Source: Syntrophus sp. (in: bacteria) (GTDB lineage Bacteria > Desulfobacterota > Syntrophorhabdia > Syntrophorhabdales > Syntrophorhabdaceae). Taken from it: DNA of 64,000 bases. The notes beneath the pieces were generated by a model that had not been told where the DNA came from, did not search any database, and worked only from the letters and a program-made list of their open reading frames with translations. The stretch covers positions 62,001 to 126,000 of the forward strand of contig PNOF01000001.1 of NCBI GenBank assembly GCA_013824645.1, given 5' to 3'. Each line of letters starts with the position of its first letter. Position 1 is the first letter of the stretch. Positions 1 through 64,000 of the stretch are shown in pieces. A program made the position numbers and the translations under genes.

Positions 1-180
1 TAAGAAGATAATTTATCAGTAAATTTTCCATACTATCCTATAATCAAACGCCGTGCCAAAACCTATTTATTTATTATCTCAGGTAGTTATAAATCAAGAG
101 CATTCTTTTGAGATACGATTTCAAGGAATTAATTTCCCTGCTGGGAAAATATTTCCTACATCTCCTGTCTGCATATCATT

Positions 181-216
181 GATTTGGGAATAGGATTTGA
201 TTTGGGAATAGGATTT
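181..216. repeat. 18-bp direct tandem repeat x2 (gatttgggaataggattt)
   Basis: Two exact adjacent copies read directly. Confidence 0.85.
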
Positions 217-354
217 GGAATGAATGGGAATGGAGAGAGGACACCGAAAGAGCGGTTAACAAACATAATCTTTTTTGGAGACAATCAATATATGTTGGAA
301 ACAGAAGGAACGGGGTTAAGATACTTCGGCAATCCAGGCAGAGCCGGATTGATA

Positions 355-783
355 TCAGATACTCTTCTCTTCTATCCTGAGGGCCATATCGTCGAGGAGC
401 TTCTGCTCACGTCTGTTGAAGGATTTTTTTAGGCCATTCATCTCTTTTATGTGCAAATTATCAAGCATTTTCTTTTCCTGCATAAGCTCAATGAGTTCCT
501 GTTTTAAAATAAGGATCTTTTCCTCAAGTAATTCACCCTCTCTGATGAGGGCACATTTTGTATTCTCAAGATATTCCAGGTAATCCCTGATAACGGAAAA
601 GTCATTCCCTTGCAGCATTTTTGTAGTAATTTTTTCATAGTTTTGTTCGATGTCAGCATCGACAGCATTGATCTCATTGATAACAATATCCAGCTTGGCT
701 TTTTCTTCCTCCATCTCCCTTTCTTTGTCTTCCATCATTTTTGCTTTTATTTCAATGATGCGCTTGAGACGGCCTTTCAGCAT
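355..783 (-). CDS. fliJ: Flagellar export protein FliJ-like
   Basis: 142 aa, coiled-coil, directly downstream of fliI in a conserved flagellar order. Confidence 0.75.
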   Translation of the reverse strand: MLKGRLKRIIEIKAKMMEDKEREMEEEKAKLDIVINEINAVDADIEQNYEKITTKMLQGNDFSVIRDYLEYLENTKCALIREGELLEEKILILKQELIELMQEKKMLDNLHIKEMNGLKKSFNRREQKLLDDMALRIEEKSI

Positions 784-936
784 AATTCACCTTGCCGGCA
801 GCAAATAGTAAAATATGTTTCACGCAAGGTAAGATTCAGATACAGACCGGGGAGGTGAGGAGGAGGTGACACAGGCGCACCTTGAGTACATCGGAGAAAC
901 TGGCGACGAAGGTATATGAATGGAGGTAACTGTGTG

Positions 937-2262
937 TTAGACATAGAAAAGTATCTTCATACTATTGAGGGTCTCCTCGAGGGTAACCCGATCGTCAATG
1001 CCCTGGGTAAGAAAGGTTTTTACCCTATCGATCATTGTTACGGCATAATCTATTTTCGGGTTGCTTCCGGGCGTGTAGGCGCCGATATTAATCAAATCTT
1101 CCGCCCGCTCATATTCGGATAATATCTCGATAATTTTTCCGGCATACTCTGTCTGCTCTTTTGATGAAATATCCTTCATGAGTCTGCTTATGCTCCTCAG
1201 AATATCCACAGGCGGGTAATGGTTCTGATCGGCAAGTTTTCTCGAAAGCACAATGTGCCCATCAAGTATCGACCGTGCCGAATCGGCAATAGGATCATCG
1301 AGATCATCTCCTTCGACAAGAACGGTGTATATGCCTGTCATTGTCCCTTCTCCTTCCCCGTTCCCTGCCCTCTCAAGAAGCTTTGTCAGAAGAGAAAATA
1401 CGCTTGGTGTATACCCCTTGGAGGTAGGCGGTTCACCAATTGCCAGACCGATCTCCCGCTGGGCCATGCTGAACCGGGTTAAGGAATCCATAAGGAGGAG
1501 CACATCATCACCTCTGTCACGGAAGTACTCCGCAATAGCTATGGTAAGAAAAGCCCCCCGGACCCTGGTAAGCGGAGCCTGATCCGAGGTTGCAACAATA
1601 ACGACAGAGCGGTTGATGCCATCACCTAAATCTTTTTCAATAAACTCCCGTACCTCTCTTCCCCGCTCACCAATGAGGCCGATAACATTGACGTTCGCCT
1701 CTGTATGCCGCGCTATCATGCCCATGAGCACACTTTTGCCCACACCTGAACCTGCGAAGATACCCATCCTCTGACCCCTGCCGCAGGTAAGGAGACCGTT
1801 TATGGATCTGAGCCCCAGGTCGAGAGGTTCGTTGATCCTCTTTTTCTTCATGGGATTGATGGTATCCCGATAGATAGGTATGGTTTCATTGCACTGGATG
1901 GGGCCTTTCCCGTCCATGGGGTTCCCCAGACCATCTATGACCCTGCCGAGAAGACCTTCACCAACAAATGCGTCTACTGTTTTTCGTTTTGAGAGAATTC
2001 TCGAACCTATGCCGACGCCTCTCAGATCACCGAGAGGCATGAGCAATGTTTTGCCATCCCTAAAACCGACCACTTCAGCATCAATGGGTGCAGTATCATC
2101 AATAGGGTAAATCAATGCCGCATCGCCAACAGAAGAAATCGGGCCTTTCCCTTCTATGACAAGGCCTACCACCTGGTTGACTTTGCCGTAGACCCTGTAA
2201 GGGTAGAAATCGGAAAGCATCCTTTTTACAGAAGATATGTTGGTATCAAGCGCGGTGTCCAC
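937..2262 (-). CDS. fliI: Flagellum-specific ATP synthase FliI
   Basis: Walker A GSGVGKS, ERGREVREF, LLLMDSLTRFSMAQREIGLAIGEPP. Confidence 0.95.
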   Translation of the reverse strand: MDTALDTNISSVKRMLSDFYPYRVYGKVNQVVGLVIEGKGPISSVGDAALIYPIDDTAPIDAEVVGFRDGKTLLMPLGDLRGVGIGSRILSKRKTVDAFVGEGLLGRVIDGLGNPMDGKGPIQCNETIPIYRDTINPMKKKRINEPLDLGLRSINGLLTCGRGQRMGIFAGSGVGKSVLMGMIARHTEANVNVIGLIGERGREVREFIEKDLGDGINRSVVIVATSDQAPLTRVRGAFLTIAIAEYFRDRGDDVLLLMDSLTRFSMAQREIGLAIGEPPTSKGYTPSVFSLLTKLLERAGNGEGEGTMTGIYTVLVEGDDLDDPIADSARSILDGHIVLSRKLADQNHYPPVDILRSISRLMKDISSKEQTEYAGKIIEILSEYERAEDLINIGAYTPGSNPKIDYAVTMIDRVKTFLTQGIDDRVTLEETLNSMKILFYV

Positions 2263-2866
2263 GGATAAACTCTTTCTTTAATTCTTCGATCTGTACGGAA
2301 ATTCTTCCGTCAATGTCGCCGAAATTTGTTTCAATAATAAAACCGGGTTCCTTTAATGTGTCGTCTTTAATAATCTTCAAGTGCTTTACTTCCTCCGGTG
2401 CAATCTGCTCCACATCTTCTTTTCTCATTCTGATCAGAATTTCGCTTTTATCTTCGCAGAGCTCCAGGGCCTTTTTTACCATATTGATAACCGTTTCTCT
2501 CTTTTCCTCACATTCCCTGAGAATAATTGCTTCTGCGAAAACAAGCGCCAGGTCCGTCGACAGCCGTTTTGATCTCTCCAGAAGTTCTTCTTTAAAAAAA
2601 GACAACTCGGCAATACAGCTGTTGAGTCTCTTAATAATCGGGTCTACCTTTTTCAAACCCATTTCATGTCCGGCTTTTTCACCCTGGACAAAAGCATCTT
2701 CAAAGATAGTCCGTGTCTGGTCTTCAACAGTTACTGCACGTTTTACCTGCCGCTCTCCACCACTCTCTTTTTCATTAAAATAGTTGGTAAATTCTGATTT
2801 TATGTCTCCATGCGACAGAGAGTTTTCACTGAAATCATTATAGGTAAAGGTTTCATGTTTTCCCAT
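2246..2866 (-). CDS. fliH: Flagellar assembly protein FliH
   Basis: Position between fliG and fliI; FliH-like C-terminus; start trimmed to internal Met (MGKHETF). Confidence 0.8.
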   Translation of the reverse strand: MGKHETFTYNDFSENSLSHGDIKSEFTNYFNEKESGGERQVKRAVTVEDQTRTIFEDAFVQGEKAGHEMGLKKVDPIIKRLNSCIAELSFFKEELLERSKRLSTDLALVFAEAIILRECEEKRETVINMVKKALELCEDKSEILIRMRKEDVEQIAPEEVKHLKIIKDDTLKEPGFIIETNFGDIDGRISVQIEELKKEFIRGHRA

Positions 2867-2867
2867 G

Positions 2868-3869
2868 TTAAACAAACTTTTCACTCCCTCTGGAGAGAAT
2901 GATCTTGCCTTCCCCTTCAAGTTTCTTTGCAACCATTGCTATTTTAACCTGCGCCTTTTCCACATCGGACAAACGTACAGGGCCCATTGCGTCGAGGTCT
3001 TCTTTTAACATGGCCGAAGCACGCTCCGACATATTAGAGTATATCTTTTCCTTCATGGCGTCTGTGGCGCCTTTTAATGCAAGCCCGATATCCTCGGAAG
3101 AAATTTCCTTTAAAAGTGTCTGAATACCCTTGTCATCGACCTGTGCAAGGTCTTCGAAGGTAAACATAAGCCGTCGTATCTTTTCTGCCAGATCAGGGTT
3201 TGATTCCTCAAGTTTACCCAGCAGTTCTGATTCCAGGGTCCTCTCCATCTGGTTCAGCATAGTAGCAACCGCTTCAACTCCACCAAGCTGTTTTCCTTCA
3301 CTGCCGCCAATATTTTCAAGCTGTTCTTTTATGACACTCTCTACCTCTCCCAGGACACCCATATCAACCTTCTCCAGGGCGGCTATCCGCATAATAACCT
3401 CAGTCTGTATCTTTTCCGGCAGGGCCGAAATTGCATCACCAGCCTTCTTGCTCCCAAGTGTCGAAAGGACAAGGGCAATAGTCTGAGGGTGTTCCCCTCT
3501 CAATACATTTGCCAGCAATTTAGGGTCACAACGTCTTAAAAACTCGCCGGGGGTACCTTTTTTTGTTTCAATGTTTCCCAAAAAGGTCTCTGCTTTCTCA
3601 TCGCTAAAACTCTTTTTAATGAGCATTTTAAACTTCTGTTCACCGCCTACAATCTGCTTGTTTCTTTTCCCCAGTTTGTTGGCAAACTCCTCCTGCACCC
3701 TTGATACAACATGGTCGGGGATCAATCTTAATTTTGTTATTTCCTGGCCTATGGCCTCGATCTCGTCTTCATCGAGGTCCTTCATGATCTCCTTGGTGAT
3801 TTCATCATCCATGGTTAAAAGGAGAATTGCAGCCTTTTTGATACCGGAAATGGCTTCGCTTTCCATCAA
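2868..3869 (-). CDS. fliG: Flagellar motor switch protein FliG
   Basis: FliG motifs (EHPQTIALVLS, FTFEDLAQVDDKGIQTLLKEI). Confidence 0.95.
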   Translation of the reverse strand: MMESEAISGIKKAAILLLTMDDEITKEIMKDLDEDEIEAIGQEITKLRLIPDHVVSRVQEEFANKLGKRNKQIVGGEQKFKMLIKKSFSDEKAETFLGNIETKKGTPGEFLRRCDPKLLANVLRGEHPQTIALVLSTLGSKKAGDAISALPEKIQTEVIMRIAALEKVDMGVLGEVESVIKEQLENIGGSEGKQLGGVEAVATMLNQMERTLESELLGKLEESNPDLAEKIRRLMFTFEDLAQVDDKGIQTLLKEISSEDIGLALKGATDAMKEKIYSNMSERASAMLKEDLDAMGPVRLSDVEKAQVKIAMVAKKLEGEGKIILSRGSEKFV

Positions 3870-5482
3870 TTCCCTTCCCTAACCCATTCCTTTATAATCG
3901 ACCCTACAAGGGCCTTGTCTTTCATAGCATCAGTAAGCGCCATCGACTGCTGCCTGTTCTCAATGGACGGCACGTCAGTGCCTGCTCCGGCGCTCTTCAT
4001 ATAAACATCTTTTATCTGATGGAGCGGCTCCCTCTCCGACCTGGTCTTCAAAATACCAAGGAGCGGTTTTATAAGGAAGAAAAAGAGGGCAAGAAAAATA
4101 GCAATATAGAAAGCATATTTACCAACGCCATAGATCATTTCCTTTCTTTCGGCGCTGTCAATAGCGCCTTTCTCATCAGCCAGAGTCTCTACCTCGAAGG
4201 GTACATTAAGGACTTCAATTTTATCCCCTCTTTCCTCATTATAGCCTACTGCTCTTGATACTATACCCTTGATATCACTAAGATCCTTTTGAGACCTTGG
4301 CGTGTATTTCAACTCTTCTCCTTTTTGCCCCTTTACCTTTTCATACTTACCATCAATGGCTATGGCAAGGGATATCCGTTTTATATCACCAAAGGGTTCT
4401 ACAATCTTCCTTACCGTTTTGCTCACTTCATAGGAGATCTGGGACTCCTCCCTCTCTGATTCGTTTGTTCGGCCACTCCCAAGATCGGTCTTTACATCCG
4501 TCTTGCTTTTCCCGGCAACATTAGGAACGTTTGAGGCCACACCGGGCACGCCGCCGGGTCCACCGGTTCTGTTTACGGTCTTTTCCTTACTTTTCTTTTC
4601 CCCAGTAATAACGCTCTTATTGGGCTGGACTTCTTCTTCAACTTTTTCAATCTTTCGTAAATTGAGTTCAACGCTTGCCCTCACGATGGACTTGCTTGAA
4701 GGTATAAATTTATCAAGCATAGACTGGACAGATTCCTCGAGTGTCTTTTCAACGCTCTTCTGTAACTCGAATTGCTGACCGGAAAGGGCAACCGTTGAAG
4801 CAACACCGGTGCCGGTGTTTTTATAAAGGATCTTTCCCGATGAGTCCACAAGAGTAACATTGTCCGATTTTAATCCTTCCACGCTGCCTGCTACAAGCTG
4901 TACAATACCGGCGACCTGGTCTTTGGACAAGCTTTTGCCGGGTTTTATTTTCACAAAGACCGATGCGGTGGTTTCTTTTTCCTTATCGGTAAAGAGTGTC
5001 TTTTCGGGGATAGCAAGGTGCACACGGGACGCTTTGATTTCCGGCATCTGGTTAATGGTCCTCGAAAGTTCCCCCTGGATGGCCCGTTTATAGTTAATAT
5101 TCTGCATAAATTCGGTCATGCCGTAGTTGGTCTTATCAAAAAGCTCAAACCCCATCCCTGCCCCACCCGGCAGCGCATTCTGACCGGCAAGCATGAGACG
5201 CACATCATAGACCCTTTCTTTCGGCACATATACCGCCGTCCCCCCGAGCCCAAGTTGATAGGGCACCTTGAGTTCTTTTAACTTAGCGACTATCATCGAT
5301 GCATCTTCTGTGGAAAGACCGGCAAAGAGGGTCTGATAGGTTTCTTTTTGAATGAGAGAAATACCGAGAACAGATCCTCCAACAATGATCACAAAAAGGA
5401 ACAGATAGGTATAGAGCTTATTTTTAGGGGTTGTCTTTATATAGTTCCGTGCGCTGTTTAAAAGATCGTCTGTGGCAGCCAT
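3866..5482 (-). CDS. fliF: Flagellar MS-ring protein FliF
   Basis: 538 aa, two TM segments, FliF motifs (YQTLFAGLSTEDA, ELSRTI..ASRVHLAIPE). Confidence 0.95.
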   Translation of the reverse strand: MAATDDLLNSARNYIKTTPKNKLYTYLFLFVIIVGGSVLGISLIQKETYQTLFAGLSTEDASMIVAKLKELKVPYQLGLGGTAVYVPKERVYDVRLMLAGQNALPGGAGMGFELFDKTNYGMTEFMQNINYKRAIQGELSRTINQMPEIKASRVHLAIPEKTLFTDKEKETTASVFVKIKPGKSLSKDQVAGIVQLVAGSVEGLKSDNVTLVDSSGKILYKNTGTGVASTVALSGQQFELQKSVEKTLEESVQSMLDKFIPSSKSIVRASVELNLRKIEKVEEEVQPNKSVITGEKKSKEKTVNRTGGPGGVPGVASNVPNVAGKSKTDVKTDLGSGRTNESEREESQISYEVSKTVRKIVEPFGDIKRISLAIAIDGKYEKVKGQKGEELKYTPRSQKDLSDIKGIVSRAVGYNEERGDKIEVLNVPFEVETLADEKGAIDSAERKEMIYGVGKYAFYIAIFLALFFFLIKPLLGILKTRSEREPLHQIKDVYMKSAGAGTDVPSIENRQQSMALTDAMKDKALVGSIIKEWVREGN

Positions 5483-5485
5483 GAC

Positions 5486-5782
5486 TTACACCTGTATTCT
5501 CATAATTTCTTCATAGGCGCTGATTATTTTGTTCCGGATCTGCATCATCATCTGAAAGGACAGGTCAGCTTTCTCGATGGCAATCATCGTATTGTGGATA
5601 TCACCTGATTCCATCTTCACGAGCTTTTCCACTTCCTGACCGGCTTCTTTTTCCAGTTCTCCCACCTTTTTAATGGAATCTTTCAACACATCACCGAAAG
5701 ATGTTTTGCCTGTTTCCTGCATTGCCTTTTTTGCCTGACCGATATCAGTAAAATTGTTGAGAGTAAATGTTTCAACCTTCAT
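5486..5782 (-). CDS. fliE: Flagellar hook-basal body protein FliE
   Basis: 98 aa, FliE C-terminus (KADLSFQMMMQIRNKIISAYEEIMRIQV). Confidence 0.93.
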   Translation of the reverse strand: MKVETFTLNNFTDIGQAKKAMQETGKTSFGDVLKDSIKKVGELEKEAGQEVEKLVKMESGDIHNTMIAIEKADLSFQMMMQIRNKIISAYEEIMRIQV

Positions 5783-5793
5783 GTTCTACCCCC

Positions 5794-6243
5794 TTACTTC
5801 GCTAAATCAAGAGACTTGATAAACATCTCTTTTGTTGTATTAAGGACATTGATATTAGCTTCATATGCCCGCGAAGCCGCTGTCATATCAGTCATCTCCT
5901 CCATGAGGTTCACATTGGGAAGCGATACATACCCTTCATTATCCGCATCCGGATGGTTTGGATCAAAAACCTTCTGAAAAGCTTTATTGCTTTCATCTAT
6001 GGAGTTTACCTTCACTCCCTCTATCCTCTTCGAGAGGAGACTTCCGAAAGTCTTTTCGTCAGAAACATCAGTAGACATGAAGACAACTTCTCTCTTCCTG
6101 TAGGGACCGCCCTCTTCAGTTTTTGTCGTATGTATGTTGGCAAGGTTGCCGGCAACAACCTCCATCCTTTGTCTTTGGGCCTTCAACCCGGAAGCACTGA
6201 TTCTGAGGATATCAAGAATTCCCATATTATCTCCTTCTCTCAC
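5794..6243 (-). CDS. flgC: Flagellar rod protein FlgC
   Basis: SASGLKAQRQRMEVVAGNLANIHTT; C-terminal rod motif. Confidence 0.95.
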   Translation of the reverse strand: MREGDNMGILDILRISASGLKAQRQRMEVVAGNLANIHTTKTEEGGPYRKREVVFMSTDVSDEKTFGSLLSKRIEGVKVNSIDESNKAFQKVFDPNHPDADNEGYVSLPNVNLMEEMTDMTAASRAYEANINVLNTTKEMFIKSLDLAK

Positions 6244-6260
6244 TGATGAGAAATTTAATT

Positions 6261-6611
6261 TTATCTCCCACTGATGAGAAATTTCATTAAAGCAAATCGT
6301 TTTGCAGCAACCTGTACAAGTGTATGGAACATGAGCTGGTTCTCTGTGAGCTTCACGATTTGGTTCTCCATATTGACCGTATTACCGTCAATACTTACAA
6401 GACCATCATTTACAGGACTCTCCCTGACTTCAATATCACCATTCTTTAAGCCTTTTTCACCGGAGGCGATCTGTCTTTCAAGCGCGCTTCTGAAATCAAG
6501 GTCCTTTTCTCTATAGGCAGGGGTTTCAACATTGGCAATGTTGCCTGATATTACTTTGTGGTAATAAGCCCGTATGTTAAGCGCCTTTTCAATAAGGTTG
6601 ACCATTTCCAT
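6261..6611 (-). CDS. flgB: Flagellar rod protein FlgB
   Basis: GNIANVETPAYREKDLDF motif; adjacent to flgC. Confidence 0.93.
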   Translation of the reverse strand: MEMVNLIEKALNIRAYYHKVISGNIANVETPAYREKDLDFRSALERQIASGEKGLKNGDIEVRESPVNDGLVSIDGNTVNMENQIVKLTENQLMFHTLVQVAAKRFALMKFLISGR

Positions 6612-6612
6612 A

Positions 6613-7908
6613 TCAATACTCCTTAACAGGAACCTCTATCCCCATTGTTTTGTATTCATGAATCTTATTCCGCAAAGTCCTCACCGTAATACCGAGAATC
6701 AATGCTGCTTTTGTCCTGTTGCCTTTGACCGACTTGAGGGCATCGAGAATAAGCTTTGTCTCCATGTCCTTCACAGAGCCTGAACCGGCAACGCTTTCGC
6801 TTGCGCAATCGATATCTGTCAAATGTGTCAATTTAATAACAGAGCTATTGGAGAGGATACAGGCCCGTGCAATAAGATTTTCCAGCTCCCGCACATTACC
6901 CCTCCAGGGCCTTTCTTTTAAATAGCTGATTGCTTCGCTGTCAATACCCACATCCATACCCTTTGCGTGTTTTTTCAGGAGATATTCGACAAGGGGAGGG
7001 ATATCTTCTTTACGTTCCCGAAGGGGCGGAACCGTTATGGGGAATACATTGAGGCGGTAATAGAGATCTTCTCTGAACTTCCCTTCGCTAACATATTTAT
7101 TGATATTTCTGTTCGTCGTGGCAATAACCCTGACATTAACCTGTTTCGGGTATTTTGACCCGATAACTTCGATTTCTTTTTCCTGGAGGACCCTCAGAAG
7201 CTTGGCCTGAAGTCGCGGATCCATTTCTGTAACCTCATCAAGAAGGATGGTTCCCTTATCGGCGAGTTCAAATTTTCCCAGTTTCCGGGCGAAAGCCCCG
7301 GTAAAGGCGCCCTTTTCATATCCGAAGAGTTCGCTTTCAAGCAATGTTTCCGGCAATGCCGCACAGTTCACTGCAACAAAAGACTTATCGTGTCTGTCAC
7401 TGTTTTCATGGATGTATCGGGAGATTACTTCTTTCCCGACACCGCTTTCGCCCAGCACAAGCACTGTTGCGTCCGATTTGGCAACCCGTTCTGCCTTAAG
7501 AAGAATATCCTTCATGACCCTCGATGCATAGACGATTTTCCCGTTTTTTACACCCAGGGCCCTCTTTACGATGCCATACAAGGTATCCGTATTGAAGGGT
7601 TTCTGAATATAGTCATAAGCCCCTTCTTTTATAACCTTGACGGCATCCTGGACCGTACCGTATCCGGTCATAAGGATGACAGGCATAAAAGGCCGAGATT
7701 CCTTAATATGGTTCAGGAGATCGATACCGCTCACGTGGGGCATTTTGACATCAGTAATAACGAGGTCAAAGATGCGTCTTTCGATCTCATCGAGGGCTTC
7801 TTTGCCGTCTTCGGCAACTGATACGCTGTATCCTGCCCGTGCGAGAGATTCCTTAAGGGCTATCCGCATATGGTTATCATCATCTACAACAAGGACATTT
7901 GTTTTCAT
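6613..7908 (-). CDS. Sigma-54-dependent response regulator (FlrC/FleR-like)
   Basis: REC domain, GESGVGKE, GAFTGA, HTH C-terminus; upstream of flgB. Confidence 0.93.
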   Translation of the reverse strand: MKTNVLVVDDDNHMRIALKESLARAGYSVSVAEDGKEALDEIERRIFDLVITDVKMPHVSGIDLLNHIKESRPFMPVILMTGYGTVQDAVKVIKEGAYDYIQKPFNTDTLYGIVKRALGVKNGKIVYASRVMKDILLKAERVAKSDATVLVLGESGVGKEVISRYIHENSDRHDKSFVAVNCAALPETLLESELFGYEKGAFTGAFARKLGKFELADKGTILLDEVTEMDPRLQAKLLRVLQEKEIEVIGSKYPKQVNVRVIATTNRNINKYVSEGKFREDLYYRLNVFPITVPPLRERKEDIPPLVEYLLKKHAKGMDVGIDSEAISYLKERPWRGNVRELENLIARACILSNSSVIKLTHLTDIDCASESVAGSGSVKDMETKLILDALKSVKGNRTKAALILGITVRTLRNKIHEYKTMGIEVPVKEY

Positions 7909-9005
7909 ACCACCGATAACCTTTCCTTTGGGAGATAGATTAAAAAGGAGGAACCGGAATTCTCCGCCGATTCCACTTCAATATAGCCGCCGTGAGCCTT
8001 GATAATATTGTAGACAATAAAAAGACCGAGGCCGACACCCTTATCTTTTGTTGAAAAGAAGGGGTTAAAAATATTCTTTCTTATTTCTTCCGACATGCCG
8101 ACACCACTATCACTGATAATAAGGACAGCAAACCTTTTGTTTTCTTTGATATCAACCTTGATTCTCCCATTCTTATCGACAGCATCGATGGCATTACTGA
8201 TGAGATTCATAACAACAAGTTTCATAAGATCAGGATCAAAGGAGACGCACCCTTTACACGTTGCATGAAAATCAACATTAATCTCGCGGATACTTATGGA
8301 AACGCTCATAAAGTCGAGGGTATCTTTAACAACGGAAAAAAGTTCCTCCTGTTTCAGAGCAAGAGTTCTCGGCCTCGTGTAGGAAAGGATGTTATTGATA
8401 ATCCTGTCTATTGTTTTGACACCGAAGAGAATATAATCGACATATTTCTTTTCCTGCTTCCTGAGCTTGCCGGAAATCAACATGGAGAGAAAAAGTTCCA
8501 TACTGCCAAGAGGATTTTTTATCTCATGGGAAATGCGGGCCGCCATTTCACCCATGGCCATGAGGCGTTCATCCCTTTCATTTCTCTCTTTTACCTTCTC
8601 GGCTTCAGTGACATCTTCAATGGCAATTACTTCCTTGCCTTCAAAACCATTGAGTAATTTTTCCTTTTTCCACCGGTAATGTCCATTTCCATTTTTTACC
8701 TCTCCGGTCTTGAGGTTACCATCATTGAGATTACCGATAATGCCTTCTGAAAGGAGTTCTTCGGCCTGCTTGTTGGTAAATAGTATCGTTTTTTCCTCAA
8801 CGACAACAACGCCGACCGGCAGCGAATCGAGTATGGTATAAAGATACTCGCTTGCGCGTTCAAGGGCCCTGTTTTTCTCCTCCAGCTCCTCTTTCAACTC
8901 CCTGATCTGACTTTCCAGGGTGCTGTAATGGGTTATGATCGAATCGGACGCTTTCGAAAACTCATAAAAGGCATTTTCAAGTAATTTGGTTTCCAGAGCA
9001 GGCAT
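7905..9005 (-). CDS. Sensor histidine kinase (FlrB/FleS-like)
   Basis: H-box ISHEIKNPLGSMELF, N box NLISNAIDAV, G boxes. Confidence 0.92.
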   Translation of the reverse strand: MPALETKLLENAFYEFSKASDSIITHYSTLESQIRELKEELEEKNRALERASEYLYTILDSLPVGVVVVEEKTILFTNKQAEELLSEGIIGNLNDGNLKTGEVKNGNGHYRWKKEKLLNGFEGKEVIAIEDVTEAEKVKERNERDERLMAMGEMAARISHEIKNPLGSMELFLSMLISGKLRKQEKKYVDYILFGVKTIDRIINNILSYTRPRTLALKQEELFSVVKDTLDFMSVSISIREINVDFHATCKGCVSFDPDLMKLVVMNLISNAIDAVDKNGRIKVDIKENKRFAVLIISDSGVGMSEEIRKNIFNPFFSTKDKGVGLGLFIVYNIIKAHGGYIEVESAENSGSSFLIYLPKERLSVV

Positions 9006-9016
9006 GCCAGATTATT

Positions 9017-9032
9017 TGCAAAAAGTGTACCA
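9017..9032 (-). promoter_or_regulatory. Putative sigma-54 promoter TGGTACACTTTTTGCA
   Basis: Minus strand matches TGGCACR-N4-TTGCW with one mismatch; directly upstream of the HK/RR/flagellar operon. Confidence 0.55.
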
Positions 9033-9042
9033 CTTAAAAATA

Positions 9043-9072
9043 GGTGACGGGTGACGGGTGACGGGTGACGGG
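9043..9072. repeat. Heptanucleotide tandem repeat (ggtgacg)x4
   Basis: Read directly. Confidence 0.9.
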
Positions 9073-9202
9073 AAACAGGTGATATGTGACAGGTTTTTGC
9101 CAATTACCTATGGCCTGCCGCCTATCACCTGTGTGCCGGTTTTATTTGTCATTAATTTGACAGGGGGTATTTTTGGGACGTGCAGATATTTACTGAAAAT
9201 GT

Positions 9203-9257
9203 GAACTCGACTTGACAGATAGCTGAGGACCAAGTCAGATTTGGTGTTGAGAACACC
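9203..9257. repeat. 55-bp diverged direct repeat, copy 1
   Basis: gaactcgacttgacagatag...ggtgttgagaacacc aligns ungapped with 10193-10247. Confidence 0.75.
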
Positions 9258-9394
9258 AACTACTTAATCGCATTACAAAAATGATATGCTAAGACTTACG
9301 GGATGAAGTGAAACATAACATCGTCATCACCGGTGCAACCGAGGCCGTGGCGGTAAGAAAACCTGCTTGCTTCCGCGTCCGGTGGATGAAATCG

Positions 9395-9703
9395 TTATGC
9401 AGTTTTCCTTTCGAGTACCCTTACTTCTTCCTCAAGGTGTCCCTTAAGTTTATCCTTTTCTACCTCAAGATCATATCGAGTTTGGAGATTAAGCCAGAAA
9501 CGTTCCGACAATCTGAAATAACGGGAAAGGCGGAGTGCTGTATTTGCGGTAATTGCACGTTTTCCGTGTACTATTTCGTTAATCCGGCGAGCGGGCACGC
9601 AAATGTCTTTGGCTAATCTATACTGACTTATACTCAATGGCTTGAGGAATTCCTCGAACAATATCTCTCCGGGATGTATTGGCTCCATTGTTTTTGCGGT
9701 CAT
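9395..9703 (-). CDS. higA: HigA-family antitoxin (XRE HTH)
   Basis: MEPIHPGEILFEEFLKPLSISQYRLAKDICVPARRINEIVHGKRAITANTALRLSRYF. Confidence 0.93.
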   Translation of the reverse strand: MTAKTMEPIHPGEILFEEFLKPLSISQYRLAKDICVPARRINEIVHGKRAITANTALRLSRYFRLSERFWLNLQTRYDLEVEKDKLKGHLEEEVRVLERKTA

Positions 9704-9712
9704 GGGTTCCTC

Positions 9713-9994
9713 CTAATGATAATCTACGATTTCAATTTCAAAGGCATCTCCGGCTTTCCAACGGAAGCATATTCGCCATTGTTCGTTAATGCGGATGCTA
9801 TATTGGCCTTGCCGGTTTCCGGAGAGCTTTTCCAATTGGTTTCCAGGTGGTTCTCTTAAGTCACTTAATCGTTCGGCAGCATCCATGAGCAAAAGTTTTC
9901 TCAATGCTTTTTGGCAAATGTCTTGCGAGAATTTGGAGACTTGTTCCCTTAGAAATACCTTTTCTGTATGTTTACAACGAAAGGCCTTTACCAT
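9713..9994 (-). CDS. higB: HigB/RelE-family toxin
   Basis: [37 protein letters not shown]; paired with higA. Confidence 0.93.
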   Translation of the reverse strand: [93 protein letters not shown]

Positions 9995-10192
9995 TAAATA
10001 TAATAGCGCTCTACGTTAATATTGTCAAGCGTTACTAATTATCCTTTCTCTCGCATAAGCCAAGGGTCAGTAAGAGCCACATATTACGGCGATTCACTGT
10101 AACCGGGGGTTGGGCAATACTTATCCTTTCAGTTTATGTCTCGTGTCAAGGGCAAACCCCTCTTTCTCTCCCAGATGTTTATTGTAAAACCT

Positions 10193-10247
10193 GAACTCGA
10201 CCCGACAGACGGTTGAAGAGCAGGTCGGATTAGGTGTTGTGAACACC
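10193..10247. repeat. 55-bp diverged direct repeat, copy 2
   Basis: gaactcgacccgacagacgg...ggtgttgtgaacacc; see 9203-9257. Confidence 0.75.
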
Positions 10248-10371
10248 TCCCAACAAATAGACTTTCATAGTGAAATATTGAAGGATTACCAATTAAATGA
10301 GAGTATAGCACAAAATTCAGCCGGAGCTGAAAAACAATAGACTTTAATGGATTGTTAGCGAAATGCCTGAA

Positions 10372-11013
10372 TTACTTAAGCCGTTTAATTTCCTGTTTTA
10401 TTTCTTCAATTACTTCATTGTTTTTTATTTCTTTTCTTTCCCCGACCTTGGATGAGAATACATAGAAAACCTTGCCGCCATATTTCTCTGTGAATCTTTC
10501 ATGGCTCTTGGCCTGCAAGCCTTTTTCTTTGAATATTTGCGATAATTGTATCCCCTGATTGACTGGTTTTATCTGTATCCCGATGTAGCTGTCTTTGATT
10601 TTGATGAAAAAATCCACATTAAAATGTCTGTCCCATTCATCAGGCGCTGGCTCAATTTTTATCTCAAGTTCTTTTTCCAACTGTCCGTAGACGGTCTTTA
10701 TCTCGGTCATGTAACCATCAAATGTACGGTCGATGACGAGTTGCAGCATGTAATCAACGCAATCCTGCTCGCTGACCGCCTCTACTTCAGCATGAATAAC
10801 TTCAGTGATTTTGACATAGAGTTTCTTTCCAAGCTCTTCTATATGCTCTTTTGGACGGACATTCGTAAAGTAGTAATCCCGCCATTCGCCTATCGTTCTT
10901 GGTGCACACTGTCTGATACTTTCCGAAGTAGGACCCACGTTCCTTTTGAAGTTCAATTGAAAACGGTTCATTGCGCTGTTTAGAATCCATTCTTTAGCCA
11001 TGTATTGCCCCAA
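10372..11013 (-). CDS. MjaI-family-like type II restriction endonuclease
   Basis: Sequence resembles MjaI-type enzymes (WILNSAMNRFQLNFKRNVGPTSESIR...); overlaps the MTase gene. Confidence 0.7.
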   Translation of the reverse strand: MGQYMAKEWILNSAMNRFQLNFKRNVGPTSESIRQCAPRTIGEWRDYYFTNVRPKEHIEELGKKLYVKITEVIHAEVEAVSEQDCVDYMLQLVIDRTFDGYMTEIKTVYGQLEKELEIKIEPAPDEWDRHFNVDFFIKIKDSYIGIQIKPVNQGIQLSQIFKEKGLQAKSHERFTEKYGGKVFYVFSSKVGERKEIKNNEVIEEIKQEIKRLK

Positions 11014-12280
11014 ACTTCATGAATTTGTCTTTGTACCTAAAGTCAATTGAGTAGTCCACGTCTGCAAAACCTTCTTTTATCAAATGTGCGTTGAGGAATG
11101 TTTTATTTTTTAAATATACATAGCAAAGCAGACGATTTTGGCTGTCGTGCTTTTGCTGATCGTATTTCAGAAAAACTTTTTGCCCTCTTGTTTTTTCAAT
11201 AATAAAATTGACGGCCAAACCATTCACTGCCTTGTTTTCCCGCACACCGATAAGACGGACAAGCAGCCCATTACTCAGTTTTATCAGCTCAGGGCTGATC
11301 ACTTCTCTAACCGAAAAATACTCCTCGCGGTCTGTGCTGTTTTCATCAATTCTGGAGCCGAATTGAAGCTTCTTGGGATCGATCTTTTTGTCGAGTTTGT
11401 GAGGGTCATTGAAAATATAGGGCAGCTTTTCTATTTCAACATTGAAATCTGTAGTTATATTGTCTTCAAGAAATTCATATTCTGTTCCCGAAAAGTCCCC
11501 TTGCCCGGCATTTAGTTTTTGCTTAATTGTCGGCATGAAATCCTGATTAATTTCAAAGCCGATTGAATTCCTCGCCAGATTCCGGGCAGCCATTGATGTT
11601 GTCCCGCTGCCGAGAAAGGGATCAAGGACTGTATCATCGACAAAAGCAAACATTTTAATCAGCCGGGCAGGTAGCTCTTCAGGGAACATTGCCATATGCC
11701 GATCCTGCTTGGCACCAGCAAAATACCAGTGGCCGGAAAAATAGGTATTCCAATCTTCTTTTGATATTACGGATAGTTCTTTTTGCTCACGCGTGGGTTT
11801 GGGTGAATTGCCTTGTTTTTTGAATAACAGAATAAATTCATAATCGAGTTTCAGTATACCGTTCCGAGGGTAAGGAAAGCTTCCCATTATGGTTGCCCCA
11901 CCGGTAGTGTTGGTTGTCGTTACCTTTTGCCATATAATCGCGCCCATGTAATCAAAACCTATTGTTTCACAGAATTTGATAATCTCTGTCCTAATAGGAA
12001 TTACCTTATATCTTCCATAGTAGACCGAGCGAGCAAATTGATCTCCGATGTTTATGCAAAGGCGGCACCCGGGATGTAAAACCCGATGACATTCTTTCCA
12101 GACAAGATTCATATTGTTAATATAGCTTTCATAGGTTTCGTGGTATCCGATTTGAGTACTGGTCCCGTAGTCTTTAAGCTGCCAGTATGGGGGTGAAGTA
12201 ATGACCAAATGAACCGATTCATCGGCAACTATATTCATTTGTCTGGAATCGCCGTGAATAATCCTATGAGTTGTTTTCAT
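10994..12280 (-). CDS. DNA methyltransferase (beta-class, TSPPY) with C-terminal SNase-like domain
   Basis: Motif IV TSPPYW precedes motif I DPFLGSGTT; C-terminus reads like a thermonuclease fold (LLVRLIGV...NRLLCYVYLKNKTFLNAHLIKEGFA). Confidence 0.85.
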   Translation of the reverse strand: MKTTHRIIHGDSRQMNIVADESVHLVITSPPYWQLKDYGTSTQIGYHETYESYINNMNLVWKECHRVLHPGCRLCINIGDQFARSVYYGRYKVIPIRTEIIKFCETIGFDYMGAIIWQKVTTTNTTGGATIMGSFPYPRNGILKLDYEFILLFKKQGNSPKPTREQKELSVISKEDWNTYFSGHWYFAGAKQDRHMAMFPEELPARLIKMFAFVDDTVLDPFLGSGTTSMAARNLARNSIGFEINQDFMPTIKQKLNAGQGDFSGTEYEFLEDNITTDFNVEIEKLPYIFNDPHKLDKKIDPKKLQFGSRIDENSTDREEYFSVREVISPELIKLSNGLLVRLIGVRENKAVNGLAVNFIIEKTRGQKVFLKYDQQKHDSQNRLLCYVYLKNKTFLNAHLIKEGFADVDYSIDFRYKDKFMKFGAIHG

Positions 12281-12634
12281 ATTTCACTTAATTATAGCTC
12301 GGAGCATTCATGTATGTAAATGGATTTATTTCGTTAACCCTTGATTATAATCCCCGGTTTCAATCGAGGGAAGTCTTTTCTATTTAAGTAATGAATAAAG
12401 GTTTTGTAGGCACTGACACAAATCGCTGATGAATAACCTTTCCTTTTGGGCATTGATTACCAATTATAACGTTGTCTGTCGGGCGTAGGTTCAAAACTCG
12501 ACTACAGAAAGACATATGTAGCTACCAACACATTCTCAGATATACTGCAAGACAAGAAGCTTCGCTCCGCGAAGCTCAAACACATTGAATGCTCCTTGAC
12601 TATTGCCGGGACTTGTCACGGCGTGGAGTGGACG

Positions 12635-12762
12635 ACGGCTTGGAGGGGAAAGATGGATATGCGATGCACTGGTGCGGCTTGCTGGCGCGGAAGCGTATAT
12701 ACATACGCTGAGCAGCGCATGTCGCGGCAGGGCGCGCAGAGACGCTTTCCCCTTCAAGCCGT
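12635..12762. repeat. 128-bp palindromic element with 18-bp terminal inverted repeats and central hairpin
   Basis: acggcttggaggggaaag / ctttccccttcaagccgt (1 mismatch); central agcgtatatacatacgct at the exact midpoint. Confidence 0.7.
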
Positions 12763-12925
12763 TGGCTGGACACAAAACACCCAGTATCAGAAAAATTGGT
12801 GATCCTATCTTCGAATACCGCTTGAATTTTCCACAGTTCAGAAAGCAATAACGGAAGCGTCTTTCAGGAAGGAGTCAAGAGATGGCCCTGGACAGGTCGA
12901 TAGGGGAAACCCTGACTTTTACTCG

Positions 12926-14416
12926 CTAATTTATGCCGAGGCGTTTCATCTTTTCAATGAGGGTAGTCCTGTTTATGCTGAGTACCTGGGCTGCTTTGCT
13001 CTTGACACCCTGTGTCTCGCCAAGGGCCTTCATAATAAGGGTCTTTTCAAATTCCGAGACAAGGGTATCATACCCTCTTTCTATATCAAGAGGCGCTGCT
13101 TCCTGCTCATAACGGTGTTCTCCGCTGTAAAGTTTTTCAGGAAGATCTTCAATGTCGATGTGGCCGTTTTTCTTGAGTACTACCACCCTCTCGACAATAT
13201 TCTGGAGCTCTCTCACATTACCGGGATAACCATAATCCATGAGGGCCGCCATGGCTTCTTCGGTGAATCCCTCTATAGCGGCAGAGTTCATCACATTGGA
13301 ACGTTCAAGAAAATAGCTGAGAAGAAGGGGAATATCCTGTCTTCTTTCTCTGAGAGGCGGTATATGGATCGGAACAACATTGAGACGATAATAAAGGTCT
13401 TCCCTGAACTTCCCTTCCTTTACAAGATCATCAAGGACCCTGTTTGTAGCCGCAATAATTCTCACATCAGCCTTGATTGTCTTGGAACCACCGAGGCGCT
13501 CAAAAGTTTTTTCCTGCAGCACCCTGAGCAGTTTTACCTGGAGGTTGAAACTCATATCGCCTATTTCATCAAGAAATATCGAGCCGCCGCTGGCAAGTTC
13601 GAATCTTCCGTATCTTGTACTTGCAGCCCCTGTAAAGGCGCCTTTCTCATACCCGAAAAGCTCGCTCTCCAGGAGTGTTTCCGGTATGGCCCCGCAATTA
13701 ACAACCACAAGGGGATTATCCCTTTTTGAAGAGTTGTAGTGGATGGCCCTTGCCACGAGTTCCTTGCCGACACCGCTTTCACCGGTTATAAGTACTGTGG
13801 CATTCGTATCGGCAACCCGTTCAATCATCTCAAATACTTTTTGTATAGGGAAACTGACACCGATGATATTTTCAAACTTATATTTGTCTTTTAAACAACT
13901 CCGTAAGATTGTATTTTCGCGGATGATTTTGTTCTCCGCATATCGTCGAAGGAGATTTGCCTTAAGGGTAAGGCCTTTGGGGATGTTTTCGCTTTTTAAA
14001 AGGGTATAATAGTACACTGCAGAATTAACCGTTGCAAGAACTTCTTCAAATTTAAAAGGTTTCAAAATATAATCAAAAGCGCCGCTTCTCATGGCGCTGA
14101 TAGCACTCTCCATGCTTCCATATCCGGTCATAACAATACCAAGGGTATCCAGGTATTCTTTTTGAATGAAATTGATAAGCTGGAGACCATCGACTTTCGG
14201 CATCATTAAGTCCGTAATCAATACCTGGTAGCCATTGTTCTTCAAGGCGGTAAGGGCCTTTTTGCTGTCTATATAGGGGTCAACATCGAAACCACTGACA
14301 GTCAGGAACTCACAAAGCATGGTAAGGATATTCTGCTCGTCTTCAACAACAATGATCTTACCCTTATTCGCCTTACTGTCCATTCTGCTACTGTCCACCC
14401 TGGTTCCGTTGATCAA
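12926..14416 (-). CDS. Sigma-54-dependent response regulator
   Basis: REC domain, GESGVGKE, GAFTGA, Fis-type HTH. Confidence 0.93.
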   Translation of the reverse strand: MINGTRVDSSRMDSKANKGKIIVVEDEQNILTMLCEFLTVSGFDVDPYIDSKKALTALKNNGYQVLITDLMMPKVDGLQLINFIQKEYLDTLGIVMTGYGSMESAISAMRSGAFDYILKPFKFEEVLATVNSAVYYYTLLKSENIPKGLTLKANLLRRYAENKIIRENTILRSCLKDKYKFENIIGVSFPIQKVFEMIERVADTNATVLITGESGVGKELVARAIHYNSSKRDNPLVVVNCGAIPETLLESELFGYEKGAFTGAASTRYGRFELASGGSIFLDEIGDMSFNLQVKLLRVLQEKTFERLGGSKTIKADVRIIAATNRVLDDLVKEGKFREDLYYRLNVVPIHIPPLRERRQDIPLLLSYFLERSNVMNSAAIEGFTEEAMAALMDYGYPGNVRELQNIVERVVVLKKNGHIDIEDLPEKLYSGEHRYEQEAAPLDIERGYDTLVSEFEKTLIMKALGETQGVKSKAAQVLSINRTTLIEKMKRLGIN

Positions 14417-14651
14417 TAATGGTATTCATGTGTTTCAGCATATCCCAGGCCCGATCTTTATCCTTTTCGTCTTCGGTCTTACCATCTTTTTTATCCTGCG
14501 ATGAACCGATGGTGTATACCGTTTTTTTCTCATCTCGTTCTATCCCCATAGTATCCTTACCGATTGCATTTGGAAGAAGTCCTGGAATGAGAAGGAAAAT
14601 TTGGACTAACAAAAACAAAGAACCTTTCAGAAGATACTTGCTGAAGTTCAT
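14388..14651 (-). CDS. Small exported/membrane hypothetical protein
   Basis: 87 aa with N-terminal hydrophobic segment; overlaps start of regulator gene. Confidence 0.45.
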   Translation of the reverse strand: MNFSKYLLKGSLFLLVQIFLLIPGLLPNAIGKDTMGIERDEKKTVYTIGSSQDKKDGKTEDEKDKDRAWDMLKHMNTIIDQRNQGGQ

Positions 14652-14778
14652 TTTATAATTATATAGCTTTTTCTTGCCTTTCGTCAGTAAAAAAATTACC
14701 TTCTATTTCCCTTGAGGGGGAAAACTTTCCCGTATCTCACTGTACACAATCAAGCCATTGACATGCAGATTATTGACA

Positions 14779-16056
14779 TTATGCGTCATATACCCCGTCT
14801 ATTTTATTACGGAGGACCCTAAGGATGACAAGCCCCGGAACCCCGACAAATGTTGTGATAAGAAAGAATATTGGCCAGCCCGTCATCGTCACAACAAAGC
14901 CTGATGTCGGCGAAATTGCAACACGTCCCAGTGCAGCAAAAGAAGACAAAAGAGCAAACTGCGTAGCGCTGTAACGCTTATCACAGAGGGCCATGATAAG
15001 GGCCCCAAAGGCAGCAGTCCCCATACCTCCGGAAACATTTTCAACGGCAACGGCTGTAATCATAGCGGGAAGGTTTTTACCGATCATGGCCAGACCCATA
15101 AAAGCAAGATTGGAGACCGTCTGGAGTATTCCGAAAATCATCAATGACCGGTAAAGCCCCAGCTTGACCATCAATGTACCTCCAAACAAAGCTCCAACAA
15201 TTGTCGCGACAATACTTAAAGTCTTATTTATGGTGCCAATTTCAATCAAAGTAAAATTGACACCACGGATAAGAAAGGTTGTTGTCAGGGAGGCTGCATA
15301 GGCATCACCAAGTTTATATAAGATTATGAGAAGGATAAAAAGCAGAGCCGACTTTCGTAAAAAGAAATCTTTCAATGGACCCCAGATGGCTTCTTCCATG
15401 GTTTTCGGCGGAATAATCTTTTCAGCCGGCTCCTGGCCGAGAAAAGTGCCGCATATACCGATTATCATAAAAAGCGCCATCAGGAAATACGTATTGCGCC
15501 ATCCTATGCTGTCCGCCAGAATGAGCGCCAGCGCCCCCGCAACGAGGTTGGCCAAACGCCACCCCAGAATAAACGTTGCAGAACCAAGCCCGCGTTCCAC
15601 GTTGGGAAGCACATCGGTACGGTAGGCGTCAGTGACTATATCCTGTGACGCCGAGATAAAAGCAATAGTGAGGGCTATCACAGCAAGGGCAAGAGGCATC
15701 CTCTCCGGAGAGCTCAACGCCATAAGAGCTATTCCTATTAAAAGGAGGACCTGTATGGGAACAATCCATCCCCGTCTGCGCCCAAGCCAGGGAGGAACAA
15801 AACGGTCCATAAAAGGGGACCAGAGAAACTTAAGGACATAGGGCAGCCCCACAAGAGAAAACAACCCGATAGTCTTGAGATCCACCCCGGCGGTGGTGAG
15901 CCACGCCTGCAGTGTACTCCCTGCTACAAGTGGAAGAGGTAGTCCCTGCGAGAACCCCAGGAGCACCATAACGGCCATTCTGCGGCTCGTAAACATCCTG
16001 AGATAGGGTGAATCACTGAAACGTTTGTGGGTTGTGGGTTGTGGGTTGCGGGTCAA
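14779..16056 (-). CDS. MFS transporter, AmpG-like
   Basis: GFSQGLPLPLVAGSTLQAWLTTAGVDLKTIGLFSLVGLPYVLKFLWSP. Confidence 0.88.
   Translation of the reverse strand: MTRNPQPTTHKRFSDSPYLRMFTSRRMAVMVLLGFSQGLPLPLVAGSTLQAWLTTAGVDLKTIGLFSLVGLPYVLKFLWSPFMDRFVPPWLGRRRGWIVPIQVLLLIGIALMALSSPERMPLALAVIALTIAFISASQDIVTDAYRTDVLPNVERGLGSATFILGWRLANLVAGALALILADSIGWRNTYFLMALFMIIGICGTFLGQEPAEKIIPPKTMEEAIWGPLKDFFLRKSALLFILLIILYKLGDAYAASLTTTFLIRGVNFTLIEIGTINKTLSIVATIVGALFGGTLMVKLGLYRSLMIFGILQTVSNLAFMGLAMIGKNLPAMITAVAVENVSGGMGTAAFGALIMALCDKRYSATQFALLSSFAALGRVAISPTSGFVVTMTGWPIFFLITTFVGVPGLVILRVLRNKIDGVYDA
16025..16052. repeat. Heptanucleotide tandem repeat (ttgtggg)x4 at start of the AmpG-like ORF
   Basis: Read directly; fourth unit is ttgcggg. 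Confidence 0.85.
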
Positions 16057-16208
16057 CGATACCTTCTCCCATCGTATGCCCTGTTTTTCGTGTTTTGTCT
16101 TCTTTTTTCTGTCCTTCTCATACCGCTGTCCTTTTTTGATATTCTCAAACCAATATATTACCCAACATATGTCCTAATTGCCACATGAAATGAACTAAAT
16201 CATCTGTA

Positions 16209-16318
16209 ATTCCATTTTTAAATCAAAGATGATATTGAGGCGGCAAGGAGGAGGAAACCGGAGCATACAACACGTATGTGAGGATTTACGACGACGCTGC
16301 CAACAAAGATAGCGCTTT
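16209..16318. repeat. Left part of long palindromic repeat (interrupted by IS110-type element)
   Basis: attccatttttaaatcaaagatgatattgaggcgg...gataagcgcttt-type sequence, closely similar to 29262-29386; right remnant at 17842-17860. Confidence 0.85.
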
Positions 16319-16374
16319 CCCCTGAAAATAAACCTCCTTAATGCATATTACCGTCCTTTTTTTGTAAGATGTGG

Positions 16375-16510
16375 AATTGCCGGTTAGGATTGTAAGAATT
16401 TCCCCTGCGTGCTCTTGGCAACAATGTTTTGTCCCTATAACCGGCTGAGGTCAGTTTGATTTACGGGGTCTTCACCACCAGTAGGCGTCGACCTTTTTCC
16501 ACATAGTCTC
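16375..16510 (-). ncRNA. Candidate bridge RNA of the IS110/IS1111-type element
   Basis: Non-coding region downstream of transposase; two potential stem-loops (about 16448-16494 and 16379-16445) whose loops hold short matches to target flank and IS end. Confidence 0.5.
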
Positions 16511-16514
16511 TGTT

Positions 16515-17624
16515 TTACGCTGCTTCGTTCGCTGTTACGGTAAATCCAAGACCGGTAAGTTTCTTTATATAGTTCCTGATGGTACGGTCCTTTTTGTGTT
16601 TGTCGAGATAGTCCGGCCCCAGCTCTTTGCAGGGCACCTTGTATTTCAGTATATGGTAACACATGATGAGTATTTTATGCCCTACAGCGACGAGGGCCCT
16701 TTTCTTACCCCTTCTCCCCACAAGACTCTGGTATTTTGACCGAAGATAGGTGCCTTTCATCCGTGATGCCACCCATGCAAACTCCGTGAGGACACTCTTT
16801 AAACATTTATTTCCCTGTGTGGTGGTTCCCGGTTTCTTCTTTCCTGCGCTTTCGTTGTTGCCGGGACTCATCCCCGCCCAGGATGCAAGGTGCCTCTCCG
16901 TAGGGAAGAGATCCATATTCACCCCCATTTCCGCGATGATTACGGAGGCGCTGTTTTGTACGGATGGTATTGTTTTCAAAAGATCGTATTCTTCCTTGTA
17001 GTGGGACTCGATTATCTCCTGTATCCGTTGTTCCAGTGCGGTAAGAATCGCTTCGGTTGCCTTCATGTGACCTAAAGATGCACGGATCATGAACGTATGA
17101 TGTTCTTCTATATGTCCCACAAGGGCTTCTGTGAGTTCCTCTTTTCTTCTGCGCAACCTGCCCTTGCTCAATTCCGCCATCACCTCTGTGTTCCGGTTAC
17201 CCTTCATCAGTTCTTCAATGATTATAATCCCGCTTACCCCGAATATATCAGAGACAACGGAGGAGAGCTTTATATTGGCATCCTCAAGGATCTTCTCTAT
17301 CCGTTGTTTCTCGGAAGCAACGGTCTGAATAAGTTTTTTCTTGTACCGGGTGAGATCCCTAAGCTCCCGTATTTCTTTCGGAGGGATGAAACTCCCCGTA
17401 ATCAGCCCGCTTCGTAAGAGTTTGCAAAGCCACTCGCTGTCCTTCACGTCAGTCTTTCTTCCCGGTACGTTCTTGACGTGCCGCGCATTGACCAGCATCA
17501 CTTCGAAGGTGTCCTCCAGTATGTTGAATATGGGCTTCCAGTAGACTCCGGTGCTCTCCATAGCAACATGAGTAATGCCACGTTCCTTTAGCCATTGTTT
17601 AAGCCGTATAAGGTCATTGGTCAT
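16515..17624 (-). pseudogene. IS110-family transposase, main frame (N-terminus frameshifted)
   Basis: GVYWKPIFN..., SVQNSASVIIAEMG, LASWAGMSPGNNESAGK; N-terminal LDVHKETVVASV lies in another frame at 17647-17733. Confidence 0.85.
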
Positions 17625-17841
17625 GGTGGTGAAGGTTTTCGTCTCCTTATTTTATGCCTGTTCCCATGACGGACGCGACTACCGTTTCTTTGTGCACATC
17701 AAGGCCGGCTGCCCTTTCAATGATTATGTCCATGATATCCCTCCTTATTGTTGTAATAGATACATGAATATTCTTACAATAAAAAGAGGGGCCTCGTACG
17801 ATATTTTCATTCTTATTTGTGCCGACAAGTCGGCATGGGTG

Positions 17842-17860
17842 TTTGATTTAGAAATGGAAT
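17842..17860. repeat. Right remnant of palindromic repeat interrupted by the IS
   Basis: tttgatttagaaatggaat. Confidence 0.85.
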
Positions 17861-18007
17861 AAGTTTATATTAAGCCGATTAAACGTGACAGGTAAATGAG
17901 TAGAAATGTGCGTAGTTATAAATTACTGTTTTTGATGTAGGAACATTCAGACAGGCCGCAACACCGGAAAGGTATTCCGGACATTGCGCGCTGTCATGAT
18001 AGAGGCC

Positions 18008-18205
18008 CTATTTCCGAACGCAGATTGGCGCTAAATTGGTTTTATCATCCAACTCTTCCACCACTTCCATTTTCAAAATTGGGAACCTGGACACATCAAA
18101 ATCCTGCGTAGCGCAGATAGGAAAATTCTTCGTATTGAGAAACCAATCACCACTTTTTGGTTTCCGTACTTCACCGGTAACAGTGAATCTTATCTCACGT
18201 AACAT
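18008..18205 (-). CDS. Small hypothetical protein
   Basis: 65 aa ORF without recognised motif. Confidence 0.35.
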   Translation of the reverse strand: MLREIRFTVTGEVRKPKSGDWFLNTKNFPICATQDFDVSRFPILKMEVVEELDDKTNLAPICVRK

Positions 18206-18547
18206 TTTTGCCTCCTTTATACCCTTTTTATACCCTCTCCAGTATTAACTTTCAAAGGGGTATACCCACCACAAGCAGAAGCAAATCCTAATCATTGTCG
18301 ATTACTTTTTTACCGTACCACCTCCCTTACTAAAGCCATTGGAGACCACACATTGTCGTATGTCTGAAAGTTTTGTTCCACCATACCGTGTGATCCTATT
18401 GTACTATACTCTATAAAACCACAATAACAAATGATCCCCGTCACATTTTTGGACAAAAAAAGGAGTCCGTAGACACCGACAAATATGTGGCGCGTTATAT
18501 CAGAAATTGAGAATTTTTTTGTGCTTTCGTCAGGGACACCGACAACT

Positions 18548-18577
18548 AAAGATAGTGCTTTGATTTAGAGATGGAAT
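18548..18577. repeat. Half copy of the palindromic repeat
   Basis: aaagatagtgctttgatttagagatggaat. Confidence 0.8.
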
Positions 18578-19362
18578 TAAACAGACAATTCGCCTTTAAG
18601 AACAATCACTGCCTGGCCGGAAAGGTAAACCCTGTCACCGTCGACACGGACTTTTACAATTCCCCCGCGTTCTGAAGCCTGGTATGCGACAAATTCATTT
18701 CTATGCAACTTTTTTGCCCAGTATGGCCCGAGAGAGCAGTGCGCCGAACCGGTAACAGGATCTTCCTTTATCCCAAGAAGGGGACAGAAAAACCGTGACA
18801 CAAAATCAAATCCACCGGAGGTTGCCAGGCTTGTGACGATAACTCCCCGGGTCGGCACGCGACAGAGGACATCAAAATCGGGGTTTATATTTCTCACTAT
18901 CTCCTCTGATTCAACCTCAACAATATAATCAAACCGATTTTTGCCAACATAGCCTGCTTCGACCCCAAGGGCTTTCGTGAGTCCTTCCGGGGCAGATACC
19001 TCCACATCCGGCGTAGAGGGAAAATCAAGCTCAATCCAGTCATCTCTCAAGCACGCTGTCAGAAGACCGCTTTTTGTATAAAACCTGATAGCCGCATCGC
19101 GCGGCGCTCCGCCCATTATCCAAAGAACATGGGCACTTGCCAATGTTGCATGGCCGCAGAGCTCTACTTCAACCTCTGGCGTAAACCACCTGAGCCTGTA
19201 ACCATCACCCTGCCTGATAAGAAAGGCTGTTTCGGAGAGGTTCATCTCTTTTGCAACATTTTGCATCCAGGAATCAACTTTTGGATATTCGAGAAGACAG
19301 ACCGCAGCAGGATTTCCTGTAAAGGGTCGGGCAGTAAAGGCATCAACATGGTATATTTTCAA
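18577..19362 (-). CDS. PhzF-family isomerase/epimerase
   Basis: VDAFTARPFTGNPAAVCLLE, ATLASAHVLW, EDPVTGSAHCSL. Confidence 0.95.
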   Translation of the reverse strand: MKIYHVDAFTARPFTGNPAAVCLLEYPKVDSWMQNVAKEMNLSETAFLIRQGDGYRLRWFTPEVEVELCGHATLASAHVLWIMGGAPRDAAIRFYTKSGLLTACLRDDWIELDFPSTPDVEVSAPEGLTKALGVEAGYVGKNRFDYIVEVESEEIVRNINPDFDVLCRVPTRGVIVTSLATSGGFDFVSRFFCPLLGIKEDPVTGSAHCSLGPYWAKKLHRNEFVAYQASERGGIVKVRVDGDRVYLSGQAVIVLKGELSV

Positions 19363-19375
19363 AACAGCTTGTTTC

Positions 19376-19966
19376 CTATAGCATCTCTAATAAATTTGTT
19401 TCCGTCGAAAGTCCCATTAAAAACATTTCCATCTCAAGGGCCCTCTCGTGGCCTATCGTCTTAGCTGAAGATGTATATAACTCCTGCGGTAATTCTGTAC
19501 TGAAACTTTTTATTAATTTAATGGCGCTGGCCATGTCCGGCGTCCAGTCATCATGCTTCACCATCGCCAGCATCCTCGCAATTCCAATATATCCCAGATA
19601 ATCAAGAATATCGGCATCACGAAAAATAATGACCTCCTCTTTTAATTCCGGCGATACATAAAACATATGACCCAGAATAACGTCTTTGGTACTGGCAACC
19701 TTCTCTTCCGGAAACCCCATGGGCTTCAGGACCTCTTCGCAGAACTCTGCCGATCTCACAGCGTGTTCAACACCAACTTTTTTGTAAGGTTCAAGGGCGC
19801 CTACATCGTGGAGATAGGAAGCAGCAAAAATCACCTCTTCGTCTATGGGGGTATTCTCTTCTTTTGCAAGCCTCAGCGCCATATCGTGGACTCTTTGGAG
19901 ATGAGAAAAACCCCATGCAGGATGATTGAGGTTCTTCGCAAAATCTAATATTCTTTGTTTCCACAT
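19376..19966 (-). CDS. HD-domain phosphohydrolase
   Basis: HLQRVHDMALRLA..., SYLHDVGA. Confidence 0.88.
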   Translation of the reverse strand: MWKQRILDFAKNLNHPAWGFSHLQRVHDMALRLAKEENTPIDEEVIFAASYLHDVGALEPYKKVGVEHAVRSAEFCEEVLKPMGFPEEKVASTKDVILGHMFYVSPELKEEVIIFRDADILDYLGYIGIARMLAMVKHDDWTPDMASAIKLIKSFSTELPQELYTSSAKTIGHERALEMEMFLMGLSTETNLLEML

Positions 19967-20150
19967 TAGCCACTCCTCACTTGGTTACAAAGATAGGTCT
20001 TGCTTTTGCCTATGTCCTTACCTCTATTGTGCTTCTACAAGGAGAACTTGTCAATCGTTAAATGAACATTGTCCACAAATGTGCTTTTGTTAGACCTTGA
20101 CAATTATTAACAAGTAGTCTAATAATTTTGACAGTACCTATAATCATTGC

Positions 20151-23100
20151 ATGAGAGTCATCTTTTGTAAACCCATTCGATCGAGAGGCCCTATAGTGAT
20201 GAATTTTTTTGCGCGGCAGACTTTTCTTGCCATTATTGTTACTGTCTTTGTTACTGTCTTTTTTCTGACTGGCGCCATAGCGGCTAGCCCTTTATACGAA
20301 GACGACGAAAACATCTTCAAGGAAATCATTGATGCGTATACGTTGAACTTTCAAGAGAGTGGCTTCTGGTCCTATGTGTCAAAAAATAAAGAATATATCA
20401 ATACATCTATCATCGAAAAAATCGTTGAAACCGGCATCGCAAAAAAAGATGAAACACTCATTAAGCTCGGTCTGGAAACAGCCCGGATGAAGGAAGATCG
20501 GCTGGCCCTGGCAAAAGGCTCATTACAGACAGCCGACTACTATCTCTTTCTGTCCAACAATAAAGAAGCCCTTAAGCTCTACGATAGGGCCCTTTCCCTT
20601 TTTCATGTGCTGGAAGACCTCTCCGGTCAGGCAAAGGCGTATGAAGGCAAAGGCGATATTGCATTTTCTATTGGAAATAATAAAGAAGCGGCGATTACGT
20701 ACGATAAGGCCTTAGACCTCTATATTTATGCCAACGATTCCATCGGTCAGGGTACTATTTACCGGAAATTGGGCGACATATCGCTTCATACAGGTGATAA
20801 TGAAAAAGCACGTTCAATGTATCAAAGAACGTTGATTTTTCTTTCCAGAAAAGAAAATCTCATTGCGCAGGGTGATCTCTATCGCAGCATGGGGAACATG
20901 TATCTGCGGAAAAGAGAATACGCCAAGGCCACAAGTTCCTATAATAGAGCACTCATCTATTATACACACGGCCAGTACCCTACAGGGCAGGCCGATGTTT
21001 ACCGTGCCATGGGTAAGATGCAGATGCAAACCGGTAAGAACGAGAAAGCAATGGTCCTTTACGAAAAAGCCCGGCCGATTTACGTGGAAGCAAAGTCCCT
21101 CATAGGTCAGGGGGATGTTGAGAAGGGCCTCGCAGAGATCAACTATGATATAGGCAACAATGTGAAAGCTCTTGAGCAATACGAAAAAGCCTTCATCTTT
21201 TACTCCAAAGCAGATTATCCGCTCGGTATTGCCGACGTTTACAGAGGTATGGGGCAGATACAGGTGCGGATGGGTATGTGCGACAAAGGGTCTGCATTAT
21301 TTGAAAAAGCGCTTACCCTCTATCGAAAAATAATAGAACCTCTCGGAGAAGGTTCTATTTACAAAGGTTTCGGAGACATTGCGTACTCTACGATGAATTT
21401 TGCAGAGGCCCTGAATATGTATGATAAGGCCCTTGTCATTTACCGTAAGATAGACGAACCACTGGGACAGGGCAATGTTTACCGGGGCATAGGTGACATC
21501 TTTTTCTATGCAGGTGACAATAGCCAGGCAATGGAGTGCTATGAAAAGGCCCTCCTTTTTTATGCTAAGGTAACCTCCCCCGTAGACGAAGCCAATACAT
21601 ACCGCAGTATGGGTGATATTTATCGCGGAACCGGAAACAACAATCGCGCAATAGAGATGTATAATAAAGCGCTCTCACGCTATTATGCAACCAATCAACC
21701 AATCTTTCAGGGAAATATTTACCGGATCATCGGTGAAATGTATCAGCAAAAGAACAATTATGAGGGAGCGCTCAACATGTATGAAGAAGCGCTCAATATT
21801 ATTGGCAAAACCGGTTCAACAGCAGATGAGGGCCATATCTACCAAAACACGGGCGATCTTTTCCTTATTACAGGAGACGACGATAAAGCCCTGGGGCAGT
21901 ATGAAAAGTCGCTTCTTGTTTACCGTCGGATGGAAGATAAAGAATCTGAAGCGTATCTGCTTATGAAAATGGCCTCACTTTCCGGAAAACAAGAGAAAGT
22001 TGCCGAAGCGATGGCGCTTTACGAAGAAGCGCTTGCCGGGCTTGAGAAGGTAAGAAGCCGGCCCGCATTTTCTCAGATGAGAAAAAATTACACGAACAAA
22101 GTCTATGACTACTATGAGGATGCGGTCCTGTTCATGCTCGAGCACAAAGAGAACACCAAGGCATTTCAATATATAGAGGTAATGAAGGCCCGCGTTTTTC
22201 TTGACCAGCTCGCAAAAGCAGGGGTAGATCTTGAGAAGGGTATCGATAAATCATCAAAAGAAGAAAGGGACGCTATTGAAAAATCCCTTGTCCTTATCAA
22301 TAAAAAACTCCTCGAAGAATATCAGAAAACAGAACCTGAAGAAAAGGTACTCAAGACACTGCAAACATCCTCTGCGGAAATGGCGGAAAAACTCGAAGCA
22401 GTAAAACGGATGATACGCTACAAGAATCCCCTCTATGCTTCCGTCCAATATCCCGAACCAATCACCCTGACTGCGCTTCAGAAAAACATACTCAACGATA
22501 AAGAGGTCATCATTGAGTATTTTCTTTCCAGGGACCATCTTTACTGTTTTGTAATCGGAAACAAACAATATGAAGTTATAGAGCTTCCCATAAACAGAGC
22601 CAATCTTGAGAAAAAGGTGAAGGATTTTTTGAAAAATATCGCGGGCCACATAAAGGGGATTCCTTTTGCGGAGACTCAGGCAGCGGACCTATACATGGAA
22701 CTCGTCAAACCCCTGGAAGGGTTTCTCGAAAACAAAACAGTTATCATCATACCTTACGGCGTGCTTACCCACCTGCCCTTTGATGCTCTCATTACAGAAA
22801 GTGACGGGGAACGTACCTACATGATCGAACAATACAGCATGAAATATGTTCAGTCCGCAACCATGCTCAATATGTTGAGAACCCAATACAAAAGACGGGG
22901 TCTAACAGATAGCTTTATCGGTTTCGGCGACCCTGTCTATGATTATGAAAGCATCAAAGAGGGTCTGCTTTCACCAAATATGCTTACGAATGGAAGCTAT
23001 CTCCGTTCAGGCGGTTCCTTTGCGAGACTGGAAGACAGTGAAGATGACATCAGGACAATCGCAGAAATATTCACTGATGAAAAGAAGACAGCCCGGACAT

Positions 23101-23591
23101 TGCAGGGAATTGACGCAAACGAAGAGCAGGCAAAAACACCGGACATGGAGCAATATGCCTACATCCATTTCGCCGCCCAATGCATCCTTAATAAAAACTT
23201 TCAGGCAATAGCTTTGAGTCATAGCCCTGAAAGCCCTGATGACGGCCTTTTGACTCTCGGCGAAATTATGAACAGCTCCTACAAGGCTAACCTTGTCACC
23301 CTCCCGGCATGCAAGACCAGTCTTGGGGAAATGGACCACGGAGAAGGGATTACCGGATTAACAAGGGCCGTTATGTATGCAGGAAGTCCTGCCGCTGTAG
23401 TCAGTCTCTGGAACGTAAGCAGTGAAGGCGCCAGCGCGCTGATGGCCGGATTTTACGAGAACATGCTCAAGAAAGGATTATCAAAGGAAGAAGCTCTCCG
23501 CCTGGCCAAGACTGATCTGATGGGAGACAGCGAGGACGAAACCTTCCATCACCCCTTTTTCTGGTCAGGTTTCGTCATGTACGGAGAATAA
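20151..23591 (+). CDS. TPR-repeat CHAT-domain (caspase-like) protein
   Basis: Many tandem ~40-aa TPR-like repeats; C-terminal CHAT with YIHFAAQ and LVTLPACKTSLG...GLTRAVMYAGSPAAVVSLWNV; start possibly 20199. Confidence 0.9.
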   Translation: MRVIFCKPIRSRGPIVMNFFARQTFLAIIVTVFVTVFFLTGAIAASPLYEDDENIFKEIIDAYTLNFQESGFWSYVSKNKEYINTSIIEKIVETGIAKKDETLIKLGLETARMKEDRLALAKGSLQTADYYLFLSNNKEALKLYDRALSLFHVLEDLSGQAKAYEGKGDIAFSIGNNKEAAITYDKALDLYIYANDSIGQGTIYRKLGDISLHTGDNEKARSMYQRTLIFLSRKENLIAQGDLYRSMGNMYLRKREYAKATSSYNRALIYYTHGQYPTGQADVYRAMGKMQMQTGKNEKAMVLYEKARPIYVEAKSLIGQGDVEKGLAEINYDIGNNVKALEQYEKAFIFYSKADYPLGIADVYRGMGQIQVRMGMCDKGSALFEKALTLYRKIIEPLGEGSIYKGFGDIAYSTMNFAEALNMYDKALVIYRKIDEPLGQGNVYRGIGDIFFYAGDNSQAMECYEKALLFYAKVTSPVDEANTYRSMGDIYRGTGNNNRAIEMYNKALSRYYATNQPIFQGNIYRIIGEMYQQKNNYEGALNMYEEALNIIGKTGSTADEGHIYQNTGDLFLITGDDDKALGQYEKSLLVYRRMEDKESEAYLLMKMASLSGKQEKVAEAMALYEEALAGLEKVRSRPAFSQMRKNYTNKVYDYYEDAVLFMLEHKENTKAFQYIEVMKARVFLDQLAKAGVDLEKGIDKSSKEERDAIEKSLVLINKKLLEEYQKTEPEEKVLKTLQTSSAEMAEKLEAVKRMIRYKNPLYASVQYPEPITLTALQKNILNDKEVIIEYFLSRDHLYCFVIGNKQYEVIELPINRANLEKKVKDFLKNIAGHIKGIPFAETQAADLYMELVKPLEGFLENKTVIIIPYGVLTHLPFDALITESDGERTYMIEQYSMKYVQSATMLNMLRTQYKRRGLTDSFIGFGDPVYDYESIKEGLLSPNMLTNGSYLRSGGSFARLEDSEDDIRTIAEIFTDEKKTARTLQGIDANEEQAKTPDMEQYAYIHFAAQCILNKNFQAIALSHSPESPDDGLLTLGEIMNSSYKANLVTLPACKTSLGEMDHGEGITGLTRAVMYAGSPAAVVSLWNVSSEGASALMAGFYENMLKKGLSKEEALRLAKTDLMGDSEDETFHHPFFWSGFVMYGE

Positions 23592-23637
23592 AAGAAATTA
23601 TGGCTTTGACCATTTTGTTCCTGTCGGTAAAGCTCGA

Positions 23638-23820
23638 TCAACCCATAAGCTTTTTCAGCCGATCAATGAGCGTTTTTAGTATATTGTCCCGCTCCTTCAA
23701 GGCCTCACGAAACTCCCGATGGTGAGTTCTAATAATCTCAATTTCCAGATGTGAATTGTACCTTTCGAGAACATTGAGAAGAAACTTGGCTTCCTCATCA
23801 TTCATTCCCATGGTTAACAT
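23638..23820 (-). CDS. Small hypothetical protein
   Basis: 60 aa charged helical ORF. Confidence 0.4.
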   Translation of the reverse strand: MLTMGMNDEEAKFLLNVLERYNSHLEIEIIRTHHREFREALKERDNILKTLIDRLKKLMG

Positions 23821-23865
23821 GACATCCTCCTTTTTCCTTCACATACTCCGGTAACAACACCTCTT

Positions 23866-23913
23866 ATTCCATTACTAAGATCAAAGATAGCGCTTTGATC
23901 TTAGTAATGGAAT
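23866..23913. repeat. 48-bp short-form palindromic repeat
   Basis: attccattactaagatcaaagatagcgctttgatcttagtaatggaat. Confidence 0.9.
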
Positions 23914-24428
23914 CACCCCTGCCGGTAAATGTACTGATACGCGCTCCTAAGCCGATTTCCGATAATTCCTGCAAGATGTTTATAAATCATAAGCCCTTCA
24001 GCGGGATGGCGTTTGACCACGTGCTCAATGGAATCTCTGGCTATCCGGATGACCTTCACATCGGTTACGCAATTCGCCGTTGCAGTATACACATATGGTT
24101 CTACCAGCGCGGACCAGCCGAATATTTCACCTGGCCGTATTACAGAAAAATGCATGTTGTCCTTTTCCAGGACAACAATATCAACTACTCCCTCAACAAG
24201 CTCATAGATGTAGGGCGCTTCCTCGTCTGTCCTGAAAATGACTGAATCCTTTTTGAAAGTAATCTCTTCGGCCATTTTCCCTATTTCAGCAATAACGCGC
24301 TGGCTTACCCCTTTAAAGAGGTCTGATTCCTTGGTGGGAGATGCTTCCATGATGGGCATATTGATGACCCCCTTTTTTAATCCCCTTAATAACTGTAATA
24401 GCACAAGATGGGAATATTTCAACAACAA
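23913..24428 (-). CDS. Cyclic nucleotide-binding domain protein
   Basis: IRPGEIFGWSALVEPYVYTATANCVTDVKVIRI. Confidence 0.88.
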   Translation of the reverse strand: MLLKYSHLVLLQLLRGLKKGVINMPIMEASPTKESDLFKGVSQRVIAEIGKMAEEITFKKDSVIFRTDEEAPYIYELVEGVVDIVVLEKDNMHFSVIRPGEIFGWSALVEPYVYTATANCVTDVKVIRIARDSIEHVVKRHPAEGLMIYKHLAGIIGNRLRSAYQYIYRQG

Positions 24429-24470
24429 TCTGAACTATTACACCGGCAATTAAACGCACAAATGAAGTTG

Positions 24471-24495
24471 TCATTCCCGCGCACGCGGAAATCCA
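24471..24495. repeat. Dispersed palindrome tcattcccgcgcacgcggaaatcca
   Basis: Imperfect inverted repeat; second copy 24532-24556. Confidence 0.75.
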
Positions 24496-24531
24496 GGCCA
24501 AAGAACTGCGCTTGACCATTGAGCGCCGCCG

Positions 24532-24556
24532 TCATTCCCGCGCACGCGGGAATCCA
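24532..24556. repeat. Dispersed palindrome tcattcccgcgcacgcgggaatcca
   Basis: Inverted repeat, same family as 24471-24495. Confidence 0.75.
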
Positions 24557-24724
24557 GAACCTTGAGGTAGCGGAGTTATGGTTTTTATTTGTTGGAATAA
24601 TAATATCATTTCACAAGAAACATACCGGCAGACACACAGCTCTTTGGGAGGGGGTCTATTAAGTTTCATTTACAAGAGGGTCCGTAATATGGTAATAAAC
24701 TGGGGTATATCTTGAAACCACAAT

Positions 24725-24798
24725 GCGCCCATAGCTCAATTGGATAGAGTGTTGGACTACGAATCCAAAGGTTGCAAGTTCGATCCTTGCTGGGCGCA
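24725..24798 (+). tRNA. tRNA-Arg(ACG)
   Basis: Cloverleaf: acceptor gcgccca/tgggcgc, anticodon loop ctacgaa, T-arm with gttcgatcc. Confidence 0.95.
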
Positions 24799-25294
24799 TG
24801 TAATACCAAGGGTTTACACGTATTCCATAAAAACATCCTGTGACTACTCGGTGACTATTTTGCGCTGCTCTATCGCCGCAGAACCGCGAAACTCCTGGAA
24901 AATACCGCTTTTATTATCCAAAGGCTCACTCCGGTCTGTATCCAAACATTTCTCCTCAGTGATATGCGGTTATCAGATAATTGTGAAATCATCTGGCAGA
25001 TCGTTACATTATTTTAAAGAAATTATAGGGTCGATGGTAAATAGCAGGGTGGTTCGGGGGGGGTGCAAATGACATCTACGAAGCAATAAATCATTACTAA
25101 ACGGAAAACGTTGATTACCACTTGAAACACCCATGCCGACACGTCGGCACAAATAATGTTTAAAATCTGCTGGCGTAGCAAGCGGTCAGCTGGATTGACT
25201 TTTTAGACAATAATAATTTTTGTTCATCTCATGTCTTGTGTCGGCACCAGCCATTTGCTGTTTCCAGGTGTATCGTCATGGATTTTTGGTATTT

Positions 25295-26368
25295 TCACAT
25301 TCCGTATGATACTTTTCCTAAAAATTGTATGAATTTCCGGAGCAGTTGTTCATCGAAGCATAGTCTCATGCCCTGATCGCGATCATCCTGCCCTGAACCA
25401 TCCTCCAGTTTATTGTTCTCTGCCGGCGTTCCGATCATGATCTGCGCCGCCTTCATCGGAGATAGAGCTTCCTTGTATGGCCGACGGGACGTCATAGCAT
25501 CGAACACATCTGTAATTCTCAATACGCGGGCCAGGATAGTTATATTTTGCCCTTCCAGGCTCATGGGGTAACCACCGCCGCAAAAGTCCTCATGGTGATG
25601 TAATACAGCTTTCTTGACAAAAGCGGGGGTTTCCGTGTCGAGGAGCATCGCCAAACCGCTCAAGGGATGGCGTTTCATGATTTCCCACTCCATTGCGGTG
25701 AGAGGTCCGTCTTTATTGAGTATCTTCGGGGAGACAAAAGCCTTTCCGATGTCGTGGAGCAGGGCGCCGACGCCGCACTGTTTTAATATTTCCTTTTTCT
25801 GAACTTCATCGAATGCTTGATAATCCGGTTCTATCTGTTCAAGAACGTCCGGGTTATCCCTCAGAAAGGCCACGGTAAACCATAGAACCTTAGTGGCATG
25901 CTCATATGTCTTGTAGTCATGGCCAATCATTTTCGCCAGTGCCTGAAGGGAATTTGATTCAGCTATAAATATCAGCGCATTCTTGACCAGTGATTGCGTC
26001 CGTCGCAATGCATCCATATTCATTGTGCCCAGCCCTAAGGATGTTTCAAAGGAGTCTTTGACGACATTTGTGGAAACTCTACTGAATATAGCTGCCTTCT
26101 GCTCGTCCGACGATCCTTGATTCTCAAGGATATTCCCCAGGTAAGTCTCCAGGTATTGTTCATACTTGATCTCTTCTTCGAGGTCGATGAAGACCTCCGT
26201 CGGTCCGCAGTTGGCAAGCATAGTTATCTGTTTCGTACTGACTTCATTACCATTACGCGCCCAGAGGGTGTGGCGTCCGTTTGATGAAAGGACATATATT
26301 TTAAACTTCGGTAAGCATCCCGGTATTATCGCACCCGGAGGAATGGCCATGTACCTTTTATCGTTCAT
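25295..26368 (-). CDS. HD-GYP-type phosphodiesterase-like protein
   Basis: GALLHDIGKAFV, HHHEDFCGGGYP, RVLRITDVFDAMTSRRPYKEALSP. Confidence 0.9.
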   Translation of the reverse strand: MNDKRYMAIPPGAIIPGCLPKFKIYVLSSNGRHTLWARNGNEVSTKQITMLANCGPTEVFIDLEEEIKYEQYLETYLGNILENQGSSDEQKAAIFSRVSTNVVKDSFETSLGLGTMNMDALRRTQSLVKNALIFIAESNSLQALAKMIGHDYKTYEHATKVLWFTVAFLRDNPDVLEQIEPDYQAFDEVQKKEILKQCGVGALLHDIGKAFVSPKILNKDGPLTAMEWEIMKRHPLSGLAMLLDTETPAFVKKAVLHHHEDFCGGGYPMSLEGQNITILARVLRITDVFDAMTSRRPYKEALSPMKAAQIMIGTPAENNKLEDGSGQDDRDQGMRLCFDEQLLRKFIQFLGKVSYGM

Positions 26369-26786
26369 GAGATATGTTCTCTTTTATTTGCATTCAATAA
26401 ACTGTTTTTTTCATATACTATTTTTGAGTTTTACTTTTTTCATTAATTACCTCAACCATACCCCAAAACTGTACAGGCCAACAGTTTGACTGCCCGGCTT
26501 TCAAACCAGATAAGACATTGTCTGAGCGGGGCATTTCCCACTTTATATACGTTCATGCTATCCTCCCACTTATAACATCCCGATAACAGGCAGTTATGGG
26601 GGCTCAACAGATAACCCATAGGAAACGGATCGTTTATACAGACTAATATAAGTATCGCTTGTAATAATAAAAACTTAAAAAGTGTCGGGAGGGCCATATT
26701 GTTTGAAATATTGTACCAACGACGGAGATGATAAAAGCATTACGTTTATCGTCATCAATAACTAAGAGCGTTTCCGTTCCAGAGGG

Positions 26787-28853
26787 CTATCCCACATCGA
26801 TGATAAACAAAATGAGCAGGCCCAAAGAGGCTGCTACGATAAGAAAGAGTAGTGCTTTTGTTAAAAGTCCAATAACAAAGGACGTATTGGCCTTTCTTTT
26901 TTTTAGCTTATCCACTGCCACCTGGATTACCAGCAGTTGTTTGGATAATTCATCATGCCTCATCATCGCATTTTTATATGAGATGGATAAATTCAGATCT
27001 TTTCCGAAACTGACCGCTTCTTCTTTCAGGTTGTCCAACATATTGGCAAATGCTGATTTTTTTCCTTCTCCGAAATAGCCGGAAAATTGACGGATCTGAT
27101 GATGGAGATTGTTTACAAAGTCTTTGATCTTTTCTCTGCTTTCCCTTTCCAGCCTATTGTAATCGGCAGTAATCGAAGCAGATTTACAACTAACATCGAG
27201 ATATCCAAAATAACTATCCGAGGCATATAGCTCCCTTGTTTTCGAAAGGGTTTCATGCAAATCACGAGCATTCTGATTATCTTCCCCAAACCACGATTTC
27301 AAACTGTTCAGACGGTTTTCAGTCTCTTTGAGGGCTGAGACGGCATTCTCTTCTGCGTGTGTCAATAATGCATGGAGTTCTTTGTTAATTTTTGCCTGAC
27401 AACCGGCAAATTCCGGGTCAATAAGGGCTGTCAGATAATATTCGTGGCGCCCTTTGATGAGGCGAATGAGCTGTGGGATGGCCTCTGAATCCTTTTCGTA
27501 TCTCATCCTCATAACGATATCCTGGTAGATCGCCTCAGGGCAGTCACGTTCAAGCATTCTGATGAGACCGATTTGCTCTCCAGCTGCTCTTATATCCTTC
27601 AAATAGAGGTCGTTAATACGGCACATTAATAAAAGGGCAAGTATTTTTCTGGGTTTTGTCTCGGTATTCTTATATGCATTGTTAAAACTGTCCAAAGCAT
27701 AGGTATAATACCCCTTCTCAACATTAAGGTAGCCCATTGCCATATTTACAATGAATCTATTAGGGTTTTCCTCATTGAGCTTCTGGAGGAGCGATTCTGC
27801 CTGAACAAGGTTTCCTGTTCTGAGGTGATCTATGGCAATCCACAGGGCTTCGCCATTGCTTTCCACATTCATTTTTGTTGCCATATGCCAGTCATTGCCC
27901 CTGTAGCCCATAATGACACGGAAGAAACGGAGTTGATATACCCTCTTGATGTCATAAAAGGCATAGTATGCATTGAAATAGGCATCGGGTACATCTTCGG
28001 TGTTCTCCCACCTATGGCGTACCTCATCTAAACCTCTTGCAATGCTGTCCGAAAAGAGCGCATTGATCTGTCTGACCGACAGGTGGCGCAGTTTATCAAA
28101 TGCCTGGGTGATTTCCGGCATATGTTTTGATGGACAATGGGACACAAGGTGTTTTCTGCTCCCGCAATAAAAACATGGCTCATGGACACCCTCAATTAAG
28201 GCATATCTATGTTGGAACTGACTTATCAATATGCTTTCATGGGCCTCAAGATTAACATTGTCCTTCCATAAGACTTCATAAATATTAAACTTACGGGAAA
28301 AACCATCACTTATGGCGCCCACAGGTCGGTACTCTGTCCCCTCCAGATCCTTTACTGCTACATAAACGTTTTCTGAGATATATATTTTATTTTTTTGCCC
28401 ATACATGTGCGTCATCTTTGTCAGCCTATTGACAACCGGCCCATATATCCTGTCGTTCTCTATTATTCCCTTTCCTTGGTTTATGGAAATGGCAAAATCT
28501 ATCCTTTGTTCTTCCGGAAGTTCACTATTTTGTTTATTGAGAATCGTACTCATGCGTATCGCAGATTTTATCGCTTCATTGGGGTCCGCATAAGATGCCA
28601 TTGCCACATTATTTTGGAGGTTTACCATTGTTCCACCGTATTCCGCCACGGTGGAAGCAGCAACATCCTGGCATGCCCATCTGGGCTTCTTGACGCTGGC
28701 GGTGTGGCCATAAATAGCAGATAGCCTCTGGGAATTCATGAGCTCAACGGATAAAACCGTTATCTCTTGCTCCCTCTTATTGTTTCCTCCTTCTTGAGAG
28801 GAACCATCCCATTTTGTTGTGTCTCTTTTTGTCTCGCTAGACATATGTACCAT
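26787..28853 (-). CDS. Degenerate class III cyclase-like domain + CCHC zinc knuckle + TPR-like + C-terminal TM
   Basis: Cyclase-like N-terminus (IDFAISINQGKGI...YGPVVNRLTKM), CFYCGSRKHLVSHC, hydrophobic C-terminus. Confidence 0.65.
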   Translation of the reverse strand: MVHMSSETKRDTTKWDGSSQEGGNNKREQEITVLSVELMNSQRLSAIYGHTASVKKPRWACQDVAASTVAEYGGTMVNLQNNVAMASYADPNEAIKSAIRMSTILNKQNSELPEEQRIDFAISINQGKGIIENDRIYGPVVNRLTKMTHMYGQKNKIYISENVYVAVKDLEGTEYRPVGAISDGFSRKFNIYEVLWKDNVNLEAHESILISQFQHRYALIEGVHEPCFYCGSRKHLVSHCPSKHMPEITQAFDKLRHLSVRQINALFSDSIARGLDEVRHRWENTEDVPDAYFNAYYAFYDIKRVYQLRFFRVIMGYRGNDWHMATKMNVESNGEALWIAIDHLRTGNLVQAESLLQKLNEENPNRFIVNMAMGYLNVEKGYYTYALDSFNNAYKNTETKPRKILALLLMCRINDLYLKDIRAAGEQIGLIRMLERDCPEAIYQDIVMRMRYEKDSEAIPQLIRLIKGRHEYYLTALIDPEFAGCQAKINKELHALLTHAEENAVSALKETENRLNSLKSWFGEDNQNARDLHETLSKTRELYASDSYFGYLDVSCKSASITADYNRLERESREKIKDFVNNLHHQIRQFSGYFGEGKKSAFANMLDNLKEEAVSFGKDLNLSISYKNAMMRHDELSKQLLVIQVAVDKLKKRKANTSFVIGLLTKALLFLIVAASLGLLILFIIDVG

Positions 28854-29261
28854 AAATCCCTTTTAAACTGGTTGATCGGCCAGGAAAAGAACCGAGGTGA
28901 CCATGGGAGCCGCCATTATCCGAAATATTACAATCATTACGAACACCTCTTAATTAAGCGTTAAAAGACTTAACCTTAATATCCTTATTAATTATACACT
29001 GAAAATCCGTAAACAAGAATGAGCTATGTCACGTTTCGGGCATCACCCCTGTTTTCCTTTTCTCTGTTTTTCGTCTCGCGCACAAAACCTTCTTCTTGTG
29101 AATATAGCATATGATCATCAATGTTTTAAAAACTTCCTTCCTATACCCACACGCGGCCCGATACATCATCAATATATATTTTTAATTTTTAATTATTTAG
29201 TAATCACCAGTGACATACTGTTGTCACACCCCTCATTTATACTATCTCTAACTAATGAATA

Positions 29262-29386
29262 ATTCCATTTCTAATTCAAGGATGATATTGAGGCGGGAAG
29301 GAGGAGGAAACCGGAGCGTACACCAGTACGTGAGGATTTATGACGACGCTGCCAACAAAGATAGCGCCTTGAATTAGAAATGGAAT
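29262..29386. repeat. 125-bp long-form palindromic repeat (MITE/REP-like)
   Basis: Perfect 20-bp termini attccatttctaattcaagg/ccttgaattagaaatggaat; central gcgtac-gtacgt hairpin. Confidence 0.9.
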
Positions 29387-29621
29387 AAGATTAAAGGAGT
29401 GTGACCATGTTAAATCTATCAGTAGAAAGAAAGCCAACAACAGACCTCGACGAGTTGTCAGAAGATCAGTGGACAAGCATTGATAGAATATTAAAAATAC
29501 TCGGTTTCGGTGGTTCAAATAGTTCCAATAATTACAACCATTTCAATAGCGCAAAAGATTCTTGCAATTCACCTCCCGATAAGGCAGAATCTTTTTATAC
29601 GTCTAAAATGGTCCAAGCAGC

Positions 29622-30509
29622 TTGAACTCAAAGATAGTTTCAACAGTTGGAACGGTTGGAACTCTTATAAAAAGGGGGGATAATATGGAACCGAACATAG
29701 CGGTTTTCAGAGGGAAGGAGATCAGGAAAACGATTCATGAAAATGAGTGGTGGTTTGTGGTAGTTGATGTAGTTTCCGTGTTGACCGATTCAAAAGATCC
29801 ATCCGGCTACATCAAAGATATGCGTCGTCGTGACGCGGAGTTATCCAAAGGGTGGGGGCAAATTGCCACCCCCCTTTGGATTGAAACTCCTGGCGGAAAG
29901 CAGAAGATCAACTGTGCCAACACGGAGGGTATTTTCCGCATCATCCAGTCAATTCCCTCTCCCAAAGCCGAGCCATTCAAACGCTGGTTGGCGAAGGTTG
30001 GCTACGAGCGGGTGCAGGAGATTGAAGACCCTGAACTGGGATCAAAGAGGACCCGTGCCCTCTACAAGGCAAAGGGGTATTCCGACGACTGGATCGAAAA
30101 GCGTATGCGCGGCATTGCCATTCGGGAAGAGCTTACAGACGAGTGGAAGAAGCGAAAGGTGAAGGAAGAGTATGAATACGCGATCCTCACAGCAGAGATT
30201 GCCAAAGCGGCATTCGGTGTGACGCCTGACGAGCATAAGAATTTGAAGGGGCTGAAGCGTCAGAATCTCCGGGACCACATGAACGATCTGGAATTGATAT
30301 TTTCAATGCTTGGAGAGGCAGCCACCACAGAGATAACAAAGGTTGACGACGCCCAAGGATTTGAGGAAAACAAACATGCTGCCTGGAAGGGTGGTGAGGT
30401 AGCGGGAACTGCACGAAAAGACCTTGAAGAAAAAACGGGGAAACGGGTGGTGTCATCTGAAAACTATCTGACAGCGCCGCAGAAGTTGAAGAAGCTTAAA
30501 GGGAAGTGA
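29622..30509 (+). CDS. BRO-N / DinD-like (phage antirepressor-type) protein
   Basis: IAVFRGKEIRKTIHENEWWFVVVDVVSVLTDSKDPSGYIKDMRRRD; DinD-like C-terminus; likely start 29685 (MEPNIAVF). Confidence 0.85.
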   Translation: MNSKIVSTVGTVGTLIKRGDNMEPNIAVFRGKEIRKTIHENEWWFVVVDVVSVLTDSKDPSGYIKDMRRRDAELSKGWGQIATPLWIETPGGKQKINCANTEGIFRIIQSIPSPKAEPFKRWLAKVGYERVQEIEDPELGSKRTRALYKAKGYSDDWIEKRMRGIAIREELTDEWKKRKVKEEYEYAILTAEIAKAAFGVTPDEHKNLKGLKRQNLRDHMNDLELIFSMLGEAATTEITKVDDAQGFEENKHAAWKGGEVAGTARKDLEEKTGKRVVSSENYLTAPQKLKKLKGK

Positions 30510-30604
30510 GACATCGGATAATTGCAGGGAGGAAAAACCATGATGACGCTTAAACGGCTGTCGAAAGCGCTCCATAGTGAAAACATTGCCGAAGGAGTTC
30601 GGGT

Positions 30605-31427
30605 ATGAGCAGTGTAAAGCCTATTATTGACACTCTTTTGTCGGAAGTGCGGACGCTCGTCATCTCTGCCCGCAACGCCGCAGCCCGCACCATCAATACG
30701 CTCCAGGTGCTTACCAATTATCAGATTGGCCGTCTCATTGTGGAACATGAACAAAAAGGGAAGGAACGGGCCAAATACGGCGCTAACCTGCTGAGAGAGC
30801 TTTCCGCCCAACTGACAAAAGAATTTGGTCTCGGCTTTTCAGAAGACAATCTCTCCAATATGAGAAGATTCTATCTGGTTTACAAAGCCAGGTTACCGGT
30901 AATTTCCGAGAAGCCTTCTCGGAAATCCACAGAAGAAGAAAAAGCCCCTCTAAATTTAAGCTGGTCCCATTATGTGTTTCTTTGCCGGATCAACAACGAG
31001 AAGGAACGGAGCTTTTATGAGATTGAAGCTTCTGAAAATGGCTGGTCATTGCCGGAACTGAGGCGTCAGTTCGATTCGTCACTATATGAGCGGCTCGCCC
31101 TGAGCCGCAACAAGGAGAAAGTCCTGGAGCTTGCCGAAAAAGGACAGCGTGTCACCAAGCCGGAAGATATGCTGAAGAATCCACTTGTACTAGAGTTTCT
31201 TGGATTGAAAGAAGAGGCACAGTATTCCGAATCTCAATTGGAATCAGCAATTATTGATAAACTTGAACACTTCCTTCTTGAATTGGGCAAAGGGTTCCTT
31301 TTTGAAGCACGGCAAAAACGCTTCACCTTTGATGAGGAACACTTTATATCAGCTCTATCTGCCGTCTAAAGAAGAGTTGAGACAGAAAATGATCGAATGG
31401 GCAGAAGAGACAGTGCCAACAAAATAG
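30605..31427 (+). pseudogene. DUF1016/YhcG-type nuclease with internal deletion and frameshift
   Basis: ORF ends at FTFDEEHFISALSAV*; shifted frame continues YQLYLPSKEELRQKMIEWAEETVPTK*. Confidence 0.75.
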
Positions 31428-31461
31428 CGTAGTTTGGACATTAACTTGAGAGAGGAGAAAA

Positions 31462-32076
31462 ATGGGAAAAATAGTTAAAGGGAAAGGGAAGGAGGCAGTC
31501 ACAAAAGCAAAGACGGCGGAAACGAACAACGCCAACAAGATTTATCAGATCAAGATATCACTTGCCGAAAGCAAACCGGAAATATGGCGGCGAGTACTCG
31601 TATCGGGCAAAACCACATTGTCCAAGCTTCACAGGATCATCCAGATGCTGATGCTTTGGGAGGACTATCATCTCCATGAATTTAACATAGAGGGAATCCG
31701 GTACACCGTACCTGACCCTGAAGAGATGGAACCTTACAAGGATGAGAAACGGTTTCATCTTTATCAGGTGGCCCTCAAAGGAGGGACGACGTTCCTCTAC
31801 ATCTACGACTTTGGCGATGAATGGATACACAACATAACAGTGGAGAAAATTCTGGACAACGATGAGCGGTTCGTTGGAAAGCCCCTCTGTATTGGCGGCG
31901 CACTATCCGGCCCTCCGGAAGACTGCGGTGGCGTATACGGCTACTACGAGACATTGAAAGCCGCCAAAAATAAAAGACATCCTGAGTATAAACTAAACAA
32001 AGAGTGGCTCGGTGAATTCGATCCAGAAGAGTTCAACCTCGGCTCGATAAACATAGTACTGTCAGGGCTGAGATGA
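31462..32076 (+). CDS. pRiA4b ORF-3-like protein
   Basis: YQIKISLAESKPEIWRRVLV..., YDFGDEWIHNI, CIGGALSGPPEDCGGVYGY. Confidence 0.92.
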   Translation: MGKIVKGKGKEAVTKAKTAETNNANKIYQIKISLAESKPEIWRRVLVSGKTTLSKLHRIIQMLMLWEDYHLHEFNIEGIRYTVPDPEEMEPYKDEKRFHLYQVALKGGTTFLYIYDFGDEWIHNITVEKILDNDERFVGKPLCIGGALSGPPEDCGGVYGYYETLKAAKNKRHPEYKLNKEWLGEFDPEEFNLGSINIVLSGLR

Positions 32077-32102
32077 AGAGTCGAAGGGTCCAAGTGGGTT
32101 AG

Positions 32103-34304
32103 ATGACGAAAGAATACTATGCTCATAGTCTTCCGGGAAGGCCGCAAGAAAAGTGGCAGCCGCTCGAAGAGCATTTAGGAAACGTGGCGGAAATGGCGCG
32201 GGGTTTTGCGGCGGAATTTGATGCGGGAGAGTGGGGATACCTCGCGGGATTGTGGCATGATTTGGGGAAGCTCGCCCCGGAGTTTCAGAATATGCTCCGT
32301 CTGGCAAATGGTCTTGATGTGAGTGGAACACACAACCATGGTCGCGTCAATCATTCAACTGCCGGGGCCATTCTTGCCGTTGAAAGATTTAAACTTGCAG
32401 GGAGAATCTTGTCCTATCTTGTGGCTGGCCATCATGCGGGTCTATCGGATTGGTCGAGTGATCAAGCGGGCAATGCAGCGCTTTCCATACGGCTTAACGA
32501 TATAGAGCTTTTTGAATCAATTAAAGACAACGTTCCAGAAAGCATTATGGCTCAGCCTTTCCCCAAGGAACGCCCAGGACTGGGAACTGATCCCGCGCTC
32601 TGGATTAGGATGCTCTTCTCATGTCTCGTAGACAGCGATTTCCTGGACACGGAAGGGTTCATGTCTTCCGACAAAGGCGACCTTCGAGGCGGCTATCCGG
32701 CCCTCGCAGAGCTTCTGCCGCGCTTCGAGGCTTTCATGAAGGAGAAATCCGATGGCGCAGAGGATACACCCGTGAACCGGATACGTGCTCAAGTTTTGAA
32801 TCGCTGCAAATCCTTTGCAGGCAACGAGCCAGGTATCTATACCCTCACGGTACCTACGGGAGGCGGAAAAACCCTGTCTTCAATGGCCTTCGCTCTTCAT
32901 CACGCCATTTATCATGGAAAGAAGCGGATTATTTACGTCATTCCCTACACCAGCATCATCGAACAGACAGCGGACCAGTTCCGACAGATCTTTGGTAACG
33001 CTGTCATAGAACACCATTCCAATTTTGACAGCACCGGCGAGGATGATGAGAGCGGCAAGGCTCGACTTGCTTGTGAGAACTGGGATGCACCTGTTGTTGT
33101 CACCACTTCGGTGCAATTCTTTGAATCCGTCTTTGCAAATCGTTCGAGCAGGTGCCGTAAGCTTCACAACATCATCAACTCCGTTGTTGTCTTTGATGAG
33201 GTTCAGCTCTTACCTCCCGAGTTCCTGAAGCCCATCCTTTATTCGATCACAGAATTGCAGAGCACATATAACGCCACACTTCTTCTCTGTACAGCAACGC
33301 AACCGGCTTTCGGCCCGCATCCGGAGTTTGGGTTTAATGGACTTAAAGATATGAAAGAGATCATGGAAGACCCTGGCGATCTTTACCGCAACCTCAAAAG
33401 GGTTGAGGTAAAGGTACCAGACAACCTTCTTCAACCAAAACTCTGGGAGGACTTGGCCTCAGAACTGAGCGAGATTGAATCGGTTCTGTGCGTGGTAAAC
33501 CGCCGTGACGATTGCCGTGAACTGTGGAAGATGATGCCGGAAGGAACATTCCATCTTTCGGCCCTCATGTGCGGCGCGCACCGCTCTCACAAGATCTCGG
33601 AGATTAAAGCCCGCCTTTCGAAAGGGTTACCGACCCGCGTTATCAGTACGCAACTCGTAGAAGCAGGCGTCGATATCGACTTCCCCGTCGTCTATCGCGC
33701 TGTTGCAGGTCTCGATTCTATTGCTCAGGCCGCAGGCAGATGCAACAGAGAAGGTCGCCTGGAGATGGGGAGGGTCATCGTTTTCTGCCCTCCAAGTGAA
33801 CCGCCTGTCGGTCATCTGCGGCAGGCAGCCCAGATTGGCAGGCGGTTTCTCGAATCTGACGATAAAGATTTTCTTTCACCGGATAAGTTCACGCGATTCT
33901 TCGAGGAGCTTTACTGGCTTCAGGCCGATCGCCTCGACATCAAAGGTATTATGGATGACCTTGCCCCTGATGGGGAATTTCGTTTCAGCTTCAGGTCAGC
34001 GGCGCAGAACTTCAGGATCATTGATGAGCAAAAACAGGGACCTGTCCTTGTCACCTATGGCGAGGGCGCAAAACTCATTACCCTTCTTGAAAAAATGGGG
34101 CCGGAGAGGTGGCTTATGCGAAAGCTACAACGTTACGTGGTCAACCTTCCTCGCTATTTGCACACCAGACTTGTGGCGGAGGGGGCCGTTCGTCAGGTCT
34201 GCCCAGGAATATTCATACAGGGCCACAGCGCCATGTATCGTGATGACATTGGATTTTGCCCTGAACAGTCGATCATCTATGCGCCCGATGATCTGATCTG
34301 TTAG
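32103..34304 (+). CDS. cas3: Cas3 HD-nuclease/helicase (type I-C)
   Basis: HD motif WHDLGKLAPEFQ, Walker A PTGGGKT, DEVQ box, QLVEAGVDIDFP. Confidence 0.96.
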   Translation: MTKEYYAHSLPGRPQEKWQPLEEHLGNVAEMARGFAAEFDAGEWGYLAGLWHDLGKLAPEFQNMLRLANGLDVSGTHNHGRVNHSTAGAILAVERFKLAGRILSYLVAGHHAGLSDWSSDQAGNAALSIRLNDIELFESIKDNVPESIMAQPFPKERPGLGTDPALWIRMLFSCLVDSDFLDTEGFMSSDKGDLRGGYPALAELLPRFEAFMKEKSDGAEDTPVNRIRAQVLNRCKSFAGNEPGIYTLTVPTGGGKTLSSMAFALHHAIYHGKKRIIYVIPYTSIIEQTADQFRQIFGNAVIEHHSNFDSTGEDDESGKARLACENWDAPVVVTTSVQFFESVFANRSSRCRKLHNIINSVVVFDEVQLLPPEFLKPILYSITELQSTYNATLLLCTATQPAFGPHPEFGFNGLKDMKEIMEDPGDLYRNLKRVEVKVPDNLLQPKLWEDLASELSEIESVLCVVNRRDDCRELWKMMPEGTFHLSALMCGAHRSHKISEIKARLSKGLPTRVISTQLVEAGVDIDFPVVYRAVAGLDSIAQAAGRCNREGRLEMGRVIVFCPPSEPPVGHLRQAAQIGRRFLESDDKDFLSPDKFTRFFEELYWLQADRLDIKGIMDDLAPDGEFRFSFRSAAQNFRIIDEQKQGPVLVTYGEGAKLITLLEKMGPERWLMRKLQRYVVNLPRYLHTRLVAEGAVRQVCPGIFIQGHSAMYRDDIGFCPEQSIIYAPDDLIC

Positions 34305-34327
34305 GTAACGAAAGTAAAGGAGGTATT

Positions 34328-35002
34328 ATGGATGGACCTGTAAGAAGAAGCAAAACCATACTCCTCAAGGTGTGGGGTGACAACGCCTGCTTCACAAGGC
34401 CGGAGATGAAGGTGGAGCGGGTCTCTTATGACGTCATGACGCCATCGGCGGCGCGCGGCGTCCTTGAAGCGATTCTTTGGAAACCGGCAATTCAATGGCA
34501 GGTTGAACAGATCGATGTGCTGAACCCCATTCGTTGGGAATCAGTGCGACGGAATGAGGTAGGTGCTCAAATGTCGAGCCGCACAAATGGCCTATTCATT
34601 GAAGACCAACGCCAGCAGAGAGCGGGACTTTTTCTACGTGAAGTAGCGTACACAATCCACGCTCATTTCACCATGACCGACAAGGCAGGTCCTGAGGACA
34701 ATGTTATCAAATTTGAAGAAATGTTTGTTCGTCGAGCAGAAAAGGGCCAATGCTTTCATCGGCCCTATCTCGGCTGTCGTGAGTTTTCGGCACACTTCAA
34801 GCTGGTGTTGCCCGATGAACAAGCACTTGAACCAAGGAGTGAGACCCGCGATCTGGGATGGATGTTGTTCGACATGGTCCACGACAATAAAGCTGACAAA
34901 GATCATGTTCATAGCTGTACAGAAGGGTGCCGCCCATCTTTTTTCAAAGCCGTGATGGAGAATGGCAAGATCGATCTCAGAGGCATCGAGGTGCGATCAT
35001 GA
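34328..35002 (+). CDS. cas5c: Cas5 (type I-C, Cas5d/Cas5c)
   Basis: TILLKVWGDNACFTRPEMKVERVSYDVMTPSAARGVLEAI. Confidence 0.96.
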   Translation: MDGPVRRSKTILLKVWGDNACFTRPEMKVERVSYDVMTPSAARGVLEAILWKPAIQWQVEQIDVLNPIRWESVRRNEVGAQMSSRTNGLFIEDQRQQRAGLFLREVAYTIHAHFTMTDKAGPEDNVIKFEEMFVRRAEKGQCFHRPYLGCREFSAHFKLVLPDEQALEPRSETRDLGWMLFDMVHDNKADKDHVHSCTEGCRPSFFKAVMENGKIDLRGIEVRS

Positions 35003-36723
35003 TATTGCAGGCGTTGACATCCTATTACAATCGAACAGCTCAGGGCGGCGGTGATATCGCGGCTCCGGGATTCCAGAAGCAACAAATCCCTTTTCTCATA
35101 GTTTTGGACCAAGAGGGCCGCTTTGTTGATCTCCAAGACACTCGTAGCGGAGAGGGAAAGAAAAAGATTGGACGGACCTTCACTGTGCCTAAGGCTATTA
35201 AGAAGACGAGCGGTATTGCATCCAATCTCCTCTGGGACACACCCGCCTACGTTCTTGGCCGTCCGAAACCTGACCAGAATGATACTCCCGAAAAGCCGGT
35301 GAGGCAGAGGCAGGCATTTCTGGATCGTATCAAAGAAAGCTTCCCGGGTCCAAATGCAGAAATTGCGGTTTCTGCCATTCTTACGTTTCTTGAGGGAAAC
35401 GATTTTCAAACCCTTTTTGATCATCCTTCATGGAAAGAAATCGAAGAAAAGGGGCTTATACTGAGCTTCAAGCTCAATACTGACAACAGCCTTGTTTGTG
35501 AGAGGCAGGCTGTTGTAAATGCACTCGGAGGGACAAAGACGCCAACAAAAGGTAACGGCATCTGTCTTGTAAGTGGTGAAGCGGACACACCGGTCAGGCT
35601 TCACACTGCCATTAAGGGTGTATGGGGCGCTCAAACATCAGGAGCCAACATTGTCTCCTTCAATCTTAGGGCGTTCACATCCTTCAACAAAGAGCAGGGT
35701 CTTAACGCTCCCGTGGGAGGACGGAGTGAATTTGCTTACACTACGGCACTGAACACCCTTCTTGAAAAAGGATCACGACAGCGTTTACAGGTGGGTGATG
35801 CCAGCACTGTCTTTTGGGCTGAAAAAAAACATGTCATGGAAGATGTTTTTGCCGACATATTCGGCGAGCCCGCTAAGGACAATCCTGTGCAGGATCACAA
35901 AAGCCTTATTGCCTTATTTTGTGCTCCTAAAACCGGCAGCAGACCGGAACTTGATCCAAACACACGCTTCTATGTCCTCGGACTGGCCCCTAATGCAGCC
36001 CGAATAGCAGTCCGTTTCTGGTACAACGGCACAGTCAAAGAAGTTGCTGACAACATTTACCAGCATTTTGAAGACTGTTCAATTGTTCACGGGCCTAATC
36101 AACCAGAAACGCTGTCTCTCTTCCGTCTATTGGTTTCAACAGCATCACAAGGCAAATCAGAGAATATACAACCGAATCTCGCGGGAGATTTCATGCGGAC
36201 CATTCTCGCAGGAACACCATATCCGCAAACATTGCTGGCTGCCGCTATTCGACGGCTGCGGGCTGAACACGAGGTTACGTACGCTCGCAGCGCGCTGATA
36301 AAGGCAATGTTGGTCAGGGAGTCGAGATACTACAATAAAAACCATAAGGAGGTAGGCATGGCATTGGATAGAACAAATGGCAACATCGGCTACCGGCTCG
36401 GGCGGCTTTTTGCCGTTTTGGAGAAGATACAAGAAGAGGCCAATCCCGGTATTAATGCCACGATCCGGGACCGCTATTACGGAGCAGCGTCAAGTACCCC
36501 AGTGGCCGCGTTCTCACAGTTAATGAAGCTCAAAAATCATCACATTTCAAAGTTGGATAGTCGTGGACGTGCAGTCAATCTTGAACGTATCGTCGGAGAG
36601 ATAGTCGATGGCATTAACGAATTCCCGACATATCTTTCGCTTTCAGACCAAGGTCGGTTTGCCGTTGGCTATTATCATCAACGACAAGATTTCTTTACCA
36701 AGAAAGATGAACAGCAAATATAA
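34999..36723 (+). CDS. cas8c: Cas8c/Csd1
   Basis: MILQALTSYYNRTA..., position between cas5 and cas7; start overlaps cas5 stop. Confidence 0.95.
   Translation: MILQALTSYYNRTAQGGGDIAAPGFQKQQIPFLIVLDQEGRFVDLQDTRSGEGKKKIGRTFTVPKAIKKTSGIASNLLWDTPAYVLGRPKPDQNDTPEKPVRQRQAFLDRIKESFPGPNAEIAVSAILTFLEGNDFQTLFDHPSWKEIEEKGLILSFKLNTDNSLVCERQAVVNALGGTKTPTKGNGICLVSGEADTPVRLHTAIKGVWGAQTSGANIVSFNLRAFTSFNKEQGLNAPVGGRSEFAYTTALNTLLEKGSRQRLQVGDASTVFWAEKKHVMEDVFADIFGEPAKDNPVQDHKSLIALFCAPKTGSRPELDPNTRFYVLGLAPNAARIAVRFWYNGTVKEVADNIYQHFEDCSIVHGPNQPETLSLFRLLVSTASQGKSENIQPNLAGDFMRTILAGTPYPQTLLAAAIRRLRAEHEVTYARSALIKAMLVRESRYYNKNHKEVGMALDRTNGNIGYRLGRLFAVLEKIQEEANPGINATIRDRYYGAASSTPVAAFSQLMKLKNHHISKLDSRGRAVNLERIVGEIVDGINEFPTYLSLSDQGRFAVGYYHQRQDFFTKKDEQQI
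36358..36723 (+). CDS. Putative internally translated Cas11c small subunit (121 aa)
   Basis: aaggaggt (36346-36353) 4 nt before an in-frame ATG near the 3' end of cas8c. Confidence 0.7.
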   Translation: MALDRTNGNIGYRLGRLFAVLEKIQEEANPGINATIRDRYYGAASSTPVAAFSQLMKLKNHHISKLDSRGRAVNLERIVGEIVDGINEFPTYLSLSDQGRFAVGYYHQRQDFFTKKDEQQI

Positions 36724-36750
36724 CCAATACGAGATAAGGAGAATATACCC

Positions 36751-37860
36751 ATGAGTGACACAACTAATACAGTTCAGAATCGTTACGACTTTGTGCTCTT
36801 TTTCGATGTCAAAGACGGCAACCCCAACGGAGACCCGGACGCCGGAAACCTTCCTCGCATGGACCCGGAAACAGGCCACGGCCTTGTCACGGACGTGTGC
36901 CTCAAAAGGAAGGTACGGAATTATGTGCAGTTAGCGAAGAATTGCGAGAAGGGAAATGACATATACGTCAAGGAAAAGGCTGTACTAGGACGAGCCCACG
37001 TAGAGGCTTTTAAAGATCTGGGTATTCAGCTTGGCGAGGAGTACAAAACGTCGATAGGAAAAGAGGTTTATGAGGGGCTGGAGGAAACTGGACTTCCTCC
37101 AGGAATCACAACAGATGGTGATGAAGATGCCAATATTTACAGTCTCACGGTGGCTTCCGATGCTGATAAGAAAGAAATAAAAGAATGGCTTAAAGACAAT
37201 AAACCAATCAAAGCAATCAAGGACACAATTAATGATGCCCTCAAACAAGCCAAAACACGAAAGCCGTCAGGAGAAGAAGTTGAACAAGGCAGAGAAAAGA
37301 TGTGCGAGAAATTCTTCGATATTAGAACTTTTGGAGGGGTCCTTTCTCTAAAATCGGCACCCAACTGTGGGCAAGTGAGAGGTCCCGTCCAGTTGACGTT
37401 TGCCCGCAGTGTTGATCAGATTGTGCCCCTGGAACACAGCATCACCAGAATGGCAGTAGCCACCGAAGCAGAAGCCGAGAAGCAGCAGGGAGATAATCGC
37501 ACAATGGGCCGTAAATTTACTGTGCCTTACGCTCTCTATCGCTGCCACGGCTTTATTTCTGCCCCTTTAGCTGACAAGACCGGTTTTAGTGATACCGATC
37601 TCACTCTCTTCTGGGATGCCCTTGCAAATATGTTCGAGCATGACCGGTCTGCCGCACACGGTGAGATGACAGCCCGCAAGCTCTTTGTTTTCAAACACGA
37701 TTCCAAAATGGGCAAGGCCCCAGCACACCAGCTATTTGATCTGGTTGAGGCAAAGCGGGCCAACGGTAATGACAAGCCGCCCCGCGCTTTTTCCGACTAT
37801 AGGATCGAATTTGACAAGGCTAAGGTCCCAGCAGGAGTAACAACAGAAGAGAAGATATAA
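36751..37860 (+). CDS. cas7c: Cas7c/Csd2
   Basis: NRYDFVLFFDVKDGNPNGDPDAGNLPRMDPETGHGLVTDVCLKRKVRNYV. Confidence 0.97.
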   Translation: MSDTTNTVQNRYDFVLFFDVKDGNPNGDPDAGNLPRMDPETGHGLVTDVCLKRKVRNYVQLAKNCEKGNDIYVKEKAVLGRAHVEAFKDLGIQLGEEYKTSIGKEVYEGLEETGLPPGITTDGDEDANIYSLTVASDADKKEIKEWLKDNKPIKAIKDTINDALKQAKTRKPSGEEVEQGREKMCEKFFDIRTFGGVLSLKSAPNCGQVRGPVQLTFARSVDQIVPLEHSITRMAVATEAEAEKQQGDNRTMGRKFTVPYALYRCHGFISAPLADKTGFSDTDLTLFWDALANMFEHDRSAAHGEMTARKLFVFKHDSKMGKAPAHQLFDLVEAKRANGNDKPPRAFSDYRIEFDKAKVPAGVTTEEKI

Positions 37861-37879
37861 GAACTGAGGGAGGTAACCC

Positions 37880-38434
37880 ATGGCCCTTGAACCCATCATC
37901 CCTCCTCACGGCGAGTACCGGGAACTGAAGTCTCACCAGATGGCGGAGATCATTTACGAGGCTACGGTAGTTTTCTGCGGGCGCTTCATCGAGAAACGGT
38001 CGCGCACCAATGATCAGATGGTACAGGCGGCCCGGAGCAGCAAGCAAAATATCACCGAAGGCAGCATGGCCTCAGGCACCTCAAGGAAGACGGAGCTTAA
38101 GCTCATCGGCGTGGCGCGGGCAAGCTTGGAAGAACTACTGCTTGATTTTGAAGATTTTCTGCGGCAGAAAGCATTGCCCCTGTGGGGCAAAGAGCACGCC
38201 AAAGCCAAGGAAGTTCGAACACTTGCCTGGAAAGAAAATAGGTCCTATTCGACCTATAAGGCCTATTTCGAAAACCCAAACCCGGAGGTTGCAGCAAATG
38301 CCGCAATCTGCGTGATTCACCAGGCCAACTACCTCCTTGACCAGCAACTTCGGACCCTTGAAAAAAGCTTTCTTGAAGTACCGGATGCGGTCACAGACAA
38401 GAGGATCGCTGAGATAGCAATGAATCGTTCATGA
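37880..38434 (+). CDS. Four-helix-bundle (23S IVS protein-like) protein
   Basis: FCGRFIEKRSRTNDQMVQAARSSKQNITEGSMASGTSRKTELKLIGVARASLEELLLDFEDFLR. Confidence 0.85.
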   Translation: MALEPIIPPHGEYRELKSHQMAEIIYEATVVFCGRFIEKRSRTNDQMVQAARSSKQNITEGSMASGTSRKTELKLIGVARASLEELLLDFEDFLRQKALPLWGKEHAKAKEVRTLAWKENRSYSTYKAYFENPNPEVAANAAICVIHQANYLLDQQLRTLEKSFLEVPDAVTDKRIAEIAMNRS

Positions 38435-38461
38435 CAGACCAAAAAGGAGTAACAATTTCTT

Positions 38462-39502
38462 ATGATGACTTTACGACGCTTCCTTTTCGGACTTGATGTA
38501 ATTCCTGCAACTACGTCCTGGTACCTGGCTGACATTAGCGAAGCAAAAGGCAGGCAGGAGCTTTTTACAAGACAGTCGCCACAGCGGCTAAAAACACTCA
38601 AGGAACATGCCCTCGTCGAGAGTGCAGTCTCTTCCAATCGCATCGAGGGTATTGAGGTAGATAACAAGCGCATCGGCACAATTATCTTTGGAAATACGCT
38701 TCTTCACGATCGTTCCGAGGAAGAGGTTCGCGGTTACCGGGAGGCGCTTAATCTCATCCATGAAAAGAGCTCACAATTGCCGATCCGCGAGGAAGTCCTG
38801 AAAGAATTGCATCGGATTACCCGTGGGGAAATATGGGATGCAGGAAAATACAAGGAGAAAGACGGCGACATTATTGAAAAACAACAGAACGGCACGTCGA
38901 GTGTCAGGTTCAAGACAGTTTCTGCGGCAAGGACTCCCGACTGCACGAGGGAGCTCATTGTTTTGTTGCATAGCATATTAGATGAAAGAAAGGTTCACCC
39001 TATCATTGCACTTGCCGCGTTCAATCTCGACTTTTTGTGTATCCATCCATTCCGTGATGGAAACGGAAGAGTCTCCAGACTGCTCATGCTCTTGCAGTGC
39101 TATCATCAGGGTATTGAAGTTGGAAGGTATATAAGCCTTGAGCGGCTTATCGAACAGAACAAGGAGCGATATTACGAAACGCTGAAGCTGAGTTCGGAAG
39201 GGTGGCATGAGGGCAGTCATGATCCGTGGCATTACATCAATTTTATCTGTTACATTCTGAAAAGCGCATATAGAGAATTTGAAGAAAGATTGGGCAGGCT
39301 GCCACAGCCGAAAGGCGAAAAAACAGCGTTAGTGCATGGTGCAATAAACGGCTTCCCCAGTAGTTTCAGCGTTGCCGAGATTCAGCGAAAATGTCCCGGC
39401 GTTGGCATTGATATGATTCGGCGGGTGCTAAAAGATATGCAGAGCGAAGATATTGTTGAATGCATAATACGAGGTAGAGATGCAAAATGGCAAAAAAGGT
39501 AA
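38462..39502 (+). CDS. Fic-family protein
   Basis: HPFRDGNGRVSR at 39044-39079; upstream SNRIEG matches the (S/T)xxxE(G/N) inhibitory motif. Confidence 0.95.
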   Translation: MMTLRRFLFGLDVIPATTSWYLADISEAKGRQELFTRQSPQRLKTLKEHALVESAVSSNRIEGIEVDNKRIGTIIFGNTLLHDRSEEEVRGYREALNLIHEKSSQLPIREEVLKELHRITRGEIWDAGKYKEKDGDIIEKQQNGTSSVRFKTVSAARTPDCTRELIVLLHSILDERKVHPIIALAAFNLDFLCIHPFRDGNGRVSRLLMLLQCYHQGIEVGRYISLERLIEQNKERYYETLKLSSEGWHEGSHDPWHYINFICYILKSAYREFEERLGRLPQPKGEKTALVHGAINGFPSSFSVAEIQRKCPGVGIDMIRRVLKDMQSEDIVECIIRGRDAKWQKR

Positions 39503-39552
39503 TTCGGTAATGACTATTTAATTAGGTATTTAATTAGGTAAGGTAACCTACA

Positions 39553-40185
39553 ATGTTCGAAGAAGACGACCTGATTATGATTTCAGCTTTGCAGCACTAC
39601 GTGTTCTGCCCCCGCCAGTGCGCCCTGATCCACATCGAGCAGGTGTGGGCGGAGAGCAGGCTTACAGCCGAAGGGCGCATCATGCATGAGAAGGTGCATG
39701 AGGAGGGCAACGAATCACGGGGTAGTGTACGGATCGCCAGGGGCGTGCCGTTACGTTCCCTGCGGCTGGGCCTCGTAGGCGTAGCTGATGTGGTTGAGTT
39801 TCATCGTGTTGAAAGAAAGGTCTGGCAACCCTTCCCTGTCGAGTACAAGCGGGGAAAACCAAAGCCGGACCATTCGGACTCCATTCAATTGTGCGCGCAA
39901 GCCATGTGTCTTGAAGAGATGCTCGATATTGCCGTTCCTCAGGGAGCGCTCTTCTACGGAAAAACCAGACGGCGCCATGATGTTATTTTCGATGATTCGT
40001 TGAAGGCAGAGGTAGAGAAGACTGCACAAAACATTCGTGCATTGATCGCTTCGGGATGCACCCCGGAGCCGGTCTACGCGAAGCGTTGCGAAAGCTGTTC
40101 CCTTGTCGCCACATGCCTTCCTAAGCAAATAGGGCGGCACAAGTCGGTCAAACGCTATTTGGAGGGGGTGATGAAAGAGACATGA
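39553..40185 (+). CDS. cas4: Cas4
   Basis: YVFCPRQCALIHIEQ..., PVEYKRGKPK, C-terminal Cys cluster. Confidence 0.95.
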   Translation: MFEEDDLIMISALQHYVFCPRQCALIHIEQVWAESRLTAEGRIMHEKVHEEGNESRGSVRIARGVPLRSLRLGLVGVADVVEFHRVERKVWQPFPVEYKRGKPKPDHSDSIQLCAQAMCLEEMLDIAVPQGALFYGKTRRRHDVIFDDSLKAEVEKTAQNIRALIASGCTPEPVYAKRCESCSLVATCLPKQIGRHKSVKRYLEGVMKET

Positions 40186-41213
40186 AAAAGCACCTCAACA
40201 CGCTTTTTGTGACAACGCAAGGGGCATATCTTGCGAAAGAGGGTGAAACAGTTGTCGTGAAGGTTGAAGGCGAGGTCCGTCTCCAGCTTCCTATCCATAC
40301 CATCGGCGGCATTGTCTGTTTCGGTCAGGTGTCATGCAGCCCATATCTCATGGGGTTTTGCGCAGAAAAGGGCGTGGCGCTGAGCTTCCTTACTGAATAC
40401 GGGCGCTTCCTTGCGCGGGTACACGGTCCCGTATCAGGGAATGTCCTACTGCGACGAGAGCAATACCGGTGGGCTGATGATCCTGTCCGTTCGGCAAATA
40501 TGGCCCGGTATTTTATCATCGGAAAAGTGGCCAATTGCAGGACCGTTCTTCAAAGGGCGCTGCGGGACCATTCAGAGAAGATGGAAGAAGAGGACCTTCG
40601 CCGCACCGTCACACTGCTGGGACGCTGCCTTGAGCGATGCAATCACGAGTCGGACCTTGAAGTCTTGCGGGGGATAGAAGGCGAATCGGCCCATGCCTAT
40701 TTTTGCGTCTTCGATAATCTTATCGTTTCCCAGAAAGATACGTTCAGATTTAAAGAACGCAGCAGGAGGCCGCCGCTTGATAATATAAATTGTCTGCTTT
40801 CGTTCCTGTACACGTTGCTTACCCACGATGCCCGTTCTGCCCTCGAATCTGTGGGTCTTGATCCGGCTGTTGGTTTTCTTCATCGCGACAGGCCGGGACG
40901 GCCAAGTCTTGCCCTCGACCTCATTGAAGAATTCCGCCCGTTTCTTGCCGACAGGCTTGCGCTGTCTCTCATTAATCTGCGCAAGGTGCAGGGAAAAGGT
41001 TTTAAAACGATGGAGTCCGGCGCTGTTACAATGGAAGACGACACGCGCAAGGCTGTTATCACGGCATATCAGGAAAGGAAACAGGAAGAAATAATGCATC
41101 CCTTCCTGGAAGAAAAGGTAACCGTGGGGCTGCTCATGCATATGCAGGCGCTCTTGATGGCCCGTCACGTGCGGGGAGATATGGACGGCTATCCGCCATT
41201 TGTCTGGAAGTAG
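40182..41213 (+). CDS. cas1: Cas1 (type I-C)
   Basis: HLNTLFVTTQGAYLAKEGE..., LLSFLYTLLTHDARSALESVGLDPAVGFLHRDRPGRPSLALDLIEEFRP. Confidence 0.97.
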   Translation: MKKHLNTLFVTTQGAYLAKEGETVVVKVEGEVRLQLPIHTIGGIVCFGQVSCSPYLMGFCAEKGVALSFLTEYGRFLARVHGPVSGNVLLRREQYRWADDPVRSANMARYFIIGKVANCRTVLQRALRDHSEKMEEEDLRRTVTLLGRCLERCNHESDLEVLRGIEGESAHAYFCVFDNLIVSQKDTFRFKERSRRPPLDNINCLLSFLYTLLTHDARSALESVGLDPAVGFLHRDRPGRPSLALDLIEEFRPFLADRLALSLINLRKVQGKGFKTMESGAVTMEDDTRKAVITAYQERKQEEIMHPFLEEKVTVGLLMHMQALLMARHVRGDMDGYPPFVWK

Positions 41214-41289
41214 AGAGAAACGATGGACGAGAGACGACCATCACACCCTGCGCGACTGGACGAGGGACGGAAAAGAGAAGGAGAATCAA

Positions 41290-41580
41290 ATGCTGGTGCT
41301 GGTGAGCTATGATGTGGCGACCACTGATCCCGGAGGGCAAAGACGTTTAAACCGGGTAGCAAAAGCTTGCAAAGATTACGGACAGAGGGTCCAATATTCT
41401 GTATTTGAGTGCATTGTTGATCCGGCTCAGTGGACAATGCTTAAGGACCGGCTCATAGGTGAGATCAACCCGGAGAAAGATAGTCTGCGGTTTTACTATC
41501 TGGGGTCAAACTGGAGGCACAGGGTCGAACATGTGGGAGCAAAAGAGGGCGTTGATCAGGAAGGTATTTTGATGGCGTAA
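41290..41580 (+). CDS. cas2: Cas2
   Basis: MLVLVSYDVATTDPGGQRRLNRVAKACKDYGQRVQYSVFEC. Confidence 0.96.
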   Translation: MLVLVSYDVATTDPGGQRRLNRVAKACKDYGQRVQYSVFECIVDPAQWTMLKDRLIGEINPEKDSLRFYYLGSNWRHRVEHVGAKEGVDQEGILMA

Positions 41581-41764
41581 ATCCTCCGCGAACCTGAAGT
41601 GCCCATATTTTATCTGGGGGTTTCGCGGATGTGCATAACATACCGGATTTACAGCGGTTATTTTACGTTCTTTGAAAAGAGAATAGGCGATAATCAAGAA
41701 AATAGGACAGGTCCGCGAAATCTGTCAAAATAGCTCTTTGTTTTTAAGAAGTTAAACAAGTAAG
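41581..41764 (+). promoter_or_regulatory. CRISPR leader
   Basis: Non-coding AT-rich region between cas2 and first perfect repeat; repeat degeneracy is at the opposite end. Confidence 0.75.
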
Positions 41765-45873
<4,109 letters not shown>

Positions 45874-46028
45874 GCATTTTAATTACAACGCTTTGGCGCT
45901 TCTCTACCGCTGGATGTTTTCCACAATACTACACCTCCCAATAAGGAAACGGCAAGATCTTTTAATGTGAATAAAAGAGAAATGGCAGTACAAAAAACTC
46001 TTAATTAATCTTTCATTTAACCGATAAA

Positions 46029-46373
46029 GTGTTTAGAGAGATTATGATGGGCACTTATAACGACAAAGACAATCAGAAATGTCCCCGATGTGGTTCTGAG
46101 ATGTGGCCCGAAAACGACCACCCAAACATGGTCAATGTACTTGTCTGCACAAAACCCACATGCCTCTACAGGGTCTATCCGGATTACCCAAGAAGAAACG
46201 GGAACCAGGAGATATGTTACCTCTGCGAGAAAATGTTTATAGTCCATGTTGATGATCTGGGGGTTCTCTGTCAGGCTTGCAAGCACACTGTATCGGAGTA
46301 CAAACAAAAATCATCGGAGAAATACCGGAAGCATCGCAAGCCAAGACAATCCGGGAATGTTCTTCATATCTGA
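46029..46373 (+). CDS. Zinc-ribbon-like hypothetical protein
   Basis: CPRCG..., CYLCEK...CQAC. Confidence 0.55.
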   Translation: MFREIMMGTYNDKDNQKCPRCGSEMWPENDHPNMVNVLVCTKPTCLYRVYPDYPRRNGNQEICYLCEKMFIVHVDDLGVLCQACKHTVSEYKQKSSEKYRKHRKPRQSGNVLHI

Positions 46374-46432
46374 CAAGGGTTTTCATTCAATTCTTCATTA
46401 ACCCTGATGAACTCGTAAAAAGTCTCAAATCC

Positions 46433-46524
46433 GTCACTCCCGTGAAAACGGGAGTCCATAACATAGTGAAATTACTGGATTCCCCCGTATCAAGTACGGG
46501 GCAGGCTCAGTCGAGCACGGAATG
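46433..46524. repeat. Composite of dispersed inverted repeats
   Basis: actcccgtgaaaacgggagtcc hairpin followed by tggattcccccgtatc...ggaatgac. Confidence 0.55.
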
Positions 46525-46754
46525 ACAAAAAAGAAAAATCGACTTTTTGCGAGACCATCAACCCTTACTGCCAAACGTTGTCCACTCACGTTAACAACCT
46601 ATACTATTATTTCAATTCCTCCCAAAAAAAAAGTAAATACTCGCTAATCAACGTTTTCTAAAAGTAGTTTGTTTAATTTTTCTCAAGCTGCAAGAGTTAT
46701 CTTGCACGTAACCAAAAAAGTATGTTAAAAAATTAACAAGCGAGGTGAGTTCTT

Positions 46755-47207
46755 ATGAGTAATTTTCTTGACAAGCTCAGTATCCGACAGATGAGTACGG
46801 ACGACGTAAACTCTATAGTGGATATTGATACGAAAGTTCTTGGTGAAACCAGGAAAGATTACTGGGTTACGAAGGTCATAAAAGAAGCGGACTCAAGGCC
46901 TCCCGATGCCTCCCTGATCGCCGAGATCGATGGTAAGGTTGCCGGTTTTATCCTCGGAGAAGTAAGTGGATGGGAATTTAAAGTTCCAAACAACATCGGG
47001 TGGATCGACACAATCGGAATAGACCCTGACTATCAGAATAGAGGCATCGCAAAAGTTCTTGCCATCGCATTAATAACAAACCTCCAGCAACGTGGTGTTG
47101 ATACGATCTATACTCTTGTTAACTGGAATGATTGGGACCTTCTCCAGTTTTTCCATGCCATGGGTTTTTCTCGTGGTGATATGATCAACCTTGTGCTCAA
47201 AGTATAA
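46755..47207 (+). CDS. GNAT-family N-acetyltransferase
   Basis: GWIDTIGIDPDYQNRGIAKVLAIAL motif A. Confidence 0.93.
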   Translation: MSNFLDKLSIRQMSTDDVNSIVDIDTKVLGETRKDYWVTKVIKEADSRPPDASLIAEIDGKVAGFILGEVSGWEFKVPNNIGWIDTIGIDPDYQNRGIAKVLAIALITNLQQRGVDTIYTLVNWNDWDLLQFFHAMGFSRGDMINLVLKV

Positions 47208-47253
47208 TTCCATTTCTAAATCAAAGCGCTATCTTTGATTTAGAAATGGAATT
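47206..47253. repeat. 48-bp short-form palindromic repeat
   Basis: aattccatttctaaatcaaagcgctatctttgatttagaaatggaatt; 21-bp arms. Confidence 0.92.
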
Positions 47254-47285
47254 ATACCAGTTTTTCTTTTAAACTCTTTTTAGTG

Positions 47286-49058
47286 TCACCCTTCTTTCAT
47301 GATGATCTTTAGCTTCATTTTAGTGTGTATCGTGTTATTCTTCAAGCGATTGGCCGACTTGATGGTTGCAATATCAATACCATATTTGTCGGATATCGAT
47401 GCCAGGGTCTCACCCTTTTTGACAATATGGTATTTGGCTTTTGGCGATGCCTTTTTCTCGACATGGCTGACAAGCTTCAACTTCATTTTCGGATGGACTT
47501 TTTCACTTTTCAGGTTATTCATAGATTTGAGCTCAGCCATATCCACACCGTATTTATCGGATATCAATGCCAGGGTCTCACCCTTTTTGACAATATGGTA
47601 GGGCTTTATTTTTTCAGCCTTTACTACGATTGCATCTTTCTTGTCCGTCTTCACGGACCCCTGCGACTTAGTTGAAAGGGTTTTACTGTGCAGACTACTG
47701 GCCACAACAAGCTTGGAGGGACCGCTATATTTCGGTATAGCAATGACCATACCGGGTTTTATCTTCAATTCATCTTCACAACTGTTAACAAGATGGATAT
47801 CTTCACTTTTCACGCCATATTTTTTTGCGATCTTCGCAAGCGTGTCGCTCCTTTTTACCTTGTGGGTAATAACACTTTTAATTTTCCGTTCACCTTCCAG
47901 GGCAATCTCCAGTCTTTCGCTGAACTGTAGGGTATTTATTGGATAGGGAAGCTTGATCTCATAATCACTATTGCCTGGAGGTGTAATGCCACGGACGAGT
48001 TCGGGATTGTAGGACTTGACACTGATAAGATCAAGTGACGAAGCCTTTGCGATGGCGGTAAGCGGTGTCGAAGGCGGCACGGAAATTTCCACGAACTGTA
48101 TGGGACGATCAAAGGTGATACTTCCAAAACCATACTTTACCGGGTCTTTTGCGATAATTGCCGCAGCTATGAGTTGAGGAATATAGTTTCTCGTTTCTTT
48201 CGGAAGCGCATTGTATTTGTGGAGCTCCCAGAAATCGTTCGTATTATGCTTCAGAATGGCCCGCCCGACCCTTCCCTCTCCGGCATTGTATCCGGCTGCC
48301 GCCAGATACCAGTGGCCAAACTGATTAAAGAGATCGCGGAGATACTTTGCTGCAGCAACGGTTGATTTTTCAGGGTCTCTGCGTTCATCGATCCAGTAGT
48401 TCACTCTAAGCCCGTATCTGCCGCCGGTTTCATAGATAAACTGCCAGGGGCCACAGGCCTTTGCCGTTGAGTATGCTTTAGGATTAAACCCGCTCTCGAT
48501 CATGGCAAGGTAAACCAGGTCTTCGGGCATGCCATGCTTTCTCAGGATTTCGGTAATAATGGGGACATACCATCTGGCCCGTTTCAGCCAGCTCCCGAAT
48601 ACCTTTCTCTTGTCGACAGTAAAAAAATGGATATAATATTTTACGGCATCGTTAAATACGATGGGTATATCAAAATTTTGAATATTGGTGCTTTCCAAAA
48701 GAGACCCAATATCATCGTCTTCAAAAACCTGATCTGCAAGCATGACAGGGGGCTCGTCTTTTTTGACAATAGGCGACGTCAGGGCGGCTATTGGTTTCAT
48801 CTGCTCTTTTGCACCGGGTTCCGATGCCTTGCCAACCTTTTCTGCCTTCATCTGCAATGGTGGTGCTTTTGTGGGAGCCTGCGGGGGTGAGAGTTGCGTC
48901 GTGCCCTTACTATGGACTACAAACTGGCCGGGGTGGTTTGATTGGCTTGATATAACCTGACCGCCAGTGGCACACCCAGCTAAAAGAAACAAAAAAATTA
49001 TACAATAGAGGTATTTTCCCATACCCCTTTTATTAGCAAGTTTCATACCAAAGCTCAT
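47286..49058 (-). CDS. mltD: Membrane-bound lytic transglycosylase (MltD-like) with LysM repeats
   Basis: Lipobox LLAGC, YLAMIESGFNPKAYSTAKACGPWQFI, three LysM repeats. Confidence 0.93.
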   Translation of the reverse strand: MSFGMKLANKRGMGKYLYCIIFLFLLAGCATGGQVISSQSNHPGQFVVHSKGTTQLSPPQAPTKAPPLQMKAEKVGKASEPGAKEQMKPIAALTSPIVKKDEPPVMLADQVFEDDDIGSLLESTNIQNFDIPIVFNDAVKYYIHFFTVDKRKVFGSWLKRARWYVPIITEILRKHGMPEDLVYLAMIESGFNPKAYSTAKACGPWQFIYETGGRYGLRVNYWIDERRDPEKSTVAAAKYLRDLFNQFGHWYLAAAGYNAGEGRVGRAILKHNTNDFWELHKYNALPKETRNYIPQLIAAAIIAKDPVKYGFGSITFDRPIQFVEISVPPSTPLTAIAKASSLDLISVKSYNPELVRGITPPGNSDYEIKLPYPINTLQFSERLEIALEGERKIKSVITHKVKRSDTLAKIAKKYGVKSEDIHLVNSCEDELKIKPGMVIAIPKYSGPSKLVVASSLHSKTLSTKSQGSVKTDKKDAIVVKAEKIKPYHIVKKGETLALISDKYGVDMAELKSMNNLKSEKVHPKMKLKLVSHVEKKASPKAKYHIVKKGETLASISDKYGIDIATIKSANRLKNNTIHTKMKLKIIMKEG

Positions 49059-49471
49059 TACTTTGATGATAAAGGCTAAACCCTTCTATGTCAATAAAAT
49101 AATGTGTTTTTATTCATATAGAAATAGCTAACCGGGAAGACTCTGCCTTGCAATAGTTCAATAACCCCTTGAAAAACAAGGTTATTGTTTCATTATTTGT
49201 TCGAAAAGGCACAGGGAACATCCTCAGTATTCCCCCTTCCGCTGTCAATGTTCCACCAACGCCGGCACATCCCCGCTATTGATATAGTTGTGCCTTCGTT
49301 ATCATCATAAACTACAACACCAAATTTTTTTAGCCTGGAGCGCGGCAGGACATTATGATATTCACGTTTCTCACAGAATGGTAAATCAATGTGTGCTGTG
49401 AAGCAAGGTCCCCAAAATTATATTCGCCTATTCAATAATTATAGAGGGATACAATGGTCACCAAGCATGTT

Positions 49472-50032
49472 TCATTCGCCCGGCAATTTCTTTTGGAAAA
49501 GGTCAACGAGGTCTTTCATTTCGTTTCTTGCGTCAAAAACATCTGCCGGTAGCCAATTGACAACGCTGTCAACGAAATATAAATAAAGTCCCTTTTTCGT
49601 CTTTTTGTATTCCAGAAGTTCCGACCATTCTCTTTTTTGTTCATGAAACCGGGACTTTATCATAATATTACTCTTATTGAAGGTCAGTACAACCTCTTTC
49701 GCCTCTTCGGTTGATGTCTTTGCCTTTCTTTTTGCAATTTCCTGCCTGACAAAAAAGAACCAGATAATCACAAATCCCAGAGTAAACCATACAATTGTCA
49801 TGGGATCATTTCTGAACAACCCTGCCATGCCAGCCATAAGAAAAAATAAGCCCATAGAACTCATGATCCATCTTTTCATGGGGTGCATATCACTCACGCT
49901 TTTTGGTTTTCCCTTATGGGCGTCAAGCAGGTCCTGGGTGGTCTTTGTTTCGTTGAACTTATATATCTCCGATAGCGGTACCAGGAAGGTCAATTCGTTG
50001 TCTTCTTTTTTCTGTGTGATTTTTTCCTGCAT
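49472..50032 (-). CDS. Membrane protein, YcxB-like
   Basis: TM pair and YcxB-like C-terminus. Confidence 0.55.
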   Translation of the reverse strand: MQEKITQKKEDNELTFLVPLSEIYKFNETKTTQDLLDAHKGKPKSVSDMHPMKRWIMSSMGLFFLMAGMAGLFRNDPMTIVWFTLGFVIIWFFFVRQEIAKRKAKTSTEEAKEVVLTFNKSNIMIKSRFHEQKREWSELLEYKKTKKGLYLYFVDSVVNWLPADVFDARNEMKDLVDLFQKKLPGE

Positions 50033-50201
50033 CTCTTATTCTATTGCCTGAAGACAGGAATTGCAAACAGAAACGTGACTTTCTATGAAGAATAAAGCTT
50101 GTTCAGGGGAAGGGTGCGCCGCTTATCCCCGGTAAAAGCAGTGCTTATCTGATACGGTTGTGCTATTTCATAAATCGATAGTCAAAGCTTAATCAAAAAG
50201 C

Positions 50202-51125
50202 CTACGATAGGACCTTGTCTGTAAGACCACGGTAACCCCGTGCAAAATCAAAGGCGCTCATGCGTTTTTTGTTTTCCATCTGGAGGTCTTTTATCAAGAG
50301 AACATCAATTGCGGTATCAACGAGGATACCCTCCTTCGTAATTCCCCGTATTTGTCCGGGATTACCCGATGAGGAAAAACCATCGTCAACAGCGGCATCA
50401 AAAATCTTTACCATCTTGTTGTCCAGGAAGGTATAGGCAACAGGCCATTCGACAAAGGCGCGAACCTGCCTGCCGATCTCGACAGCGCTTCTTGTCCAGT
50501 CGATCTTACCCATTTCTTTGGTAATAATGGGCGTATAGGTTGCAATTTCATGCCGCTGCCCTGTTCCGTTCATCATGCCCCGAATCTCAATAGTATCAAG
50601 AAAATCCGGCAATATTGCCGCTGCCCGTGCAGCAAGTCTCTTTGAGAGGCCGGTAAGGTTTTCTCCGGGTTCTATTATGGTCTGCTCCTGATAGACCACA
50701 TCGCCTTCGTCCATCTTTTCATTCATTCTGATAAGGGTAATACCTGTCATGGCGTCGCCCTTCAAAAGGGCCCATTGCATAGGCGAGGGCCCACGGTAAT
50801 GGGGTAAAAGTGAAGGATGAATATTCAGAGGACCCCGTGAAGGAACATCAAGGACCCATCTGGGCACAATCAATCCGAAGGAAGCAACAACAAAAAAATC
50901 CGGTTTGTGATCCGGCAGCGTCTTCACGAGATCATCTTTAAATGAATCGATTTCCATGAGGGGGAGATCTAATGCTGCAGCCGCCCTTTTTACTTCGTTG
51001 TCATCAAGGGCATATCCCCTGCCCTTTGGTTTTGCCTTTTTTGTAACTACCAGGACCGTCTGTTCGGCAACAGATTTGAGAATCGGCACGGAGAAACCTG
51101 AGGACCCAAAAAAAATCACCCTCAT
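50202..51125 (-). CDS. fmt: Methionyl-tRNA formyltransferase
   Basis: ASFGLIVPRWVLDVPSRGPLNIHPSLLPHYRGPSPMQWALLKGD. Confidence 0.96.
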   Translation of the reverse strand: MRVIFFGSSGFSVPILKSVAEQTVLVVTKKAKPKGRGYALDDNEVKRAAAALDLPLMEIDSFKDDLVKTLPDHKPDFFVVASFGLIVPRWVLDVPSRGPLNIHPSLLPHYRGPSPMQWALLKGDAMTGITLIRMNEKMDEGDVVYQEQTIIEPGENLTGLSKRLAARAAAILPDFLDTIEIRGMMNGTGQRHEIATYTPIITKEMGKIDWTRSAVEIGRQVRAFVEWPVAYTFLDNKMVKIFDAAVDDGFSSSGNPGQIRGITKEGILVDTAIDVLLIKDLQMENKKRMSAFDFARGYRGLTDKVLS

Positions 51126-51622
51126 TACTTCTGTCCGGCGTATTTCTTTTTAAATATATTTTTTTTGACAGGACTGAGGTGGTCGATGAAAAGGACCCCC
51201 TTGAGGTGGTCTATTTCGTGCTGCATGGCCCTCGCAAACTGGCCTTCACATTCAAATTCTATTGTCTTCCCCGTTAGGTCGACACCCCGTGCAGAGACTA
51301 TCTTCGCCCGTTTCACAAATTCATAGAAGCCGGGAACACTCAAGCACCCTTCTTCTCCGATCTCTTCCAGATCGGTCCCGATAATAACAGGGTTGAGAAT
51401 AATGAGGTGCTTTTTATTCCTGCTATTCAATGATGCGTCGACAGCAATGAGCTGGATAGGCACGCCAACCTGGTTCGCCGCCAACCCGGCGCCGTGGGCA
51501 AGTATCATTGTTTCAATCATATCCTGGGAAAGCTTCACGATTTCATCGGTAATGTTTTCGACCGGTGCAGCAAGTTTTCTCAGTACCGGATCGGGGAATG
51601 TTCTGATTTCAATAAGAGCCAT
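51125..51622 (-). CDS. def: Peptide deformylase
   Basis: GAGLAANQVGV, EEGCLSVPG, QHEIDHLKGVLFIDHL. Confidence 0.97.
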   Translation of the reverse strand: MALIEIRTFPDPVLRKLAAPVENITDEIVKLSQDMIETMILAHGAGLAANQVGVPIQLIAVDASLNSRNKKHLIILNPVIIGTDLEEIGEEGCLSVPGFYEFVKRAKIVSARGVDLTGKTIEFECEGQFARAMQHEIDHLKGVLFIDHLSPVKKNIFKKKYAGQK

Positions 51623-51717
51623 ATATATTTTTTAAATCATATTGCCCTGATAGTCAATATTCATCCACAAGCTATCTCGAAAGTACGAGCTGTATGAGAA
51701 GGAAAGCCGGGTTAATA

Positions 51718-52095
51718 TCACTCGGCGCTTCGGTACCAGGGAAAATGTTTTACCATCTTGTTCTCAATATCTTCAAGGATAATCCTTGCAAGTTCCCGGT
51801 AGTCCTCCGCTTTTTCCCAGCCGTGGGGGTCATATGTTTCTTCTTTCATAAGCATTAAAAAATTCATGATCCGCTGCGCCCTCCAGGTCGTCATGGCCCT
51901 CACAGTCTGGACAAGATCCTCTTCGGCTTCTATCTCTCCCCTGTCAAGGGCACAAAGGGCGAGCTGCATACAATGGAGGGAATCGGCAAGAACTTCCTCG
52001 CCAATTTCCTGAAGGGTCTTTTTTGCCCGTTTATTGATAAGCATTTTATTAAGTATTTTAATTTCTTCTAACCGTTCTGTCACAAAGTACCCCAT
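51718..52095 (-). CDS. Hypothetical protein
   Basis: 125 aa conserved-looking ORF, no motif recognised. Confidence 0.55.
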   Translation of the reverse strand: MGYFVTERLEEIKILNKMLINKRAKKTLQEIGEEVLADSLHCMQLALCALDRGEIEAEEDLVQTVRAMTTWRAQRIMNFLMLMKEETYDPHGWEKAEDYRELARIILEDIENKMVKHFPWYRSAE

Positions 52096-52202
52096 GGTTT
52101 ATTTACAATATTCCCATATTTCCATTCAGTATATCCTCATTCAGTCCATCCATCCATTGAAAAATAATTGACTCCTTTCTTTTGAAAGTGATATTGTAAG
52201 CT

Positions 52203-52397
52203 ATGTTTGGTCTCGGGTTTCCCGAAATAATTGCAATATTAGCCATCTTTCTTCTCTTTTTCGGCAGTGGTAAAATCCCGGAGATTATGGGGTCAGTCGG
52301 CAAAGGAATAAAAATGTTTAAAATAGCCCTAAAAGCGCCCGTAAAACAGGATTCCGTTTCTGTTTCCGACAATAAAAACAGAGAAAATTCAGTCTAA
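52203..52397 (+). CDS. tatA: Sec-independent translocase TatA/TatE
   Basis: MFGLGFPEIIAILAIFLLFFGSGKIPEIMGSVGKGIKMFK. Confidence 0.95.
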   Translation: MFGLGFPEIIAILAIFLLFFGSGKIPEIMGSVGKGIKMFKIALKAPVKQDSVSVSDNKNRENSV

Positions 52398-52404
52398 CTA
52401 TAAA

Positions 52405-52923
52405 ATGGATAAAAAAATCCTTATAGGCATTGGTTCCAATATCGGTAACGGTATAAAGAATTGTATGGCCGCAATAAAGAAGATTTCCAGCGACAAGAGA
52501 GTGAATCTGAAAGTAATTTCCTCTTTCTATACCACATCTCCTGTTTCAGAAATTAAGCAGGACGATTTTATCAATTGTGCTGTCCTCGTGAGTTGGGAAG
52601 GTACACCGCATGAACTTCTGCAATTCCTCACCGGTATTGAAAACAGCATGGGAAGAACAAGAGAGATTAAGGATGGTCCAAGGATTATTGATCTTGATAT
52701 ACTTCTCTTTGGTGATAGGGTCCTTGATGAACCTTCTCTGACAATCCCCCATAAAGAACTTCACAAACGAAAATTCTCTCTTATGCCATGTCTTGAAATA
52801 GACCCCAATTTTATTATTCCTACGTATAAGAGACCACTCAATGATTTTCTTCCTGAAATCGGTGACGACCAGGTTGTCACAAAACTTGAGGGGATTGTGT
52901 TTCTCGAAGAATCAGAAGAATAA
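52405..52923 (+). CDS. folK: HPPK, FolK
   Basis: IGIGSNIGN, GRTREIKDGPRIIDLDILLFGD, IPHKELHKRKF. Confidence 0.96.
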   Translation: MDKKILIGIGSNIGNGIKNCMAAIKKISSDKRVNLKVISSFYTTSPVSEIKQDDFINCAVLVSWEGTPHELLQFLTGIENSMGRTREIKDGPRIIDLDILLFGDRVLDEPSLTIPHKELHKRKFSLMPCLEIDPNFIIPTYKRPLNDFLPEIGDDQVVTKLEGIVFLEESEE

Positions 52924-52950
52924 TAGTACATCAATGAAGGCGACTTGGTA

Positions 52951-53958
52951 TTAAGGCTTAATGATCACCTTGATTGACTCCCGGCCCTCCGACACAAGCT
53001 GGAACCCGTAAGCAATGTCGGCAAGAGGGAGCCAGTGTGTGATCAAGTCATCAACGATGATATTGCCTGATTCGATTAATTTCATTGCTTCAATAATGTC
53101 AGGAGGTCCGCAGTAGTAGGAAGTGAGGATACTCATTTCTTTCATCCAGAAATCATTGACCGGAACGACAACGTTCCTGTCTGGTCCGGGAACAGCAAAC
53201 AATACAATCTTGCCGCCTTTGTCCACGCATTTCCAGGCTTGTTCCAAGGCTTGTTCGGCCGCAGCGCATAACAGTACAACATCAGCCTTTTTACCGTTTT
53301 CAGCAATCAGTCGTGCGGCCACTTCATCTACAGAATCAATAATGATATCGGCGCCCATGCGGGCGGCAATTTCCAGCTTCTTTTTGTTAACATCGACGGC
53401 AATTAACTTGCACCCTTTTGTCTTGGCCAGTTTTACATGAAGCAAGCCGGACATCCCGCAGCCGATTATTAATACAGAGTCATTGTTTTTTATGCCGGCA
53501 AGTCGCTGTGCCCTGACAACACAGGCAAGAGGCTCAATGAATGTACTTTGATCATACGTAATGTTTTTCGGCAGCAGATATGTTCCATTCTCTACAAATA
53601 TTTCCGGAACCAGAATATATTCGGCAAAACCGCCGGGCAGCCGTTCCTTAATTTCCGTGCACTGGGGATAATGTTCGTTTAGGCAGTAAAAGCATTTCCC
53701 GCAAGGTATCTTCGGCGGGATAAATACCCGGTCGCCCGGTTTATATTTTTTTACAGAACTGCCGACTGCCACAATTTCGGCGCCGATTTCATGCCCCTGC
53801 ACGAGCGGGGCCCGCGGGAGACGGTACCACTCCACGATGTCGCTCCCGCAGATGCCGCAGGAAATAACCTTAATAAGCATCTCCTTTGGGCCAGGTATCG
53901 GGGTCGGCACTTCCTCGGTCCGAATATCCTGATTGTTATACCAGTAGGAAACTTTCAT
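52951..53958 (-). CDS. Zinc-dependent medium-chain alcohol dehydrogenase
   Basis: CGICGSDIVEWYR, GHEIGAEIV, C-x2-C-x2-C-x7-C structural zinc site. Confidence 0.93.
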   Translation of the reverse strand: MKVSYWYNNQDIRTEEVPTPIPGPKEMLIKVISCGICGSDIVEWYRLPRAPLVQGHEIGAEIVAVGSSVKKYKPGDRVFIPPKIPCGKCFYCLNEHYPQCTEIKERLPGGFAEYILVPEIFVENGTYLLPKNITYDQSTFIEPLACVVRAQRLAGIKNNDSVLIIGCGMSGLLHVKLAKTKGCKLIAVDVNKKKLEIAARMGADIIIDSVDEVAARLIAENGKKADVVLLCAAAEQALEQAWKCVDKGGKIVLFAVPGPDRNVVVPVNDFWMKEMSILTSYYCGPPDIIEAMKLIESGNIIVDDLITHWLPLADIAYGFQLVSEGRESIKVIIKP

Positions 53959-53980
53959 TTTGTGGCTTTCGATGGAACCC

Positions 53981-54865
53981 TCAGTCTTGATTTTTTAAAG
54001 TATTATACAGATCAAAAGCCGCGGCCGGAGTTTCGTTGTCGTGGACAACAGCCCTTACAGCTTTTATCATGGCCACCGGCGCTTCCGACTGGAAAATATT
54101 ACGTCCCATATCTACACCGGCGGCGCCTTTTTGCACCGCGTTATAGGCCATAGTCAGGGCATCGAGTTCGGGTATCTTCTTGCCTCCGGCCATTACGATC
54201 GGCACTGGACAGGACGCGGTGACAGTATCAAAATCTTTCTCGACATAGTAGCTCTTGATGTAATGGGCACCAAGTTCCGCGCAAATCCGGCAAGCCAGGC
54301 GGAAGTACTTGGCGTCTCGGGCCATATCCTTGCCAACAGCCGTTACGGCCATGGTTGGGATGCCATAACGGTTGCCGATGTCAACCATTCGCGTCATGTT
54401 GATGATTGATTGTCTTTCGTATTCACCGCCGATAAACACCTGAACAGCCATGGCGCATACATTCAAACGTATAGATTCTTCAATATCAACGGCAATATCC
54501 TCATTGGACAACTCCTTAAGGATGCTGGCCCCTCCGGAAACCCTGAGTACAATTGATTTGGAAGTCGTGGGTGGCACAATGGAACGTAAAATTCCTCTGG
54601 TCAGCATCAGGGTATCTGCATAAGGCGCCAGGGGAAGAATACTGATATCGATCCGTTCCAGACCTGTGGTAGGTCCCTGAAAATACCCGTGATCAATGGC
54701 CAGCATGACTGTCCGGCCGGATACCGGATTAAATATCCGTGCGAGTCTGTTTTTTATTCCCCAATCCAATGAATTTGAGCCTTTGAGAAAAAACCCCTCT
54801 GTTTTTTGGGGCTTGTCCGTATGAAACATCTTAGCTTCTTTGATTTCATCTGTATCTGCCATCAT
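53981..54865 (-). CDS. LsrF-like class I aldolase/thiolase
   Basis: [42 protein letters not shown]...[20 protein letters not shown], close to LsrF as recalled. Confidence 0.85.
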
Positions 54866-54929
54866 TTTCTCCTTTTCTGTTTAGAAACGGCAACAAAGTT
54901 ATATGAATGAATGCGAATTGGCATAAGCT

Positions 54930-56528
54930 TTACCGTACGAAATGGGCGCCCCTGCTCACCCGGTTTTTGAAGGCTGATTCAGCAACAATGAGGGCTGTTC
55001 TTGCACCGTTTCTGAGATTGATGACCATGGGATCAAGACGAGTTGTCCTGTAAAAATCGTCGATCCTATTTTTGAGATAGCTGAGATCTGCGCGGGCACG
55101 CTCTAATCGTTTGACAGTCCGTATGATACCGACATAGTTCCACATGGTCGATTTAATACTCACCCAGTCCTGCTGGATAAGAGCAGGGTCAATCTCTTCT
55201 ACTCTTTCCGGAAAACGCCAGGGTGGAATTTCAGATTCCTTATAGAGTTTTTTATCCTTAGTTAATCCCGATATATGTTGTGCTGACCGGATCCCCCACA
55301 CAAGCCCTTCGAGAAGTGACGTCGATGCAAGTCTGTTGGCGCCATGAAGGCCGGTGGCAGAAACTTCACCAACAGCATAGAGGTGTTTTAAGGATGTCCG
55401 GCCCCAGAGGTCTACCTGGATCCCGCCACAACTGTAATGGGCCGCCGGAACAACAGGTATGGGGACCTTTTGTATATCGATATCAAGAGACAGACATCTT
55501 TTGTAAATCATAGGAAAACGTTTTTTGATATTAATATCGGTATGTGATGCGATATCGAGGTACACATATGCATCGCCTCTCTTAATCATCTCCTCGTACA
55601 TTGCCCGACAGACTTCATCTCTCGGGGCAAGGTCTCCCAGCGGGGAATATTCGTCCATAAAGTGAAAACCGTCTTTTGTCATCAGTTTTCCGCCCTCTCC
55701 ACGCACTGCTTCTGATATGAGAAACCCATCTGCGTCCTTATGGAACAGGGTTGTAGGGTGAAATTGAATATACTCCATATTGATAAGCCGGGCCCCTGCC
55801 CGATCTGCCATGGCAAACCCATCGCCCGTTGATCCCAGCGGATTTGTTGTATGTTGATAAATTCTTCCCAAACCTCCCGTTGCGAGGATCGTATACGTTG
55901 AGAATATTCTTTCTACCTCTTCGCTCGTATTGTTGAGTACATAGGCTCCGATACATTGCGGCTCCATGTAAAGAGCAAGGGGACTTGCGGAATGGTGGGG
56001 TACAGTGAGGAGATCAATGGCGGTATAATTATTATAAACCCTTACATGCTCCTGTTCCTTCAGTTTCTTTATGAGACTCTCTTCGATGGCTTTACCCGTT
56101 GAATCCATGGAATAAAGTATTCTCCGGCGGGAATGTCCACCTTCTCTGGCAAAGGCATAGCCGTTTTCCGGAGAACGGGTAAAGGGTACGTTGACCTTAT
56201 TAATAAGAAAATCCTCAACCAAGGTAGGTCCGTCGTAAGCAATAATTTTAACGGCCTCTATATTGGAAATTCCATCCCCTGCCTGCATAATATCGTCTAT
56301 GAGAAGCTCCGGTGCATCATCGATACCCCTGGAAATAATTCCTCCCTGAGCATAATAAGTATTTGACTCTTCAACGGCGTTCTGCTTTGTTACAACAATA
56401 ACATCAAGCCCCTGCTCGGAAGCAACAATGGCCGCAGAAAGCCCTGCGATACCTGATCCGATTATGAGCACATCACAATAATGCCTGTTGTCTTTATTCA
56501 TTTCAACTAACCTCCAGCATTCTCTCAA
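54930..56528 (-). CDS. nadB: L-aspartate oxidase
   Basis: GSGIAGLSAAI, SNTYYAQGGI, HYSCGGIQVD. Confidence 0.96.
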   Translation of the reverse strand: MRECWRLVEMNKDNRHYCDVLIIGSGIAGLSAAIVASEQGLDVIVVTKQNAVEESNTYYAQGGIISRGIDDAPELLIDDIMQAGDGISNIEAVKIIAYDGPTLVEDFLINKVNVPFTRSPENGYAFAREGGHSRRRILYSMDSTGKAIEESLIKKLKEQEHVRVYNNYTAIDLLTVPHHSASPLALYMEPQCIGAYVLNNTSEEVERIFSTYTILATGGLGRIYQHTTNPLGSTGDGFAMADRAGARLINMEYIQFHPTTLFHKDADGFLISEAVRGEGGKLMTKDGFHFMDEYSPLGDLAPRDEVCRAMYEEMIKRGDAYVYLDIASHTDINIKKRFPMIYKRCLSLDIDIQKVPIPVVPAAHYSCGGIQVDLWGRTSLKHLYAVGEVSATGLHGANRLASTSLLEGLVWGIRSAQHISGLTKDKKLYKESEIPPWRFPERVEEIDPALIQQDWVSIKSTMWNYVGIIRTVKRLERARADLSYLKNRIDDFYRTTRLDPMVINLRNGARTALIVAESAFKNRVSRGAHFVR

Positions 56529-57567
56529 GGGCTATCCTGGCATACTTTGATATCTCAGGATCAACAGTAACTCCCTCGGAGGGCCTTCCCTCTGCAAGAT
56601 TCTCAAGAATGTGCAGGAGCTTCAAACCCGTCATTTTTGCCATTTCCCGACATACACAATCTTTGAGAGGAACAATATATTTGTCCGGATTATCTCTCTT
56701 AATTCTGTTCACAAAATGGAGTTCCGTTCCGATAGCCCACTGAGACCCGGAAGGCGCTTTTTCTACGGTATTTTTTATGAAACTCGTGGAGCCAACATAG
56801 TCTGAAAGCTCTACCACCTCAGGGATACACTCCGGATGGACTACAATGTTTATATCCTTCCCATAGGCTTCACGTATGGCTTTCACGTCTGCAACAGTAA
56901 AGGCCGTGTGGACATAACAAAATCCCCTCCAGAGAATAACCTTCCGGGCACGGATACACTCCAGATCTTCTCCTGATACCTGTCCCTGGGGGTCCCAGAG
57001 GAACATCTCTTCATCTTTAATGCCCATTGAGTGCGCCGTGTTTCTCCCCAGATTTTCATCAGGAAAAAAGAAGGGTATGGCATTTTGGGAGAAAACATAT
57101 TCCATGACCTTTTTCGCGTTCGCCGAAGTGCAAACAAGACCGTTGTTTTTCCCGCAAAAGGCCTTCAGGTCAGCCCTTGAGTTAACATACACAATGGGAA
57201 TGATTTTTTGTTCTGTTTTTTGCAGGATCGACCAGGCCCTTTCCACCTCATTTATGGCAGCCATTTCGGCAAGAGGGCAGAGGGCCTCTCGTGCCGGGTG
57301 GAACACCTGCTGTTCGGGCAGGCAGAGTATGCGGGCCATTTCGGCCATGAATGAGACGGCACAAAAAACAATATATCTGGCGTCTCTCTGTTTTGACGCT
57401 ATTTGTGCAAGCTGCAGGGAATCTCCGACAAAATCGGCGCACTCCACGATATCATCCTCTTGATAAAAATGACCAAGGATGATCAGGTCTTTACCAAGCG
57501 TATCTTTTACGGTCTTGATCCTTTTGAGTATTTCATCGCTCTTCAATAGTCGCTGTTCAATGTTCAC
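56503..57567 (-). CDS. nadA: Quinolinate synthase
   Basis: LGHFYQEDDIVECADFVGDSLQLA. Confidence 0.96.
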   Translation of the reverse strand: MNIEQRLLKSDEILKRIKTVKDTLGKDLIILGHFYQEDDIVECADFVGDSLQLAQIASKQRDARYIVFCAVSFMAEMARILCLPEQQVFHPAREALCPLAEMAAINEVERAWSILQKTEQKIIPIVYVNSRADLKAFCGKNNGLVCTSANAKKVMEYVFSQNAIPFFFPDENLGRNTAHSMGIKDEEMFLWDPQGQVSGEDLECIRARKVILWRGFCYVHTAFTVADVKAIREAYGKDINIVVHPECIPEVVELSDYVGSTSFIKNTVEKAPSGSQWAIGTELHFVNRIKRDNPDKYIVPLKDCVCREMAKMTGLKLLHILENLAEGRPSEGVTVDPEISKYARIALERMLEVS

Positions 57568-58385
57568 TGTTGTGCCTCTTCATAGAGCAAGCTCATATCG
57601 AGGACAGGGAAAGAATGCGTCAAGGCGCCAACTGAAATAAAATCAACACCTGTTTTTGCGACCTCATGGACCCGCCCGATGGTCATGTTTCCGGAAGCCT
57701 CAAGGGGAATCTTTTTGTTGACAACAATAACTGCCTTTCGGGTCGATTCAAGGTCCCAGTTGTCGAGCATAATTCTATCAACGGGAAGCTTAAGCGCTTC
57801 CTGTAGTTCTGTCATATTTTTTACTTCCACCTCAATGGGAACGTTGGCCCTTTCCCGCACCATCATGACCGCTTCCTTTATGGAACCGGCGGCGGCGATA
57901 TGGTTTTCTTTGATGAGGGCCATTTCGGTCAGGTTCTCACGATGATTGTGTCCGCCGCCCATTCGCACGGCATATTTTTCCATCTTCCTGAGTCCCGGCG
58001 TTGTCTTTCTCGTATCAAGAATTTTTGTGCCTGTTCCTCCGGCAGATTCTACAAAACCTGCCGTAAGGGTCGCAATACCTGACAATCGCTGGAGCATATT
58101 GAGGGCCACCCTTTCACCGGTCAGTATCGCCCGTGTTTTTCCCTCGATGAGGGCAAGAGTGTCGCCGCCTCGCACCTTTTCTCCATCCTTTTTCAGCTCG
58201 CTGTAACAAATATCGTTATCAAGAATCTTAAAGATCTGGGCGGCAATTTGATGGCCCGCAACAATACCATCGGCCTTTGCCATGATCTTTGCCCTGGATC
58301 GGTGGTTTTCAGGCACAACGGCATTGGTGGTAACATCCTCGACACCAATATCTTCCTGCAGAAAATCCTTTAAATTTCCCAGCAT
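57564..58385 (-). CDS. nadC: Nicotinate-nucleotide pyrophosphorylase
   Basis: LDTRKTTPGLRKMEKYAVRMGGGHNHR. Confidence 0.97.
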   Translation of the reverse strand: MLGNLKDFLQEDIGVEDVTTNAVVPENHRSRAKIMAKADGIVAGHQIAAQIFKILDNDICYSELKKDGEKVRGGDTLALIEGKTRAILTGERVALNMLQRLSGIATLTAGFVESAGGTGTKILDTRKTTPGLRKMEKYAVRMGGGHNHRENLTEMALIKENHIAAAGSIKEAVMMVRERANVPIEVEVKNMTELQEALKLPVDRIMLDNWDLESTRKAVIVVNKKIPLEASGNMTIGRVHEVAKTGVDFISVGALTHSFPVLDMSLLYEEAQQ

Positions 58386-58496
58386 ATCAGCCGATATTAT
58401 AAGGTGCTTAAGCAGGGCGAGTCAATGGCAGAGTGATCTTTTTCTTATTCCCCTTGACTTTATGCGCAAATTTTCATATCTTAATGAACTCTTGAG

Positions 58497-58570
58497 GGGC
58501 CGTTAACTCAGGCTGGTAGAGTATCTGCCTTTTAAGCAGAGAGTCGCAAGTTCAAGTCTTGCACGGCCCA
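58497..58570 (+). tRNA. tRNA-Lys(TTT)
   Basis: Acceptor gggccgt/acggccc; anticodon loop cttttaa. Confidence 0.95.
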
Positions 58571-58577
58571 CATGTAT

Positions 58578-58650
58578 GTCCCCATCGTCTAGGGGCCTAG
58601 GACACTGGCCTTTCACGCCGGCAACGGGGGTTCGATTCCCCCTGGGGACG
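58578..58650 (+). tRNA. tRNA-Glu(TTC)
   Basis: Acceptor gtcccca/tggggac; anticodon loop ctttcac. Confidence 0.95.
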
Positions 58651-58958
58651 CTTTTTATCTCCGGCAATATAACCCATTATATAAAACCGTTCCATTCTTG
58701 TTTTATATTTTTTACTTCTGTAACATCTACTTCATTAATAATCTCTTAAGACACTTTACAATAAAGGGGTCAGAATGCTTTCGGAGCTTTACGGCAGCCC
58801 TTTCCGGATCCCATTAATCTGAACTGGAATAGGCGCGTAGGTCCCATTTTATCCTCTCTAACAGTGGATAAAATTATGGAGAGATAGTATTATATGGAGG
58901 TCTGAGTCCTGCTTGACGCTTTTAATCGATCGGACAACCCATTATTTTAGGAGGATTC

Positions 58959-60365
58959 ATGAGCGGTATTTTTGGTATTGTGTCAAAAAACAACTGTGCC
59001 AACGATCTTCTTTACGGAACAGATTATCATTCGCACATGGGGACAGCCTATGGGGGGATGGCAGTTCTGGGAAACACATTCCACCATCACATCCACGATA
59101 TCAGCAAGTCCCAGTTCAAATCCAAGTTCTATGAGGAATATAAAGAGATGGAAGGGAACATGGGCATCGGGGTCATAAGCGACCGGGATACCCAGCCACT
59201 CATCATCGGATCAAAATTCGGCACCTTTGCCATTGTATCGGCGGGTCTCGTGGAAAACACACAGGAACTGGCCGAGGAGCTTCTTGAGCAGGGCGAAACA
59301 TTCGGTGAAATGTCGAGTGGAGGGGTCAATGCAGTGGAACTGCTGGCCAAACTGATTAATCAGGGCAAGACCTTGATTGAGGGGATCGAAAAACTCTATG
59401 ACCGCATTGAGGGATCGGCCTCCATCCTTGTCATGAAAGAGGACGGAGTTTACGCAGCCAGGGACCGACTGGGGAGGACGCCGCTTGTTGTCGGCGAGAG
59501 AGACGGTGATTATGTCATCGCCACGGAAACATGCTCTTTTCTCAACTTGGGATATCACATCGTAAAAGACCTCCAACCGGGGGAAATAGTCCGAATGGGA
59601 AAAAAGGGCCTGGAAGACCAACTTTCCGGGAAATCCGGAAATCAGATATGTTCCTTCCTGTGGATCTACACGGGATACCCCGCGTCGTGCTATGAAGGGA
59701 TCAATGTTGAGCTTGTCCGCGAACGCAGTGGCAGGTGTCTTGCAAAGAACGATGATGTAGAAGCCGATCTCGTTGCAGGTGTTCCCGATTCAGGAGTCGG
59801 CCATGCTATCGGGTATGCAATGGAATCAGGCATTCCTTACCGGCGACCCCTTGTCAAATATACCCCCGGGTACGGCAGAAGCTATACGCCGCCGGCCCAG
59901 GAGATGCGTGACCTTGTTGCAACGATGAAGCTCATTGCAGTCAAGGACGTCATTGCCGGAAACCGCATTGTCCTCTGTGATGACTCCATTGTCCGCGGTA
60001 CACAGTTAAAAAATTATACTTTGAAGAAGCTATGGGAAGCAGGCGCGAAGGAGGTCCATGTCCGCCCGGCCTGTCCTCCTCTCATGTTTCCCTGTAAGTT
60101 TGCCCTCTCCACGCGCTCCACCGATGAACTGGTTGCCCGCAGGGCCATATGGGCGATTGATGGCCGCGACACGGAAGCTCTGAGCGAATATCTCGATGAC
60201 ACATCGGAGAAGTACCGGAAAATGGTTGACTGGATTGCAAAAGAAGTGGATGCAACAACACTCCGTTATCAAAGGATCGACGACATGATTGAAGCAATCG
60301 GTCTTCCACGGGAAAAACTCTGCCTCTACTGCTGGAAGGGAGACCAGGAAAAAGAAAAAGCGTGA
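58959..60365 (+). CDS. PurF-like amidophosphoribosyltransferase paralog
   Basis: MSGIFGIV N-terminus; PRPP loop IVLCDDSIVRGTQ. Confidence 0.9.
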   Translation: MSGIFGIVSKNNCANDLLYGTDYHSHMGTAYGGMAVLGNTFHHHIHDISKSQFKSKFYEEYKEMEGNMGIGVISDRDTQPLIIGSKFGTFAIVSAGLVENTQELAEELLEQGETFGEMSSGGVNAVELLAKLINQGKTLIEGIEKLYDRIEGSASILVMKEDGVYAARDRLGRTPLVVGERDGDYVIATETCSFLNLGYHIVKDLQPGEIVRMGKKGLEDQLSGKSGNQICSFLWIYTGYPASCYEGINVELVRERSGRCLAKNDDVEADLVAGVPDSGVGHAIGYAMESGIPYRRPLVKYTPGYGRSYTPPAQEMRDLVATMKLIAVKDVIAGNRIVLCDDSIVRGTQLKNYTLKKLWEAGAKEVHVRPACPPLMFPCKFALSTRSTDELVARRAIWAIDGRDTEALSEYLDDTSEKYRKMVDWIAKEVDATTLRYQRIDDMIEAIGLPREKLCLYCWKGDQEKEKA

Positions 60366-60478
60366 TTCATGCCCACAACTGAAGTCCGAGCTACCCCCTG
60401 AAGCAATTTAATGATTGTTTGTTGATAGAACGGGGTTGTTAACAAAAAGGCTGGTGCGGCGGCGACATAAAACGCGGT

Positions 60479-60808
60479 TCAATTTGAAAGATGGAGATCA
60501 CGTAACACAATTCCTATTTTGGTGATGCAAACAAAAGAGGGATGTGGCAACAGATTCAATAGAGCACCAATGATGGCAATTTTTTTGTGAGAAGATTTAA
60601 AAATGCCGACGATCCCTGGAAGAAAACCGATTAGAAACAACACAACAGCATCGATGACAATTGCAAGTGCAGGACCCATAGGCCGGATGTAAGATCCTTT
60701 CGGCACATAGAACACGCCAGATGCAATATAACAAGCATAAGTCACCCCTATAATTCCGGAGGTGAGAGACAACATCCACCAAAGATTTGACCACTTCCAT
60801 GTTGTCAT
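60479..60808 (-). CDS. Small membrane hypothetical protein
   Basis: 109 aa with about three TM segments. Confidence 0.5.
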   Translation of the reverse strand: MTTWKWSNLWWMLSLTSGIIGVTYACYIASGVFYVPKGSYIRPMGPALAIVIDAVVLFLIGFLPGIVGIFKSSHKKIAIIGALLNLLPHPSFVCITKIGIVLRDLHLSN

Positions 60809-60894
60809 ATGATTCCTAAGTCACCAACGAAGGCATCACCGGGAGGAACCCCATCTGGCTCCGATCCGGTGCATCGACTTGTTGTGAACAGACC

Positions 60895-61113
60895 TCATGA
60901 AGCTTTCTTCCATTCTAGGGAAAGCTTACGACCAGACGCGGCACAATCTCTAAGATATAAATTAATAAGAGTCTGGTATGGGATGCCCGCGTCTGTGGCA
61001 AGTTCCCTAAAATACTTTACCGTTCCTTCATCAAGTCTTATGGTAACCTGCTTCTTTAGTAAGCTCGCATAAGGGTTTTTTTTGGCCTTTGAAAAATCAT
61101 ATTCTTTTCTCAT
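60895..61113 (-). CDS. brnA: BrnA-like antitoxin
   Basis: KKQVTIRLDEGTVKYFRELATDAGIPYQTLINLYLRD; adjacent to brnT. Confidence 0.88.
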   Translation of the reverse strand: MRKEYDFSKAKKNPYASLLKKQVTIRLDEGTVKYFRELATDAGIPYQTLINLYLRDCAASGRKLSLEWKKAS

Positions 61114-61116
61114 GTT

Positions 61117-61407
61117 TTACCACCTGTTCCAGTATTGTTGTTGCTCCGAGCGAGTTGCCTTACGTGCCGAGATGATTCTTATGATCGCATCATTCTTTCG
61201 ATAGGTATGGGGAACAACCAAAAGCCGAAGATTTGAGCTCAGGCCAAGAAGGACAAATCGATCTTCGTTGTGAGAATGGTCAGGATCATCAAGCAATAAG
61301 CCGTTCTCATCAGTAAACACCGTCTGAGCTTCTGTGAAAGATACGCCATGTTTTTTATTATTCAGGGCATCTTTCTTCCCGTCCCATTCAAAGTATACAT
61401 TAATCAT
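61117..61407 (-). CDS. brnT: BrnT-like toxin
   Basis: YFEWDGKKDALNNKKHGVSFTEAQTVF...IRIISARKATRSEQQQY. Confidence 0.93.
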   Translation of the reverse strand: MINVYFEWDGKKDALNNKKHGVSFTEAQTVFTDENGLLLDDPDHSHNEDRFVLLGLSSNLRLLVVPHTYRKNDAIIRIISARKATRSEQQQYWNRW

Positions 61408-61889
61408 AATGACAGTGTAACTACAATGTAATTATAAGTCAATCCAATTCTATGCACTATGCACAACACCTGCGTAACCCGCGCAGAATAGAAGCTTCTT
61501 AATCATATCCTTCATTCATGGCTAACAATTAATATACTGCATGCCGTGATTTCCGAAAATATTAGTATTTGCTAATAAAGATGTCAATCAATAATATAAA
61601 CTGATTATGGAGGGATAATATTAATTAAATAAAATAGATACCATTCGTTTTAGAGAAATACCGGCAATACAACATTTGCAATATATCCTTAATATACACA
61701 TGATATACGGCATGCAGTAATTGCTGAGATTGTAATGAGTCGATGAAGTGGAAAAGTAAAGAACCGAGGGAAGATCATTCGCTCCGCTTGCAACAGGACT
61801 CATTAGGACGAAGGACAAAGGGTGTTGAGGATGTTTTACGTCCCAGCGAGGTAGCGAAGCGGACGTCCCACGGACATGCATTATATTGA

Positions 61890-63764
61890 TTAGGGGGAAT
61901 ACTCAGTTTTAGGCTGATTAAAATCCTCATTAGGATAATGTTGTAAAGCCTTGGACATAAAATCAATCCAGATGGGAAGTGCTGCTGTTCCGCCCGATTC
62001 TTTCCCCCCGAGGTTCGTTTTTTTATCATAGCCAACCCACACAGCGCAGAGGAGATTGGGCGAAAAACCGATAAACCAGGCATCCCTGAAATCATCCGTT
62101 GTACCCGTCTTTCCCGCAAGGTAATAGGGCATCTTTGATGCGCCTCTTGCGGTACCCCTTTGAATAACACCCTTCATAATATCGACAAGGGCATAGGCAA
62201 CCTCCGGCAAAACAACAGGCTCTTCGAGGGGCTCCTGATTATACCGTTCCTCCCCTTCGATGGTGGTAATGGTCTTGATCGCAACAGGGGGTATATACGT
62301 CCCGCCTCGCGCGAAAGCCACGTAAGCCGTGGCAAGCTCTATAGGGGCTATCTCCGTAGTACCCAGGGAAAGGGAAAGATTGGGTTCGAACTTGCTGCTT
62401 ATATGGAGTTGTTTAGCCATATCGATGACGTTCTCAAGACCCACTTTTTCGAGCAGCCTTACTGTCGCGGTATTGAGAGAAAGTTCCAGCGCTTTGCGCA
62501 TGGTCACATCGCCGTGGTATTCGTTTTTGTAGTTCTTCGGACTCCAGACGGCATGTGTATAGGGATTTGTAAAGGATATGGGCGCATCCCGAAGCATTGT
62601 GTCAGGCGTATAACCCTGCTCCAGAGCAGCGAGGTAGATAATGGGCTTAAATGAGGAACCAGGCTGTCTTTTTGCCTGGACCGCCCTGTTGTAAGGGGAT
62701 ACCGAAAAATCCCTGCCGCCGATGAGCACCTTCAGTTCTCCTGTTTTAACCTCCATGACAACAAGAGCAACTTCAGGCAGGATTGCATTTGGATGCCGTT
62801 TCTGATAGGCCTGCATACCCTTTTCAATGGCCCCATAGGCATAATCGGTCATTTTAAGGCTCACCGTCGTTTTGAGGTTAAGGCCTGTTGTGTAGATTTC
62901 CTGCGGGTTTTCAACGTGTTCTTCCAGCGCCTGTTTTACATATTCAATATAATAACCTGTTTTCTTCTCATAGGCCTTGAAAGGCGCAAGGGCAAGGGTT
63001 GTATTCATTGCATTGGCGTATTCTTTTTTGCTGATAAACCCCGCCTCATACATCTTTTGGAGAACAATATTTTTCCGCTCCATTGTTTTGGCAATATTTT
63101 TGTACGGAGACAGGCGCGAAGGGGCTTTTGTCATTGCGGCGAGCATGGCCGATTCTTCCAGCGTCAACTCTTTTGCATGTTTGTGAAAGTAGGTATAGGC
63201 AGCCGCTTCCACCCCATAGGCCCCTTCTCCCAAATAGATGAGGTTCAGATACATATTGAGAATCTCTTCTTTTGAGTAGGTCCGCTCTATCTGGATCGCC
63301 AGTATTGCCTCTTCAGCCTTTCGCTTGAGGCTCTTCTGTGGTGTCAGATAGAGGTTGCGGGCAAGCTGCTGGGTAATCGTTGATGCCCCTTCTGTTATGC
63401 CTTTCCTGAGAATGTTTTTGTAAATGGCCCGCCCGATACCGCGCGCATCGATACCAAAATGGCTGTAAAATCTCACATCCTCAATAGCAACAAAGGCGAG
63501 CCTCAGATGTCGCGGCATTTCAGTAATGGAAATGGGAATCCTCTTTTCCACGTAGAGTTCCGCATAGAGTGTCCCGTCATCGGCATAGAGCCTCGTTGTT
63601 GATTTCGGACGGTACGTCTCAAGCTGTTTCACATCCGGTATCTCGAGATAATTCACAAGGGCGTAGCCAAAGCTGACCCCGAAGAGCGCAGGCACAAGGA
63701 TAAAGAAAACGGCAAGTTTTATAACTCTTGAATACATCGGGCACTCTATTATACTGTATATCAT
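61890..63764 (-). CDS. Penicillin-binding protein 1A family
   Basis: Glycosyltransferase IEDVRFYSHFGID; transpeptidase RQPGSSFKP, KTGTT. Confidence 0.96.
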   Translation of the reverse strand: MIYSIIECPMYSRVIKLAVFFILVPALFGVSFGYALVNYLEIPDVKQLETYRPKSTTRLYADDGTLYAELYVEKRIPISITEMPRHLRLAFVAIEDVRFYSHFGIDARGIGRAIYKNILRKGITEGASTITQQLARNLYLTPQKSLKRKAEEAILAIQIERTYSKEEILNMYLNLIYLGEGAYGVEAAAYTYFHKHAKELTLEESAMLAAMTKAPSRLSPYKNIAKTMERKNIVLQKMYEAGFISKKEYANAMNTTLALAPFKAYEKKTGYYIEYVKQALEEHVENPQEIYTTGLNLKTTVSLKMTDYAYGAIEKGMQAYQKRHPNAILPEVALVVMEVKTGELKVLIGGRDFSVSPYNRAVQAKRQPGSSFKPIIYLAALEQGYTPDTMLRDAPISFTNPYTHAVWSPKNYKNEYHGDVTMRKALELSLNTATVRLLEKVGLENVIDMAKQLHISSKFEPNLSLSLGTTEIAPIELATAYVAFARGGTYIPPVAIKTITTIEGEERYNQEPLEEPVVLPEVAYALVDIMKGVIQRGTARGASKMPYYLAGKTGTTDDFRDAWFIGFSPNLLCAVWVGYDKKTNLGGKESGGTAALPIWIDFMSKALQHYPNEDFNQPKTEYSP

Positions 63765-63766
63765 CT

Positions 63767-64000
63767 ATGTTATCAAACAAAGGAAAAGTTATTTCCGTAA
63801 CGGGCCCCACATGCACCGGTAAATCATCCCTATCAGTCTCTCTGGCAGAGGAATTCAACGGGGAGATTATCAACTGTGATTCCATGCAGGTATACAAATA
63901 CTTCGACATCGGAACAGCAAAACCGGACCGGGCTATGAGAAATAAAATTCCCCATCATCTCGTCGGTATTATTGAACCTCACGAGGAGTTCAACGCAGCA
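63767..64000 (+). CDS. miaA: tRNA dimethylallyltransferase MiaA (partial, runs off window)
   Basis: ATG at 63767; VISVTGPTCTGKSSLSVSLAEEFNGEIINCDSMQVYKYFDIGTAKP. Confidence 0.93.
   Translation, partial: MLSNKGKVISVTGPTCTGKSSLSVSLAEEFNGEIINCDSMQVYKYFDIGTAKPDRAMRNKIPHHLVGIIEPHEEFNAA

What the first reader, a model, noticed from the sequence alone, without database searches (positions are those of the whole stretch)
16375..16510. Candidate bridge RNA with matches to both target flank and IS end
Downstream of the transposase stop (16515) a non-coding stretch can form two stem-loops on the minus strand: aggtc...gacct (about 16448-16494) and gccggttatagg...cctaaccggc (16379-16445). The first loop contains taaatcaaac (plus-strand gtttgattta, 16454-16463), identical to the 10 bp at the element/target junction 17841-17850. 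The second loop contains caggggaaa (plus-strand tttcccctg, 16399-16407), identical to the other junction 16316-16324. IS110-family bridge RNAs carry separate target-binding and donor-binding loops, and in IS1111-type elements the ncRNA lies downstream of the transposase. The order (target loop 5', donor loop 3') fits. The second half of each guide was not identified.
Basis: partly seen in the sequence, partly recalled or inferred. Interest (0 to 1): 0.82.

Follow-up and report, generated by a model that had tools for sequence, protein, structure and literature searches.

The report
Guide RNA of a jumping gene
Next to a damaged bacterial jumping gene lies the gene for a small folded RNA whose loops spell out both the insertion site and the element's own end; comparison with dozens of relatives shows that these loops change together with the sites, so it is almost certainly a 'bridge' guide RNA of a recently discovered kind.

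Summary
The finding holds up. Window 16376-16495 (minus strand) encodes a two-loop RNA downstream of an IS110-family transposase. Both loop/junction identities are exact (10 and 9 nt), and shuffled RNAs never gave both (0 of 20,000). A covariance model of the RNA matches at nearly every related element examined (90 hits over 94 sources). Its helices covary. Guides match their own element's flanks far better than other elements' flanks: left-target, left-donor and right-target guides all pass permutation tests. Uninterrupted insertion sites exist in the same genome. The IS sits inside the terminal inverted repeat of an abundant ~130-bp MITE-like repeat, and single-base differences between relatives' guides follow the MITE variants of their genomes. 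Corrections: this copy's transposase has a frameshift that removes its first catalytic Asp, so it is probably not autonomous; the transposase is longer than typical IS1111 members. In the wider clade the RNA lies downstream in one half and upstream in the other, a single change on the transposase tree, with the same guide order. This is a new member of the known bridge RNA/seekRNA kind. No transcript or activity was tested.

The parts
16319..17844 (-). IS110-family insertion sequence, about 1,526 bp (boundaries +/- 3 bp because of the AAA core)
   Evidence: uninterrupted target copies in the same genome and relatives; homologous copies; coordinates checked
16515..17733 (-). transposase gene, frameshifted: the N-terminal part from 17733 stops after about 28 codons, the rest is open as 16515-17624 (369 aa); intact ~404-aa relatives exist
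   Evidence: NF033542 'IS110 family RNA-guided transposase' above cut-off, PF01548 and PF02371; alignment
16376..16495 (-). predicted bridge RNA (seekRNA), downstream of the transposase
   Evidence: covariance model R1, 125.3 bits (a member of the training set); model also hits dozens of elements not used to build it
16448..16494 (-). target-binding stem-loop: outer stem AGGTC/GACCT, inner stem CTGGTGG/CCCCG
   Evidence: (helices 1 and 2)
16482..16489 (-). right-target guide (RTG) GACGCCTA; reverse complement AGGCG pairs with the top strand of the target's right side
   Evidence: fixed-offset permutation test on relatives; majority MITE variant reads AAGGCGC
16454..16463 (-). left-target guide (LTG) TAAATCAAAC
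   Evidence: identical to 17841-17850; permutation test on relatives
16379..16445 (-). donor-binding stem-loop closed by GCCGGTT/AACCGGC
   Evidence: six of eight pairs in this helix with changes on both sides
16399..16407 (-). left-donor guide (LDG) CAGGGGAAA, equal to the IS right end plus core
   Evidence: identical to 16316-16324; permutation test on relatives
16419..16427 (-). putative right-donor guide ACATTGTTG (reverse complement contains AACA; LE reads AACAC); not confirmed
   Evidence: position by analogy; covariation not significant
17842..17850 (-). left target TAAATC plus core AAA at the LE junction
16312..16318 (-). core AAA plus right target GCGC at the RE junction
16323..16330 (+). 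subterminal inverted repeat TGAAAATA (right end)
17802..17809 (+). subterminal inverted repeat TATTTTCA (left end), about 33 bp inside
17820..17835 (.). left-end hairpin TGCCGAC AA GTCGGCA, between the end and the subterminal repeat; a comparable palindrome in many relatives
16207..16318 (+). host MITE-like repeat, long part (target of the IS)
   Evidence: 39 matches in own genome; uninterrupted copies
17842..17862 (+). host MITE-like repeat, terminal inverted repeat cut off by the IS

Best explanation
The stretch encodes the bridge RNA of an IS110-family insertion sequence in IS1111-like arrangement. Inferred mechanism: the RNA is made together with or downstream of the transposase mRNA and binds the recombinase. 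One internal loop pairs with both strands of the target (RTG with the top strand of AAGGCG, LTG with the bottom strand of TAAATCAA). The second loop pairs with the joined IS ends (LDG with CAGGGGAA at the right end, probably an RDG with AACAC at the left end). Recombination then takes place at the shared AA core, without a target duplication other than the core. Shown: the element, its ends, uninterrupted target sites, conserved RNA structure, and covariation of three of the four guides with flanks and ends. Inferred: transcription, RNP formation, pairing, strand exchange, and the RDG. The natural target of this subfamily is the terminal inverted repeat of an abundant MITE-like repeat, which gives it many similar sites. 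This copy has a frameshifted transposase that lacks the first catalytic Asp, so it could act only with enzyme supplied by another copy, unless the frameshift is a sequencing error.
For: Exact 10- and 9-nt identities at the right places. RNA covariation. Model hits at nearly all related elements, including dozens not used for building. LTG against own left flank: sum of matches 246 against 213.9 +/- 3.7 permuted (28 elements, RNA downstream) and 243 against 194.1 +/- 4.1 (28 elements, RNA upstream), beyond the maximum of 20,000 permutations both times. LDG against own right end: 246 against 211.3 +/- 3.9 and 240 against 193.1 +/- 4.5. RTG at fixed offset: p = 0.00015 and 0 of 20,000. Uninterrupted target copies in own genome and two relatives. 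LTG TAACTCAAAC of relative L081 matches the GAGTTAG variant common in its genome, while TAAATCAAAC in the window and G004 matches GATTTAG. Guide order, RTG 5' of LTG, as in IS1111 seekRNAs (PMC11187229).
Against: No transcript or biochemical data. RDG covariation is not significant, and the window's RDG differs from the close relatives (ATTGTT instead of GTGTT). MFE folding of the window copy alone is unremarkable and places the first stem differently. The transposase is frameshifted. Related elements are not independent, so permutation p values overstate certainty, although identical guides were removed.
Confidence: 0.93

Rival explanations
1. The matches are chance or a by-product of A/T-rich, repeated sequence: the MITE inverted repeat and IS ends happen to share short words with a non-functional spacer.
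For: A 10-nt match alone arises in 0.33% and a 9-nt match in 0.87% of shuffled RNAs; AAATCAAA also occurs at the other MITE end.
Against: Both together 0 of 20,000; the loops change with the flanks across tens of elements from several phyla; compensatory pairs.
Confidence: 0.02
2. It is a conserved non-guide RNA of the IS, for example a terminator or antisense regulator of the transposase, whose loops copied IS-end sequence during transposition.
For: It lies directly downstream of the transposase stop; the donor-like word is also an IS-end word.
Against: The target words belong to the flanking DNA, not to the IS, and covary with it; the same RNA lies upstream of the gene in the sister clade, where a terminator role is hard to imagine.
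Confidence: 0.03
3. A real bridge RNA locus (compatible with the best explanation), but this copy is a decayed relic with no present activity.
For: Frameshift removing the LDVHK motif; RDG changed relative to close copies; single copy in the genome.
Against: RNA, LTG, LDG, ends and flanks are otherwise intact; a single-base frameshift in a draft genome of 128 contigs may be an assembly error; trans-complementation is possible.
Confidence: 0.5

Closest known systems
IS1111-group seekRNA (ISEc11, ISKpn4, ISPa11; PMC11187229)
   Same: noncoding region downstream of the transposase, subterminal inverted repeats, top-strand match 5' of bottom-strand match in one RNA
   Different: transposase ~404 aa instead of 330-350; hairpin between left end and subterminal repeat; a separate donor-binding loop with a covarying left-donor guide; target is a MITE-like inverted repeat
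IS110 bridge RNA of IS621 (PMC11208160, PMC11208158)
   Same: separate target and donor loops, guides for both target sides, overlap at a core dinucleotide; homologous recombinase (8wt6, E 7.9e-20)
   Different: RNA downstream instead of upstream in this element; target half-guides in the order RTG-LTG
IS4321/IS5075 (IS1111 family; cited in the reference list of PMC11208160)
   Same: an IS of this superfamily that inserts into the terminal inverted repeats of another mobile element (Tn21 family)
   Different: the target here is a short MITE-like repeat with tens of copies per genome
IS1111-related MITEs of Coxiella (PMC5896051, title and abstract only)
   Same: short non-autonomous repeats linked to this IS superfamily
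   Different: here ~57-85-bp left-end plus right-end mini-elements in the same genome and relatives; no functional link shown

Membership tests
IS110 family (DEDD recombinase plus serine domain) | transposase matches the family models | tested here: met
   PF01548 8.7e-23, PF02371 6.8e-18; NF033542 238.8 bits against a cut-off of 140; IS621 structure chain 7.9e-20
IS110 family (DEDD recombinase plus serine domain) | all four acidic catalytic residues in one open frame (a test of whether this copy is intact, not of ancestry) | tested here: not met
   window copy frameshifted before the second motif, first Asp out of frame; intact in relatives L079-L081
bridge RNA / seekRNA | conserved two-loop RNA next to the recombinase gene | tested here: met
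bridge RNA / seekRNA | guides matching both sides of the target, covarying with it | tested here: met
   LTG, RTG
bridge RNA / seekRNA | guides matching both donor ends, covarying with them | tested here: inconclusive
   LDG met; RDG not significant
bridge RNA / seekRNA | RNA expressed and bound by the recombinase, required for transposition | not testable with these tools
   no expression or biochemical data
IS1111 group | subterminal inverted repeats of 7-17 bp | tested here: met
   8 bp TGAAAATA/TATTTTCA; criterion from PMC11208160
IS1111 group | long noncoding region downstream of the transposase | tested here: met
   RNA at 16376-16495, stop at 16515 on the minus strand
IS1111 group | top-strand guide 5' of bottom-strand guide | tested here: met
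IS1111 group | transposase of 330-350 aa | tested here: not met
   about 404 aa in intact relatives (range)
IS1111 group | transposase clusters with IS1111 reference sequences | not tested
   no labelled IS1111 reference transposases were aligned

The most novel reading that the evidence does not exclude
This IS clade shows natural reprogramming at single-base resolution: guides in sister copies follow the variants of a host MITE-like repeat genome by genome. Across the clade the same RNA moved once from one side of the transposase gene to the other while keeping its IS1111-like guide order, so RNA position and guide order, reported to go together, are separable. Sister elements are programmed to start codons and rebuild the start codon with their right end.
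Probability: 0.45. Interest if true: 0.62.

Novelty: new member of a known kind. Interest (0 to 1): 0.5.

Why it matters
It adds a well-supported bridge RNA family, reaching from Thermodesulfobacteriota and Bacteroidota to Bacillota, Chloroflexota, Acidobacteriota and Planctomycetota, with a working covariance model where Rfam gave no match at its gathering thresholds. The clade has a clean natural experiment: one change of RNA position on the tree, several target classes (MITE inverted repeats, start codons), and close copies whose guides differ by single bases along with their targets. That makes the rules of guide-target matching and of natural retargeting directly testable, and offers candidate orthologues for programmable recombination.

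Tried and rejected
(a) First I took 17804-17859 for host sequence because it occurs without a transposase in the own genome and relatives. This was rejected: a comparable hairpin left end is found in copies with unrelated flanks in G240, G184, G399 and in the genome contigs relatives; the solo copies are IS-end derivatives. (b) Rfam at gathering thresholds gave only tRNAs. (c) viral contigs gave no relative. (d) RDG covariation at offsets -3 to +3 was not convincing (best nominal p 0.044). (e) Single-sequence folding is weak for the window copy. (g) An exact-pattern search for mini-elements found only two; the tolerant search found more.

Full report
OBSERVATION. On the minus strand, the sense of the transposase, the stretch reads AAGGTC GACGCCTA CTGGTGG TGAAGA CCCCG TAAATCAAAC TGACCTCA GCCGGTTATAGGGACAAAACATTGTTGCCAAGAGCACG CAGGGGAAA TTCTTACAATCCTAACCGGC. 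TAAATCAAAC recurs exactly at the left-end junction (17841-17850) and CAGGGGAAA exactly at the right-end junction (16316-16324). In 20,000 dinucleotide shuffles, 66 reached the first, 174 the second and none both.

THE ELEMENT. The gene is an IS110-family transposase (PF01548, PF02371; NF033542 'RNA-guided transposase'; IS621 structure chain). The window copy carries a frameshift about 28 codons in: the N-terminal part with LDVHK is out of frame, while relatives at 80-81% identity (L005, L006, L022) are intact at about 404 aa. It is the only copy in its genome.

ENDS AND TARGET. Copies of the target without the IS are abundant. The flanks belong to a ~130-bp MITE-like repeat with inverted ends TTATTCCATTTCTAAATCAA (39 matches in the own genome, some partial). 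Uninterrupted copies read ...AAAGATAGCGCCTTGATTTAGAAATGGAATTA (e.g. L228, L240, own genome, with small variants in L231, L234, L237, L243; others in G004 and G011). In the window the same sequence is split: GATAGCGCTTT-CCCCTGAAAATA...(IS)...GGCATGGGTG-TTTGATTTAGAAATGG. In the sense of the transposase: target TAAATC-AA-GGCGC, left end after the core CACCCATGCC, right end CAGGGG before the core. Comparison with GCGCCTT-type sites interrupted in G004 (L238, L080) shows that the shared core is AA, because the target's own GG follows it there. The palindrome TGCCGAC/GTCGGCA is not host sequence: a comparable hairpin left end occurs in copies with unrelated flanks.

THE RNA. Fourteen homologous stretches were aligned (A6). 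With a hand-written structure, 99.6% of cells pair, 7 pairs have changes on both sides, and the covariation score exceeds all 500 shuffles and all slid controls. The variable columns are the sides of the two internal loops. The model built from these 14 (R1) gave 90 hits with E up to 0.01 over 94 sources, mostly within ~200 bp of the transposase and on its strand, including many elements that were not used to build it.

GUIDE-FLANK COVARIATION. For each element the guide was taken from fixed model positions and compared with the element's own flank and with the flanks of other elements. LTG against the region upstream of the left end: 246 matches against 213.9 +/- 3.7 permuted (28 distinct guides, RNA downstream) and 243 against 194.1 +/- 4.1 (28, RNA upstream); the largest of 20,000 permutations were 228 and 212. 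In most cases the best place lies directly before the conserved NNNCAT of the left end. LDG against the right end: 246 against 211.3 +/- 3.9, and 240 against 193.1 +/- 4.5. RTG, at a fixed offset behind the LDG match: p = 0.00015 and 0 of 20,000. RDG: not significant at any offset worth naming. The rows are related by descent, so p values are optimistic; identical guides were removed.

A NATURAL SINGLE-BASE TEST. The window and G004 copies have LTG TAAATCAAA and RTG CGCCT; the G011 copy has TAACTCAAA and CGCTT. In G011 the MITE right end commonly reads GGCTTTGAGTTAG (six of its listed hits), that is CTAACTCAAAGCC, which fits both changes; in the own genome it commonly reads GCGCCTTGATTTAG. The actual insertion site of the G011 copy is a GAATTAG variant with one mismatch. 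This rests on three genomes and was not tested statistically.

MECHANISM. By homology with the described systems (PMC11208160, PMC11208158, PMC11187229) the RNA is expected to bind the recombinase, to pair one loop with both target strands and the other with the joined ends, and to direct exchange at AA. The order RTG 5' of LTG is that reported for IS1111 seekRNAs. Transcription, binding and recombination are inferred.

THE WIDER CLADE. On a tree of 72 transposases the position of the RNA, downstream (28 rows) or upstream (44 rows), needs one change only. PMC11208160 already noted that RNA position follows the phylogeny. What is added here is that one covariance model covers both positions and that the guide order is the same in both, although PMC11187229 reports reversed order for IS110-type elements, whose RNA is usually upstream. 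Whether such elements are among those already drawn in the literature was not checked exhaustively.

START CODONS. Nineteen of 30 elements with the RNA downstream end with NTG-AAA at the right junction, and 11 of these open a frame of 60 codons or more exactly there, against 4 of 60 control frames; none of 30 in the upstream clade has NTG there. Several are recognisable genes (class-V aminotransferase, rRNA adenine dimethylase, DivIC, rhodanese). Left junctions of such elements often read ATG-AAA-N3-NCA-TGA. So these sister elements appear to be programmed to start codons and to restore the start codon with their right end. The IS900 motif CATGN6TCTCCTT (PMC8141618) looks like a start-codon/ribosome-binding-site target too (my reading), so start-codon targeting as such is probably not new; the window's own subclade has changed to GGGG and a MITE target.

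FILING. Function: bridge RNA, high confidence. Family: IS110 family, met. IS1111 group: arrangement met, transposase length not met, reference phylogeny not tested; so I describe it as IS1111-like in arrangement only.

NOVELTY AND INTEREST. A new member of a known kind. It gains interest from the clean target, the single-base tracking of host repeats, and the wider clade.

Noticed in passing
window 16207-16318 and 17842-17862; also about 29262-29372: MITE-like repeat of ~130 bp with ~20-bp inverted ends and an internal GTAC hairpin, 39 matches in the genome and present in two related genera; its own mobiliser was not identified.
   Followed up: partly
window 25125-25156 (-); L002 1028-1085; L061, L069, L075: Left end, or left plus right end, of this IS without transposase or RNA (about 57-85 bp). 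Several in G010 and the own genome share the flank ATTACCAC(T/A)TGAAAC, a different target from the window IS, as if placed by a differently programmed RNA.
   Followed up: partly
L131, L140, L141, L144, L146, L147, L172, L181, L206 right junctions: Sister elements sit exactly at NTG-AAA start codons of host genes and their right end restores the start codon, in some with a Shine-Dalgarno-like AGAGGT or AAGGAG just inside the IS.
   Followed up: partly
L129-L208, tree: RNA position (upstream or downstream of the transposase) changes once on the tree; guide order is the same on both sides.
   Followed up: partly
L095, L096 (G399 contig 1): A 53-bp left end of a related IS110 element is present in tandem next to full copies, and two copies lie in tandem.
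   Followed up: no
L086 (G204 contig 56): Two tandem IS110 relatives amid several copies of a ~54-bp repeat AACTTTTCAAGACAGTCGCTCATG..., which may be their repeated target.
   Followed up: no
L002 1086-1180: The mini-element in contig 98 directly abuts a sequence resembling the 3' end of a bacterial group II intron (judged by eye).
   Followed up: no
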